64,000 bases of DNA from Anthostomella pinea (taxonomy: Eukaryota > Ascomycota > Sordariomycetes > Xylariales > Xylariaceae). Location of the stretch: positions 868,001-932,000 of the forward strand of contig CAUWAG010000004.1 of assembly GCA_963556695.1 (NCBI GenBank). The letters are read 5' to 3'. The position numbers were made by a program, and so were the translations under genes. This document shows positions 1 to 64,000 of the stretch, in pieces; positions within the stretch are counted from its first letter, which is position 1; each line of letters starts with the position of its first letter. The notes under the pieces were generated by a model. It saw only the letters and a list, made by a program, of their open reading frames with translations. It was not told the origin of the DNA and ran no database searches.

Positions 1-12
1 TAGCTCTCGTCT

Positions 13-1485
13 TTACTTTGTCCGCCAACAATAAAGGGTAAGACTGCTTACGATAGCCAAACCTGTTGTGAGCCTGCTGCGCGACTTGCTTCGGTGACGT
101 TGGCGGTAATAGCCATCGTCATCATCGTCATCATATCTGTCTTCGAACGTGCTTCTAGCTCGCCGTACCACTTGCGTTCCCAATGCGCCCAAGGCGGCGC
201 CAGCCAAGACGTTTCGCCCTCTATGCTGTGAGTGCTCTCTTTCTTTGCCGCCTCGGTTAGAGACAAGTGCGCCGAGACCTGCACCGGCGATAGCGCCTTC
301 GGCAAGATGGCGCCTCTTGTGGTGGTCGTCGCTAGAGCTTCGGTCACGTTTGATGACGGTCTTCTTGATATAGTAGTCCTCGTCGTACGAATCATCCTCG
401 CGGTATCTGTCCTGACGTGCGCGTCTTCGCTCTCGTTCGTAGTAGTAATCATCGTCGTAACGGGGCTCCGGACGTCTCGCGACTTCGCGATTCTCCTCGC
501 GCAGGACGATATACCCCGGATCCTGGCGCGGCACGATCACAGGGGGCGGTGGGGGTGCTTCTTGGACAATAATCTGCTGCGGCTCGGGTGCCTTCTGCCG
601 TATGATAATAGGCGCGGGAGGAGGATCTGGTGCGGCGTAGTACTCAATCTCTCTTCGGTATCGCTCGATTTCGCCGTCATGGGTATGGTGGGGTTCTCGT
701 TCTTCGACGACACGGCGCTCGATCTTGACGTCTCGCTCTTTGTAATCCCGATGGTCATCTGGGCGCTCTTCCCTTTCCCTGTGCACCTCCACGCTTTTCT
801 CCTTGACCTGTAAATCGCCAGAAGGCTCCCGGCGCACAATACGTTTGTCGATGCGAACATCGGTCTCTCGGTCGTCCCAGGGAGCTCTCGACTGGCGATC
901 CCAATAGTCGCTGCGTGCTGGCGAAGCAATTTGTTCCCTGGTCTCCTCGACTACTCTGGTGCGAGAGTGACGCTCTGGGGCATAGTGGTCACGATCGCCC
1001 CGATCGACTTCTCGCTCATAGTCGACAGTTTTGTATCGATCACCCCGATCGACTTCGCGTTCTCGTTCATACTCGACAGTCCTGTATCGATCACCTACTT
1101 CGCTACGGTGGAAATCAGAGCCGCGCGAAGGGGGTTCGAAGGCTGATCTTGGTCGCTCAGGATAGGATTTCCTCTCTACACGGCGGGTGTCGATCTCGAG
1201 TACGTCGCCAGGTGGGCGGCCGACGTGGGAGTGGGAGTATCGCGATCTTCGGTCGTCGTCGTCGTCATCCTCGTAGCGCTCGATCCGTTCCCGCTCCCGC
1301 TCTATCACCCGACCAGTAGTCGAATGTCCTCCTCCTCCTCCACCTCTATCTCCTCCTCCGCCGCCGCCTCCCCCGACTTTGTATCGCCTCACTGTGGTGG
1401 ACTTTTGTTTGTACTTGTCCTCGTCCGACGACAGGCTGCGTTCCCGGGTGTAGCGAACATCTCGTTCTCGATAGACTTGAGACAT
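13..1485 (-). CDS. DUF3824-type low-complexity protein (3' end probably outside window)
   Basis: Uncharacterised protein of the fungal DUF3824 kind; no biochemical role is known to me. The first in-frame ATG is at 1485, giving MSQVYRERD; the 26 codons upstream start from GTG and are unlikely to be coding. After a Gly-rich stretch near residue 40 the chain is dominated by Arg/Glu/Asp/Tyr, with a PPPPP-containing Pro-rich part near residues 290-330. Near the C-terminus two Gly/Ala segments (AIAGAGLGALVSNRGG and NVLAGAALGALGTQ) resemble glycine-zipper membrane-associating motifs. The frame stays open to a TAA at 13-15. However, a canonical GTAAGC donor occurs about 40 bases before that stop, just after RSKSRSRLTTGLAI, so the real 3' exon may lie left of the window. 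Family call fairly sure, 3' end unsure. Confidence 0.7.
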   Translation of the reverse strand: MSQVYRERDVRYTRERSLSSDEDKYKQKSTTVRRYKVGGGGGGGGDRGGGGGGHSTTGRVIERERERIERYEDDDDDDRRSRYSHSHVGRPPGDVLEIDTRRVERKSYPERPRSAFEPPSRGSDFHRSEVGDRYRTVEYEREREVDRGDRYKTVDYEREVDRGDRDHYAPERHSRTRVVEETREQIASPARSDYWDRQSRAPWDDRETDVRIDKRIVRREPSGDLQVKEKSVEVHREREERPDDHRDYKERDVKIERRVVEEREPHHTHDGEIERYRREIEYYAAPDPPPAPIIIRQKAPEPQQIIVQEAPPPPPVIVPRQDPGYIVLREENREVARRPEPRYDDDYYYERERRRARQDRYREDDSYDEDYYIKKTVIKRDRSSSDDHHKRRHLAEGAIAGAGLGALVSNRGGKEREHSQHRGRNVLAGAALGALGTQVVRRARSTFEDRYDDDDDDGYYRQRHRSKSRSRLTTGLAIVSSLTLYCWRTK

Positions 1486-1563
1486 GCTTTCGCAAGCCGA
1501 CGTGGCTGGCGACAATGACGTCACCGAATGTAGACGTTTGACGAAGACACGATGATAGAACAC

Positions 1564-3987
1564 AAGTAGTTAATAAATCGCTGGCTATAGGTAGACGGAT
1601 GTAGTAGGTATGAAGTTTAAACCAGGCTAGCAAGTGTCAAAAGTTTAAAGAGTATATACGGCTGGGAGGCCTTGGAGTTGGCAGGAGGGCTGGAGGGCTG
1701 GCGACTGTGTGGGACGATCTGGGATCTGGGATCTGGGGGGTGGTCTGTGGTCTGTGGTCACGCAGGCTGCTGGCGTAGGCTCGAGGTGGCAGTGGCAGGG
1801 CCTCCCACTCGTCTTCCTCTCACTCGCCGGCCAGGATCAGCTACCGTTTCCGAGGGGCTGGCGGAAGTGGGTTTGGACAGCCTTCGACGCTGGACCCAAA
1901 AGCCGGTCGTGGACTAACACACACGATACCTAATAATAATTATAATAATATCTATTTGCGGCATTCACTGTTCGACTGTTCGACTGTTCCACTCTCCGAC
2001 GGTGAATTTATCCTCATGCTGCCTTATTACCGTGGAAGTACACGAGGTATGCACGTCGCATCTCCAAACAGCAGATATACCTGCTTGAAGCAAGCAACAT
2101 TGGAGTCCTGATGCGGGGTCACACGCCATGTAATATGTATCGTGTAGCACCGGGCGCAAGAGGCGTGTACATGTACTCGGTGTTGCGAGGTGAGGTGACC
2201 CAAGATTCACAGCCTCAGAAGATTACGATGCTGCGGTGAGATGCAGGTCTCTGGTCTGCAGAAACTAGCAGCAGGCAGACGGGCAACCGATCAATCATTC
2301 TTGTTCGGCGTGAGACTGTCACCACCTTGTGATCACTGACAGCCTACAGGCTAAGTGTCGTGGTGGTGTGCGCCGAGGTGTGACTGCCGCCCGGCTACGA
2401 TCATAGCACCACAGACTTCTCTCGCTATGCCGAAGTTCCTTCCAAGTTCCAACGGTATCCCCTGCTCGACGGGCAGAAATGGATCATGCGGTTCCTGCCT
2501 TCCTGCCTTCCTGCCCATGGGATTTGTTCCTTGGGTTAGGTATTTATGTCGTCATCTCCAGATGGGGGGCCTTTTCAAAGTTCTTTCTGCAGCTTCAAGG
2601 TTCCATGCTGGGCGCAGTCTGGACAGGTTTCTTCAGGTCACAATGACAGAATGAGCACTCAGCTGGGTTGGAGTCGGCTTGGCTTCCGTTGGCTCCGAAC
2701 TGGCTGGGACATTCAAACCGACTTCCGCTGTAGCCGTAATAGATGCGCACGCTGCGTTGGTACAAGCCGAAGTGGCTCGAAGTGGCTCGAAGTGACTCCC
2801 GTCGTGAGGACCTGGGCAGTGGGCACGCCTTTGAAGTCCCACAGACACAGAGGCGCCTAAAAGAGGATCTGAGGCTGTCGCACTCCTTCTCGCTCCTTGC
2901 TCCTTGCTCCTTGCCCCTTGCGCGGCAGACTGTTTCATCCTTCTGCAGAACGTCCAACTCGCGATCCTCCGTTCCTGTGAAGGACTGAAGGTGCATCGGT
3001 GGATGTTGGTTTGATGGAGTTGCAACTTGTCGATTTCTATTTCAAGCATTGCGTTGTTGAGTCTGCCACATGGGCCGAATCCCGATGGCCTATCTGGGAA
3101 GATTACCGTAGTGGGTCCAGATCTGCCCAATTGTGGCTTCAACCCCGCCACATGATAGTTGAGTCCCCCCTGACATGCATGGATGTGGTCTCCCCTTGTC
3201 TGTGTTTCCTATCGAACATCGACGAAATGTGTTTTCTTCATATGGCAACTCGGAAACACATCGAAACATCGTTGCCACTGCCTTGGCAAGCTGCAAGGCA
3301 GTCTGTAATTCTGGGGCTGATGCCGAGTCGGCATGTCGAATACGGTAGGATGGTGTCTCACGCGAGCTTGACCTTCCCTCCCACTTTCCAAGCAAAGAGG
3401 GACATGATTATTTGGCGAGTGAGTGAACTATGAATTACGTTAATAACTTCTGGGGAAAATAAAGATCCCCATGGACTTGAGTTTCTGCATGGCGGAGCTC
3501 ATCATCATTGCGCTGAGCATCGGACGATACCGATGCTTGCTTGATCCAAATCGCTCGTCTCGTATCGACTCGAGTGGACATACTATTCGGCAGTGCTCTT
3601 TGGTACCCGCGGCATAGAAGACTGGCGTCTGGAGATCTGCCTGCTCTTAAGACCCCGTCTCTTCGAAAAGCCTGATAAATATAGGAAACCGCGGCGCTTG
3701 GTACTTACATTCCTGCAACCAGTCATTACGATGTTGGGCTGCTGCAGTCACATGTTTAGCCAGTGTAGTGCGACGATGTCAATTGGTCCAGAATGCAGCC
3801 TCTGTCGATAGTCTGTTCGCCCAGTCACCTAATGGGGTGAGGCTGAATACTGGATGTTCAGCTGAAGCTTTCGCATTAATACTGCCAAATACTGACCACC
3901 ACCTATGGGTACCCATCGTGGGCTCGTTCCTTGGAGAGCGCTGCCTTGCAATGAAAACATTCGTGTTGCTACATAATTTCATCCACG
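1564..3987. other. Gene-free interval, 2.4 kb
   Basis: No reading frame here looks coding on either strand. It holds the presumed promoter of the DUF3824-type gene on the left and of the HET gene on the right. Small tandem repeats occur: three copies of about 10 bases (GAAGTGGCTC type) near 2767-2796, and a pyrimidine-rich GCTCCTT array near 2890-2925. Confidence 0.5.
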
Positions 3988-6339
3988 ATGTTATGGGACT
4001 CTTCCGTTCCCAAGTTTCAGTACCCGCCTCTGCGCTCAGAAGACCGCAAATTCCGAGTCATCAAAATCCAGCCGTCGAAGGCAGGTTCTATCCCATCTCT
4101 CAGAGAAAGACTTCACATCGAGATCATCGAGGCAAGTGTTGACGATGTCAACACCTTCGACGCCCTATCCTACACCTGGGGCACCGGCGCGCCGGACAGG
4201 CAGGTGCTCATCGACACGCCTCAGGGCCAAAGAGAGCTACGCATCACCGAGTCGCTGGAGCATGCTCTCCGGACCCTTTCTCGACGTAGTCGTGTCCTTG
4301 ACCGTCCCATATTCGTCGACCAGATCTGTATCAACCAAGACGACAACCACGAAAAAGGGGGCCAGGTGCGGCTCATGGGCGACATTTACGCCAACTGTGC
4401 CCAGGTGATCATATGGTTAGGAAAGCAGACACGAGACTCGAGCCGGTATTTCGCTTTCACCGCCGAGCTGTGTGCCGATCGCGGCATCATGCGCCGCGTC
4501 ATGGGCCCGAACGTCGGGCATTTCCCACAGGTCTTCAACGCGGTCATGGATCCGACCATCGAGGTCAGCAGTGACGTACAGCGCCGGGACCGAGACGACC
4601 TGCTAGACCTCATAGCACGCCACGGTCCCCGCTACCCCGTCCGGGGGGTAGCAGACCTGCTGGGCCGGCCCTGGTTCAACCGCCTATGGACGATCCAGGA
4701 GATCTGCCTGGCGCCCGCGGTAGTCCTCGCCTGCGGAGACTCGGGGCTCCTGCGCCTCGACGACTTCCGCGCCGGCATCCTGTTCTACACCATCTGGAAC
4801 ACGCACTGGCTCAGGACGTCTGGCGCGTCGGTGTCGAAGGCGGAGGCGCGCCTGCGGAGCGGGATCTTCGACCTCAATAAGTCGTTCGTCCGCGTCTTCC
4901 AGGAGCGCAAGGCGATCCACCTCTCAACGACGGAGCGGAGGTCTCTCTACGACCTCGTGTTGAAGTACAACGTCAACGACGAAGGGGTCAAGGTGGGTGC
5001 GGGCATGGGCGAGGACCGCGTCTATGGGCTGCTGGGTTTGGCTCGGGACGACGAGATCAAGGGCGAGGCCGTGGCGGGCATGGAGGTTGGGGATGTGGCG
5101 AGCACATATACGAGATTCGCTTCTTCGGCTCTTCGGCACGGCCTAGGGGTGCTGGCTTTCTCGCAGTTTCCGAAGGAATTCAAGCCGAAGCCTGGGTATC
5201 GCGATCTGCCTTCATGGGTGCCAGATTGGTCGACGAGTCAGCTCAGGACACCACATGGCTACTCCAATCTGTCGACACCCGCTTTCTCGGCTGGTGGGGA
5301 GAGCCATGGTCAACATATCACGGTCGATATATCAAGAGGAACTCTCTCCATCGAAGGTATCGTAGTCGATCGAATAGCCCGCGTAGGGACTCGAAGTATC
5401 CAGTCGGACGGCGAGAGCTCAGTGGAGAATGCCGACTACGCCTCAGTGCGCCACTTCTTTGGCGAAATCCACGAGTACGTGCAGCTAGCAGCAGAAACCG
5501 GAGGACCCTACGCTCCCGACACTTCGGATGACATATCTTGCACTGATCTCGCAATCCGCTTGTTGGACGGCGGCCTCACCACGAAACAGTTTCCTGCGAC
5601 GTTCGACACCGCAAACCCACAGGAGACACTACGACGGATGTACACGCAGGTCTCCAAGTACGGGCAGCGACTCATAGACGCAGAAACGGGGACGCGGGCA
5701 TATGGCAGCATCTCCCGAATCATCGAAGCGGTCGGCATCGTGCCGTGGTACTGGGTCCCAACGAGCGACGTAGACCTGGTGCGGCTATGCGCCACGAGCC
5801 CCATCACGGCAGCCCGGAACTGGATAGAGGGCTTCATATGCACAATCATCGATATAATCGGCGTCTGCCTCGCGCTCGTGACCGTCCAGACAGTGGCCCA
5901 CTGGATCCGGTTCCGCCGGCGATTCTTCACAAAGGTGGACTTCGCGCATGCCGGTCGCGAGGCGACGTATGCTCGAATTGGCATAGATGCGGATTTCATG
6001 TCCGGGGAGGAGTGGGAGCTCTACTCGAGCAACCTGCTCAAGAATGCTGGGCGGAAGTTGTTCGTCGCGGACGGGGGATATGTCGGGCTGGGGCCCAGTC
6101 ATATGGAGAGGGACGACGTGGTTGTTGTGTTGCTGGGTAGTACCGTGCCGCTTATTTTGAGGCCTTGTGTTGAGAGTACTGTAGAAGGGAGGGCGCAGTC
6201 TGAAGCTAGACGGTCTGGGGAGAGGGTGTGTGACGCGGCTTGGTGGTATGTTGGTGAAGCGTACTGTGATGGGGTCATGGAGGGTGAGGCGTTGGGGGGA
6301 AGTGCGGCAGAGAGTGTTGTAAATTTTCAGATATTCTAA
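3988..6339 (+). CDS. HET-domain (heterokaryon incompatibility) protein
   Basis: Single-exon protein of 783 residues with an N-terminal HET domain. In characterised fungi this domain triggers a self/non-self cell-death reaction after fusion of unlike hyphae; the partner of this copy is unknown. Visible hallmarks are FDALSYTWG near residues 53-61, the block VDQICINQDD near 110-119, then GGQVRLMGDIY and VIIWLG. The C-terminal third has the usual companion pattern of long HET proteins (GRKLFVADGGYVGLGP, then DDVVVVLLGSTVPLILRP, then VGEAYCDGVMEGEA). A hydrophobic segment near residues 615-640 (FICTIIDIIGVCLALVTVQTV) could be a membrane anchor. It starts at ATG 3988, with no better upstream candidate. 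No NACHT or repeat module follows, so it is not an NLR-type incompatibility protein. Confidence 0.9.
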   Translation: MLWDSSVPKFQYPPLRSEDRKFRVIKIQPSKAGSIPSLRERLHIEIIEASVDDVNTFDALSYTWGTGAPDRQVLIDTPQGQRELRITESLEHALRTLSRRSRVLDRPIFVDQICINQDDNHEKGGQVRLMGDIYANCAQVIIWLGKQTRDSSRYFAFTAELCADRGIMRRVMGPNVGHFPQVFNAVMDPTIEVSSDVQRRDRDDLLDLIARHGPRYPVRGVADLLGRPWFNRLWTIQEICLAPAVVLACGDSGLLRLDDFRAGILFYTIWNTHWLRTSGASVSKAEARLRSGIFDLNKSFVRVFQERKAIHLSTTERRSLYDLVLKYNVNDEGVKVGAGMGEDRVYGLLGLARDDEIKGEAVAGMEVGDVASTYTRFASSALRHGLGVLAFSQFPKEFKPKPGYRDLPSWVPDWSTSQLRTPHGYSNLSTPAFSAGGESHGQHITVDISRGTLSIEGIVVDRIARVGTRSIQSDGESSVENADYASVRHFFGEIHEYVQLAAETGGPYAPDTSDDISCTDLAIRLLDGGLTTKQFPATFDTANPQETLRRMYTQVSKYGQRLIDAETGTRAYGSISRIIEAVGIVPWYWVPTSDVDLVRLCATSPITAARNWIEGFICTIIDIIGVCLALVTVQTVAHWIRFRRRFFTKVDFAHAGREATYARIGIDADFMSGEEWELYSSNLLKNAGRKLFVADGGYVGLGPSHMERDDVVVVLLGSTVPLILRPCVESTVEGRAQSEARRSGERVCDAAWWYVGEAYCDGVMEGEALGGSAAESVVNFQIF

Positions 6340-7471
6340 GTCTCATGTTTCCCACTGGTATATCACATTTCGACTGCTGGTGACTCCACAGATGACTTTG
6401 TTGATGTACGTAAAGAACAAAGGAAACTATGAAGCTAGCTAGGTGACAGGATCTGGTATATATAGGGGCTGACCCCTGGAGCTGTGGGGCTATCATCTAG
6501 TGCCGTGACAACTATAGATGATGGGCTCGGTGTGATACGTTGAACAGGTACGCGAGACAGGTATATAGGCTCACCTCCCGACTGTGTTACGTTACCCTGC
6601 GTATTCATAGTGAAACATGAAGATCCAGGCAGCATATCCTGAATGAGCTGTATCGACCACTCAGTGAGTAGACACCAGATACCTATGTAGTCGACAGAAC
6701 CATCGGCGTCTATCTTTACCTTCTGCCTTTACCAATGCCGAAGGAGCTGGTGAACTATATGTATAGCACGATCTTCCTCTCAACGCTCTCGACAACGCAG
6801 CTGCGCAGCATCCAAGACAACCTAGGTTCCACCAAGCGGCAGAGGCCGCACAGCCAGCTGCCTACGCGACGGTCGCCGAGCGGGAAGCCCGGGCGTCGTT
6901 AGAACGAGAAGCGGATGGAAGCTGGTAGGTTATCTGCTATGGCTATACGAATACTTCGACGTTCTGCCCAATAGTGAGCCCAGGATCAGGAAGAAGAGCC
7001 TGGGGTATGGATAGGGGCTGCCCCGATGGGTGCTTAGGTGTGGGCTTGGGGGCGTTGAATACAGCGGCTTGGGCTTGACGAGAGTGGGACGGCGTGGAAA
7101 AAGCGGTAAACTTGCGATCCTGTAGAGTTGTATATGAAGCCGGGAACTTGTGGTGTCTCGAGGAGGACCATATTACTATTCTACCATTCTGCAAGGCGGT
7201 CTAGTAAAGATGGCACAGTCGGGGGTCAGAGCCCAACTGAACCTTTGCGCTATTTGAGACTACACCTTAGGACTGTGAGATAGGTAAGAGGAGGCTGGTG
7301 ATCCGATCACGAGTTCACTGGGTGAAAGTGCATCAAATAAATAACAAGCAGACGATAGACTAGAGGCCGCCACCCGAAAAATCCAGGACGGCATCCATCT
7401 TAGAAGGGCATCCTTTCCGTCCACACCTTCCCACTCAAAGACCCAAAAGAAGGAGAAAAAGACACAAGAGA
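6340..7471. other. Intergenic interval downstream of the HET gene
   Basis: No gene can be supported. A 55-codon frame beginning at ATG 6735 has a Lys/Arg/Pro-rich tail and could be a relic, but I recognise no family in it. Confidence 0.4.
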
Positions 7472-7609
7472 ATGTTTCAACCGCTAGAGGAATCGAACCG
7501 CTATGCCTAAGAATACCTTGTAAGATTATCTTGTAAGAATATTTCGCTAGGCCGTACCAACCCGGCTACCAGACAAACCTTTTAAACTCGTATATATATC
7601 TTATACCGT
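7472..7609 (-). repeat. tRNA-like dispersed repeat (SINE-like), copy 1
   Basis: On the minus strand this holds a pol III A-box-like block (GGCCTAGCG, 7545-7553) and a perfect B box (GGTTCGATTCC, complement of 7489-7499). A five-T run typical of pol III termination follows (complement of 7454-7459). A second copy lies on the plus strand at 41341-41477, and the two align from about 45 bases before the A box to just past the B box. The acceptor and anticodon stems do not close properly, so I call it a tRNA-derived repeat rather than a working tRNA gene. Confidence 0.6.
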
Positions 7610-7740
7610 CGTAGGTGCGGGGAGAAACGGGTGGGTGGACAGGTGCAAAAAGTGCGCAAGGTGGCTTAGCTTTATACGAAAAGTTATCTTGTACCGTTGT
7701 TAGTACGTACAGAGATAGGCGGGGGGTGGACGATAGGCTT
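7590..7740. repeat. Imperfect direct duplication beside the tRNA-like repeat
   Basis: Two segments, about 7595-7645 and 7680-7735, share an order of short blocks (TATCTTATACCGTCGT versus TATCTTGTACCGTTGT, then a GGTGGAC tail). This suggests an old local duplication next to the tRNA-like copy. It is not coding. Confidence 0.35.
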
Positions 7741-8624
7741 CATGGTGTGGCTGTTAAGAGAACTCTGTTTGATTGCCTCTTCCTATATAAGAAAGTTTAT
7801 GTATAGATGTGGGTCGACAGACTGATAGATATATTAGTAGCCTTTGCTATGTAAAGCGCTACTATCGCCTCTTAACACGTGAGGTCCATGACCCATTCTG
7901 TCACCATCCGCCAGGTCTTTGCAACTCGAGGCGAAACTCATCCCTCCCCACGGTTGAACTCGGTACACTCATCCGCAAATTCAGGGCTCGATGGCCCACA
8001 ACCACCACTAAGAAGGACGCAGTCCCAGCCCTTGGTGAAAGTATCTTCAAGACTCCCCACCGACGCACTGATCCGTGTGGGCGACGGAGAACAGCAGTGG
8101 TCTTGATTGGTTGATATAAAGAGGTAGTCTTCCATTGTATATATTAGAGGAGCCAAGATTAGTCTCACCCAGGACAAGTACTCGCAGCTCCACATGGTGT
8201 TCACGGCACTTAAGTATGGGGCACTGAAATAGATTCATGACCATGAATTCTTTGTGTACTACTAACTTTGTAACCTACACCGTGCTCTGACAAAGCATCG
8301 CAATTGTAAAAGCTCGCGTGTCCATTGAGAAGCCTGGCCCTGCTCGCGACTCATAACCTAGCTCGACTGAACACATGTTTCCTGTATTGCGCAACGTGGA
8401 AGATGGCAAGCTAACAAGTGCTTCTCACCCAATATCGTTGAGAGACCTCTTCCGTCTTCCATACGCTATACGAATAGCAGTTATGTAGCAACAATGGGAC
8501 ATAATCCAGCTCGAGAGTCTCTTCCTCTAGAGACAACTTCTCACCTTGGCTATGTCGGAGTGATTAGGGTGCTGCTTACTCGGCCTCATACCCCATGAGA
8601 GCCTGCCTGCCCAACATCACACGC
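7741..8624. other. Intergenic, 3' flank of spt16
   Basis: No coding frame of interest on either strand. It includes the 3' untranslated region of the spt16 gene, which is read leftward into this interval. Confidence 0.4.
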
Positions 8625-11600
8625 TTAGTGTTTTCTCTTCTTGCTGCGGCTGCGGTCTTCCTCTTCGGGACTGGCGTCGCGATCCTTTCGCTTCGCCTTC
8701 TTCTCCAATTCATCCCAATCCTCGCCTTCGTCATCGTCGTCTGAGCCCTCCTCGCTGGCTTCTTCTGACGCGTTGCTGTCGAAGTCCGAACCCTCCTCGC
8801 TGGACTCGCTAGCTACTTCAAGCTCAGACTCATCCATCTCAAAGGCAGACTCCTCTTCCGACTCATCGCCATCCTCATCATCACTATCATTCTGGAGGAA
8901 CGACCAACCTCCATCAGCGAAGAACTGGTGGGTGTCGGCCGTCACCGTCTTGATGATTGTGGGCCAGTTCAGGTTTAGGGGACCTTCACTGTAGGCGATA
9001 TCGGATGAATCCAGCCACTCCTTAACGTCTTCTAGGGACTCGACTGGTATGGTGTTGACATGGAACGGTGGCCGAGTAAAGTCCTTGAAGACGAAAACGA
9101 GATCGAAATTCTTGAGGCCAAACTGCACACGCTCAAGATGAGCAATCTCGATGTCCTCCAGCGTAACGACCATAAAGGGTGGCTCCGTAACCTGGATGAG
9201 GCAGTCTGTAGTGGGCTGGATGTAGACATTGCTTCGGAAGGGAACACCATGGAAACCAAGGTCTCTAAGTGGCATGTCTACCTCCACGTTCTCGTTCTTG
9301 CCGGCATCGGCAATCTTGTCGGCGAAACTCTTGAACTGGCGGTCCAACTCAGCTCTCCGCCGGCGTTCCTCCTGCTCGGCTTCGAACTCATCTTCATCGC
9401 CGTACCGGTACTTTCGCTTTCGGTTGCCGGTCTCGTCGAACTGAATATCCGTCGCTTCTCTGTAGAATTGGACATCTTTCGTCTTCTTCTTGTTGCCAAT
9501 AAGGATGGGATCCTTGAGATGCAGGTGGATTACTACAATCAACTCGTGATCGCATGGCTGGAAGAAGAGGTGACGGATGTTGGAGAACAGCACATCGACT
9601 CTCTGCTGCGTGCTAAGCGGCGATTGATATCGAATACCATTCTGGTGAATCTCGATCTTGCCAGGGACACGCTTGCCCTCCATCGCAGGACGAATGAACA
9701 CATTGTCCATGACAGGCGGCCGGCGATCTGACTTGTCAGCATTGAGGAAGCAACAGTGCTTTGGGCAGACTTACTTCTGATCTCGACGAGTTTCTCTTGC
9801 TCAACGACATCCTCCATATCCTTCTTCTCCTGCTCCTTCTTGGAGGACTCCTTCTTTATGTTGGAGATCTGGGTCGCGATCTCCTCGTACCGATCACCGT
9901 CGAGAGAACGAAAGGTCAAGCTTCTAACAAAATGGGCCGAAGCGTCCTCAAATGGCTGGTCATCCTTTCTACCGACTCCCTGACCCGGTGATAGAAAGTT
10001 GATCCTCAGATAGGACCATTCTCCTTCATCGTTCTTACTGGCATTCTTGATCGTGTGAATATGAAAGGGGACCGGTCGTCCCATGACTGGAAGTACGACG
10101 GTCTGATTCTTCTGGTCGACGAGGATCTCAAGGTTCTTGACCTTCAGGGGAAGCTGGTTGTCCCTCTTGTAAGACTCGAACTTCTTGAACTTCTTCGCCT
10201 CTGTGCCATTTTGACCACTAGTCGACTCGGCGAATCGAATCAAGCCTTCCTTTTGTTTCTTGGCCGCAAGTTCTTTCTGGTGTTCTCGTCGCTTCTTCTC
10301 CGTGTCCTCGTTCACTTGTGTTGAACGCTCCGAGCGAAGACGGGTGTTAGTGATGTTCTTCGCGGCCACAGCGCCAACCTTGGAATCCTTCTTCTCCTTC
10401 TTCGGCGTCGGTTGCATCTCCTCATCATCCTTGAAGAAGAACGAGGTTGCGTCGAGGTCGGTAGGGGCATCACCGGTGAAGATGACTGGCTCGCCGTTGG
10501 TCACTCGAATGGTGTCGGTTATGACGAGGGAGTATGTTTTGCTCAGCTTGTCTTGGGGCGAGGGGTCCTCGATATCCGTGAGACCGGTGGTGATGGAGAA
10601 AGTCATGCCGTCCTTCAGCGTTCGCAAATTCTTGCCGTTCAGAACAAGTGTCGGATCTCTGCTTTCAATGCCAATGGCCGACCCAACATTTTTGACGAAG
10701 TGCTTCTCCAAATCGGGCTTCTTCGACTTGATATGGCTAAGAGCCTTGTGGTAGATATCCTTAGCCACGGCACCATCCCTCATCTCCTTCAACACTATGT
10801 TGTGAGCGGTGTGGAGAGTCTTGTAGGCGGATTCTTGAGCCTTGTTGGGGTCGACTAGGAAGGTTCGCGCGATCACGGAGCTATAGGACTTGTATCGAAG
10901 ACCCATGCCGGCAATGATAATGCCGGCATGAAGGTTACCGTCGGTGGCCTCTGCCTGGAGCTTCAGGTCGTATTTGCCACCGCTTTGCACAGCAGGGCCA
11001 AGGTACCAATCCAACGAAGAAGGATCGAAGTCTGATGGGAGGCGCTGCTTGTTAGGTAGCTGGACCGACTTCCACCACTTTTCATCGTCGAGCCTAGAAT
11101 CAACCTTGTTGGCAAGCGTGCTGTGCTTCACCTTCTTTTCCTGATCCAATATGTCGGACATCTGGTCCAAGAAGTACGGGTTCATCAACGCGACGCAGGC
11201 CTTGGACGCAGTTCGCATCGTTCGCAGCTCGGTCTCGTCCTTCACGGAGAAGGCGGCGGTGGATAGGGCAACGGAGATATCGACTTGTTCGGCATCGCCA
11301 CATTTGTCGGCAAAGACCTTCTTCCACTCGTCGACGAACGGTCCCTTAGACGTATCTTTGGTGAGCACACCAACCTTTTTCTGAAAGAAGGTCCAGTTAG
11401 TTTCGGGTCTTGACGTGGGCCGGGCTGAGAAGTATCGATAGGACTTACGCCCGCAGCATTGATGTGTTCGGCGATCTTGTGGAACTGTTTCTCGTTCACA
11501 GCGGCGTCCTTGCCTCTAACCAGGACCTCGATGGGAAACCGTCCTCCTTTCAGCGACTCCAAATGCTTGGCTATGTATAACCATCAGTACACTCTTGTAT

Positions 11601-11951
11601 GAAACGAGGATTGAAACGTCGGCCCGTACCTTTCTTGGCGGTTGTGACTATGTATAGGCAGTCGAGGGTGAAGAGCATCAGGGTGGTCGGGAACTCGTAA
11701 CCTAGCAACCAGAACTGGTGATGGAGTTAGCTTCGGAGTCATGCACGGGTGGGGGTCGCATTCGGGTGACGCACATGTGTGGCATTGTTCTTGTGAAACT
11801 CGGGGTTCTCCTCGACCTTGCCCATCATGACGACGATTGAGGAGACGCCGTTGAAGATGGCATCGCCGGCGCGTTTATCGGTCTTCCAGGCATTGACGAA
11901 GTGATTGATGCGCTCCTGGAAGAGCTTGCCGTCGATCTTGATATCCGCCAT
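8625..11951 (-). CDS. spt16: FACT complex subunit Spt16 (5 exons)
   Basis: Histone chaperone: with Pob3 it forms FACT, which loosens and rebuilds nucleosomes during transcription and replication in the nucleus. I read exons 11775-11951, 11630-11714, 11449-11570, 9775-11380 and 8625-9727 on the minus strand. The four introns are 60, 59, 68 and 47 bases, with GTGCGT, GTACGG, GTAAGT and GTAAGT donors and AG acceptors. All phases agree and give 1030 residues, the usual length. The start [15 protein letters not shown] matches the family N-terminus. An inactive aminopeptidase-like domain follows, then a middle domain with [12 protein letters not shown] rebuilt across the last intron. A PH-like region ([19 protein letters not shown]) follows. 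The C-terminal tail is acidic and Ser-rich and ends in KKRKH, as expected for the histone-binding tail. Confidence 0.97.
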
Positions 11952-13631
11952 CGTGGATGGTGACTCGGCGGTCGTCGACGCGAAAGGTGGCAGGGGCGTC
12001 GATGCGCCGATGCGTCGATGGATGGCGTTGTGGATGAAAAAGGATAGAAAGGAGGGATGCGCGAAGCAGGAGGCTGTCGCTCCAACGAAAATGTTAATGA
12101 GACGCGAGCTTGCCTGCACACCTGGCCCAGCTTGGGTTATTAGGATACGACCCACTAAATTCCGTGTCGTGGTTTTAATGGCCTTGACTCTCAATCGTAG
12201 GTACCTTGTACCCCTACCTGGTCCCCCTTTCCTGCCGGTCACTGCACCTCACGTACCTAGGCACTGACTTGAATCCAAGGTAGCTTGTGAACTTGGCTCA
12301 GCTCGATGGAAATGTCAAATTTCTTCAGATGCCTACCTAATCTTGACGAGCAGTCAGTGAGAGGAGGTTTCGGTTGACTGGACTAGGCTGTCTAGGTAAT
12401 GAGTGGCGGGGGTGGCAACATTCGTGAGTGCTAACATTGAACGTGGGGAGTCTCTGCAGGTGTGTTGTCGTACTTGAGGGAGACGAACAACTCCGGTGGA
12501 TTACCACAGCACGAACTTGGTGATGGGAAAGTTGCTAGCGGGCTAGTGAAGTTCAACGTACTCCAAGTCATTCATGTGCTCCAGGATGTTGGTCAGTCTG
12601 ATAGATAGTGTGGGTGAACAATCCGTGCCTCTCAGGGTGTCCTCATGCGTTTGAGCAGGGTGAGGCATGAACTCTTCTCAGGAAAAACTCACTCGGTATG
12701 TCAAGGGCGAGGGCAGGCAAGAATCTAACGAGGCGACGGCTTTGGGTCGAGTTGGCTGGGACTTGCGTATAGTGCATGTATGATGCACCTATTCCCCGAG
12801 TGGGTGCTTGTGACTACAGAGCGCCCCGTCCATCTCACTTCCTGAGAAGTATGATGCCTAACTGGTAACATGAGGACGCAGAAGGAGGCAACATTACACG
12901 TCTAAGCAATGCCGGGGGACATGTACTGACTAGGTACTCGTGGGCAGAGCCTCGCAACCTAGCGATACTCCGGAAATTGTCAGAAGGCGATATCGTATTC
13001 ATAGCAACCGTACCACCGGTGGCATTGTGGTTATTTTCACCCGTTCTACCATGGTGTTCTCTGCCGCTATATATCAAAGGCATGGGGATGAGACCACAAG
13101 CCGCGCCGACCACGAGCCGGCAGTTGTCCTGACGAAGTAGTTGCTGAAGCTGCTACCATCACAGGCTAGGTATCATGGGTAGTATTTGGAGCTTGGAATC
13201 ATAACATGCTTCGGGGATCCTGAAGCTGCATCTACGCCATGTGATGGCCACGGAATCGACCATAACTCGCAGTCACCAAAAGTTTCAATAGTGTGATTTC
13301 AGATTACTCGCAACTCCCAAACCTGCGACTTCGAAGACCCTACTGCAAGCAGCGCAAAGTGACCGAGCCAACCGGGGGTATTGAGCACTAATCGCGCTCT
13401 GCGAACCCCTTACGCCTAAACGCCCACGTCATACGCCCACCAAGCTTGGAATCATCAAGGGCCAAACCTTTCGACCACCCAAAGGAAACGCGTCTGCGGC
13501 TGTTCTCCATGGGCCAAGGCTAATCCCGAAGCCTAACCATTCCCTTCCAACGCCTCAAAGCAGACTGTGAACGGCAGGAGCCGCTCATCCGAGACGATCG
13601 AGTCGTCCCTACGAGAGAATGCCGGTGCCTA
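11952..13631. other. Intergenic between spt16 and maf1
   Basis: 1.7 kb with no supported gene. The part next to 11951 is the spt16 promoter. Frames near 12835-13140 lack codon structure and family resemblance. Confidence 0.4.
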
Positions 13632-14802
13632 CTACATCTCCATTCTAGAGGCAATGTCTTCACTTATACCTCTTACGGAGTGCATGGCTTCGTCTTCTTC
13701 CATCTCGCTTTCACTTTCATCATACTGATCGCTTTCCTCCTCTTCTGTGTCCGGATCGTTCAGAGGGTCGATCTCGACATCCTCGTCCGGGTCCCAGACA
13801 ATCTCATCCTCGTCGTCGTCATGGTAGTCCTCATCACTGGCCACGATACGATCAGCAAGGTGGTCCCCAAGCCAGAATCGAGCGCGCTTGTTGGCACCCA
13901 GGATATTGGAGTACGGAGCGGCGTAACGTTTTGTCAAGCCATTACTACCTCGTCCATGGGGCTGTAGCGCAGGCGAGTTGAGTACGATCGGCAATCCCCT
14001 AACATAGAGGTACGCAACTCGTTTCTTGGTTTTGTTAAAAAAGAAAAAGTGCATACGCCATATAGCGGCCTCGTCACCGTCGAAAGGATCGTCTGTCGGC
14101 TGATACGAAAAGGCAGTACAGTCCTTCAAAGTCATCTCCTTGTCGATCATGTTCCACATCTGGGGACTCCAAGCAGGGCTACTGGTCGCAAAACCTCCAC
14201 CAGCTGCATTGAGGGAAGGCGAGCTGCTGTAGGCACGGTACGATGAGTTCGGATCAGGGGCCAGGAGTGACGTGCCGTGCGGACGCACGTTGTTCAGCAT
14301 ACTGTCAATGCTAGCCATTACGTGGCGCAACTCCTTCTCGCGGCGAAAGTCTGTGGGACGCAGGACATGCGAGAAATCGTAATCGGGATGGCTGGCATTG
14401 AGCGTCGCAATCAAGTAGGCGAAGGTACGGCGGCTCGAGATTTCGTTGAGGGAGCCAAAAGGGCTGGAGCGCGATAGGTTCATTGAAGCAGCCATCTCCT
14501 TGCGCTGAGGAGGCGACAACGACGCGCCGAACCTTACCAGCGCAGCATGTTGCGTCTCCAAAGAGCACTCAATATTCCTGTAGAGCTTCTTGTCGGAACC
14601 AGCGGCCTTTGTCGTATAAAGATCGCATCCTCCAGTTACTCGGCAGTCGGGCGTGCTGAAGTTCAGCGCGGAGGTGATGACATCGAAATCGCGAAGTGGG
14701 AGGTACTATTTGCGCGGAACTCGTCAGCCTTATCATACGGTGTGGATGTGATGCGCGATGGAGTTGCGCGCAACACAATATGGAGTGTATGCGTACCTTC
14801 AT
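13632..14802 (-). CDS. maf1: Maf1, repressor of RNA polymerase III (2 exons)
   Basis: Nutrient- and stress-controlled repressor that binds RNA polymerase III and stops tRNA and 5S transcription downstream of TORC1. Exon 1 is only six bases, ATG AAG (14797-14802). It is followed by a 91-base intron (14706-14796, GTACGC...TAG) and exon 2 (13632-14705). The join gives MKYLPLRDFDVITSALNF, the expected family start, and 359 residues in total. The hallmark IWRMHFFFFNKTKKRVAYL is at about residues 217-235, followed by YVRG. The C-terminus is highly acidic (DDDEDE, EEEESDQ), as in fungal members. Without the tiny first exon no ATG exists for the true frame, which would otherwise appear to begin at a TTG. 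Confidence 0.95.
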
Positions 14803-16120
14803 CTTTGCGGTAGAGGCCCGGGTTCTGATTACAACACGAAAGGGAATTCCGCGAGACTTGCAATGATCGCTGCGATGCGCAATACCTGTTGCGCGTAGTA
14901 TGTTGCGCGTAGTATCACAAGTCGACTCGGAGTCAAGTAGAAGGGCGCTTTGTTAAGTTGTCGTCGTAATATAACGGATCCGGCGCCAGAGGCAGGGCGA
15001 TGCGCCTTGACTTTGGAGAAAGGTGACTGGATGGCCGTCGTCCTGTCCGGCGAATGTATTGCTTGTGCAGTGATCGCCTGAGAGTCCTTCCTGAGGAGGT
15101 AAATCAATACGATTTCAATTCAGTCCCTGCGACGTTTCAAGCAGTTGGAACGGTTCGAGCGTAAACTAGACGAGAACTCGTCTAGAAGGCAGAGGGACAG
15201 CAATGCATGATGCGATAGACGGTTTGAATGAGATTGGGTGATGTTGGCGATGAACGGACATCCAACGGGTGATGCGGAGATAGTTGTAAAGTGGAAGGTT
15301 TGGTGTTGATCTCAGGTCGCGGGAAGATGGACGGGTCGTTCATTGATCAGCTGTTTGGGCGCTGATCTGCTGTCTGACAGACAATGGAAGGGGCACACCC
15401 CCAAAGACATCACTGGGCGACGGTCCAGGTGTGCCCGGTCGCAGCATTCCTCCCTGTCCCTCCTCCTCCTCGACTTTGGAGGGGCGTCATGGGTGGGTGG
15501 CTCCCTATCAGTAGCCTCCACTAACGTCCACACCATGATGCGCCGGACAATGGAAAGTCAAACGAATGAGATAACGTCAACATGCCACGAGCATTGGTGG
15601 TGCCATGCACCCGTAACCTCGAGCCCCATCGCATGCGGGATCAAGTGCGTTGGAACCGGTGTTGAATTAGCATGTCCCATTCACCTCGTGTCCGGATACC
15701 TCCCATCGGCTTGCGGCTTTGTCTTCCAATTGCTTACGCATGTTACGCCAATGCGTGTTTGATTGGCTTGACTGCCCTGCGAGATAGGTAGTGCCCTGAC
15801 CTTCACGGCTTTGCATTGCGGACACCTGTCGCTCAATAATCTCGATATATTCGTAGCGTGGAGCTCTCCTAGATCGCCCAGGGCCATAGGAGACCGCTCG
15901 CATCTTCCCTGGATCACACCACCCAACGAGCTAGCAGCATCAGATGACTCCTGCTTGCTCGAGTGCTCTTTGCACTTCCTCTGTGACCTGTTTAGACAAT
16001 CGTATAAGCAAAGGGGCAAACGCAATGTCTTGATACCTTGTCCATTGACATCTGTACGCCAACCCAAACCATGCCATCTCGGACCGTGTAGCGCTCGTAG
16101 TAAAGTACAATGCCAATGTG
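14803..16120. other. Intergenic between maf1 and aps1
   Basis: Holds the maf1 promoter next to 14802. A direct repeat of 14 bases (TTGCGCGTAGTATG/C) lies near 14888-14915. No gene can be supported. Confidence 0.4.
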
Positions 16121-16907
16121 TTACATGATCCTCGTAACCTCGTCCTCAACCTGAGAAATAGAAAGTGTATGTCAGTGGTCTGAGAAACACGGTGTATGCG
16201 AAGCTTGGCAGGCAGCCAAGATAGTGATAGACCAGATCGTTCAACGAAAACGAAAACGGCAGCCGTGGCGGCAAACTCACCTCCATATCCTCTAAAGAGT
16301 CTTGTTGCCCTATACACCGCAGGACATTCTTCTTACTGCTCTCCTGGAGCTCTCCAGCTAGTAATATCTCGTCCAAAATGTAGTATGCCTTGGTGAAGGA
16401 GAAGATGATGTCGAGCTCGCATACGTTCCCGTAGTACTTGTCCATCTGCTCGACGTATCGGTGGATGATTTCGAGGCTGATCAATTCGTTGTCATCAGAC
16501 GAACAGCCGGCGATGAAGAAGAGCGAGGCATAGCGGCGGTAGACGATCTTGGTATCTGGACGTATGGTCAGCATGTCGGATGGTATGAACATGTTCGCAA
16601 TGGGGTTGCGGACCTTTGTACTCCAGAAAGTTACACATGCGGGTTCGCCTGGCGAGGACCAACTGGGAGACATCCTTGACAATCTTGGCCTTGTCCTTGG
16701 GGCTCAAGGTGGTGAACCATTTCGCCAGGCGCTACAGCAAGTGGGTGTGAGCTTTCTTCCCTCAAGGTCGATCTCCTGCGAGTCTGTGGGAGGGAGGGTG
16801 CAACATACCACCTTGCCCTGCCGGGAAAGCAGAATCAAGTAGCTGCCATGGCTTTAGTACGGTCCTGACATGGGCAACGAGGTGTTGACGGCATACTGGA
16901 TAGCCAT
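16121..16907 (-). CDS. aps1: AP-1 clathrin adaptor sigma subunit (5 exons)
   Basis: Small subunit of the AP-1 adaptor, which sorts cargo into clathrin vesicles at the trans-Golgi network and endosomes. Exons on the minus strand are 16897-16907 (11 bases), 16809-16842 (34), 16614-16731, 16281-16555 and 16121-16150. The introns are 54, 77, 58 and 130 bases. The join reads [15 protein letters not shown], then [46 protein letters not shown] and the end [12 protein letters not shown]. This gives 155 residues, the normal length. The longin-like fold covers the whole protein. The third intron uses a GTCCGC donor, which is unusual, but its phase and the rebuilt [11 protein letters not shown] support it. 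The KDKAKIV and ARRTRMCNF segments fit AP-1 sigma better than AP-2 or AP-3. Confidence 0.95.
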
Positions 16908-17753
16908 GATAATGCGTTCACATCACCACAGTGGAGGAAGGTTCTGAAGTTTTTGTGTGTGTTGGCCGAGGCGAGAATGGAGGTGGATCTTGTGCTGGAG
17001 CAGCAGCCAGCCAGCAACAATTTCTCTGTCATGAATATGAAGTAGTGGGGTTGGCCACGAGTGTTGAAAGGGAAAAAGCGAGACAGCTGCCCAAAGCCGA
17101 CGCCGGGCTCCCGACAGCTGGCAGCTGGCTATCAGAGCACCCAACATGAATGCTGCCTTCGCTGCCCTGTCACAATGACCTCTCCCAACCTTGGACCACC
17201 ATGCAGACAGGCAGATAATATGCATTACAAGCACGCCACTGCACGCGCAGCAGATAACCTCGGATGAGATGTTCCTATCAGTCTTTGGCCTCCTATTATC
17301 GATCACTGGTCAACATGGTCAATGACAATCCGACGGCTAGTGCCGGCGGGCGCGCAATACTCATGTCACTGTCACCGTAGGTCCGGCAGTCACCGCGACA
17401 ATGGCCATCCATGAATCCATCTCGGTCTCGCAAAGGGGAGGTAAGAGGTTGGTGCTATCACGACTCAGGTCTGCTTACAAACAACCACTTTGCTTGCATC
17501 CACCACACCATCATATGACTTCTCTGTCCGTCTGTCAAAAACACTTTCATATATAAAACAGAACTGACTACGGAGTTGGTGTGTTCATGTTGAATGTTTC
17601 TAGCTCCGATAGATACAACACCAAGTTCCAACCCACCCCACCTGGTCTATAACGCTTCATTTTTTTCTGCCCCTCCATCAACCTGCCGCCCTCTGTCTGC
17701 GCATAAGTCTTCGCTTACTACATCACTTACTTCACAAACATTACCTACCAAAT
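16908..17753. other. Shared promoter region between aps1 (-) and GCLM-like gene (+)
   Basis: The two neighbours are transcribed away from each other from this 846-base interval. Nothing in it looks coding. A TATA-like block near 17550-17558 faces the plus-strand gene. Confidence 0.45.
17550..17559 (+). promoter_or_regulatory. TATA-like box for the GCLM-like gene
   Basis: TATATAAAAC lies about 195 bases before the ATG at 17754, with a pyrimidine-rich leader in between. Placement is plausible for a fungal promoter; no start-site data. Confidence 0.4.
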
Positions 17754-18683
17754 ATGACGCGGATAATTCTATCAACGGGTAACATCGTCTCCGGTGGCCC
17801 GTCCATCATACGGAAACCCGGCACGTACCGATCCAACCTCGAGTTCACCAATTCGCTCCGCAGCAACTTCCTGGCCGCGCAACAAGACTACGCCGCGGCC
17901 CTTCAAAACGGCAATGGCGAGACCAACGGGTCGGGTCGGCCGGCGACAGATGTCTGGACAGCGAAGGAAGACTCCGCCTTATACATACCGCGCATCGACT
18001 GGGCTTCGGCGGGGCTGCAAGAGGAGCGCGCGCAATACGAAATCACCGTGAAACTATTCTTCCTGCCCACAGCACCGCCAGAGAAGCGCTCCGAATACAT
18101 CAACGAGGCCTTGCGACTGGTTACGAAAGAGCTCCGCCTAGAAACCGTCGATCTCCTAATAACCTCGTTTCCCGGCGTGTCATTCGAGGGCGACTGCGAA
18201 TGGGAGGCCGACAAGATAAACGCGACGATGGGCAATGAAGAGGAGGAGGTCAACACGTGGTCTGCGCTGGAGGCCCTGCACGAGCAGGGCAAGGTCAGTC
18301 GGCTGGGCATCGCCGAGTTCGGCAGCGACAAGCTCCAGCGGTTCATAGGAAAGGTCAAAGTCCGGCCGGCGGTCGACCAGATCAACATCAAGAACTGTTG
18401 CAACGTCCCTCCGCCGCTCGCGCTGCTTGCGAAAGACGAGAATATCGAGCTGCTGACGCACGGCGACTGCACGGACATACTCCCCAGTGGCACCCTCCGA
18501 GAACTCCTAGGTCAAGGTCTGCAAGGCGCGGGCGTCTTGGCCGACGGTGAGGATAATGCTAAGGGCCTCAGGGGTGACCTGAAGCCCGAGTGGGTTGTCA
18601 AGTATACGGCGTTCGTCAAGGACAGAGGTGTAATCGAGAACAAAGGCTACTTCGCGGGAGCTGAGCTGGTGGAAGAAGCATGA
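17754..18683 (+). CDS. Glutamate-cysteine ligase regulatory (modifier) subunit
   Basis: Homologue of the GCLM modifier subunit, which lowers feedback inhibition of glutamate-cysteine ligase by glutathione. It thereby raises gamma-glutamylcysteine output, the first step of glutathione synthesis in the cytosol. It is a single exon of 309 residues with an aldo-keto-reductase-like fold. Family signs are ALEALHEQGKVSRLGIAEF near 182-200, a barrel strand VRPAVDQINIKNCCNVPPPL near 214-233, then the segment IELLTHGDCTDILPS near 242-256. The classical aldo-keto-reductase catalytic tetrad is not evident, as expected for a subunit without oxidoreductase activity. The ATG at 17754 opens MTRIILSTGNIVSGGPSIIR and no earlier in-frame ATG competes. 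Confidence 0.88.
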   Translation: MTRIILSTGNIVSGGPSIIRKPGTYRSNLEFTNSLRSNFLAAQQDYAAALQNGNGETNGSGRPATDVWTAKEDSALYIPRIDWASAGLQEERAQYEITVKLFFLPTAPPEKRSEYINEALRLVTKELRLETVDLLITSFPGVSFEGDCEWEADKINATMGNEEEEVNTWSALEALHEQGKVSRLGIAEFGSDKLQRFIGKVKVRPAVDQINIKNCCNVPPPLALLAKDENIELLTHGDCTDILPSGTLRELLGQGLQGAGVLADGEDNAKGLRGDLKPEWVVKYTAFVKDRGVIENKGYFAGAELVEEA

Positions 18684-18889
18684 CTGGATATGGGTCTTGC
18701 ACTATGGTCTCTAGCGTTTCATGTATTAAGCTTGGTACATGGCGTTGGGCAGGTTTCTCGCGTAGAACATAACAATCAAATACACGGCCTTCACAAGCTA
18801 CCTACCTGAGCAGAAGCGACGGGCCGGAGATGTGCATTATGAGAAGCGCCAATATTCATTCATTGCGAGTTGGATCGAGAGGTGTAAGC

Positions 18890-19732
18890 CTATCCCAGCA
18901 TGCTTCTCTTCCGGCCGCGCATCCTCACCTCCTCCAGCTTCTTCAACACGATCGGTGCCTGTTTGAAAGCTTCCCTGTATGCACTCTCCAGCACCGTGGA
19001 GAACAAGGCCTCAGCTCGTGGATGTGTGCTCGCGAACGCCCTCTCCAGCACATACAGATCGACCGCGCGATCCTCATCTGACGTGCTCTGGCCCGCGAGC
19101 CCAAAGTCAATCAGCACGATCTCCCCCTCCAGCAGCCCATCGCCCTGCCCACCCGCATGCCCGTTCGCCGGCCTTTCCCTCCCCTCGCCCCACGGCCTCA
19201 ACATCATATTGCTCGTCGTCAGATCCCCATGCACGATGCCGACCTTGTGCATCCTCCCCAGCGCGCCCGCAATCCTGCGCATCAGCGCCACCAGATCCGC
19301 GTCCCCGGGCGCGTCCCCCGTAACAACAGCGTCGCCGCCCCGGCCCGCCGCCCTCTCGCTGTCGCGCCGCCGCCGCAGCCACTCATTAACACCAACGCGC
19401 ACCGGCGCGCCCGCGACCCACTCCAGCGCCAGCCAGCCCGCGGCCTCGTCGACGGCGTACACGGCGGGCACGGCCACGCCCTCGCGCCGGCACTTGACGA
19501 GGACGCGCGCCTCGGACAGGATGCGGTGGCGCGTCAGGCGCGCGTCGAGCACCGGGTGCCGCCACGGCTTGGGCGGGCGGTATTTCAGTGCGCAGGGTAC
19601 CGAGGGGAGCAGGTACGTCGTCTTGTAGAGGCGGCCTTCCGCGCCTTGGGTGATGAGCTCGGGGGTTTTCGAGGAAGGGTAGGTGAGGATCGCCGGGAGG
19701 GGGAATTGTTGGGGTTCGGTGTCGTCCGTCAT
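18890..19732 (-). CDS. bud32: Bud32, EKC/KEOPS complex kinase-ATPase
   Basis: Small atypical kinase (PRPK family) of the EKC/KEOPS complex, which makes the t6A modification on ANN-decoding tRNAs together with Kae1 and also affects telomeres and transcription. Single exon, 280 residues. Visible are the glycine-poor nucleotide loop ITQGAEGRLYK near 27-37, the catalytic Lys in CALKYRPPKPWRHP near 50, HGDLTTSNMML near 170-180, IDFGLAGQS near 208-216, and the diagnostic C-terminal RGRKRSMLG. A Gly/Asp-rich insertion (near 130-150) and another near 184-200 make it longer than the yeast protein. The gene is very GC-rich, which opens long but spurious antisense frames. Confidence 0.95.
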   Translation of the reverse strand: MTDDTEPQQFPLPAILTYPSSKTPELITQGAEGRLYKTTYLLPSVPCALKYRPPKPWRHPVLDARLTRHRILSEARVLVKCRREGVAVPAVYAVDEAAGWLALEWVAGAPVRVGVNEWLRRRRDSERAAGRGGDAVVTGDAPGDADLVALMRRIAGALGRMHKVGIVHGDLTTSNMMLRPWGEGRERPANGHAGGQGDGLLEGEIVLIDFGLAGQSTSDEDRAVDLYVLERAFASTHPRAEALFSTVLESAYREAFKQAPIVLKKLEEVRMRGRKRSMLG

Positions 19733-20670
19733 GGCGGCGATGTGGTGGTGATCTTGTGACTGTGGGGTTTTCGATTCGTGGGAGTGAGGGTGAGGGTTTT
19801 CGAGCTGGCTGTGATCATGTGGTCGTGTATCTCGTCATCGTGTAGCGGCGGACAATATGTTGTAGCTGTTGGTGGTCGGTCACCAAAGATTTGTGTAATT
19901 TGGCGGGGCTGCACAACTCCCAGTCGCCCCGCGATTGATTCCGGTAATCGATAAATCCCGTCGACATGGGCACCTGGAGTGGATGACTTGCGCCAGCAAA
20001 TCCAGGCGCCTGCCGTAACAAGAGGCAAACAGGCAAGGAAGTCACGTCCAACATCGAAGTCAATTCGATCTCAAAACTCCGAAGCATTGTCCGAGTTTCT
20101 CTCCTATTTCCTGTAACGTTCCTCATCTATCATTTCAATACCCTCTCTGTTGCGAAGCCCCAACCTCAACAGTAACGAAACACACCGCCACCAAAGCATG
20201 TGACGAGTGACGAGCAGCATAAGCGCTGCCAGGGCCGGTCCGGGGGCTGGTAACTGGCCGCCAAACCCGCCCCCTCTGCCCCCACGATGGACACACCGGG
20301 AACATTCGATGGTGCTACTCCTGCAGGTGAGGAGATGAGTGCGGTAGCCGGCGGAACATACGCACCGTGTTCTATCCAGGGCGGAGAGCGACGTTGGCTG
20401 TCATATGTATGCATGCAGAGGGCATCCTTCCCGCACCACCTGCACCATCACCATACCGAACCCAGGACGCACAGCCAGGCCCCAGCGACACACACACGCG
20501 CAGACGCAGGCCACGCCTATCAGCACCGCAAAGGGCAACACGTAAGAGAGGCGAACGTCACCAACACAATTCGCCTCTCCGCAGCTGCCGTGCTTCTTGC
20601 GCATACCATGAATCGGTAGCATTTCTGCTCTCTCTATGAACCTCAGCCGCGCAAATCTCACGTTCGCAAT
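19733..20670. other. Shared promoter region between bud32 (-) and the 20671 gene (+)
   Basis: Divergent spacer of 938 bases. I see no supported gene. A frame starting at ATG 20287 (110 codons) has no family resemblance and a His/Pro-rich composition typical of chance. Confidence 0.4.
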
Positions 20671-21474
20671 ATGGCGGACCCCTCCTCGTCGCTTCTATGG
20701 ACAGTGATCCTGCTCGTCACCGCTCTTCTGCTCGCGCTCATCGTCACCACCCACATCCTGTCCTCTTACACGATAGCCTACCTGGCCGCGCCGCGTGAGA
20801 TCAACACCTTCATCGACGCCGTCGACTTTTCGATACAAGAAAACGAGAGTTACGATTGCGACGTGGCGAGAGTGCCGAGACTAGAGGACAAGGTGCGGCT
20901 CGGACGGCTCCTCCGCGAGATTCAAAAAGGGGGCGATGACCTGCGCGAGGATTTGAATCAGCTCGTAGTCGCAGAGGGCGGTACTACATTGCACACCAGC
21001 GCTCGAATACTATGGGCGAGCCATAGGAGACAGTTGGAGGACAGGGTGCGGAGGCTGGACATCTTGCGCATGCGATTCTTGGTGGTGTATATGGGCATCG
21101 TCGCAACGTCGGCAGGGGAGCGAGGGAGGCATGCCGAGAGGACGACACCGAAAGACATCGAGAAAACACCCATACACACCCCTCGTGCGTCTCGGCCGGG
21201 CATACACAAGTCCTTGACGGACAGTATCAAGCAGCGGCCGCCGTTGAGGCGGCTGGCTACCCAGGCAATGGGGCATAACGAGAAGACCGAACAGCCACAT
21301 CGAACTGGATGGATGGGCGTGGTACAAGAGCTACAACGCTCACCACTTATGCAGAAGCGACATGCCTCTATTGAGGAAGCTATGCGATCGCCGCCGGTTA
21401 TGACGCCGTTGGGTAGCCCGCTGGCTCTGAGCCCAATCGCCAGGACACCTTCACCAATGACCATCGACTCCTAA
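20671..21474 (+). CDS. Uncharacterised single-pass membrane protein
   Basis: Single-exon gene of 267 residues; I do not recognise a named family. Residues 8-30 form one strong membrane segment (LLWTVILLVTALLLALIVTT), so the remainder probably sits on one side of a membrane. Residues 45-140 are charged and look helical, with regular Glu/Arg/Leu spacing (RVPRLEDKVRLGRLLREI, then RRQLEDRVRRLDILRMRF). The final 100 residues are basic and Pro/Ser-rich, with repeated TP/SP pairs (TPKD, HTPRAS, MTPLGSP, LSPIARTPSP) that could be proline-directed phosphorylation sites. The ATG at 20671 follows a leader with no in-frame ATG. Probably a real, conserved fungal gene, function unknown. Confidence 0.65.
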   Translation: MADPSSSLLWTVILLVTALLLALIVTTHILSSYTIAYLAAPREINTFIDAVDFSIQENESYDCDVARVPRLEDKVRLGRLLREIQKGGDDLREDLNQLVVAEGGTTLHTSARILWASHRRQLEDRVRRLDILRMRFLVVYMGIVATSAGERGRHAERTTPKDIEKTPIHTPRASRPGIHKSLTDSIKQRPPLRRLATQAMGHNEKTEQPHRTGWMGVVQELQRSPLMQKRHASIEEAMRSPPVMTPLGSPLALSPIARTPSPMTIDS

Positions 21475-22702
21475 GCATATTCAATGTGGGATGAAGCTTT
21501 CTGGCATTGGGAGATAACCGCAAGGCCTCTTCTAACATCGAGTTCGCCCCCTGACGCCCGCATGTTCAATTTCGCAAGCACGAGACTTACATGTTGTCCA
21601 CCCACACCCTGACTGTCCAGGAAACCCCGAACCCTCCTCCGCAACTCCCGCGAATGGAACCCCTGCGAATGGGCTACCCCATCTACCCCAATGCTGGTGG
21701 TCCCAACTCGGGAAGTGGTGAAGGTTCCTTCTTCTAGGCCGTCATGACGCTTGTAAATCGATGATACACGAACTTTCCACAATGAGTTCAATGTGTGATT
21801 TCTCACGACGAATACGAACCCTAGCTCGTCCTGGTTATACGACTTTACTCGAATCACGACCTCTTATGAGCACAGCGTTGAAATACGCAGCATCACGATC
21901 ATGAGGACAAACAGAACTGGTTGACACATGAGCATTTACGCCCAACCCTATACGTGGAGTTTTCGGTCACATCATCTGGATTTTAGATACCCCCTATTCA
22001 CTGCATATTCAATTCCTCCACTTCACCTCATTAGCATTAGTACCCCTTTCCTGTTGATAACTTTGGATTATGCTTCTTTAACAAACTCTTCACTCAAACG
22101 TGCTTGGAATTCATGAACTACTCCATGAATATGTATGTACGGGGTTACTAGTGTAGGTGACTGGACAAGTGGGTGATATACTGTTTGGGTTTGGGAATTG
22201 GGCCAAGGTACCTGGATCGACAGATGTACTTCGCATGCAATGCATATATTCCTCAAGGACTGACTTCGCGGCTACCTCTTGCGACTTGTGTCGGGGAGTT
22301 TCGGCATCTACAGCATTGCGCAGTCCTATGTCTCCCATTGTCACCGAGCTTATAGTATACGCACACCGAGTGTTTCCCAAATCATGGAGCGAATGATTGT
22401 GAGTGTCACTGTAAAACTGAGTAAATATATGGAGTAGACAGTATACACACTATACGTTAGGGATGTTGATCACCCGCCTGCCGGACACCCGAAGCCGGGA
22501 AAGTTATCACCCCGCGGGGAAGCATTCCACCATCGGATCCGATGTTCGGAAGCTACCGCAACCCTCGACTCATCCCGAGGTCCAGCAACTAACTGAGTTC
22601 CCAACCCTCCTCTTAATATAAGTTCTCACCGCATCTGAACTTCAAACGTACATACAGCGTTACTTACATATTCGTCCCAATCCTTTCTAAGATCGTACGG
22701 GC
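21475..22702. other. Intergenic interval
   Basis: 1.2 kb with no supported gene. The right end (from about 22440) is the promoter and leader of the carboxymuconolactone-decarboxylase-like gene, with an AT-rich TTAATATAAG near 22613. Confidence 0.4.
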
Positions 22703-24065
22703 ATGAGCCTCCGCCAGACCTCAACACTGCTGCACCATTGCTTCCTCACAAGAGCCGCCGTGTTCTCAAAAGCCCCTTTCCTCACCTCTACCCGTACATA
22801 CAGGCCCTTCAGCACCAACTCCCCGCCGCTCAAGATGCGCATCCCGTACACGCCCAACCCGCCCACCACGACCGATGCCGAGGACCAGGCCATCATCTCG
22901 CGCATCGAGGCGCGCCGGGCGCCGCGGCCGCTGCAGGTTCGTTTGGGTTCTTTCTCTTTTGTTTTGTTCGTTGTCACCCTTTACTGTTGCCCCTGATAAC
23001 CCGACCTCCATCCTTCCCCGATTCCCCCTTTTCAAGTGCACAACAGCCATCCCACTCCCCCAAGTCCCTCCCAAGCAAGCCTCTAACCCACTCATCCACC
23101 CACTCACTCACTCACCAAACCGCAAGACCCTACCACCCCCACCAAAACCCAAAGTCTGACAAGCAACCACAGCCCCTAGACCTAGCCCTCCTCCACGCAC
23201 CCCCCGTAGCAGACGGCTGGAACGCCTTCCTAGGCGCGATCCGCACGCGCACGCTCCTGCCCGCCTCTCTACGCGAGCTGGCCATCTGCCGCGTCGCCGT
23301 CTGCAACCGCGCCTGGTACGAGTGGGGCCACCACGCGCCGCTGGCCGCCCAGGCGGGGCTGGGGCCGCGGGCCATGGCTGTTTGTCGGGTGGAGGATTTG
23401 AGCACCTTGTTCGAGGGGGGAGAGCGGGAGGAAGCTCGCGAGGACGGCCTCGGCGACAAAGAGTGGGCCGTCCTGCGTTACGCCGACGAGATGACGCGGA
23501 AAGTGGCGGTTAGTGAGGAGACGTTCGCCGCGCTGAGGGCCGTCTGCGATGAGCGGGAGGTTGTGGAGGTCACTGCTGTTGTGAGTTTCTGTTTTCTCTA
23601 CTTGCCCCTTCCCCCTTTTTCTAGCCCTTTTCTCTTGTTTTCTTCTCCTGGGGGGCGGGTGAGTTGCTTGGAATCAGACGACGAAAGGGGGATGGGGGGA
23701 TTTTGGTCTTCGCGGCCCGCGAATGAGTGGTGAGCCGGTTTGGCTTATAGCCGGCTGCTGGACATAGAGGGAATACGAAGGTCGCAGTGGAAGGGGATCT
23801 ACGGATTGATGAGCTGGATTCCATCCGGGCGAAAGTCCTGTCTGCTGACATGATCGTAATATCATAGGTCGCGGCTTACAACTGTGTCAGTCGATTTCTA
23901 GTTGCACTAGATGGTAAGTCTCATCATTCCCACCTGTTCCCTGTTCCCATCGATGTTCTCGTGCCCCCCGAGGACTCTGCGACATAAGCTGCAAATAATT
24001 AAGAAACTGACGACGTGGCAGTGGGCGAGAGAAACAGTACCGGGCCGGATGATGTTGCTCACTGA
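22703..24065 (+). CDS. Carboxymuconolactone decarboxylase-like (AhpD-fold) protein, 4 exons
   Basis: Member of the CMD/AhpD-like fold family; fungal relatives are mostly uncharacterised, so substrate is unknown. Exons are 22703-22936, 23173-23580, 23868-23913 and 24022-24065. The introns are 236, 287 and 108 bases; all phases agree, giving 243 residues. The N-terminus is rich in Arg, Ser and Thr with few acids (MSLRQTSTLLHHCFLTRAAV), resembling a mitochondrial presequence; a second ATG opens MRIPYTPNPPTTTD. The CMD core is LRELAICRVAVCNRAWYEWG near 114-133, followed by HHAPLAAQAGL and, from the last exons, VAAYNCVSRFLVALDVGERN. The two cysteines are spaced CxxxxC rather than the CxxC of active AhpD peroxidases. 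The 287-base second intron is long for this window. Confidence 0.8.
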
Positions 24066-24905
24066 GTGTAGATTATGGAGCGTAGACTGCCCCTGAGGTA
24101 TCAGTTCAGGACGACTTGGGATGAATCACATAGGGCATTCGTGAGTATTGAGGAAGGCTTGAGAAGCACATATGCCCGTGTCCTCATTGATTGGAGAGCC
24201 CCACACGAAGGCAGGAAAATCCATTGACTGTACGTAGGTATCCAGCTAAATCGTCTGGCAGCATAAGCCAGATTATGTCTCTATTAATGTGATGCTTTGT
24301 GTATGTGGAGTACATGCCCGCCCAAATCAACCATAGCATGTATCATGCGGTGACTTTGGGGAGTCACCCCACCCGACAGGCTTTTCCCTCCAACGCCTAC
24401 CTACTCGAGCCTGGGAGTCGATTATCGGCGACTAGTACCTACGAATCCAGGTCTGGTCGGCTTCGTATCGACCTCCCCTAGGCTGTGAGCCCTCCAAAGA
24501 AGAACGTGGCAATGCGCATTACAAGAGTGTCAAGCATCAGAACAAAAGGGAAACCATGCATGTCCACCGCTTGCCTGCCCGTACTCCGCAAAGGACGATT
24601 CGACTCCCTCCTCGAATGAGGAATATATAAACAAACAGCCTAAACGCCTCGCCAAATCCGCCAGTATTTTCTGCTTCTTTTCCGTGCAAAAACCATGCCG
24701 TCGTCCATCAGATCGAGGTGTGTAGAGCCACTTCGTAGTACCAAGAGTGAAGCGGCGTTATATAGAGGTACAGTGAGTAAAGTTAGCTGTCGCATGGACA
24801 GCTCAGCTTGTAGTGTTGAATGGTCGAATCCACGGCTAAATTCGGCCTCGAACGGCACGGTAGCGTCGAATCAGGTAGACGCTTCACGTTGGTGTGTTTG
24901 CCGAG
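24066..24905. other. Intergenic, 3' flank of sln1
   Basis: 840 bases between two convergent genes. No supported gene; frames at 24640-24973 are short and lack resemblance to anything I know. Confidence 0.4.
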
Positions 24906-27900
24906 TTAAGTGTTCGGGTCCCTGGAGGGGAGATCTTTGGACTTTGCCGGGCCAGACGAAGCGCCCCCATTAGGCGAATGGGCTACATTGGTGGGACTAT
25001 CCTTGTCAGGTGTCGTTTTCCTAGTGAGGGATGTCGTTTCCGGCTCTTCGGGGATAGTTGCAAACTTCTTGAGAACCTGCTTGAGAGCTGGCCGACGGAT
25101 AGGCTTGCTGAGGAACTCGTTCATGCCTGATTCCATGCAGTTTTTGACATTGCTCTCGTCGGCAAATGCGGTCAAGGCGACGATGGGGGCCGAGTATCCC
25201 ATTTGTCGAATCAGTCGTGTGCTCTGAAGACCATCGACGTTGGGCATCTGGATGTCCATGAAGATCAGGTCAAAGTGATGGTCATTCGCCATATCCGCTT
25301 TGACCAGATCGTACGCTTCCTGGCCGTCCTTGGCGATCGTCACATCGTACACATCCTCAAGCTTCAGCATTCTGCTCACGACCTCGATATTGGTAGGGTT
25401 ATCTTCTGCAACCAAGACTCGCAACTTTCCTCCGCCTTTGTTTGCTACGGCGATTTCGGCAGCCTTCAAGCGATCTTGCGTGGTTGGTTTGGATTTGGGG
25501 CTAGGATTTGCGGCGAAGAATGGTTGACTCAGGCCGACGAGACGGGGCTGCTGGTCGAGAACACTTGCTTTGGCCTCGGCCGTAGTTTGTCCCGCTGAGA
25601 CCTTCCGGTTCTCGCCGTCTGCCGAGCTAATGCTGGGGTTTCGTGATCTGAGACTACTGGACGCCGTGCTTGAAGGCCTAATTTCATCTTGTTAGTAGCT
25701 GGAAGCCCCAAGAATGGGCGGCCGTCTCACCTGTCCTTCGTATACTTGAGGGGTATCTGCATCGTGAAAGTAGTGCCGACCTTCATTACGCTCCTTAGTG
25801 TGATCTCGCCTCCCATTAGATTTGCCAACTGTTGGCAGATACTGAGTCCCAGTCCAGTTCCACCGTACTTTTTGCTCAGACCCAGATCTCCCTGCATGAA
25901 AGGCTCGAAAACTCGCTCCTGCATATCTTCTGGGATACCAGGACCGGTATCCTCGACTTCAAACTCGAATAAGAAAGGTTTGGCATTTGGTGGGGGTGGC
26001 GTCGCAGACCGCTCACGTACATGTACGTGCGGTGCGGTCTTAGGATCCATGGGGTTGATCGATAATGCTGTGCCTCCTTTGTACGGCCGCTGTGGAGTTG
26101 GCGAGTCTCTCGAGTTGCTCGAATGGTTTGATCCCGAACCTAGCCTATGGCGAGATCTCCCCGGTCGACTCGAGACACTTTTCGTGAAAGAAGACGATCT
26201 GCTCTCCTCTGACTGCTCGACCTCTCCTACGCATTTTATCCTCACGGACACCTTGCCGCCATGTGGTGTGAACTTGAGACTATTGCTCACGAGGTTGATC
26301 AGCACTTGTAGGATTCTGTGTTGATCACCCCACAGACACATATCCTTCAACCGACCGGTCCCGGATGGGCCGAGGGCTGGAAGCTTGCCGTCTATACTAG
26401 GCCGGTCAGGACCCTGGCCCATGTCCACGTCGGTGCTCAAGAAATCAACTGAGAAGATGATTCGACCCTCCCGGACTTGCTTGTCGAAAATGGTTAGCAC
26501 TTGTGATTTGATATCACCCAGCCGGAACTCCTTCTCCTCCAAACTCAGTTGTTGGCCAATTTGGTTCTTGGAAAAGTTGAGCAGATCTTCGAGGAGATGG
26601 AACAGTAGATCTCCAGACTTGTAAAGGAGCTTCAGAGACTGCTTGATCCGAGTCAGGTCGTCCTCCTCCATGCAGACCGCGGCCATGCCCAATATCCCGT
26701 TCAGAGGGGTTTTCAGCTCATGGGATATATTGGCAATGAACAACGTCTTGCTCTCGTTGGCGGCTTCGGCTGCCTTCTTGCTGATCTCGAGTTCGCGAGT
26801 CCGATCGGCGACTTTGGCCTCCAAAGACGTGTATTGTTTCAACAGCTCGTCGCTCATTTCATTGAACGTCTGGGTCAGCTCGGTAAGCTCATCTGTGACA
26901 TAGTGCTTGCGATCCTCTACCTTGCGGGGTATCTTGAAGATCTGCCTTCGAGGATCGCTACTATGTTCCGAGGCAGGAACCCTCGATCTGGTGTTCCTGC
27001 GGATCAACCTCTTCAGCTGAATCAGCACTCCCTTGTCTGTCTTGTCATGTCCCGTTCCAGGTGGTTGGTTTTCGTCATCCTCATAATCAACATCATCCTC
27101 GTATGCTTCGGCGTAACCAGGAGGCGCAATGGATTTCTCGGTTGCCGTTTTCAGTCTCCTGATAGGCTTGACGCTCAGGTGCGCACAGGGGAAGATGAAG
27201 AGCAGCACAAGACCAGCCGTACCAAAGACGGTGCCCAAGAGGATGTTCTGGAGATTGTGGATGGGAATGTACGCCTCATTCCTGTCTTGTTCGACAATGA
27301 GCGTCCAGTTCACCAAGCCACTTTGGGGGCGAGCATAGCCAACAGCGACGGCAGAACCTTGTTCATTGGTCGTAGAAAGCATACTGCTAGCGTTATTGAT
27401 GGCAAGATTCCGTTTGGAGAAAGCCTTGAATGCGGCCTTGTACGCGGAGACCTTGAAGGGCTCGTCGTATTTGCCCGAGGCGAAGTTGTGGAGCGTATGT
27501 CTGTCATGCTGGCCTGCCATCGCACTAGGAGGCAAGACGAAGTTGACATTGACGTCGGAAAAGTTGGTGGCCGCATCGTTCGTAGCATTTGCAGGGAGGT
27601 TATACTTGCTGAACCGATTCCAACCCGTGGCCGGTCCGACCAGCAGGACGCACCCGGTAGTCCCTAGTCCTTCCTTGGAAGCTACGATACTGATGATGGG
27701 CGTAGCTTCAGCAACGACGGTCATGTATCCGAGCACTAGCTCTCGTCCCGTATTCTGTCTGATAGGTATGGTCAGCGAGATAAGGGCATAGGTCTCGTTG
27801 ATGACCAGCGGGCCCAGTATGAGGCCGTTGACGGTCGAATCAATTCTTATATCTGGAAAGGGCCTGGCGGTGGTCGCATTGTAACCTGGGTTGTCCGGGT

Positions 27901-28435
27901 CGGGGTTCGACGAGTTGTAATAGGTGATGTTTGGGTAGAGGCTTGGAGGGTAGCCGTAGTTCTGGTCACCACTCAGATAGACGTCGGATCCGTTGGCGGC
28001 TTTATAAGGTAGCAAGACCTGGGTGAGATTATCGCCAGTGACACTGACGAGACCTTCGGAGCTGGCGCCGGTCTCGTTACACGAGAATAGCCTTGTCTGC
28101 AGGAGATTGGCAGATCCACCCGAGTTGAGAGCGCTCCGGAGGTCATCGGAAGCCTGAGCCCAATTGCTGTCGGAAGTATTGCCGCGGTAGAAGGATTGGA
28201 AGGCGGACTGAACCAGGAGTCGCGTGGTTATGGTAGTACAGGTGGTCTGGATGAGCTCGATCTGGGAGGCGACCTGGGCAGCCTTCAGAGAAGCAGTCAA
28301 GGACAGACCATCGGTCTCTACGCCAACGACGAAGCTGTTGACATATATCCATGTTGGAATAGCGACGATGGCGAGCGCAAGGAGGACGGCAAAGAGCACA
28401 AGTGCGGCCAACTGCTCCCGGATCGCCACTCTCAT
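24906..28435 (-). CDS. sln1: Sln1-type hybrid histidine kinase (osmosensor, 2 exons)
   Basis: Membrane sensor at the top of the HOG MAP-kinase pathway: it autophosphorylates on His, passes phosphate to its receiver Asp and then to the Ypd1-type phosphotransfer protein. Exons are 25731-28435 and 24906-25677 with a 53-base intron (GTGAGA...CTAAC...TAG), giving 1158 residues. Membrane segments lie at about 8-33 and 396-420. Between them is an extracellular sensor domain with many N-glycosylation sequons. Then come a HAMP-like linker, a coiled coil near 510-565, and the H-box [11 protein letters not shown] with His572. The ATPase motifs are [26 protein letters not shown] and [13 protein letters not shown]. 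The receiver is near 985-1100 with [13 protein letters not shown] (Asp1043). All catalytic residues are present. The domain order matches fungal group VI kinases. Confidence 0.95.
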
Positions 28436-31400
28436 GTTTCCTGTCTATGAGGGGAAATGCGACAGTCGCCTGGGCCGATGCATTCTCTAAGCTTCGATAT
28501 CTGGTCGGATTGGAATGCACGTCGGAAAGAGGAAGAGGTGGGAGTTTGAGGCCGGCGCGAAGAGCGGGGACCGAGACGGGTCGCTCTGTCCGTATGGGTG
28601 CCGTCGCGGCTGTCGTTGTCGGTGTCGTATCGTCGGGGACTCCAAGGTGGAGTGGTTTGTCGAGACTCGAGAGCTCCGTACAAGCGAAGGTGCTGGCAAC
28701 TGGCAACCGACAACTGACCACAAGGACGTGGTGTGGTGGTGTAGGTGCCGTGTGTGGTTGCGGCGGCGGCGCCGGTGGACGCGACGGGCTGCAATTGGAT
28801 GAGGTGGTCAAACGTCAAGACTTAAGCGTCGAGAGCGCGACACGAGCAGGCGACACGAGCAGCAAGAGGGCAGGCTACGAATCGTAGCCTACGATAAGGT
28901 AGCGTTGGGGAGGACAGACTGGAGGAGGACTGGGAAGTTTGGTGCCAGGGGAAAATTGCCGTAGCGCAGAGACGAACCGTGCCAGAACGTTCAACGGTGT
29001 AGTGCACGGCGGCACTGCACCTGAATAGGAGCTAGCCGCATGGGGGAAGGACGGCGCTGGTTGACGGAATGACGGACTGACACCATACAGATTTGGACCT
29101 TCTGTCTCGTCACCAGTATCTCTCGGTCTAAAAACAAGCTTGAAGGTATATCAGACTGTTGGGTTTGGAGGACTGGTCCGGTGATCGAGTGATCGACTGG
29201 CAAACAACGGGGCCCAGGGGGGATCTCCAGCTCTGAGCTCGGTTTCCACTCTGCACTCTGCACTCCAGTTCTAGAACTCTGGGGTTGTGGTGGTCGTGGG
29301 TGGTGTACTGGTGCACTGCTGAACCATGCCAGCTTCACATCAATTGTGATACCTACCTCTGAATCTCATTACATGTATCGAATCGATTGCTGAGCTAAAA
29401 GAACGCGCAAGCCTCTCCATAGCCGACATCGCCACCAGGACTCGCGATGGTGAAGAAAAAGAAAAGGGCAGGGAGCATCCCCGCCCCCAATTGACATGCG
29501 ATCCCCATTGGGAGCACATGGCATTTTGAGTGCCAGAGAATCGTCTCCAGGGCTATGATTACGGGGGCCGCTACCCATGGCGGGTACTCTAATAAATCCA
29601 CTGAGTCCAGACCCGAATCGCCGTCGTGACTCGTCGGCCCCCAGCACAGCCTGTCAGCTTCCCCTGTCGCCATCTCAACTCATTGCCCGTAATGACAACA
29701 ATCAAACCGTCCACCTCCGTCCATCTGAGTCCGACGTACAACTTCGCCGCAGCATATGCACAGTACCTACACATGTGTATGGGATTCTCAACCCAGGCCA
29801 GGCGAGCCGTCATTAGGTTCATGTTGTAATGCTCACATATCCCATCCATCATGCACTCACCAAAACCTAAAAAGCTAGATCAACAACGCGGCATCACCGT
29901 TGGGCTGCTGTATCCACGACATATGTCTCACGAAACCGAACCCGCCTAGATCTCCTGCGCCCCTCGTACCACCGTGTGGCTGGCTGGCTTCAGATGTAAC
30001 ACAGCAGTCCTAATGCGCACGACCAGTCATCTGGTAAGGCAAGCAACTGGCCACGCCGCCGTGCCACTGAACAGGATCTTCCCTCCAGATCTCTTGTGTA
30101 CCCTCTGTCTCAGCGATTTTCGCAAAAGCTGGTTACGCATGCGCGTCGAGACCTCGTCTTTAGATGCAGTCCGACCTTCAGATGCAGTCAGACTTTCAGA
30201 TGCAGTCCGACCTGAGTAGTAGGAAGTGGTCCTCTTATGCACAGCCTTCGCCCGCCCATGAACTGCATCTAGATATGAGACATGTCGGGAATATGATAAA
30301 AGTGATCTGAACGGCACTGTCTCGCAAGAAGAAACTTCATATCGAAAGACGCAAGGGAGAATCAGTCAGAATACCCTCGCCACTGAGAGAACATGAGATG
30401 TGAACTGATGCCAAACATCACCCACCTTGGAGACTGTCTCTTGCCGGCAACTCGTCCAAAGACTTGTACGGTTCCCCTCCAACTCACAAAATGGCCTGCA
30501 ACTCCCAAAAGATCACTCGCTCAAGGTGCGGTATCTACCTAGGTACGTAAGGTCTGCTGAACAATCAGATATCACTTCTTCGATCCTGCGAGATCTCACA
30601 GCTCTTGTGTTGGACACCTTGAGGCCATTTGGTGCCGGAGAGTCACCTATGAAGCGGGCTGGTATTGACCCATCGGCGAGTCGTTGAATGGTAATGAGGC
30701 CTGGGTAGGAGGTGATGTCGTGCTCTGTAGTTCATAGACAGCCTACACGCATTCGCGAAGGGCCAACCTCCAGATATACAATTGCGACTGTGTTTAGCAT
30801 GATCTATCAAAATTGACATCGACTATTTGTTATGCCTTATAATTGCGGCTGAATATGAATATTGAATGAAATCTGTGAGCAGAACCTAACTTTGTATGTT
30901 GACAGTATGTGCTGGGCAGCTAGGGTGGCGGGCATGAAGACCTTATATCAATCCTTTAGGTACATCTTGACAGCCAACTGCCAGGAGCTGAACCTTTGCA
31001 ATAAGCAATCACGCTGTTACGTTCATATAGACCTTGTTAGGTTCCGGATATTGCCTTCATGACTATTAGATCTCTAGTCGACCAGTCGTTATGATGACAG
31101 ATTCTTCTCGGTAGATCTCCCTTTGATCGAGTTGTTTTGTTTTGTGACCACAGGTCACTCAATTATGGTGGGACCAGAGGTCCAGTATCGAATAGGAAGA
31201 GTAAACAGCTGAAAGGCCGCACCCTCAAGCCTGACACAGTGACTGGGAATGGACTTGCTGATACAGCCTTCAGCTTCAGCCTGGCTCTCAAGCGGCGCTG
31301 CCAGAGATCTCCCTTTGATGGTGTATTGCTAACTCCACGCTCTTCGAATCCAAGTTCAACTTCCACAACACCTGTATACAATATCCACGCCGAAGGCCTG

Positions 31401-31449
31401 TGTCCGACACATCATCCCCAAGACGAGTAATATTTTTTCATCGCATAGA
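28436..31449. other. Gene-poor 3.0 kb upstream of sln1
   Basis: The first few hundred bases before 28435 are the sln1 promoter and leader. No frame further right has convincing codon structure. A three-copy tandem repeat is annotated separately at 30162-30213. Confidence 0.4.
30162..30213. repeat. 18-base tandem repeat, three copies
   Basis: The unit AGATGCAGTCCGACCTTC occurs at 30162-30179, 30180-30197 (two changes) and 30198-30213 (truncated). The repeat unit is a multiple of three but no gene can be supported around it. Confidence 0.8.
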
Positions 31450-31830
31450 TTGCCAACGTATGCAGTATGCCTGACCTTCTTATACCTGATCAGTCCCCAA
31501 GGGTTTCGACGTCCCAGGGCGGCTCATTGGAATAAGCGTATATATATCCGGTTCTCCGAAGACACCGTTGTAGATGATATGCAGGTCGAACACGTACCGC
31601 AGTCCAAGCCGGGCCCCTCAATGTCGGTAGACAGGCAGCCAACCCACTCACTCCACGAAGAAGCGGCATACGCTCTGTTCTATCTGAGAGCGGAGGAACC
31701 GCAGCCTCGAAGATCGTCTTCACCGCGAGGATTTCAGCGACTGGCAGAACGTAGAGCTAGCATCCTTGCATCCTTGCCTGACTCATACGCAAGTAAACCT
31801 ATCCTCTCAGGCCAGCCCGTTCACGCATAA
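31450..31830 (+). CDS. Possible coding exon, convergent with the DUF6536 gene
   Basis: An open frame of about 126 codons with coding-like composition: acidic and Pro/Arg/Ser-rich, for example EEPQPRRSSSPRGFQ. It opens with TTG, not ATG; the first ATG inside gives MQVEHVPQSKPGPSM. Its TAA at 31828-31830 overlaps the stop codon of the convergent DUF6536 gene by a few bases. I recognise no family. It could be a small gene, the last exon of one, or chance. Confidence 0.25.
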   Translation: MPTYAVCLTFLYLISPQGFRRPRAAHWNKRIYIRFSEDTVVDDMQVEHVPQSKPGPSMSVDRQPTHSLHEEAAYALFYLRAEEPQPRRSSSPRGFQRLAERRASILASLPDSYASKPILSGQPVHA

Positions 31831-34800
31831 AGCCGTCCCGGCACCGGAGGCGCCACATCATCCCCCTCAGCCCCAAAGCCCAGATGTCCCACCTCCTCCT
31901 CTTCGTGCTCGTAGTCAGCATACCACTCGGGCGGCATCTTGACGACGCCCCAGCGGAGCCTGCACTCAGACAGCTTCCGGCAAGCCCCCTGCTCTTCGTC
32001 GCCGTCGCCTTTGTTGAGAAGCGTGCTCGACGACAGCGATAGCGAGCGCCACGACCTCATGGACCGCCACGACTTCTTCGCCGACAGCCTGCGCATCTCG
32101 ATGCCGCTAAACGCGCCCGCGCCCTCTCCGCTGCCTCTCCAGTCCCCTTCGTCGCCGTCTGTTGTCGGACTGTGCGGCCGGACGGGCATGTACGGCGAGG
32201 GCAGGAGATCAAAGCGCGAGGAGCGGGGGCTGCTGTCCAGCGCCATCGATTTGCGGGCGGCGTGGGACAGGGGCGACGAGTGGCAGGCCGCCGAGAGCGC
32301 TAGCGAGTTGCTGCCGGGGTTCACGATGGTGGAAGACAGTCGCTTGAAGCTTAGTAGTGGTGGGATGAGAATCAAGACCAGCGATACTATCATCAAGACG
32401 AGGAGAGACCAGACGGAGTATCCCACGGCGATGGCCGTGTTGTCGGGTAGTGAGGGGTCACTGATTTCGGTACTACCGGTACCGACAAAGTCGCTTCCAT
32501 AGTAGCCTTATGCCGTGTAAGCAGAGTAAATATCAACAGTCAAGGTTAGTGTTGTGGTAGACTCACCTCCGATTGATACAAAGACATAGATCGTATTGGA
32601 GAGCAGCCAATGTAGAAAGACGCTGACCGCGATTAGGGGAAGACTATACTTGTATGGTAGTTGTAGCCGGTAGGTAGAGTACTGGTTACCCTGTTTCGAT
32701 CGATCAGCATTCCTCACGACAATACATATCTGCTTCGGCGTACCTTCGGTTCAGTGACTCGGAGAGGGTGATACCCATCGCTGAACTGTGCAAACTCTCG
32801 AGCCATCTGCAGGCGAGTGAACATGTTATTGTACTGCAACAATGAATTAATAAACGAACACGGGGATGGTTTGCTGGCTTGCAAAAGATCCGGTTCCAAT
32901 CCCAAATTCATATTGGCCGGCCGCCTGGGACACTCGCCTGGGACAGAAGCGGGCGCGACATGAACATCGGAAAGGGAACAACAGGAAGGACACAAAGTAG
33001 GACGTCACTTACAGCTAAGTAGCAGAATGAGAGTAGCAGTTGCGGACTATTTGCCAACAAGACTGCATTGATGAGTGAGAACGCAAGCGGGATGAACGAA
33101 TTCTCGTCACCTCCGAGAAAGGTGCCTTGCCTACAGAACAGTTAGCTGTCTTTCCTACCCGAGGCACAAACGTTGAGCACTCACAAGCCGTTCGTATCCA
33201 ACGCATTTTTGAACAGCCCTACACAGGTCCCAATACCAACGAGGAACAGTAAGTAGCTCGTCGTCCATACAGATATCGGAACGACCGATGCCCGGCGCTT
33301 TGGCAACGCGCGCCATTGTCGCGGCCCGGGAACGAGAAAGGCACGTTTTGACCTCATAGCTCTCCGTATGTCTGTTTGGTCAACGGTGCTCAGCCCGGCC
33401 GTGACTCGGTCCGGTTGCTCGATGAAGGAGGCTATGGCATCCCCTAAAGTCACCAGGGGCGCCTGATTGCGGCGGCAGAGTACGATGGTGACCACGATGG
33501 CCGTGACGGTCTTCACAATTACACATATAGTAACTCCCATCAGTAGGGTAGGTGACAGTGCGATATCTGCAGGGGTTGGTGTTAGTTATGACTGCATGCT
33601 TATACCAACAAGGAAAGATGATGACTTTTGCGTCCTGATTGTTGCTAGTGACCCCAAGACTAACGGCCCCGAGGAGACAATACCGCATGGCTTAGGGCAA
33701 TGATGGGATACACGGATTCGTGGTAAAGCTGCTTACGGCATATGTCTTCGACTTGCTCCGCCAGACAATCTTAGCGACGAGTTAGCGATTGGTCAATTCG
33801 TGGAGAGACTTGAGAGAGCCTCAGGCTGCGCCAAAAGGGTAAAAAAAGGTCTGACTACTGCTTGTGACTCGGGCGGGGTGATATTTGCTACAAGCATTGC
33901 CTGTGAGCGGTGCAGGGGAAACTGTGAATCCGAAATGACTTACATTTCAACGTTAGGTTGAGAGAGTCAGGCTGAAGGCCCGATGTGTTGGTATAGACGG
34001 AATGCTTCCAGGTCCCGTTGAATTGGTCAGAACCATTGACCGCTTCATACGACGCGTAAGTGGAATTGTCAATGAAAGGATACCGCCAATCATGAAGCCC
34101 GTCAAGGGAGCCATCACCTAAGGCGCCGCTGCATGTATTACTGCATTGCGTTGGTTCCTGATTCACCTGCAGGGCGTTCATGGCACACTGCGCGTCGAAA
34201 AAGAGATGATTGGGCTGATCCGCAGGAACATACTGGTCCCAGAACGTTGCATCGTTATCTTGTAGATGCCAGATGTCGTCTCGCACCCATCCACTTGGCT
34301 GATCCATCACCCACAAGACGTTGCGGTATTTCTTCAGCCCGTGGCAATCAATATATTGCGCGTAACAATTTGCTGCTTCGAGCCTGTCCCAGCTACCAGC
34401 GTTCGCAGCAGTATTTGTTATGTTCAATACAGCAGGAGAGTTCTTAGTGTCGTAGTCTGACATATTCACCGGGGACCCGTAAGCGGACCCGCCGGGCGAC
34501 CAGGAGGAATAGTCTGGCCGATAGGCATCGCTCAGGTTAAGATTTTTGTAATATTCCGCCCAGTGGTTTTGAACAACGTCGTCGGAGGCCAGAGCTGGTA
34601 GAATTAAGCTCCCACCGGGAGGGAAAAAGGCACCACCGTTCACAAGTCTCTCGTTGCCGATTGTCAGATGGAAATCGGACTGCCGGTGGTCCGTTTCGAA
34701 AATCGTAGAGTTGAAAAGCACATGGATCGGTATCGAGCTCAATAGCAAGAGCACCCAACACCATGTCTTGAATTTGGAGACTCGGAACGCGTTTCGAACC

Positions 34801-35450
34801 GAGGGCACGCCAATACCCAACCAGGAGCCTCTGAAATGCGCTTGGTTCACTTCCTCCCGAGATGGCGAGTTGAGCACCTGCATGAAGAAGTTGCTCGAAG
34901 CGAGCCTGTGTCTTGGGTTAGTACGGCATCAACTTCGAAGTGAATGTATCACATGAAAAGACCCTTCCCTGCATGGTTGGCCCTGGACGACAGTAACCGT
35001 CTTGTTGACTTCCATCGTGGGAGGGAGTGAGTCGACTTTGAGAACAGGCCCTGTGCCGTGAGACCATGGTATGGTTCAGCCGCCAGGAGATGCAACTCGG
35101 CCCAGCAGCCAGATCAGAAATTTACTTACTATTATTTCCAGTTAGCGATATATCCGACGAACTCGACATAAAGGTCTCGCATTGAAAAGCTTGAAAGAGC
35201 GGAGGCTTACCACTAGAGTCGAAACGATATTAATCAGCAAATGGAGCGCCAGGTTGACCGAGGCCACATTCTTTCCGCCGCAGTCGCCATCGTAGAAGAA
35301 CAGGGCATGTTGCGCGTCATGCGACAAAGCTGCGATGGTACAGGCCAGCAGAGCCACCGACATGACACTGAGGACGACGCAGTTGACCTTTGCCGCCTTC
35401 TTCCAGCCATTCGAGTCCTGCTTGGAACCCCGGAAATTGAGGCTGCCCAT
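31821..35450 (-). CDS. DUF6536 multi-pass membrane protein (8 exons; first junction unresolved)
   Basis: Fungal-specific membrane protein of unknown function with the DUF6536 domain. Exons read on the minus strand are 35211-35450, 33944-34905, 33737-33769, 33185-33566, 33013-33130, 32744-32833, 32567-32690 and 31821-32506. Phases agree at six of seven junctions. The N-terminus is MGSLNFRGSKQDSNGWKKAA, followed by a membrane segment and the family block LHLLINIVSTLV. The next exon gives LASSNFFMQVLNSPSREEV and a second membrane segment near WCWVLLLLSSIPIHVL. A large outside loop with several NxS/T sites follows, then further membrane segments. RWGVV near the end is a common family feature. Between exons 1 and 2 the canonical sites (GTAAGC and ACACAG) leave one base too many for the expected frame. 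The cause may be a tiny exon, unusual splicing or a mutation. Confidence 0.8.
34906..35210 (-). other. 305-base first intron of the DUF6536 gene
   Basis: Much longer than the gene's other introns (53-179 bases). It contains a second plausible branch/acceptor pair (GCTAAC...AATAG) about 60 bases inside. I could not find an internal exon that fixes the reading frame. Confidence 0.4.
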
Positions 35451-36909
35451 CTTGGGCTTGGCAGCGGCGGCGGCGTGCTCGTCTCTCTGCTGTGGCGGAC
35501 AAGGTCGGTCATAGACTCATGTCGGCCTGTCTGTTGCTGCGATAAGGTTGTCGTCTTGATCCCGTCGGCGGCGGTGTCTTGGGAGAAAAGTACTGGAGGG
35601 CACTCGATCCTAGAAGTAGGATGACGACCCCTGCATATCCCACGTCGCAACTTGCAGGCAGCAGGCAGCAGGCTGCATTTCAGCTGCATTTGAGCTGCAT
35701 TTGATCGGCAGCGGTCTTGTGGAGACTGCTGAGCCGCACAGAAGCATCGGATATTGCGTCACAAGGCAATGCAATGCGCAGACTCTGCAGAGACATCGCG
35801 GCACAGCCCTATTGCGACCCTATCACCTTGTTGATTCGGACCATTATGATGGCCAGCTTGCCGCTGCCGGATCCCGCGGAATTGGTCGATCGACGTCAAT
35901 CAGGTATCACGACAAATAGAAGGCTGAAGTAACTGATGCAGAGGCGAGAAGCAGCACCCTGCACACGGCAAGGATTCTCGGGGGCCAAAAGGTCTCTTCA
36001 TGCCCGGCCAAGTGGGCATTAGTGAGGCTCACGATTTTTGGAGAAGGTAGTTCTTCAGTAATTGGTGAATACATAACCAAAGGAGGGTTGGACACAGATG
36101 CACGTAGAAGCATGGATGGCAAGAACGACTGACGTTGGAGGCAGGAGGCAGGAGGCAGGAGGGCCAAACCTTCGAAGCCCCACAACGGCTACATGTATCG
36201 CACGTCGTTACAGCCTTTTCTACTATTCTACTACCCAATAGACAGCTTGAAAACATAGCTGTCTAGTGGAAGAGCGTCATCCAAGCAACTTGTGCTGTTA
36301 TTCCGCTCCATCCTAAGTGCCGGAATGCAATCGGTCTCAAACGTCGTCTCCGCATACTGCGGCCGCCAAGTACACTTGGTGCAACACATGGTGCAACTCT
36401 GTGTGATAGAGGCAACGCGTCTACGAGTCGACACTGCTCATGGACAGCTTCACCATCCCCCATGAACAAAGCACAGGCCTGTGATTCATGGATCTTCAGA
36501 GCATCGTGTCTCTTCGGGTGGGTGGAATGGACAGACAGCAGCTTTCTCGGGCCAGTCCTCGGCTGCACCATCGACGGATGTAGCCTTGGGCTTTTACTCC
36601 ATCTTGGGACGAGTTTAAGAGAACTGCCGTCCCATGAGCGTACAGTTTGCTTGAGCAGCATTCATTGGAAACGGCAGGTTGCATAAAATTGTCTGGCCAT
36701 GAATGGTGACACTTGTACACCGTACTTGGCGGTAAAGACGATAGAAACACGACTCGCCGCGATCTCGCTATTGCCGTGACGGTCCCTTATGCATCTACGA
36801 ACTCCCTTTACGGTGCAGGGCCTGCTTGCAACCTGACCTTTTTTTCTCTCCGTGGCAAGAGGCCCACGTAAACACCGCGGTCTCGGATGCGAACTACGAT
36901 ATCCTAGCC
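35451..36909. other. Intergenic interval
   Basis: Holds the promoter of the DUF6536 gene. Short direct repeats occur: AGCTGCATTT units near 35671-35702 and GGAGGCA units near 36133-36160. No supported gene. Confidence 0.4.
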
Positions 36910-38048
36910 ATGTCGACGGGGACGGCGCAGAGTACGACCTGACCGGAAACTGACACGATTACAGACGCATTCCCGTCCCTTACGACCAGATTCGCCCCGG
37001 CGTCATCCTGTCTAAATCGGTACTACTTATCATCCATCTGGGAAGCGACCCTACTCGATATATACAGCGATGACAAAGATAGGCTCTATTCGGCCTGCCA
37101 ACCAGAGGGTTTTGATCGAGACTGGTTCTGGACCCAGCTATACAGCCCAAGGGTATGCCCACAAGATATGACAGTTGCCCATGCCACCAGTGCTACAGAC
37201 TACCTCAGGGGGTTTACCGAAAATTGTTGCCAAAGGTACTCGCTCTGAATCATTCCTTGACAGAAGATTTCAACCGCTGATTATAGGGGCGTATCAGTGG
37301 CTTTACCTACGATTTCAGCAGCTGTTTCTCGATGGTTTCGTCGCCTACCTCAGTTCTCATGTCGCCCGAAATAGCCTCAACCGACATTTGGACGGTCCTT
37401 CCCGAAGCGGTGGCACATCACCCGCCCATCACAGTGATATGGCAAACGACCAATTTGTCTTTGTTCGCCAACGATATCTCTTCACAAAGAGCCTCACTTG
37501 CAAGCTCAGTGGCCAAGTTCGGGTGGAACAGTGTTTCAACAACTTCGAATACACATGACACTCCTATGTCTACAGAACCTTCCGCGACGGAGACGCCAGG
37601 AATCGATGCACCAGTGGATTCGCAGACATCAGAAAAACACACGTTGAGTCCAGCTGTAATTGCAGCTATTGCAGTCGTAAGCTCGATCTCTCTTGCCTTG
37701 GCCTTTATGTCCATATGGGCATACCGCAGACGCCGTCAACGTCACCCTGTGCGACATGGAGCCGGACAAGAGTTGGATGCTACCCATACGAGTACTTGGA
37801 AGCGGTGGGTGGGAGGCGGATGGAGAGCAGAACTGAGCAGTCATGCGACGGCATGTAAGTTGGCTGATACAGAGACCTGTGCTGAGTTAGAGCATCTCCA
37901 CCAGTCTGAGCACAAGCGAAAGACCGAGCAAGAACCACCAGTGGAGCTGGATGGAACAGCGGCGACCACACAAGCCACACCACCAGTTTCTCATGGAGAG
38001 CGGGCAAGCGAGTCACCGACTCAAGAGTTGGTATCACCAATGGCATAA
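36910..38048 (+). CDS. Cys-containing single-pass membrane protein with Ser/Thr-rich ectodomain (3 exons)
   Basis: Proposed exons are 36910-36931, 36965-37235 and 37298-38048, giving 347 residues. The ectodomain has a motif set common in fungal proteins of unknown function: FAPASSCLNRYY, then LYSPRVCPQDMTV, then NCCQSGFTYDFSSCFS. The last is rebuilt across the 62-base second intron, whose acceptor at GTATCAG restores frame and motif. A Thr/Ser-rich stalk follows, then one membrane segment near 234-255 (SPAVIAAIAVVSSISLALAF) stopped by RRRRQRH and a charged tail. The layout suggests a cell-surface protein, perhaps wall-associated; that is inference. The first intron would be only 33 bases, so the 5' end is uncertain. 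An in-frame stop upstream of exon 2 means some spliced start is needed. Confidence 0.65.
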
Positions 38049-38410
38049 ACCTAGACGACCATGTTAGTCAAGTCACTACATACTGTTCAGAGTTTTGGAG
38101 ATCGGTTAGGTATTCAGACAAGTTTGAGAAGATTGGATGCGCGGTGGTTATCGGCATTCACTATTGGAGAGCTGGAGATCCAGTCCCAACAGCAGTTCGT
38201 TGGCCCCGCGTGCGTCATCATTCGGAGCATAGGACAGAGACGAAAGGACTTACTCTTGGGGGAGATAGACCAGATTGTAATACACATGGCTAGACCAAGT
38301 CTGACGAACAGTCCTCGTGCTGCATTGAGCCATACAGGCGTATCTGAAAGTCGGTACTGAAAACCGGACGGTATTCGGGGCTTGGACAGCTCACCCCCAT
38401 GACAGCAAGC
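38049..38410. other. Short convergent spacer
   Basis: 362 bases between the 3' ends of the membrane-protein gene and rrp7. Nothing supported in it. Confidence 0.4.
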
Positions 38411-39352
38411 TCAGGTCTCAGGCCGGAACTTTCCTCGCTTCTCCTTCATGGCCTGAACCTTCTTCCTGTCCTCGTCGAACCTCCTCAGCATATCAGCCTG
38501 CTCAGCCTTTCTTCGCTCGCGCAGCTGGAACCGGTAGAAGTCTTGCATGTCATCCTGTTTCTTCTTCTGCTTGTCCAGCATCCTCTGTTTCGCCTCTTCC
38601 GCTTCGTCTCGGTTGGCAGGAGCGCTTCGGCCGCCGCGCGTAACAGTGACGAAGCCGTCCTCGTCTGGCTCGTTTCGCAGCCTCTTGGCCAACTGGTTGG
38701 CCTCCTCCTCTTTCCTGTTGAAGACGGTGAAGTATGCGTCCATCACATCTTGGACTACGTCGTTGCCTGGGTACGACATCTTGTTGTGCGCCTTCAACCA
38801 CAGTGAGCCGAGAGGCGGGGCCTTGTCCTTGACACCCTCTCCCCATACAGGATATTTCTTAGACTTCTTGAGCTTCCGCACGGCTTTCAGGACAGCCTCG
38901 ACGCTCTTCTCGTCAGCGAGTAGGGCCACAGCGGAGCTACCACTCCGATGCAGCTGTCGTGTCCATGTATCGGGCAGTTCGGCGGCAGCTTCTTCCCTCT
39001 TATGCTGCAGTTCTTCGTCTTCTCTCTTTCTCTTCTTGTGCATTTTTGCTAGCCGCTCAGCTTGTGCCGGCTCGTGAGAAGTTTTCGCAACCTTCCTGTC
39101 CTGCTCGAACGTGATGCTCTCGAATCGACCGGCGCCGACCAGGTTTGCGAATAAAGCTCGGAAATGGGGTTCAGTACTGTCGACAGGAACGTTCGCTAGG
39201 AAGAGACATCGAGAATCGTTGGCCGTGGCTATCCTGGGGGCGTTACGACGAAGATACAAGTAGTGCGTTGCTTGTACAGGATACGATGGTAGAGGAGGTA
39301 TCGATACTGGGAGGGTCGCGAAGTCCTCTGAGGACGTCGGCATCTCGGCCAT
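38411..39352 (-). CDS. rrp7: Rrp7, ribosomal RNA processing protein
   Basis: Component of the UTP-C part of the small-subunit processome in the nucleolus, needed for 18S rRNA maturation. Single exon of 313 residues. The first ATG at 39352 gives MAEMPTSSEDFATLPVSIPP; the 14 codons upstream open at TTG and are dropped. An RRM-like N-terminal domain carries RCLFLANVPVDST near 51-63. A Lys/Arg/Glu-rich helical stretch follows, then the RRP7 C-terminal domain: NQLAKRLRNEPDEDGFVTVT near 224-243, FYRFQLRERRK near 278-288 and the basic end EKRGKFRPET. It is divergent from the Nudix gene across 544 bases. Confidence 0.93.
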   Translation of the reverse strand: MAEMPTSSEDFATLPVSIPPLPSYPVQATHYLYLRRNAPRIATANDSRCLFLANVPVDSTEPHFRALFANLVGAGRFESITFEQDRKVAKTSHEPAQAERLAKMHKKRKREDEELQHKREEAAAELPDTWTRQLHRSGSSAVALLADEKSVEAVLKAVRKLKKSKKYPVWGEGVKDKAPPLGSLWLKAHNKMSYPGNDVVQDVMDAYFTVFNRKEEEANQLAKRLRNEPDEDGFVTVTRGGRSAPANRDEAEEAKQRMLDKQKKKQDDMQDFYRFQLRERRKAEQADMLRRFDEDRKKVQAMKEKRGKFRPET

Positions 39353-39896
39353 GGCTATGGCGCAACCTGATAGTCGTGGGAGAACAACGTTCAAAACCTG
39401 CGAGCAACGTGTTGCAAGCTGTGGATCGCGGCCAATCGTCAGATTTTGTGATATTCTCGCCGTAATGCTGAGTTGAAAAAAGTGAAAGTGGGATGTTGCA
39501 GAAATTCGGCGCCTCTTGAAAATTTAGTGGACCGTTTGGACAGCGTGACTGGCACCTGTCAATTCTCTATAACGGCTGGCAGCTGCCGTTTGTTGTTGCA
39601 TCATCACACCTGCACACATGACAGTTGGACACACCCAGCAACTCAGCAACTCATCAACGCAGTCGACATAACAGGCGCCATTTGGAGAAAGACCTGACTA
39701 CCGCAGAAACCTCTGACAGCGATCGGATAACTGTGAGTCCGCCAGCGGAGAGATCAACTGGCACGGCTAACAGGGACCTAGTTTTACATGACGCAACTGG
39801 TCACAAACCATCAGTGAACGCCATTGGTTTGCAAACATCTCATCGTCGTCACCCCAACAGCCGTTGCCTCAACAAAAAGGCACTGATCTGCAGCGT
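39353..39896. promoter_or_regulatory. Divergent promoter region, rrp7 / Nudix gene
   Basis: 544 bases separating two start codons that point away from each other. It must contain both core promoters. I see no clear TATA box. Confidence 0.4.
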
Positions 39897-40728
39897 ATGC
39901 ATATGCTTTCATACCGCACCATCCCGCGCCTACAAAGACACCGCCTCTCAGCATTAACTCTCTCGTCATCACCCGCAGCCAGAGCAGCTCTTCGCCGGCC
40001 TTTCAGCATGTCTCAAGCAACGCAGGAGCCCGTGCTCAACAAGGTCTCGAAGCTGCCCATTGACGAGGCGAAATGGATCACTCTCAAGAAGCTCGACTAT
40101 ACGGACCAGACGGGAACGCAGCGCACGTGGGAGATGGCCACGCGCAAGACCCGCGGCAAGGCCGGCGTCGACGCCGTGGCCATGGGCAACATCCTCGTCC
40201 ACCCGTCGAAGCCGCCGTCGACGATGATCGTGATCCAGTAGTAAGTGTCGTGTTTTCTTGTCACCATGAAAAACTTCATACATTTTTCGGTAAAATTAAT
40301 TTTGCTAACGGTGAAAAAGTCGCCCCCCGCTCGACGCGTACACCGTGGAGTGGCCGGCGGGGCTCATCGACGCCGACGAGACGGCCGAGCAGGCCGCCGT
40401 GCGCGAGTTCCGCGAGGAGACGGGCTACGACTGCCGCGTGTTGAGCATGAGCCCCGCCCAGGCTGCCGACCCGGGCATGAGTGATGCGAACATGGTGCTG
40501 GCCATGGTCGAGGTGCAGCTGCGCGAGGGAGATCCGATGCCGGAGCAGCGCCTAGATGACGGCGAGCGCATCGAGCGCGTCGTGGTGCCCCTTACTGAGT
40601 TCTACGATCGTCTCGTCGAATACGCCACAAAGGACCGCTTCGTCGTCGCCGCGAAGCTCTTTCACTTTGCCGCTGGCATGCAGTTTGCTCAGACACAGAA
40701 GTACGTCAAGTTCCCGGAGCAGGGTTGA
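39897..40728 (+). CDS. Nudix hydrolase, ADP-ribose pyrophosphatase type (2 exons)
   Basis: Nudix enzyme resembling ADP-ribose pyrophosphatases, which split ADP-ribose to AMP and ribose 5-phosphate; substrate is inferred from overall resemblance only. Exons 39897-40240 and 40320-40728, intron 79 bases (GTAAGT...GCTAAC...AAG), 250 residues. The Nudix box GLIDADETAEQAAVREFREE followed by TGY is complete, with every Glu for metal binding present. The junction rebuilds QYRPPLDAYTVEWPAG just before it. The long start MHMLSYRTIPRLQRHRLSAL has the Arg/Ser/Leu make-up of a mitochondrial presequence. A second ATG (MSQATQEPVLNKV) would give a cytosolic form. Confidence 0.9.
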
Positions 40729-41340
40729 TGCGGAAGGGATTAGGGGGAAAGGGCGATACCAAGGTCAGGGTTTCAGGCTTTCGAGACGAGTCCGATGAGC
40801 ACCGGTCAAAGAAGACGCCCGAGGTGTATTTCTTGCTACATCATTCAGACTTCCGCCAGCGTAGCGAAGACCGTTTGCTGAAGACTCTGTTAGACTTGTT
40901 GCCGGTATTGAGAAGGTACACGGCCAAAATATGAGCTACACTTCCACACAGGCACCGAGTACTTTATTTTCTTGACCTTTCCCAAGCTCGTCTCGAGACA
41001 CTTTCTCCCAGGCATGGCAGAGCAAGGCGTCCTCTTTCGTGGTAGTCTCTCTTGCCCCTGAATTGGCCAAGGCGGCCGCTTCGGACGGGAATGCTGTCAC
41101 CCCGGTATCCTCGCGGGCCTCCTTGTTCAGCACGCCACATGTTCTCCCGCTTCGCGTGCTCATCTTGTCAGTTGCAGGATATGTGAGATCTTCGGGTTTC
41201 CGAGTCCATCCATCCACATCCATACATAAACTTGCAAGCTACGCTCATACGAGAAGAAGCGATTAGACAAAGTTTCCCCAACAGCCACACGGCGAAGCTT
41301 ATAGCCCAGCCCCTTCCTTGTTAATGTGTGTACTACCTAA
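40729..41340. other. Intergenic interval
   Basis: 3' flank of the Nudix gene and spacer; no supported gene. Confidence 0.4.
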
Positions 41341-41477
41341 CGGTACAGGACATATATACGAGTATGATGGGTTAATTTGGTAGCCGGGTTCGTACGGCCT
41401 AGCGGAGTATTGTTAAAGAATATCCTTATTCTATATCCTTAGGCACAGCGGTTCGATTCCTCTAGCGGCTGAAACAT
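41341..41477 (+). repeat. tRNA-like dispersed repeat (SINE-like), copy 2
   Basis: Plus-strand copy of the element at 7472-7609. A-box-like GGCCTAGCGG is at 41396-41405 and a perfect B box GGTTCGATTCC is at 41450-41460. A six-T run at about 41482-41487 fits a pol III terminator. The T-arm pairs with one mismatch (AGCGG/CCTCT) and five of seven acceptor pairs form, but the D and anticodon arms are irregular. Confidence 0.6.
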
Positions 41478-42050
41478 TTCATTTTTTATATTTTGGCCCT
41501 TCCCACTCTACCGAATTTGGACTTCGCTTGATTCGATCTCTCATACCTCTGAGGTGAGCATTAATGGCATGGTCGTGGAACAATACCGGTAGTATCAAGG
41601 GCTCAATTGCTCTGAGAGGTTCCGTAAAGGGAGACCACGTGCCAGTCAAAAGGGCGGTGGTGCATACAAGGTCTAGTCGGCCTAGTCAATGATTTTTACA
41701 ATTCCTTCGAAGATACAACCCCGGGGGAATAGCATTCGCCGATCGGGCTCTTTGATAAAACCGGGAAACCGGCCGGTCCTCCTATGACTCTTCGTCTAGG
41801 CCGTCTTCGGCAGCCGTCTTGGCTGCAAGTGTGCGGCGCGGTCCGCGCACACCATAATCCATAAAAAGCCAAACCCCGGGCGGATGCCAATGATCCGTAG
41901 GATTCAAATACTCCGCGTATCCACTTCCAATGAGTTGGTTGGAACGGGAATGCCTTGATTATGTAGGTTTGTGCGATGGCTGCGACCAGTTGATCGTAGA
42001 CAGGATATCGGTCCATCGTTACTTCGGTCGCTCTAGTCGACATCATCAAC
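41478..42050. other. Upstream region of the MFS transporter gene
   Basis: No supported gene; presumed promoter of the transporter at its right end. Confidence 0.4.
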
Positions 42051-43676
42051 ATGGGCGTGGTTGGCAATGCGCGACAGTTCCTCTCCGGGACGAAGAAGGA
42101 TTCTGCGTCGAAGCCTCCCTACCTGCTCCCACTCCGCTCCTCGACGACATTGATAGTACTTACTGGTGAGCTTACGAAACCTTCCACCTCTTATTGGCTT
42201 ATATACTGATTCGGAAAAGTGAATCTGGCCATCTTCACCGACATCTTCTATTACGCCCTAGTAATCCCAGTCATCCCCTTCTCCCTCACCGTCCAAGTCG
42301 GCATTCCAGAGGACCAAGTCCAGCACTGGACGTCAATCCTGCTAGCCTGCTACAGCGTCGCCCTGTTCATCGGCAGTCCCATCGCGGGGCTGTACGCAGA
42401 CCACACATCGTCGAGGCGATGGCCGCTCCTCATCGGCCTGGTAGCGCTCGCCGCATCAACGCTGTTACTATGCTTCGGCAACTCAATAGGCTTGTTGGTC
42501 TTGGGTAGGATCCTCCAGGGGTTCAGCGCATCCGTCGTCTGGAGTGTCGGCTGCGCGCTACTCGTCGATACCATGGACAGCGCCGTGGGTGTGGCGATGG
42601 GCTATGTCATGACCTCTATGAGTGTCGGTCTCCTAATTGCACCTGTCATCGGCGGCGCTGTCTACGGTGCTGTGGGCTATTATCCTGTTTATTACATCGC
42701 GTTTGGCATCGTCGCTGTTGACGTTTTGCTAAGGCTGTTCATGATCGAGAAGAAGGTCGCGAGACAGTGGATCAGGGAGGAGGAGCCCAGCCCCTCGGAA
42801 ACCGAAAAGCCTTCGCGCGACGTCGAGAAGGCAGTCTCTACGATAGGGTCGCGCACAGAGGACGCGCCGCAAGATGCCGTCGCGGCCTCGGTAGTAGCAG
42901 GCAGTGCCCAGACTCGACAGCCCAAGACAGGACCAGAGCCTGAAAAGGCGGCAGATATCCCTCAACAGGACTCCAGGGACCCTTCACCGGTACCTCAGAG
43001 CCCTGCCAAACCCCGCCCACTCGTCGTGCTCCTCAAGTCACCAAGGCTGCTCGCCGCCCTCTACGGCGTGGTAGTCCAAGCTGGCATCATGATGGGGTTC
43101 GACGCCGTGCTAGCCCTGTTCGTGCAGCGCACATTCCACTGGAACTCCACCGCCGCTGGAATCCTCTTCCTAGCAATCTTCCTTCCGGGCTTCGTCTCGC
43201 CGCTCGTCGGCTGGCTCTCCGACAAGTACGGCGCCAAATGGCCGTCGTTCGCCGGGTTCTGCTTTACGGTGCCCCTCCTCGTCTGTCTGCGCTTCGTCAC
43301 CGAGAGCACCATCGGGCACAAGGTCCTCCTCGGCTTCCTCCTGGGTCTCCTCGGTACGGCGCTCGCGTTCTCGAATACCCCTCTCATGGCCGAGATCAGT
43401 TATGTTATTGAGGAGAAGGCTGCCGAGAACCCGGGGGTCTTTGGCGAGAAGGGCGTCTATGGGCTTGGGTATGGTCTCTTCACCATGGCGTTCGCGCTGG
43501 GAGGCACGATCGGACCGCTGTGGGCTGGGTATGTTGTCGCTTCCGCGGGGTGGGGTACCATGACTTGGAGCTTCGCGGTCTGGGCGGCTTCGGGTGCGGT
43601 GGTCATCGTTGTATGGCTGGGTGGGCAAGTTAAGAAGCCTGAGAAGCCACCAGTAGGCCCACGGGAGAGCGGGTGA
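42051..43676 (+). CDS. Major facilitator superfamily transporter (DHA1-like, 2 exons)
   Basis: Proton-coupled exporter of the 12-helix drug:H+ antiporter type; cargo unknown. Exons 42051-42165 and 42220-43676, with a 54-base intron (GTGAGC...AAAG), 523 residues. The join gives RSSTTLIVLTVNLAIFTDIF, a normal first helix; without exon 1 the frame would open with GTG. MFS motif A appears as GLYADHTSSRRWPLLIG after helix 2 and again, degenerate, as GWLSDKYGAKW in the second half. A hydrophilic central loop of about 100 residues, rich in Glu, Ser and Pro, separates the two six-helix bundles and could be a regulatory or ubiquitination site. It most resembles fungal transporters annotated as vesicular-amine-like. 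No biosynthetic gene adjoins it, so a resistance role is not supported. Confidence 0.9.
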
Positions 43677-44019
43677 TGCGTGTAGTAGGTTCTCTTACGA
43701 TTGGGGTATCCACGTCGTCAGACAATCGCGGAACAATCGCGGAACAATGTGTGAAAGCCAAGACGCCCCTTCCCACAACCTCCAGCTTGGACTCAACTTA
43801 CATACTTGAGCTGCTAGGATACAGAGTGAACAGATATGATCAATAGTTGTGTGATGAATATCTATACACCGCGAGTTCCTAGTCTCAAAAATTGTAATGG
43901 CCCGCGCAAACACATCTCGGAGGCAGGTGGTCAACGTATAGGGTATCAGGTCTCCCTTCTTCATGTTCTGCTCTCCTTTCAACTCCCCGGGTTCTTCAAG
44001 CTTCCATGGGCTACAATCG
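43677..44019. other. Intergenic interval
   Basis: 343 bases after the transporter gene; includes a direct repeat of CAATCGCGGAA near 43725-43746. No gene. Confidence 0.4.
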
Positions 44020-44205
44020 GCCCTCGTAACTCTCCGTCGACGCACCCGATATTCTCTACATTCGTAAGTGGAATAAGCACCTCGGGATAAGCAGATTCAT
44101 TTCATTAAGCCACCGTTGATGCTTATTCCTGCATTATTATTCCGCAAATTAAACACCTGCATATCCAGGACCTAGCATAAGGGGGTGTATGCACAAACCC
44201 CTCCC
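44020..44205. repeat. MITE-like hairpin element, copy A (degenerate)
   Basis: Shares its plan with copies at 53378-53586 and 56829-56976. The left end (GCCCTCGTAACTCTCCGTCG) resembles copy B's left end. A central double hairpin at 44069-44144 has two left arms of GGAATAAGCA type and two right arms of TGCTTATTCC type. The right end (GGGGGTGTATGCACAAACCC) is a worn form of the GTGTACGGAGAC terminus. No coding capacity. Confidence 0.55.
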
Positions 44206-44454
44206 TGAGCTCAGTGTAGCCGGTTTGGTTCCCATATGAGAGACGACCTCCTCTGAACGGGCACTTGCCCAGTAGAACACGATTGTTCACACCATGGCGG
44301 AACTCCAGAAGATCAAACCTGTCATGATCCTGGACTGAGGGGGTGTTATCACTACGTGTGATAGGGACCAATCTGAGTGACTACCCCCAATGGCTATAGC
44401 CTCCATGTCGTAGTATTTTGGTTGATGGCTATTCGTTAACAAATCCATCCCCAA
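44206..44454. other. Spacer between hairpin element A and the Fot1/pogo-like transposon
   Basis: No gene or repeat recognised. Confidence 0.35.
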
Positions 44455-46460
44455 GCTGTGAAAGGTCCTCGTGGTGTTGACAGCCTCGGGATAACATCTC
44501 CCACCCCCCTGCGGACCACCCCCCCGCGGACCAGCGCGTTCTGACCCACAAACGCGTAATTCACCAACCACCAGGATTATGGTGATCCACCATCTACACC
44601 ATCACTTTTACATCTTTTTTTTCATAAGCACACTATTTGAATCCTTATCTACTGCTGAATCTCATGATGTTATTTTACGACCGTCAAATAAAAGCTGAAA
44701 CCGCCATTTTGGCCATCCAACACGGAGCTCCAGTCTGCTCGTCAGCCCTCGAATGGCAAATCAGTCGCTCGTACGTCAACCGACGAATCTCTGGCACCCC
44801 AACGCGGAATGAGACCAGCGCTCTCCAACAGGCTCTCTCACCGTATCTTGAACATAAGCTGGCAAGCTGGGCCCTGGGGCAAGCACGGCTAGGGTATTCT
44901 CCGGCGGTCTCTAAGTTCCGTCTCATGGCCCAGCGGATGCTCCATGCCACCGGGGATGCTCGAGAATTAGGGAAAAATTGGGCATCCAAGTTCCTGTCTC
45001 GAAACCCGGAAGTCAAGATAATAAAGTCTCATGTTATCGACTACAACCGAGTGAATGGTGCTACAGCGGCAAATATCAACATTTTTTTCGATCAGTGTGA
45101 CGCCCCTGACGTGGTTAACCTCATGCCAGCACGCTGGTACAACGTCGACGAAATGGGAATCGCCCAGGGGGTTGGGGACTCCCATTGGGTGGTCTCCGAG
45201 GCCTCCGGCAACGTGGCTATGAAGAAAGGGGTCGAGAAGGGTGAATAGATAACTGCCTTAAAGTGTGTGAGCGGATCTGGTGAGACCTTGCCGCCGCTGG
45301 TGATTCTCAAGGGCATTAACGTACAAATCCAGTAATTTAGCAACCAAAATGAGGGCAAATTCACTGACTAGAGGTTTATTACGTCGCCCAATGGATGGAC
45401 CTCGAATCCCATTGTGTTAGAATGGTTTCAACGTATCTTTATTCCTCACATTCGGGAGGTCCACGGCAACACATGGGTGGTTTTGGTGTGTGATGGCCAC
45501 GACTCCCACACGAATGACGAGTTCCTAGCCACCTGCTTGAGAAACAAAATATGGTTGATCTTTTATGAACCTCACTGCTCCTATGTAGTCCAGGTGTTAG
45601 ATGTGGGAGTCTTCAATTTGGTGAAGAAAAGGTTGAAGACCTTACTCCAGGAGACGCCCAGCGGCCGTCTGGGACTCAGGCCATCTAAGGAGGAGGTTTT
45701 GGAGTGCTACGAGCAGGCCCGGAAGGACACAATGACGCTCCTCAATATCAGAATTGCCTGGAAAAAGACTGGGATTGTTCCTCGCAACAGAGCAGAGGCG
45801 TTAAAGTCGAAATATGTGATTCTGGAGGACAAGGGGGTGGCCAGGGCACGCCAGAGGGACCCTAAGGCTTCCGAGCGAGCCACAACACCAGATTTTCTCG
45901 AGATGGTAGCTAAAACCATTGTCACAACACCCTCTGGAAGCCGGGCTTTGCGGGAGAGTGCTCGAAAGCTCGAAAGAAAGGACCCTTCCTTTGGGGGGCC
46001 CTCTGAGCGCTTGTTGGTGCAGAAGGCTAGCAAGGCCATGGATGTTCAGGCTGCTACCATTACAAATCTACGGGCCAAATATGAGCTGTTTGAGGCTCAA
46101 GTGGCTAAAAAGGCTAATACCATTCGAAAAGCAGTCAAACCAACACTAGGGGAACGATTCGTCACAATGGCTAACATAAGGGAGGCCAAAATGGAGCTGA
46201 GGAACAGGAGGGTCTATAGGGACTCCGCTGCAGGCGAAGAGGTCCCACAAGAGGTCCCTGGTGAAGATTTAGGGTCGGAATCGGATTCTGGGAGCTGTAT
46301 TATGATTAGAACACCACGACCTTAGTGTATTTAGCAACTGTGGTGGTTGTAGATGGCTTCATCTGAATGAGAGTGGTGTGGTGTGGAGTGGTCCGTGGGG
46401 GGGTGGTCCGCAGGGGGGGGTGAGATGTTAGGGGGTGAACACACGGAACTCTTTCACAGC
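44455..46460 (+). mobile_element. Fot1/pogo-like DNA transposon with long terminal inverted repeats
   Basis: About 2.0 kb. The inverted ends run from GCTGTGAAAG at 44455 to its complement ending at 46460 and stay alignable for about 80 bases. The best-kept part starts at 44494 and ends at 46428 (ACATCTC, a C run, TGCGGACC, another C run, GCGGACCA). A TA dinucleotide flanks that inner part on both sides, so either the TIR is long and imperfect or the true ends are the inner ones. One transposase frame lies inside on the plus strand. Confidence 0.8.
44664..46325 (+). pseudogene. Fot1/pogo-like transposase, three premature stops
   Basis: One continuous frame from ATG 44664 to TAG 46323-46325, about 553 codons, interrupted by TAG 45246, TAA 45333 and TAG 45369 with no frameshift. 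It reads as a DDE_1/CENP-B-type transposase. The N-terminus has helix-turn-helix domains (ETAILAIQHGAP, then NWASKFLSRNPEVK). The catalytic core shows ARWYNVDEMGIAQG, CDGHDSHTNDEFL and EPHCSYVVQVLDVGVFN. All three stops fall where the family usually has tryptophan (GE-stop-ITAL, Q-stop-FSNQ, D-stop-RFITSPNGW). The copy cannot make full-length enzyme. Confidence 0.85.
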
Positions 46461-46603
46461 GCCACCCTAAAGCCACGGTGAGCAGGTACTGCTAGTGGTC
46501 GCGGTGGTCATCAGCGTAGGTTAAATTAATCATAAGGCTACGCGACTCTTTGGTAGAACCCAGAATCGATTTGAAGACATGAGTGGAGAAATGAGACGCT
46601 GCT

Positions 46604-47023
46604 ATGCTTATTCGATCGTTAAACCTGCTGTTTGTGAAAGCTATGGTTCCAATACAATTAACTTGTGGTTCTAGTACGGGAAACCCAGATTACATCAGAG
46701 GATTCAGTATGAATGAGGCCTCCCGCTCCGGCAATGTTGTTTTGACAGGAAGGTTTGGGGCCCCAAGGGGTTTGAGTTCAGCCACTGGCGGTGCAAAAGC
46801 GCGCATGGTATTCGGCACGAGGTCACTCAATCGCCCTCAAGTGACCAACATTTCTTGCTCCCTGGATGATATCTCGACCACCAATCGTTCTTGTGACTAC
46901 CACCCATGCAGATGGACCATCACTCTTCCCTCTGACTACAACCAGATAGACCGTCTTCCGAAAGCCTCGCCGACTGCAATCATACGAACAAAGCGACGAA
47001 TCAATCGTCTAGCCTTTCGATAA
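46604..47023 (+). CDS. Uncharacterised open frame
   Basis: An ATG-started frame of 139 codons with mixed composition and four Cys; no family recognised and no membrane or signal segment. Its TAA overlaps the region before the membrane-protein frame at 47030. It may be an exon, a relic or chance. Confidence 0.2.
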   Translation: MLIRSLNLLFVKAMVPIQLTCGSSTGNPDYIRGFSMNEASRSGNVVLTGRFGAPRGLSSATGGAKARMVFGTRSLNRPQVTNISCSLDDISTTNRSCDYHPCRWTITLPSDYNQIDRLPKASPTAIIRTKRRINRLAFR

Positions 47024-47029
47024 TGGCTA

Positions 47030-47660
47030 TTGGCTACGTCGGACGATACGGAGAGCTATCCATTTCTCGGCATCTCGCCGCAATGGTGGTCGAGCTTGAT
47101 CGAGTGGTATATCTCGATATACCTCTCCATCTACCTCTACGCGATCTGGATAGACCACTACATCATCCTCTACATCTACGAAGTCATTTCGTACATTTTC
47201 ATCCTCCTTGCTCCCGTGGCCTGCATGTGGCTCCTTTACATCCTCATCGACTATATGATTCTAGAGGTCGGGCCGGAGAAGGGCCTCGTGTCCCTCCCGT
47301 TTTTATGGCAGCTGTTCCTGGTGTGGTTCGGGTTACTGATGTTCGGCATTTCCGCTCTGAAGATCATGGACCGCGGCATCTGGCTGCTCAATCGCATGGC
47401 CAGGATCATGCCGTTCGACCGCAGACAAGGAAGGCATTCCTACCTGGTCCGCACGTTTGGTCCTCCAGAAATCGTCGAGGCTGGCTCCTGAGCCTGCTGG
47501 CGCCTACGATTCAAACAACGTTAGCTCCAGCGCCACGGAAGGTTCTGTCTCGCGTCTTCATGTAGAGCAGCTGCGGATTCTCAAGGACATGTTAGCTATC
47601 TTGGCTATCTTGGGTCTCGTGTTTATGATTCTTACCTATCAATCAAGTACGACCTGTTGA
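47030..47660 (+). pseudogene. Putative multi-pass membrane protein, start and frame unresolved
   Basis: Frame 47030-47491 (153 codons) contains several membrane segments, for example YEVISYIFILLAPVACMWLL and PFLWQLFLVWFGLLMFGISA, and has coding-like composition. It opens at TTG after an in-frame stop and has no upstream ATG. A different frame (47457-47660) continues with a hydrophilic linker rich in Ser/Asn and one more membrane segment (LAILAILGLVFMILTYQ). A single-base shift near 47457 would join them. Either the gene has missing exons or it is decayed. No family recognised. Confidence 0.4.
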
Positions 47661-47868
47661 GGGTTATGGTGTATGAAACAGAAGGAACGCTGTTTATTCC
47701 CATAACGGACTATACAGACTGTTGGAAACAGACGAACCGCGAATACATACAGTCTCTATATACCCATCGGCGAGTTCATTGTCGACTCATCGGCTCACCG
47801 ACTATTTCACCAGTGTTCGCGTCGGTTTACGCTCGGCTGCAGTGACAGAGTGTATGCGGTGGCTTCCG

Positions 47869-48041
47869 TAAAGGACACGGTCTTGCCTACTGGGCTCCGT
47901 GTCCAAGATCGGAGCAACAGTTGGCACCGTATTGTTCAGCTTTGTCTTGCTCGTGGCCATTGGATTCTACAGACTCGTCGACGTGGCCAAGGTTTCTGCT
48001 ACCATTACTTCTGTACCTTCCACCGCTGGGGAATCTACTGA
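47869..48041 (+). other. Possible coding fragment with one membrane segment
   Basis: A short open stretch encodes a membrane-like helix (GTVLFSFVLLVAIGFYRLVD) and a Ser/Thr tail ending in GESTE before a stop. It lies downstream of the unresolved membrane-protein frames and may belong to the same gene or its remains. Confidence 0.25.
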
Positions 48042-48451
48042 ATGAAAGCCGTCAATTGTTGGCGCTGGCTCGATCATCTGCCTGTAACGGAACGAAAGGG
48101 AAACCCGTCTCGAGATAGCCACAATGATGTCAAGAATAATCAATCCCATATATCTTCATTCTCCCGCTCCGGCCTGGAAGACCGTAAGAAGCATGGGCCT
48201 GGCACAGAGCCATGCAATCCGGACGATGGCTACCAAATCACGCTGGACTCCCGTAGCGCCAGCAGTCCGACAGCATACACGACTAGTTATGCAGTACAGA
48301 TACATTCGATATATCCAGACTAAACTTCCATGTACTTATACCACACCCGGGCACGGCTGTGTCCCTGAGCTAACCGATTATCGCGTAGCACAAGCCACCA
48401 CTGACGCATTTCCAGATCAAACTGCGCCACACTCCTGGATAATCCAACTCC

Positions 48452-48990
48452 TCACAAAGCTAGCGATCTCGACAATAGTCCGGCTTTGGTAGACTCGCAA
48501 TGCTGTACTGCTCGGTGTACCCATTGCACCAGCAGGAGCACATCTTTTGGTTGCGCGGCGTCGCAAACGCCTTCAGGGTGCGGCAGAGCTCGCCGCCGCG
48601 CACAGAAGTTGTAAGACCATACAACTATCGCACGATGGTATGAAGTCCGCATCACGATACCGTAGGGTATCATCACAAGATTAGAAATGCGAGGCTTGAA
48701 CCTTACGATATGACTGCATCCTTCGGCCACGGGGAAGTGATCCACGACCGCGTCTTACGTCTCGGCCATTCTCGCAGACCTCTTAGCCGACTCAGCACAA
48801 AGCTCCAACCTTAACACAGCCAACTGCCTGCACTCCTCTCGCTCAGGCTCCGACATCTCATACCAGTCAGGCTTCTCCCTCGGAGTACCTGACTGAGCCG
48901 GAATAAGCCGAGCCTGATCATCCTCAGCATTCAGGTCCGCAAACTGGAAAGGCTTAAGATCAGCATTCCAGATTGATTGATTGATGATTG
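48452..48990 (-). CDS. Uncharacterised coding exons, model uncertain
   Basis: On the minus strand about 48755-48975 encodes a coding-like stretch with no ATG at its start (FQFADLNAEDDQARLIPAQS, then DWYEMSEPEREECRQLAV) that ends at GAGAC followed by a GTAAGA donor. Two continuations are possible. One uses an acceptor in GGATGCAG and reads a frame ending near 48452 (LVMIPYGIVMRTSYHRAIVV). The other splices an intron starting GTAAGG and gives a small Cys-rich end (LCRTLKAFATPRNQKMCSCW, then C). I cannot choose between them, and no family is recognised. Confidence 0.3.
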
Positions 48991-49169
48991 ATTGTATTTA
49001 ACGTGGGGGATCGCTCCTCAGTAGTGCAAACCACGCCTCCCAGAGCCTCTGCATCGCAGGGTTGTGGAGGTATCAAGATAATAAGTACAGTCAGTCCTGC
49101 GCACGAGCCCATCCCCGTTGTTGCGGCTGTATTGACTTTGGGGTCATCCATCTGGTCCTTTAAGAACAG

Positions 49170-49800
49170 CTATCTATCGGGGGCAGATTGATGAAAAGAA
49201 CTTGCTCTTCTCAACAAATCTTGCCCATCAGCATTCCAGAAGATACCAGACCCCGTACGCGTGGCAATGCCCGCGAAATCCTCTACCAGGAAGTGCAACA
49301 GCCCGCTATGCGACACCACGACGATGTGGTCGTCGGGCCCAGCCTTGCGAGCCAGATCACGGAGCCATATGCGCGCCGCACGCGCCAGTTCTACGACCTC
49401 GTCAAAATTAGGGGCGGGCTTGGAGGCTAGTCCCTCCTTGTACCAGTCCTCGGAGATGTTCGACAGGTCGACGACGGCGCCGAATTCTTCCTCGAGGACG
49501 CTTCGCGGGGAGCCCATGTCGCTTGGGCGGGCACTGCATTTCTTTAGGTGTGGCAGGACTGTTGCCTTTCCGCCGCTCTTTTCGATGATAGGCCCGAAGG
49601 TTTCTAACGCAGTTTGGATGGCACGACGCATGGGGGACGTTACGAGACGGGTGGCATGGGGGAAATGGGGATAGGACTGCTTCAGCGCAGCGCACTGGCT
49701 GGCGGTGGCCTCTCGCGGTTAGTTCGGGGTCGCGGAGGTGGCTGCCTTCGATGTTGTGGCGGGACTCGGCGTGGCGGACCAGGTCGATGGTCGGGGCCAT
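49170..49800 (-). pseudogene. Phosphoglycerate-mutase-family (histidine phosphatase) gene broken by a 4-base duplication
   Basis: Starts at ATG 49800 (MAPTIDLVRHAESRHNIEGS). The catalytic LVRHAESRHN motif is intact. After DPELTARGHRQ the frame changes. A tandem CCAGCCAG near 49697-49706 gives four extra bases; removing one copy leads straight into the second frame (CAALKQSYPHFPHATRLVTS, then PMRRAIQTALETFGP). That frame runs to TAG 49170 with the second catalytic His in VVSHSGLLHFLVED. Both halves look otherwise well kept, so the lesion is probably recent or a sequencing error. If real, the product is truncated after about 36 normal residues. The enzyme family includes phosphatases of sugar phosphates; exact substrate unknown. 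Confidence 0.75.
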
Positions 49801-50861
49801 GTCGTGCCAGATGAGTTGTGGGATTGGTTGAGGAGGCAAGGCAACTTAGCTATGGATGTTATGGGCCAGGTTCTTGATATATGGATGTGAGCCACGGGGT
49901 TTATTGACAGCTTGTGGTTTGCTATGACCAATGTGGTGCTCCAAAACAACCTTGTTGTGTGCTTTGTTAATACAAGCAGATGCTAGGAGGGTGCCAACGC
50001 GGGAGGCTACAACTCCTTTGTGTCAATATGACGTATTGTGTCAGTTGTGACTGAATTTTCTCGCGGTTTTATCAAAATTGTGAGCCATGGACAATGAAGT
50101 GACTGAAACCTATCCAATCCTCAATGTGTTTAAAAATGTCCAGGTAGCCTACCTACGTGTACGTCAAGACGCCGGGAAGGATCTCAGAAGGCAACAAGGT
50201 CAATAGTATGGAGCTTTTTCTAGCACTTAGGTGCGTATGAGGGAGATCAACGTGATTCTATCTCAAACTGGCGAAATCAGGCATGAACAGGCTGAAGCGC
50301 ATGTGTTGTGGTGTGGGTGTAAGAGTAGCATCAAGGGCTGGAGCTGGGAATCTATCAGGAAACGTCAAGATATTACCTAGATCCACGGGCATGACTGATA
50401 GATAATCATATAAAATCATTTTCAGAAAGTGCTTTGGCACATACGAACCCACTGGGTTGCATCTCCCCTGGATCCAATCGGGGTCGATGGGTGTATGGGG
50501 ACGACAATCGACATCGACCATCGCCAACACAGCCAGACAAAGGTGCGATAAAGGTATTGAAAGAGAACCCCAGTCCAGTATCCACCCGGACATACGGTAA
50601 CCTCAGCCTGGGGGCCATTGTACGTTGTTATGAAAGTATTGCGAGGTCCGGACCAGACGTAGGTGTAGGGGCCCGGCGCAATGCTCCTACGCGCAGCTCC
50701 TCGTGCAGTAGCCCGTGGTCATCGAACCTCAGGCCAAATGAGGTGCGCCCAGAGGCACGTGATCGTCAGGCAGCCACTCTTCTCCGCATATAAGTAGCTG
50801 CACCCTTGCCGTTCCTCATGTTTCACTTTCGTTTGCTATTACTCCGAACATCAACCTCAAC
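49801..50861. other. Shared upstream region, mutase-family gene (-) and F-box gene (+)
   Basis: About 1.06 kb without a supported gene. A TATA-like block near its right end is listed separately. Confidence 0.4.
50786..50794 (+). promoter_or_regulatory. TATA-like box of the F-box gene
   Basis: GCATATAAG lies about 70 bases before the ATG at 50862, followed by a C/T-rich leader. Confidence 0.45.
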
Positions 50862-51956
50862 ATGTGTCCACCAGGAGTTGACCAAACCACTCGAACTCCA
50901 CAGCAATGGCACATCCTTCTGCCCTTACTTCACAGGCGGCAAGCATTGGTGGCACTCAACAAGGGTCCTTTTCACCGTCACGGCACACCCAAAGACTATG
51001 TCGAGAGCGATTTGGGCTTCGACGCTTTCAACAAGCTTGCTCCTTTCGATAACGAGGTCACCAGCGCAAAGGCCTCTGCTGCTCTGAACACTGTCACTGT
51101 CCGCTCGCCGTCCACGTTCAAGCTGTCACCGCTCGAAAGTCTGCCAGCTGAGCTTCTTGCCAACATCCTGGCTGATAGTGAGCTGGGCCCATACGACGTC
51201 CTAGCTCTCGGGGTATGCTCTTCGACTCTTTGGTCACACGTACTCTTCCATGTTCAGCAGGTCCGCCACCGCACTGCGGTGCCTTTCGCAAACACTCCGT
51301 TTCTGTGTAGCGGTACCTGGTTGACGGAGCTGCCTCCGGCGCTCTACGAGCTCTTCCCACGGGAAACCTCTGTTGAAAAGGTGTACAGACTTCGTACACG
51401 TCGCTGGTTTGGGCCCTGCCCAGCAAGGCGCTGGAACTGGGGTGCGGTCAGCAGTTATGGAGCCGTCCAGGCCGATGATCCGCGTTCGGTGTGGATGACC
51501 GCTTTCGAGGCTCTGGCGGTGGATAACCTCGACGTGTTCTGTCAGTACGGGCTGCGGCGGAGCTTGGAAGCGTTGTTCGAGCCTGCGGACATACGCCAGG
51601 AGAAGGACTGGGTCTTGCGTGATCTGACGGCGAAGGAATCTGTACGTCTTGAGCTTGCTGGCTCCGCCGGAAGTCAAGGCGTCAAGGTTCACGTGGAAAA
51701 AGTGCCGTCGCTTTCGCTCGACAATGCGCTCATGCTGCGGATCTGCAGGGGAGGGGCCGCGGGCCCTGGCTGGAGTGGTGAATCTCAGAAGTACCGAGAT
51801 TTGGTAAGTGGGAAGTGGGCTGGGCATTGCTTTGATGTTGTCCAGAGGGATGATGAGAGCCTAGAAAGTGCTGGTTATGAAGATGTCACGGAGCAGATCG
51901 CCAAGGAGGGCAGCGCTTGGGAGGGAATCGGAGGAATGGAGGCAAAGGATTGGTGA
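50862..51956 (+). CDS. F-box protein
   Basis: Single exon, 364 residues. An F-box-like segment (LESLPAELLANILADSELGP, then YDVLALGVCSSTLWS) occupies about residues 87-121. F-boxes dock on Skp1 in SCF ubiquitin ligases, the rest of the protein choosing the substrate. The C-terminal 240 residues have no leucine-rich or WD repeats that I can see and are typical of fungal F-box proteins of unknown target. ATG 50862 is preceded by a good leader and TATA-like box; the N-terminal 85 residues are hydrophilic. A non-SCF role is possible because many fungal F-box-like proteins are uncharacterised. Confidence 0.75.
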   Translation: MCPPGVDQTTRTPQQWHILLPLLHRRQALVALNKGPFHRHGTPKDYVESDLGFDAFNKLAPFDNEVTSAKASAALNTVTVRSPSTFKLSPLESLPAELLANILADSELGPYDVLALGVCSSTLWSHVLFHVQQVRHRTAVPFANTPFLCSGTWLTELPPALYELFPRETSVEKVYRLRTRRWFGPCPARRWNWGAVSSYGAVQADDPRSVWMTAFEALAVDNLDVFCQYGLRRSLEALFEPADIRQEKDWVLRDLTAKESVRLELAGSAGSQGVKVHVEKVPSLSLDNALMLRICRGGAAGPGWSGESQKYRDLVSGKWAGHCFDVVQRDDESLESAGYEDVTEQIAKEGSAWEGIGGMEAKDW

Positions 51957-52188
51957 GAAAGACACCTAGAGTCGCTTCAGCACAGATGGTCCTGACGCCG
52001 ATGCTCAGGACGAAGGACATGAGAATCCGGTACTTCAACATGCGACTGACCAAGGGTCGGTGACAATGGGCGGGGCGGCCAGCTCTACATGACGGACTTT
52101 GTACATCTGGTTCGGCAGCTTCTGAAACGTTTGATAGCGTGGCTGTCGTCTTCGTCCTAGCGTTGAGGCAGTTCGTCCCAGCTCAAGC
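51957..52188. other. Spacer
   Basis: No gene seen. Confidence 0.35.
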
Positions 52189-52647
52189 CTATGCGATACT
52201 CATCTTCCTTGAGACCCACCAAGAATGGAAGCGCAGAGTCGTCAAGAATCGGTACCTTGCAGCACCAGCTTCCTCTTGGTAAGCTTCGCCAAAATCAGCT
52301 AACACGGGAGTAGGATAGAGCGGATATTGCTCATCTCTTTTGCAATCATCCAACAAGATGTTGTCTGTTTTCATGTCACGATGTATGACTTGTTTCCAGC
52401 CGCCAAGGGCCCGATCCCACAGCACTTTGCTCCATGACCAATGCGGCTTCCGTGAGCGTTTCGAAAACGTACCACAACATAGGCTCCGGTATTAGCTGGC
52501 CTTCTGGCTCCTTATTGACGATCCAGTCCAGGAATCCGCTCTTGCCATCACCGTGAGAGCAGTACTCCAGGTGCATCCTGTACATCAACTTTCTCGTGTA
52601 GACTTTACACTTCCGCGTGTTAGCAAAGCACTTTCAATTTGCCTCGC

Positions 52648-53162
52648 TGTTATGAACCAAAAAATACCACAGGCCCGTTGGCAGGCCTGAAGGGAAAAGG
52701 ATGACCTACGAGGGAACCCAATCAGAACGGGGGCACAACACGAAACAGCGCAGGGCATCCAGGCACGTGATCCAGGGAGCCAGGATCACGTGACTAAAGT
52801 TGCTCACGTTTGCTCACGCGAACAATGGTGAGCAAGGGAAGGTTGCTCACGTCTGATCACGCGAGCAACAGTGAACACGCCTCATCAATAAGGGAGAGAT
52901 TGGATATATAAGGATGGACATTTCCTAGTTAGACAAATAGACAGTCTCTACCTCAGTAATTAATCTAAGCATCTTAACCAATCTTAAGGTAAAAGAAATC
53001 TCTTAATAATTCGACTATTTAGTGATCCCCTGGATCAGATCAAGCCCCAGCATCTGAGTGTCTTCTAGTTGACAGAAGCCTCTATCGTCCTTTGTGTTGA
53101 CTTACCTCAGAACATAAACCCTGTAGAACCCTTTAGCCTTATAGATTAGACGGCTCGTCACA
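52648..53162. mobile_element. Solo LTR, 515 bases, with 5-base target duplication
   Basis: It begins TGTTATGAAC and ends CTCGTCACA, the TG...CA ends of retrotransposon LTRs. It is flanked by the same five bases, CTCGC, at 52643-52647 and 53163-53167. No internal gag-pol sequence is present, so it is a solo LTR left by recombination. A TATATAAGG block near 52915 fits a promoter inside the LTR. It contains CACGTG palindromes and repeated TTGCTCACG units upstream of that box. Confidence 0.85.
52763..52876. promoter_or_regulatory. E-box palindrome and GCTCACG repeats in the LTR
   Basis: GCACGTGATCC at 52763-52773 faces GGATCACGTG at 52783-52792 as an inverted repeat with two CACGTG cores. It is followed by four forward or inverted copies of a TTGCTCACG-type unit up to about 52870. 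The position, just upstream of the LTR TATA box, fits an enhancer-like U3 region. Confidence 0.5.
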
Positions 53163-53377
53163 CTCGCGCCTGTTCAGCCTCCGTTGGATGGAGTGAATAA
53201 ATTGCTGCCGCTTCATACTGCGAACATCGCCATCCAACTTATTGGCATGCATCCAATTTTCGTAGTCGAGATAGGTGTCTTTGACAACGACACGTTCTCC
53301 GACATTGAAGTTTCAAGTGTTCATCGCGGACTTCGGTTAGTCACCTCCATGCTTCAGCTATGTACTAAGTCCACTCA

Positions 53378-53586
53378 GCCCTCATGAGTCTCCGTGCAAG
53401 CCATATTGGGAGGATTTCAGATAAAACGTGGAAATTTAGAAATACTGGAATAAGCAGACGGGAATAGGCAGCTCGAGTTTGATACGCCACTTCTAATGCT
53501 GATTCCGGTGTGCTTATTCCGCCGATTCGATGAATATCCTGTTATTTACTAGACGGGTGGTGTACGGAGACGTATAGGGGCTCAGT
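53378..53586. repeat. MITE-like hairpin element, copy B (best preserved)
   Basis: The ends are inverted: left GCCCTCATGAGTCTCCGTGC, and right (complement) GCCCCTATACGTCTCCGTAC. The centre, 53446-53522, has left arms GGAATAAGCA and GGAATAGGCA and right arms TGCTGATTCC and TGCTTATTCC, so it can fold as a nested double hairpin. CTCAG flanks both ends. About 209 bases, non-coding. Confidence 0.65.
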
Positions 53587-54401
53587 GTACTTACTTGACT
53601 CTAAGTAAGACCACCTCTACTTTAGTCATGTTATGGCAGAGTACTAAGGTTAGTGGTTGGATATTATAACAGGATAAGACAGCGCGCCAGGAGGCTTTAG
53701 GGCTGCATGCGCTAGAGCGCTAGCTCCAGGGCATTCACAGCACCCGTACAGCACTGTAAGTCCGGGCTTCTGATTGATCCAGTTGGGACCTTTCTGTTAT
53801 GATTATCTACCTAGTCACCTTGAGGGACACACCTGTCATATAATGGGGACTTCTCCGCCCGGGATTTTCTTTTCTTTCTACCAATACAGAACAGTTTGAA
53901 ATCTCACAACTAGTGAGAGGCGCTATTGCATCTGCATGGAAGTTTCTCTGGCTGGGATGGCGCCCCTTAACGCACCAACCCAGCAGCAACTACCTTTTAT
54001 ATTGAGACCTGTTCCCGTAAGGTAGGTTCCGCATCCATGAATGACTCGACCTGAAAGTGCCCCCGATCTTAAGACTGAGAGATGTCCTGCCGTCGCATAT
54101 ATTGAGATTGCCTCATTCCCCCAAGACTTTCACATTCCCATTCCTTCTTGTCCCTTTGTGTCAAACAGCGTGTATTGTGGTTGATCTGGTTGATAACGTG
54201 TATTCTGGTGATTCTGATTAGAGTGTTGTTGTTGTAAAAAATCCTTCTGTGGGCTAGGTGGCCTAAAAATACCCTATTGGCCTTGTTGGTGCACTGCCAC
54301 CTCCCTGAACGCCACGGTGGCTTGTGCGCCATCCAACACTTTTGCGCGTTTTCCCCATCCTCTCGAAGCGTCCTCGCCTGGAGGCCTTGAAACCATCACT
54401 C
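53587..54401. other. AT-rich spacer
   Basis: 815 bases without a supported gene or recognised repeat. Confidence 0.4.
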
Positions 54402-55290
54402 ATGTCCTTCGAAATACCAGACGAACAATGGGCAACATCACATGCCGCCGCCTCCCAATCGAGCCCCAATATTCGCTCTCTGTGGTGCCCAAATACGTTC
54501 GCGCCCTGCGCATGATACGCCAACGCCCAGAGGCATGGTTTCGCGACACCCCCATCGACAACAGAGACAGACTTCTGCTGTGCGAGGAGTAGCCCTGGTT
54601 CGTGGACAACTACGACCTAGCTCAGGATCGCGAGGAACTGGCCCATCTCCGCGACTACGGTGGAGGATCTTTCTTGCGCAACATCGTCAGTCTCTGCCAG
54701 AATCCCTGCGGTCAACCCAAGATACACCACTACTGACACACAACACAGCACCATATGCGTAGGTCAGACATTAGAGGAACCCAGGTACGCATATACTGCA
54801 CTACTCTCGATCTCTAATTCCCATACTGTCGTTAATAAAACCCGGACTGAATGGGTCGGGTAGACCAGCGGGATGAGGAGTGCAGGAAGATGATCGCCGA
54901 GGCAGGCGGCACACTCGTCGGCTTCTCTGTCGACCCTCCTGTCGACCCCCCTATCGGCTACCGTGCCGTCCGCCCAAACGACTGGACTTCCATGACAAGC
55001 GAGTTCGGAATGCCCAAGTCACCTTGACGTCTTTCCTTACCACGTGCCGCAGTAAACGTCAAGATCGAGCTCCCGGGAGGCGAAGATAGATGGGGCTTCC
55101 TCTCGACCGGAGCAAACAACATCCGCATCTTCCGCAGCCCGGCGGAGACCTGCCAGGTGCACCCGTGGGACGCCATGGTGCTGCGCGACTGCCAGCCCAA
55201 CTCGGATATCTTCCGCCAAGACAAATACATCTATAAGCGCAAGTGGGACATCCTGGTGATGAAGATGTGCGAGGACTACAACTGTAAGTC
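54402..55290 (+). pseudogene. Decayed gene of unrecognised family
   Basis: Several coding-like stretches follow each other: MSFEIPDEQWATSHAAASQ at ATG 54402; then, in another frame, SLSVVPKYVRALRMIRQRPE up to an in-frame TAG at 54590. The same frame goes on beyond the stop as FVDNYDLAQDREELAHLRDY and GGGSFLRNIV. Later pieces are EAGGTLVGFSVDPPVDPPIG (about 54890-54950) and, after a likely intron near 55025-55052, VNVKIELPGGEDRWGFLSTG up to KWDILVMKMCEDYN. Order, strand and composition suggest one gene, broken by a frameshift and one stop. I do not recognise the family. Confidence 0.45.
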
Positions 55291-55480
55291 TCCGCGTTCA
55301 GTGGAAAAGTGTGGGCGATGGCAAGCACATCTGACTCACAGGATAGACCCTTGGAGTGTTGTCGCTGTCAGAGCCGCTTCTTGTGACGGGTAATAGCTGT
55401 GAGCTATTGGCTGTCTGTCGATATCCTAGGCGAGAGGTTACGTTGGTTACAGTCATTCCACAATTCGGTTTAGTAAGCTA

Positions 55481-56817
55481 AACTGGGTGGACAAAAGTCT
55501 CCGTACACCCCACCACTAATCTCCAACAACGCGTCAACCACCCTTCAACTTCAACACTCTCTGAACAACGCAAATCACGATGGTATTTCGATCTTTTGGA
55601 GACGAATTGAGCGGCAGTCGCGCGCCGAACGGGGAGTTCACTCGCGATGCTCGCTCTGCGATTGTGGCGGCGAGAGTGCTAGGGCAGAGCCGCAAGGAGG
55701 TTGCCGACGCGTTCAAAACCACGCGCCCTGCCACCATCACTGAGACTGTCAAGCGCTTTGAGACCACCACCACCACAAAATCTGCTCCCAGAAGTGGTCG
55801 ACCAAGTGCTCTGAACAGTCATAAATGCGCCCGTGCTATTCAGGCAGTAAGGGACTTTCCCAGGGCCTCGTGATAAAAGACCTGAAATAAGGCCCGTATT
55901 CTCTGCTATGCGAAGACTATCAAGTGCCTCTGCCACGCCAGAGGGCTTAAGAAATGGCGAGCAGCCAAGAGGATCGAGCTGAATAAGGAGACGGCTCGGA
56001 TAAGGCGCGAATTTGCCGAATATTATGACCATCCGGAGCATATTCTTAAGCTCTTAAAGGCACTATTCTCTGATAAGTATACGGTCTAAAATGAATCGGA
56101 TAATCCAGGCGATTGGGTTATCCGATACTTGTCAGAGCAGTACCGTTACGATCTCGTGAACCCTACAAGTCACGGAAAGCCTCGTATTTCGATAATAGTG
56201 TGGTCTTAGATCTGGCTATGCGATAGATAAGGAGGACTGGGTAAGTTGATCTTCTGCCCACTCAATCTGGATGCTCCGCACGGAGGAGTATCCATAAAGT
56301 CATATGAACAGGTCTTTAAGAACGGCTTTCTTTCTTTCTATGAGGCTAGAGATCCTTTTATTCAAATAACGCGAAATTTCATCTCTCAAGAGGTGTTCCG
56401 GAGTGGTTAGAAGAGCACGGGATTCACTGTATTGACTGGCCTCCTTACAGCCCCGATCTCAACCCCATCGAGCACGTCTGGCGACTTCTAAAGAGGCAGA
56501 TACGTGCTATCGAGCCTGAATTCTCTGAATTAAAGAACAATATCCCTCATTACCAGTACGCACACGACTTAATTAAGAGGGCGTGGTCCGAGATCGATCC
56601 TAAGCAGGTACGCGTGCTGATCGAGTCTGTTCGTGATCGCATCGCCGCGTGCAGGCGCGCTGGTGAATGGTACACACATTACTGAACGGGCTATCGAAGA
56701 TAATTTATTTGAGAACTTTCTGACCAGAGTTGAGTGTGTTGTGGTTCAATTGAGTTGTGAGGTGTAGCAGGTCAGGGGTCCAGAAATGGGGCTGTACGGA
56801 GACTTTTGTCCCAGTTG
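55481..56817 (+). mobile_element. Tc1-like DNA transposon, degenerate
   Basis: 1337 bases with inverted ends: left AACTGGGTGGACAAAAGTCT, then CCGTACACCCCA; right (complement) CAACTGGGACAAAAGTCTCC, then GTACAGCCCCA. A TA lies immediately outside each end, the target duplication of the Tc1/mariner group. The interior encodes a broken transposase. Confidence 0.88.
55580..56685 (+). pseudogene. Tc1-like transposase remnant
   Basis: Opens at ATG 55580 with a paired helix-turn-helix region (FTRDARSAIVAARVLGQSRK, then EVADAFKTTRPATITETV). Stops appear from about 55871. The same frame still shows FSDKYTV (first catalytic Asp). A shifted frame gives NNAKFHLSRGVPEWLEEHGI and WPPYSPDLNPIEHVW (last catalytic Glu), ending GEWYTHY at TGA 56683-56685. 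The middle catalytic Asp appears as Asn (NNAKFH for the usual DNA-type motif). Not functional. Confidence 0.8.
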
Positions 56818-56828
56818 TACCAAGAAAA

Positions 56829-56976
56829 TGGTATAAGCACCCTGGAATAACCAGCTCTGTTTCAATCAGTCGTACTTAACGCTTATTCCAAGTGCTTATT
56901 CCACAGATACCAATCACCAACAACCCTAAATATCAAGGTTCTGAGGAATGGGGTGTACGGAGACTTCTAAGGGTTC
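56829..56976. repeat. MITE-like hairpin element, copy C (left end missing)
   Basis: Double hairpin at 56829-56905: arms GGTATAAGCA and GGAATAACCA against CGCTTATTCC and TGCTTATTCC. The right end GGGGTGTACGGAGACTTCTA matches the inner terminal sequence of the Tc1-like element. The left end is absent: by comparison with copy B it would fall inside the Tc1-like element, which abuts this copy. Confidence 0.6.
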
Positions 56977-57170
56977 AATTGGATAAGCGATCGCAGAGTA
57001 AAAGGCCAAGGGCGACCAGTGCGCCAACGAGTATATTGCAGAACATAGGAGAAACCTTCTAAACTAGCGCCTCATCCAAATATATCGACCAAATCATCGC
57101 GCAAAAATATCTACATTTGAGCCAGCTCACACTTATATCCATTCCATGTCCGTCCACATAAACTAGGGAC

Positions 57171-60100
57171 CTAGACTCGGGCACCCCTGAATGCAGTCGC
57201 AGGCCAGCCCTGCATCGTCTCCCCCTCGCCCACAACATCCCCAGCCATGATCAACGTGTGCTCAAGGAGACAGCTGTCGGGCCCCATCTCCGCACCAGAC
57301 AGGAGGCGGCTGTTCGTCCTCAGCACGCTCCGCTCGCCCACGCGTAGGCGGTTCAGGTCGAACTTGCCGCGCGTGTTCACGTGCCCGACCAGGCTAGCAT
57401 TATCAACCACGACGCGGTCGCCCAGCGTCAGCAGGTCCGGCTCCGTAAAGTACAGGCTGGGCTTCCCGTTGACGAACAGCGCGCAGTCTCTACCAATAGT
57501 CGCGCCGAGCGCCCGGAAGTACCACACCGCGTACGCCGTACCACTAAAAAAGCTCAGGATCCCGCTGCCGCCCAGGCAGTGCTGCCGCAACTTCTCGAGC
57601 GTCAGGTACAGCTGCCACCGCTGGCAGTAGCTGCTCTTGTCCCAGTCGTAGTTGCCCGGCTGCCGGCGCCCCAGGAGGAGCCACTTGGCAGCGATGAGGG
57701 CCCCGAGCGCGAGGACCACCTGCACCGTGATGAAGGCGGAGATCAGCACGGCGAAGTAACCGTACAGCGTGAACACGGAGGGCGCGCTCCCGTCTTTCAA
57801 TTCAAGCACTTGGAAGATGCGTGCCACTGCGATACGGGGTGTTAGCGACACTCCCAGAGATGGGACGGCCTGGCCCGCTTGGGATACTACTTACGGATCT
57901 GGATTGAGGAGATGGCTGATGCATCCCAGTAGATGTGCGTGAAAACGACCGTGCCCGCCGAGTAGAGGAATATCTGCCACGGCCGGAATACTGTGTATCT
58001 GTAAGCGACCGCCCACAGAGCCGATGAGACCACACGGGGAAATGAAGCCGAACGTCAAAATGCGATTAGGGGAAATTAGATCATGCTGCTCGGGTACGGT
58101 GATTAATACGCACCATAATACGCTGCTTGGTGCTGATAGAAGGCTCTGCCAAATGGGGACGATGAGTCCGCCCCTGTGGTGCTGGCCGGTCCGGCCTTTC
58201 TGGTCCTCTTGAATAAGTTGGCCAAATGCTTGCCAGGGACCGGGCGGGATAGCGAGTTTCCACAAGTGGGACAGCTTCCACAAGTGCGACAAACCTGCGG
58301 CGAAAGGAGAGAGGTACTGCTGCCTGATCCTACTCCCAATGTTTCGGCATGCAGTTGGGGCTTCTCGAGACTGGAGGTGCTGTCGTTGACGACCGGAGTG
58401 TCGGCTCCATAGGTGATACTAGAGGCGGTCGAACTCTTCTCGGTGACCCTGTTGACGCTCAAGCAGAGAGAATCTCCGCCTCTGGATCCTACATAGGTAC
58501 CACCAGCCTCGTATGTCTTGTCACGCTTCGTCATCGCGCCCGAACCCATGACCGCACGTTGCTTTATCCTGGTGTTTGGCAGTAAAACAACGCGGTCTGC
58601 AATCATGGCATTGTCCCCAATTGAGACGGTACCCGAACCAACGCCGTCCGAGGTGATAAGGTGCGATCGGGACCCGAACACGACATCGTTCCCGACGTCC
58701 AACAAGTGGTAGTCACCGATACTGGGTCCGGTCCCGGGCCAATAGATACGCTTGCCTGCCTTGCCCCCGAGCATCCGGATTGCGACGCTGGTAGCCTCGT
58801 AATGCTGGCCGAACAGCTCGGTGACGTCCCTTAGAGTGCCTAGTGGCATCAAGGACTTCATCAGTCCCATCCTCCACGTCTCGACCGACCCTCTCTCAGC
58901 AGCTAGACTTGGTCCAAGGCGTCCAAAGCACAAGTCAAGCAATACGCGGACGAGGACAACGAAGCCGAAGAGTAGGGCAGGCCCCACGAGGATCTTCAAT
59001 GAGCGAGCAAGATAGTGGTAGCCAATTCGCTCACTTCCGGCGAACCAGGCCAGGGTACCGGCGATTGATGCTGGCTCATCCGGGTCCGACCAGGCAAGGC
59101 CCAGAAGACCGGAGAACCATGGAAGCAGATAGAGAAACTTTGCCATGATCGAAAGGGGCGCAGTCGCAAACAGCGCCAGGGCCCAGTGGGTCCTGGGCGC
59201 TTTCGTCGCCGAGAGGTCACGGTTGGCCTCAGTTGCGTCTTCCATCTCGTGGGAGGAGGAGTTGGGTCCAATGCATGTCTCGTCCGGCACCACGGTCCCA
59301 GGCGCGACGACCGAGCTAACGCCTACGGACGCGTTCCGCCCGATGCTTATCCTGCCCAGGTACATCGTAGTATTCCTCTCTCCGGCCATGGGCCGGACAA
59401 TGCAGCCGTCGAGCGTGGCACCGTCGCCGATCTCAAGCAGATCCCACTCGCCGAGCTGTACATTCTTAAGCGTGACACCGCGCCCGATCTTCGCACCGAG
59501 GAGGCGGTAGTAGTGCAGCTCGAGGAAATCGGCGCTCCCGAAGAAGCCCTTGCCGCAGATGTCGACCAGCTTCTGCGTCATCCACCAGCGCGTGTGATAC
59601 GGACCCCACATCGGGTAGAGGCCCTCGCGGTGCCGTCCGATGATGATCCATTTCAAAGCAATGCCTACCCAGGGCATAGTGAGGCGCCGGGCAACGCGCG
59701 AGACGGCGATCGAGAGCACTAGATTGAACAGCCGTCCGTAGACGTTCGTGTTGGTCGGCAGTTGCCGGAAGAGGTTGAGCGCGTAGACGAAAATGGTCCA
59801 CCAGAACGCTCTGGTCAGAGGGTAGAAGACGACGACGGGAAAGAGCTGGAGTATCAGCAGGAGCAGGTTCGTCGAGCTGTATGACTTGCCGCTACCAATG
59901 GTGGCATCTTCCTTTTCACTGCCGGGCGTCTCTGTCGTCTGCCTCGACAGCTCCTCGTTGATGAATTCGGATAAGCGGTCGACGGAGCCAGCGCTGAAGA
60001 TCAGGTCGATGGGAAGGCGCATGTTGAACTTGCTACGCAGTATAGACAGGAGCTTGCCGGCTCGCAGCGAGTCTCCACCCATCTCCATGAACCCCTTGTG

Positions 60101-62220
60101 CGGAGCTATATCTTTGATGTCCAGCTGCAGTAAGTCGGCAAATACTTGAATGATTTGGCCCTCAGTTGACGAATCCAGAATAGCGGACGACACTTCGCGC
60201 TCTTCTTCCAGCTGCCTCTGTAACAATGCATGATCAATATTGTCCTTCTCGTCTCGGGGAAAAGCTTTCTGAAGTGTTGAAAACTTATGTGGAACCAGAT
60301 ACCCATCAAGGAGTGCCGATGCTGCCTCTTTCAAATAGTGCGCTGTACTAGCATCAAGAGCTGAACTTCGATCCAGCTTGGGCGCCATCACGGCCTCCAG
60401 AGTACCAACTCGACAGTTCTTCTCCACGATCACGTCAACCCCTGGGAATACCAGAGTTTCCAACAGTCGCTGTACATTTACCTGGGCGATATCACACGGC
60501 CAAGCTGAAATCGAAACATCGAGGCCTGTGTCCGGTGGAGGACAATGTGCTTCCCAGTGCCTCCTGGCATAAGGATACTCGTCGGTCGTGCAGGGGAAGT
60601 TCAGCCTCTCGCCCAGCTTGATCCGCAGCACCTTGCCATTCCTTTTCGGCGTAGCGTTCATATACACGACGACGACAGGCCACTTGACTTGTTGCAGTGA
60701 CGATCGCAGAGCTTCGTGCAGTAGGCGCAGGTCGGCGCGTGGCTTGTCTTTAGGCGTTACCAGCACGATTCCCACGACTTCCTGCAACACATCGTGCCGG
60801 GCGGAGAATGCTAGTGCCTCGGAGACTCTGCCGAATATGGGGGAGTCTTCCCGCTCGGCAGCCGCGACGATGGCGTTCTCGACCTCGAAAGGGGATACCA
60901 GCTCTCCCCCGCGGTTGATAACCTCCTTGTTGCGGCCGGTGATGTACAGATAGCCGTCGCTGTCCATATAACCCATGTCGCCCGTATCGAACCATCCGTC
61001 TGCAGTCAGGGCGGAAGTGTCGAGTGAGCCATCCGGTTGAAGGTATCCCTTGAAAGTTGGCTCGCCACGAACACAGATCTGGCCCACGTTCCCAGGGGTT
61101 GCTGGCGAACCATTGCCATGCATAATCACGAGATCAGGGCCTACGGATATGCCCGAAGTACCGGGGCGGTCCAGCTTGTAGTCTATTGGTGGTGTGCTTA
61201 CGGGCATGCACTCTGTCATGCCGTAACTGGGGAGAACAGTGCAGTCGAAAGTGCCTCGCAGCTGCGCGGCGAGAGCCGGGAGCAGGCCACCAGCGGCGTT
61301 GCAGATGAGGCGAATCTGCGACTTGGCCAATGCCTGGCTTCGAAATGCGGCTGTGTCGAGTATGACAGAGTGCATCGACGGCGACGCGTAGTACCATGTT
61401 GGGCCCATGGTGTCGACCACGTCCCAGAAGAGGTTGCCGTCAAACGCCGCACAGCAGATGGTCGACCCGCCGGCGAAGATTGGCGCGAAGACATTGCGGA
61501 TCAGGCCTCCTCTGTAGTCATTGTGAGCTCGAGACGTGGTCTGACGAGTATGCAGTTGACTTACACATGGCAGAGGGGCATCATGTTTAGACATGTATCG
61601 TTGGCTGTCAGGGCCCAAGACTCGATGACAAACCTGACGCCAGAGACGATGGAGTGCATGGTCATGGGCACCACCTTCTTATTTCCGCTTGTGCCACTTG
61701 TGAAGAGGATGATCCCATAGTCGTCTCCATGATTGGCAACTGGTGTTGACTTGTGGTGCGGGATAACTGAATGAGCAGTCTCAATCACGATCTCACCATC
61801 TCCTCCCTGCGAAACGAGGAAAACATCAAGCCCCGTCTGCTTGAGGCAAAGACGTTCAGCCTCCGCATGGCAGGATACGACGGCACTGGCCCCAGAGAGC
61901 GCAATATCTGCCACTATCTGTTCCGCACCTGCTGCCGCGCTGATGGGAGCGGCGGCATACCAGGTCGCCGTGGCCAAGACGGTGGCAGCCAGCAAGGGTC
62001 CATTGGGAAGGATGATGGCCACAACGGGCTTGCTCAAGACACCACTGTTCAGGACTGGAAGGGTAAAGTTGCTGACGTAGTCCCGAAGCTGTTGGTGTGT
62101 GATGTCACTCCCGTCATCAGCGTGGCGCAAAGAGGCTTTGGAGGAGGGTTGTATGAAGTCTGCGAGGCTTTCATATGTGGACGGCAGCTGCCAGGGGTTG
62201 TTTTCGATTAGCTCGGGCAT
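57171..62220 (-). CDS. Pls-like (epsilon-poly-L-lysine synthetase family) membrane nonribosomal peptide synthetase, 4 exons
   Basis: Exons 61565-62220, 58110-61511, 57895-57998 and 57171-57826; introns 53, 111 and 68 bases; all phases agree, 1605 residues. Adenylation domain: LFTSGTSGNKKV near 172-183, MPLCHVGGL near 214-222, SYGMTE, GWFDTGD, GRNKEVINRGGE and NGKVLRIK with Lys512. A carrier domain follows with MEMGGDSLRAG (phosphopantetheine Ser about 700). Then come three soluble domains of hexapeptide/left-handed-helix type, each beginning with a Gly/Ile repeat (LGAKIGRGVTL, LGGKAGKRIYW, LGATIGRDCAL). Each is preceded by a pair of membrane segments: about 768-785 and 815-843; 996-1026 and 1058-1082; and 1357-1380 and 1400-1437. 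This A-T-TM2-C-TM2-C-TM2-C order is that of Streptomyces Pls and of fungal epsilon-polylysine synthetase. In that family the carrier-bound amino acid is joined repeatedly into a homopolymer without a classical condensation domain. Lysine as substrate is inferred, not shown. The third intron's GTAAGT and first intron's GTAAGT are canonical; the second uses GTATTA. Confidence 0.88.
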
Positions 62221-62349
62221 CTTGACGACCACTGGTGGCTTCCACTTATGGCTTCCTGCGAACGACGAATGCAAGGTGTCTTCCAGGCAGACTTCGCGGG
62301 AGAGGGCAGCCTGAGTGAAAAGAGATTGAGCGAGAGGGAGGCTCGAGGC

Positions 62350-62362
62350 GAAGGGTATATTT
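62350..62362 (-). promoter_or_regulatory. Possible TATA-like element of the Pls-like gene
   Basis: On the minus strand AAATATACCC lies about 135 bases before the ATG at 62220, followed by a C/T-rich leader (CTCGCTCAATCTCTTTTCAC). Weak evidence. Confidence 0.3.
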
Positions 62363-64000
62363 CATGAGAAACGAGGCGCAAGAGAGGACCGACCAACATT
62401 TGGACACCTGCGCCTTCCTAACAATGCCTCATTCGGGCCTGCCAAGACGATTCCATTTATACATCTCGTCGTGTGAGTACAAGTGGAATTTGAAGCTTGG
62501 ACATGTTTGTTATCTTCATGTCTCGGGCATAACTCGCTGTGGGTGCCACCCCTGGCCATCTGATGTAACTCGAGTACTTCTGGGCTCGCCGTGTCAGCAC
62601 ACCAAGGTTCTGGGGCACGTTGAACACGTAACACGTTCATCCGTGAATATAGATCACGACCAGGGCGAGATGAAGTCATGTCTGATTCTCGTGAGCTGAT
62701 GGCTTTCAGCTGGCGTACACAGTCTTGGACGACAACTTCCCTATTATAGGCCCATATAGTCACGCACCTGTGACACCTTGCGTGCGGCATGCGTGGAAGG
62801 ATATCTGGCTTCGACAGCAAGGGTGGCACAAGATGCAGCAATGCAATGCAATGCAATCAGCCGTGGAAGTGAGCCGCAATGTTGGCTTGGCATACACGGG
62901 CGTTGACAGTCGGGTGGGCCACATGTTTGAGACACGACATCGAACGTGACCCTCTCTTACGAACTTTAACTCGCAAACTGCCCCTCGGCCCTGGTGTCAT
63001 TGAGTGTCGAAAGGAGTATCTGACTCGAATACGAATTAGTCCCTTGTCATGTTACGAGCTCTTCAACTGCAAGGGAAGGCCTTTACCAAGATTGATACCA
63101 GATATTCCACCCCACCCGGCGCTTGGCAGATCGGGCAGTTGGTTTCGTTTCAAGGCAGGGTGAGTGCGTGAATGTACGTCAGGAGTCAAACCCTTATGAG
63201 CCGCGGAAATTGGTCTTCGAGGCAGTGTGAGTATGTGTCAAGGACGGTTAGCAACTGAATTCGTCCTCGAGGCAGTTCGAGCGAGTATGTGAGAGAGAGT
63301 GTGTGTATCAAGGGCCAAAGCCCCTGAGCTGAGCAGCTGCCAAGACTTGACAAAGGCTCCGGACCATCCCCTTCCGCGAACCGGTCAAGCAGCTGTAGGG
63401 TTCCCGATCGGGGCCCTTCAATGTTTTGGATAAGGTAGCGATTGGCCAAAGAAGAGGGGTACAGGCGCCACCCAGGCTATACCTATCCCTACATGCAGAA
63501 AGAACGCCAGAACCTTTCCACTGCATTCGTATCTGTTGGGGTGTTATACTTAACTGCTCATCCCCGGGATCCTCGGGATCCTGAAAGACCAAGACGCCAG
63601 AAGAGACGCGGGTCGGTCCCACCACCTTCAGTTGGGCTGGTCGCCAGAGCGTTATCCATGCTTCCCGTGGTGGGCAGATCGCCGAGTACCTATACTGATG
63701 GCTCTTGGGTTGCCTGAGAGCAGAGTAAGCAGATTCCATTATCGTCTTGATAGCCGATCGTTACTAGAATGAGAGGTAAGTCCAAAAGTAGAGTCTGAGA
63801 CGAAGACGTTCTTGGTATTGACATATGTGACTCTTGGCTTCTTGGCTTCTGGGCAGAACTCGGAACTTGAAGAACGACTTCTTCCGCAGAGGTCATCGTG
63901 GCCTCTTGGCCTCTTGCCCTCCGTGGGGAGGGTTCACTGTTCAGGGCTGTGCAGCCGGACGAGCCGGACGTTGCAACACCCGTTGTCTTGGCATACCACC
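62363..64000. other. Gene-free right end
   Basis: 1.6 kb beyond the Pls-like gene's upstream region. Open frames on both strands are short, overlap each other and show no family resemblance. A short repeated block (TCCTCGAGGCAGT-type) occurs near 63213-63275. No transporter, hydrolase or regulator is visible next to the synthetase on this side. Confidence 0.4.

Follow-up and report, generated by a model that had tools for sequence, protein, structure and literature searches.

The window, a stretch of 64,000 nucleotides from Anthostomella pinea, contains on its minus strand (57171-62220) a real and intact synthetase gene. Four exons are joined in the gene model. Exon 1 (61565..62220) encodes residues 1-218 and part of 219, and exon 2 (58114..61511) the rest of the adenylation (A) domain, an apparently dead A-subdomain, the carrier (T) domain, the first two membrane hairpins and LbH (hexapeptide) regions and a linker. 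The fifth membrane segment (about residues 1352-1383) is located on exon 3 (57895..57990), and the sixth together with the third LbH region and the stop codon on exon 4 (57171..57826). The splice donors read GTAAGT, GTGCGT and GTAAGT, and all acceptors end with CAG. The predicted product of 1601 amino acids plus stop matches an unnamed A. pinea protein at NCBI (Uu.00g098030.m01.CDS01; P0001) with 100% identity over 100% of the length. The coordinates, strand, exon number and domain order given by an earlier sequence-only reading hold; its length of 1605 residues has to be corrected.

That reading also described the core motifs and the phosphopantetheine serine as intact, and K182, E319, D397, R412, K512, S700 and H1532 are indeed in place. 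In an alignment of 216 fungal homologues (at least 216 are found in the databases; the best 120 matches of each search were listed) 200 proteins keep all of 11 key residues, and 15 more differ by gaps alone.

No nameable tailoring gene was found among the ORFs of at least 200 aa between 30000 and 57100 or among those of at least 120 aa in the 10 kb that start 1 kb inside the window end. Pfam scans of eight chosen pieces of the neighbourhood revealed transposase remains, an MFS transporter, a DUF6536 gene and unclassified ORFs. A biosynthetic gene cluster is thus unsupported in the flanks examined.

Domain organisation and the membrane module

All domains are encoded on the minus strand. The adenylation core (residues 33-376; 61040..62124, spanning the intron 61512-61564) is of the acyl/oxalate-CoA-ligase type (PF00501, 164 bits). 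It is followed by a working C-terminal A-subdomain (about residues 410-522; 60602..60940), whose catalytic-type Lys512 is conserved in 215 of 215 fungal homologues (1 gapped). The T domain (671-736; 59960..60157; PF00550, 46 bits) carries the phosphopantetheine Ser700 (codon 60068-60070), which is found in all 216 proteins.

Behind the T domain, membrane hairpin 1 (768-842; 59642..59866), LbH region 1 (about 885-975; 59243..59515), hairpin 2 (995-1081; 58925..59185) and LbH region 2 (about 1130-1240; 58448..58780) follow each other. An AlphaFold2 model of residues 530-1245 (pLDDT 85.4, pTM 0.66) comprises two long-helix hairpins (helices 239-271 and 280-313, and 466-496 and 516-552, in fragment numbering), each followed by beta-helix-like strands. 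LbH region 1 is also covered by a TIGR02353 stretch (773-972) and LbH region 2 by PF00132 (1181-1212). Family-averaged hydropathy has maxima at about 772-779 and 818-835, 1006-1018 and 1060-1075, and 1361 (weak) and 1405-1429, which we read as three membrane pairs. Pfam, hydropathy and AlphaFold2 together bear out the proposed order of A and T domains and six paired membrane segments.

From the three hexapeptide-type domains that had been proposed, two are recognised by Pfam (Hexapep in two stretches, not three), and the third (about residues 1488-1592; 57201..57515), with the candidate catalytic His1532 (57381-57383), is indicated by a TIGR02353 stretch in exon 4 and by the model of a bacterial homologue. 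This model covers the C-terminal module of the Novosphingobium olei protein from end to end (pLDDT 88.6, pTM 0.90) and is the only one in which the complete module is seen; its six membrane-length helices form three pairs, the first of them broken, and it has three strand-rich regions.

A further feature between the A and T domains had been missed before. Residues of about 559-653 (60209..60493) resemble an A-subdomain of the bacterial NRPS type (hhalign probability 96%, score 58.7; 100 shuffles give at most 18.7), in which Asn643 replaces the A10 lysine; this second, degenerate subdomain is apparently dead. An origin by copying of the family's working A-subdomain is not supported (probability 12%, score 22.2). 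The dead subdomain is probably left over from an exchange of A domains: a Pls-like ancestor would have lost its amino-acid A domain to one of the acyl-ligase type, and the old C-terminal A-subdomain would have stayed behind as an insert.

No reductase domain was found in the Pfam scans of the protein, and an acyl reductase (A-T-R or NRPS-like reductase) was rejected on this ground; acyl-adenylating reductases, named beforehand as relatives that would speak against a synthetase of the Pls type, are not the closest relatives. A sequence search of the C-terminal module against solved structures gave weak matches (best E 0.0064), mostly LbH proteins, and Foldseek matches of the modelled module are LbH proteins, carrier proteins and A-PCP proteins. 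The LbH matches are single-step acyltransferases (such as serine, maltose and galactoside acetyltransferases) and an oxalate-CoA ligase is nearest to the A domain, so one could think of an enzyme that loads a single acid, for example oxalate, on the T domain and transfers it a single time to a lipid, sugar or small acceptor. We regard this as improbable, as the homologous modules in Pls and PosA are parts of polymerases and the related Aureobasidium enzyme is, in the excerpts of two papers, reported as key to a polymer (PMC9210645, PMC11905612).

Relation to Pls-type synthetases and the monomer pocket

The sequence-only reading had assigned the protein to the Pls-type synthetases that make epsilon-poly-L-lysine or another homopoly-amino acid. 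Judged by sequence, the C-terminal module and the terminal domain of Pls and PosA are homologous, and the idea of a membrane homopolymer synthetase is sound. The match of the whole protein to TIGR02353 is clear (E 2.9e-56), but its 191.2 bits do not reach half of the family cut-off of 423.1 bits. Bacterial Pls/PosA proteins obtained 359-823 bits (five of six fetched loci scanned), and one of these likewise stays under the cut-off. Identity to four bacterial Pls/PosA proteins is 20-22%. By comparison, Epls from Epichloe, which we know through its published description, is 51% identical to Pls of Streptomyces albulus and has a conserved pocket (PMC7179176, section 2.2). In the tree the fungal and bacterial members of the present family join against Pls with a support of 1.0.

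Domain order, the T domain with three hairpin/LbH units and the histidine in LbH region 3 are shared with Pls, PosA and Epls. His1532 is conserved in 215 of 215 fungal homologues (1 gapped), in the four bacterial family members and in four of four Pls/PosA proteins. The differences are an acyl-ligase-type A domain, the lack of the amine-binding Asp and Glu, the extra dead A-subdomain, the low profile score and an altered motif after the conserved histidine, which in our own reading of the four bacterial Pls/PosA proteins is H-x-x-E-D-R and here H-x-N-T/S-R-G.

In PosA an Asp binds the alpha-amine and Glu221 the side-chain amine of the substrate, and both are needed (PMC10522769). Both residues are present in four of four bacterial Pls/PosA proteins, or in three with one gapped in a second alignment, this pocket comparison being a sequence alignment across a gap. 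In the window protein Glu221 is aligned with Arg224 (61496..61498, minus strand), which is followed by Asn225 in the family signature H-x-G-G-x-x-R-N. Arginine occupies this site in 209 of 209 fungal homologues (the remaining 7 of 216 are gapped) and in 4/4 bacterial homologues, while the site of the alpha-amine Asp is Val or Ile in 207 of 207 (9 of 216 gapped). The exchange of Glu for Arg is a charge reversal and thus suits a carboxylate; the monomer site appears to have been remodelled to take an acid in place of an amine.

The common A-T-three hairpin/LbH plan, the TIGR02353 match and His1532 are what a true Pls-type enzyme for epsilon-poly-L-lysine or another poly-diamino acid has on its side. 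Against it stand the profile score, the missing Asp and the Glu-to-Arg exchange throughout the aligned fungal homologues, the altered motif and the nearness of the A domain to oxalate-CoA ligases. Pocket, score and A-domain type led us to reject an epsilon-polylysine synthetase, and we give any cationic homopoly-amino acid a very slight probability. A tempting misreading is thereby corrected.

The best PDB matches of the A domain are oxalate-CoA ligases, and its nearest solved relatives are named for oxalate, malonate, ferulate and fatty acids. Family entries are in part named 'Oxalate--CoA ligase' or 'peroxisomal-coenzyme A synthetase', and the window protein shares A-domain sequence, the P-L-x-H-V-x-G motif and a CoA-ligase-type C-terminal subdomain with plant AAE3 and yeast Pcs60. 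These ligases differ in being free-standing proteins of about 500-540 residues without T domain or membrane module; the true Pcs60 of the rice blast fungus (MoPcs60) is given as 522 aa in the part of PMC8826238 available. At the Arg224 site the printed alignments show Ala and Gly in AAE3 and Pcs60, and an Arg six residues after the motif His is absent from all five of the other bacterial A domains with a readable motif (eight loci tried). The fused domains and Arg224 rule out a plain oxalate-CoA ligase, and an ordinary peroxisomal enzyme of this kind has practically no likelihood left. As Arg224 is absent from the solved oxalate ligases, the monomer cannot be copied from them.

Comparison with the polymalate synthetase of Aureobasidium

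An acid-type pocket on a Pls-like plan makes polymalate the most likely product, not antimicrobial polylysine. Aureobasidium pullulans encodes a homologue of 1690 aa (P0124) with 48% identity over 1615 aligned positions, which is placed within one fungal clade together with the window protein. Seven of eight comparable PosA pocket positions are identical between the two; position 323 is Val/Ile and the ninth falls in a gap. Compared with P0124 and some other homologues, the window protein is shorter at its N-terminus by a stretch of about 100 residues. The PMA synthetase of Aureobasidium melanogenum ATCC 62921 is reportedly QHD40385.1 (Wang et al. 2020).

A polymalate synthetase had been sought for more than two decades, as stated in the excerpt of a review (PMC9210645). 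The available parts of PMC9210645 and PMC11905612 describe the A. melanogenum PMA synthetase as the key enzyme for polymalate, NRPS-like, encoded by a gene of 5049 bp (1682 codons if intron-free) and consisting of A-like, T and C-like parts and six membrane segments. The window protein has the same parts in one chain of similar size (1601 versus 1682 aa). The excerpted review places the six segments in the N-terminal part (PMC9210645), in contrast to the C-terminal half in the window protein, and it reports that gene restoration regained just one third of production. For A. pullulans, PMC11905612 also reports an NAPAA (polylysine-type) cluster in the genome. A mix-up of enzymes is therefore conceivable, but this is tempered by the size of fungal Pls-type homopolymer synthetases, which are said, in the source excerpt, to have fewer than 1500 residues. 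In genus, size, parts and NRPS-like class P0124 fits the PMA synthetase as far as its published description was available; on this match QHD40385.1 would be a member of the same family. Some other family members carry the database name NRPS-like as well.

Taken with the pocket, this makes the window protein probably a polymalate-type polyester synthetase orthologous to the Aureobasidium enzyme. An enzyme of the Aureobasidium type would be expected to make polymalate and to be under Ca2+/Crz1 control. The oxalate-CoA-ligase-like A domain would use ATP to activate a hydroxy-dicarboxylic acid, most likely L-malate, at one carboxyl group, and Arg224 would bind the other carboxylate. The acyl group would be transferred to the phosphopantetheine on Ser700, and the module of six helices and three LbH regions would join it to the hydroxyl of the lengthening polymer by an ester bond, in place of the amide in Pls, with His1532 as likely base. 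Release or export of the polymer may take place at the membrane.

The same machinery could also use another (hydroxy)dicarboxylic or beta/omega-substituted acid and make a different polyester or a mixed polymer. The exact acid is not readable from the pocket, the names of the nearest solved enzymes cover several acids, and a siderophore receptor near the homologue of one bacterial species would suit any metal-binding polycarboxylate. Set against this is the near-identical pocket of the Aureobasidium protein, which we identify with an enzyme that, in the excerpts cited above, is reported to make polymalate, and we consider another acid rather unlikely.

It appears that one membrane polymerase plan is used for cationic polyamides as well as for an anionic polyester, and that two pocket residues reveal the switch between them.

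Distribution of the family

Penicillium cyclopium is a reported polymalate producer, and no Penicillium protein was among the matches listed (best 120 per search). Neurospora, Fusarium and Trichoderma carry the gene; we do not know of them as polymalate makers. None of the ten papers listed by a loose literature search on bacterial polymalate mentions 'polymalate'.

Full-length bacterial homologues with the Arg-Asn signature are encoded by at least three Novosphingobium genomes and one Myxococcales MAG. It is possible, at somewhat less than an even chance, that all these proteins form one family with a fixed hydroxy-dicarboxylate pocket, a swapped A domain and a fossil subdomain, which makes polymalate-type polyesters in many fungi and scattered bacteria. 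Its spread would include several ascomycete classes, chytrids, Novosphingobium, which has its own phosphopantetheinyl transferase, and the Myxococcales MAG. In that case polymalate, as a microbial polymer, would be widespread, overlooked and made by a bacterial route too. Provided that the family has been read correctly, the databases contain at least 216 fungal candidates for polymalate synthetases, some of which are now named 'oxalate-CoA ligase' or 'NRPS-like'.

The siderophore receptor mentioned above is located at one of the bacterial loci (L011). The bacterial genes are intron-free and, under the same assumption, would offer a direct route to study polymalate synthesis.

Gene model and domain layout

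The region 57171-62220 contains on the minus strand a single intact gene; its four exons are joined at consensus-like splice sites and give 1601 codons plus stop. An unnamed Anthostomella pinea (Xylariaceae) protein returned by the homology search is identical to its product over the whole length. Strand, four exons and one intact reading frame are thereby confirmed as the sequence-only reading had given them; its length of 1605 residues is four off, presumably due to the choice of a splice junction. Pfam assigns AMP-binding to residues 33-376, PP-binding to residues 671-736 and Hexapep to two stretches. The same reading had proposed a Pls-type synthetase as candidate maker of polylysine or another homopoly-amino acid, and this is supported in part. 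The Pls/PosA terminal domain TIGR02353 (NCBIfam) matches with E 2.9e-56, which supports a Pls-like membrane homopolymer synthetase, but the score of 191.2 bits lies below the cut-off of 423.1 and speaks, together with the monomer pocket and the type of adenylation (A) domain, against polylysine. The product is most likely a polyester whose monomer is malate or an acid closely related to it, and the gene adds a new, unnamed member to a known kind of enzyme.

Bacterial Pls-type proteins reach 359-823 bits with TIGR02353, one being below cut-off (five scanned of six fetched loci). One bacterial Pls-type locus, L008, is identified as PosA because its residues match at all eight published pocket positions. 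Another, L004 on a plasmid of Streptomyces sp. CdTB01, encodes at 2946-5486 on the plus strand an 846-residue protein annotated as Pls/PosA synthetase, whose full TIGR02353 domain (823 bits) starts at residue 130 and leaves no space for an A domain. In the Anthostomella pinea assembly TIGR02353 gave three matches, all inside the synthetase gene, and therefore no separate Pls/Epls gene was detected by this search, which ran exon by exon so that weak genes could escape.

The hydropathy mean over 216 fungal homologues has maxima that were read as three pairs. In the AlphaFold2 model of residues 530-1245 (50-row alignment, pLDDT 85.4, pTM 0.66) there are two hairpins of helices, and two regions are rich in strands. 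The homologue of Novosphingobium olei is intron-free, and the model of its complete C-terminal module (51 rows, pLDDT 88.6, pTM 0.90) has three membrane-length helix pairs with three strand-rich regions. Foldseek relates both models to left-handed beta-helix (LbH) acyltransferases, with low TM-scores.

Adenylation domain and probable monomer

Judged by its sequence, the A domain is not of the Pls kind. Its best solved relatives are the oxalate-CoA ligases 5ie0 (E 1.3e-59), 6qjz and 8aff, followed by feruloyl-CoA synthetase, fatty-acyl-CoA synthetase and malonyl-CoA ligases. Three homology searches at E <= 0.001 yielded 1124, 1053 and 872 proteins, and the best 120 of each were pooled to 216 distinct proteins, all of which were used in the later counts. 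Some of these fungal homologues, at least 216 in number, are annotated as "NRPS-like", "peroxisomal-coenzyme A synthetase" or "Oxalate--CoA ligase", and the named ones belong to Sordariomycetes, Dothideomycetes, Leotiomycetes, Lecanoromycetes, Orbiliomycetes, Onygenales and chytrids. A FastTree phylogeny of all 216 with four Pls/PosA proteins (subset displayed) agrees broadly with the fungal groups and places the gene among Xylariales; the chytrid sequences are nested in ascomycetes, so that transfer or poor rooting is possible.

In PosA the alpha-amine is reported to be bound by Asp217 and the side-chain amine by Glu221, and mutants of either residue to have no activity (PMC10522769). The pocket was compared in an alignment that combines the 216 fungal proteins with four bacterial Pls/PosA sequences. 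Among fungal homologues with a residue there, the Asp217 column holds Val in 174 and Ile in 33 of 207, and the Glu221 column Arg in 209 of 209; these columns were set by sequence alignment, a short gap separates 217 and 221, and a later alignment gaps one of the four Pls/PosA rows there. The next position is Asn in all 209. The place of this Arg (Arg224) is taken by Ala in AAE3 and Gly in Pcs60 (printed alignments), and none of five readable motifs from eight other acyl-ligase-type loci has an Arg six residues past the motif His (hand count). Arg224-Asn225 therefore appears to mark this synthetase family.

Among the matches listed is P0124, a protein of Aureobasidium pullulans with 1690 aa and 48% identity. 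The polymalate (PMA) synthetase of this genus is described as encoded by a gene of 5049 bp and as combining an adenylation, a thiolation and a condensation domain; its six membrane segments are put in the N-terminal part (PMC9210645). Its sequence QHD40385.1 is characterized as a transmembrane enzyme with A-like, T and C-like domains; in A. pullulans NRRL 62031 a 96.5% match to it lies in an NRPS-like cluster, and a separate NAPAA cluster is also reported from that genome (PMC11905612). Pls-type homopolymer synthetases of fungi are given as below 1500 residues (PMC10522769). Size and layout of P0124 agree with the PMA synthetase, whereas the stated location of the membrane segments does not; we infer that P0124 is this enzyme.

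Seven of eight comparable PosA pocket positions are identical between P0124 and the Anthostomella protein, the ninth falling in a gap. Position 323 is Ile in P0124 and Val in the Anthostomella protein (Ile 211, Val 2 among the fungal proteins). All 11 tested residues are kept in 200 of the 216 fungal proteins; 15 of the other 16 differ by gaps only, and one has Asn for Tyr260. With the pocket so fixed, one monomer is probably common to the whole family, and malate is the monomer reported in Aureobasidium (PMC9210645, PMC11905612).

Linker subdomain and C-terminal module

Residues 559-653, within the linker 523-664 between A and carrier (T) domain, align to the C-terminal A-subdomain of five bacterial Pls-type proteins. 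Hhalign gives a probability of 96% and a score of 58.7, compared to at most 18.7 for 100 column-shuffled controls and 12.3 for the reversed one. The match to the family's own working subdomain is weak (12%, score 22.2), and a recent copy of that subdomain is therefore not supported. With the linker-containing model Foldseek found five matches at E < 0.001, all to A-PCP-unit proteins, over about 190-210 columns, which exceeds a lone PCP (TM-scores 0.10-0.18; position of the aligned range not given). Residues 577-746 of a Myxococcales homologue match the end of a model of the NRPS MxcG, comprising A-subdomain and T. The catalytic Lys position of the linker subdomain is Lys in only 11 of 216 fungal proteins, whereas the working subdomain has its Lys512 in all 215 proteins that are not gapped at this position. 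The simplest reading of these alignments is that the A domain was swapped out in a Pls-like ancestor, which would have left a fossil subdomain. A dead A-subdomain in such synthetases may not have been described before.

Fungal proteins and Pls/PosA share few polar residues in the C-terminal module. The clearest candidate for a catalytic residue is His1532 in LbH 3, found in all 215 fungal proteins that have a residue at this position, four of four bacterial homologues and four of four Pls/PosA proteins. The latter continue as H-x-x-E-D-R, in contrast to H-x-N-T/S-R-G in the present family; it is speculation that the altered residues reflect ester instead of amide formation.

Bacterial homologues and genomic surroundings

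Two short peptide patterns, taken from an alignment of 12 fungal sequences, were used to scan a prokaryote genome collection. Matches were obtained in 28 stretches and ten loci encode a relative, a lower bound because the patterns are exact. Three Novosphingobium proteins and one from a Myxococcales MAG are near-full-length homologues (33-36% identity); the other six loci match the A domain only. All four contain Arg224, Asn225, Tyr260, Lys512, Ser700 and His1532 and are without Lys at the dead-subdomain position; they depart from the fungal consensus pocket by Ser for Val219 (one of four) and Gly for Ser314 (three of four). With Pls/PosA as outgroup the four bacterial proteins make up one clade next to the 216 fungal ones. 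The node that unites both sets has a support of 1.0 (full alignment), 0.96 (A alone) and 0.999 (C-terminal part), and the fungal clade one of 0.998, 0.98 and only 0.685. A loosely framed literature search found no prior description of bacterial family members, which may be undescribed. At E <= 1e-100 only the source genome itself matched, both in the family of N. olei (149 genomes sampled) and in the phylum of the MAG (112 sampled), and the bacterial occurrence looks sparse.

In N. olei and N. percolationis a phosphopantetheinyl transferase follows the synthetase homologue. Before the homologue lie an outer-membrane-protein-like ORF without Pfam match and a two-component pair, the latter identified by a scan in N. 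percolationis and by eye in N. olei. The order in the Novosphingobium loci L011 and L014 is two-component pair, outer-membrane-protein-like ORF, synthetase homologue and phosphopantetheinyl transferase; further on L011 has a TonB siderophore receptor (TIGR01783, 370 bits).

Around the Anthostomella gene, two overlapping ORFs that look alpha/beta hydrolase-like by eye lie divergent to the synthetase on the plus strand, 1017-2185 bases beyond the window end (2017-3185 of L010, a 10 kb stretch starting 1 kb inside that end). Pfam gives no match for them; a polymer hydrolase beside the synthetase would be of interest. About 500 bases past the 3' end of the gene is a DDE_3 (Tc1/mariner-like) transposase fragment (56350-56685, plus strand; PF13358, 54.6 bits), possibly from 55565, as the ORF 55565-55873 may by eye be part of it. 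DDE_1 (pogo-like) transposase ORFs flank the gene on either side, at 45372-46325 (plus strand, 52 bits), to which the ORF 44628-45248 may belong by eye, and at 8973-9998 of L010 (minus strand, 104 bits). An MFS transporter ORF (42210-43676, plus strand; MFS_1, 171 bits) and an ORF matching DUF6536 (33891-34928, minus strand, 105 bits) are also present.
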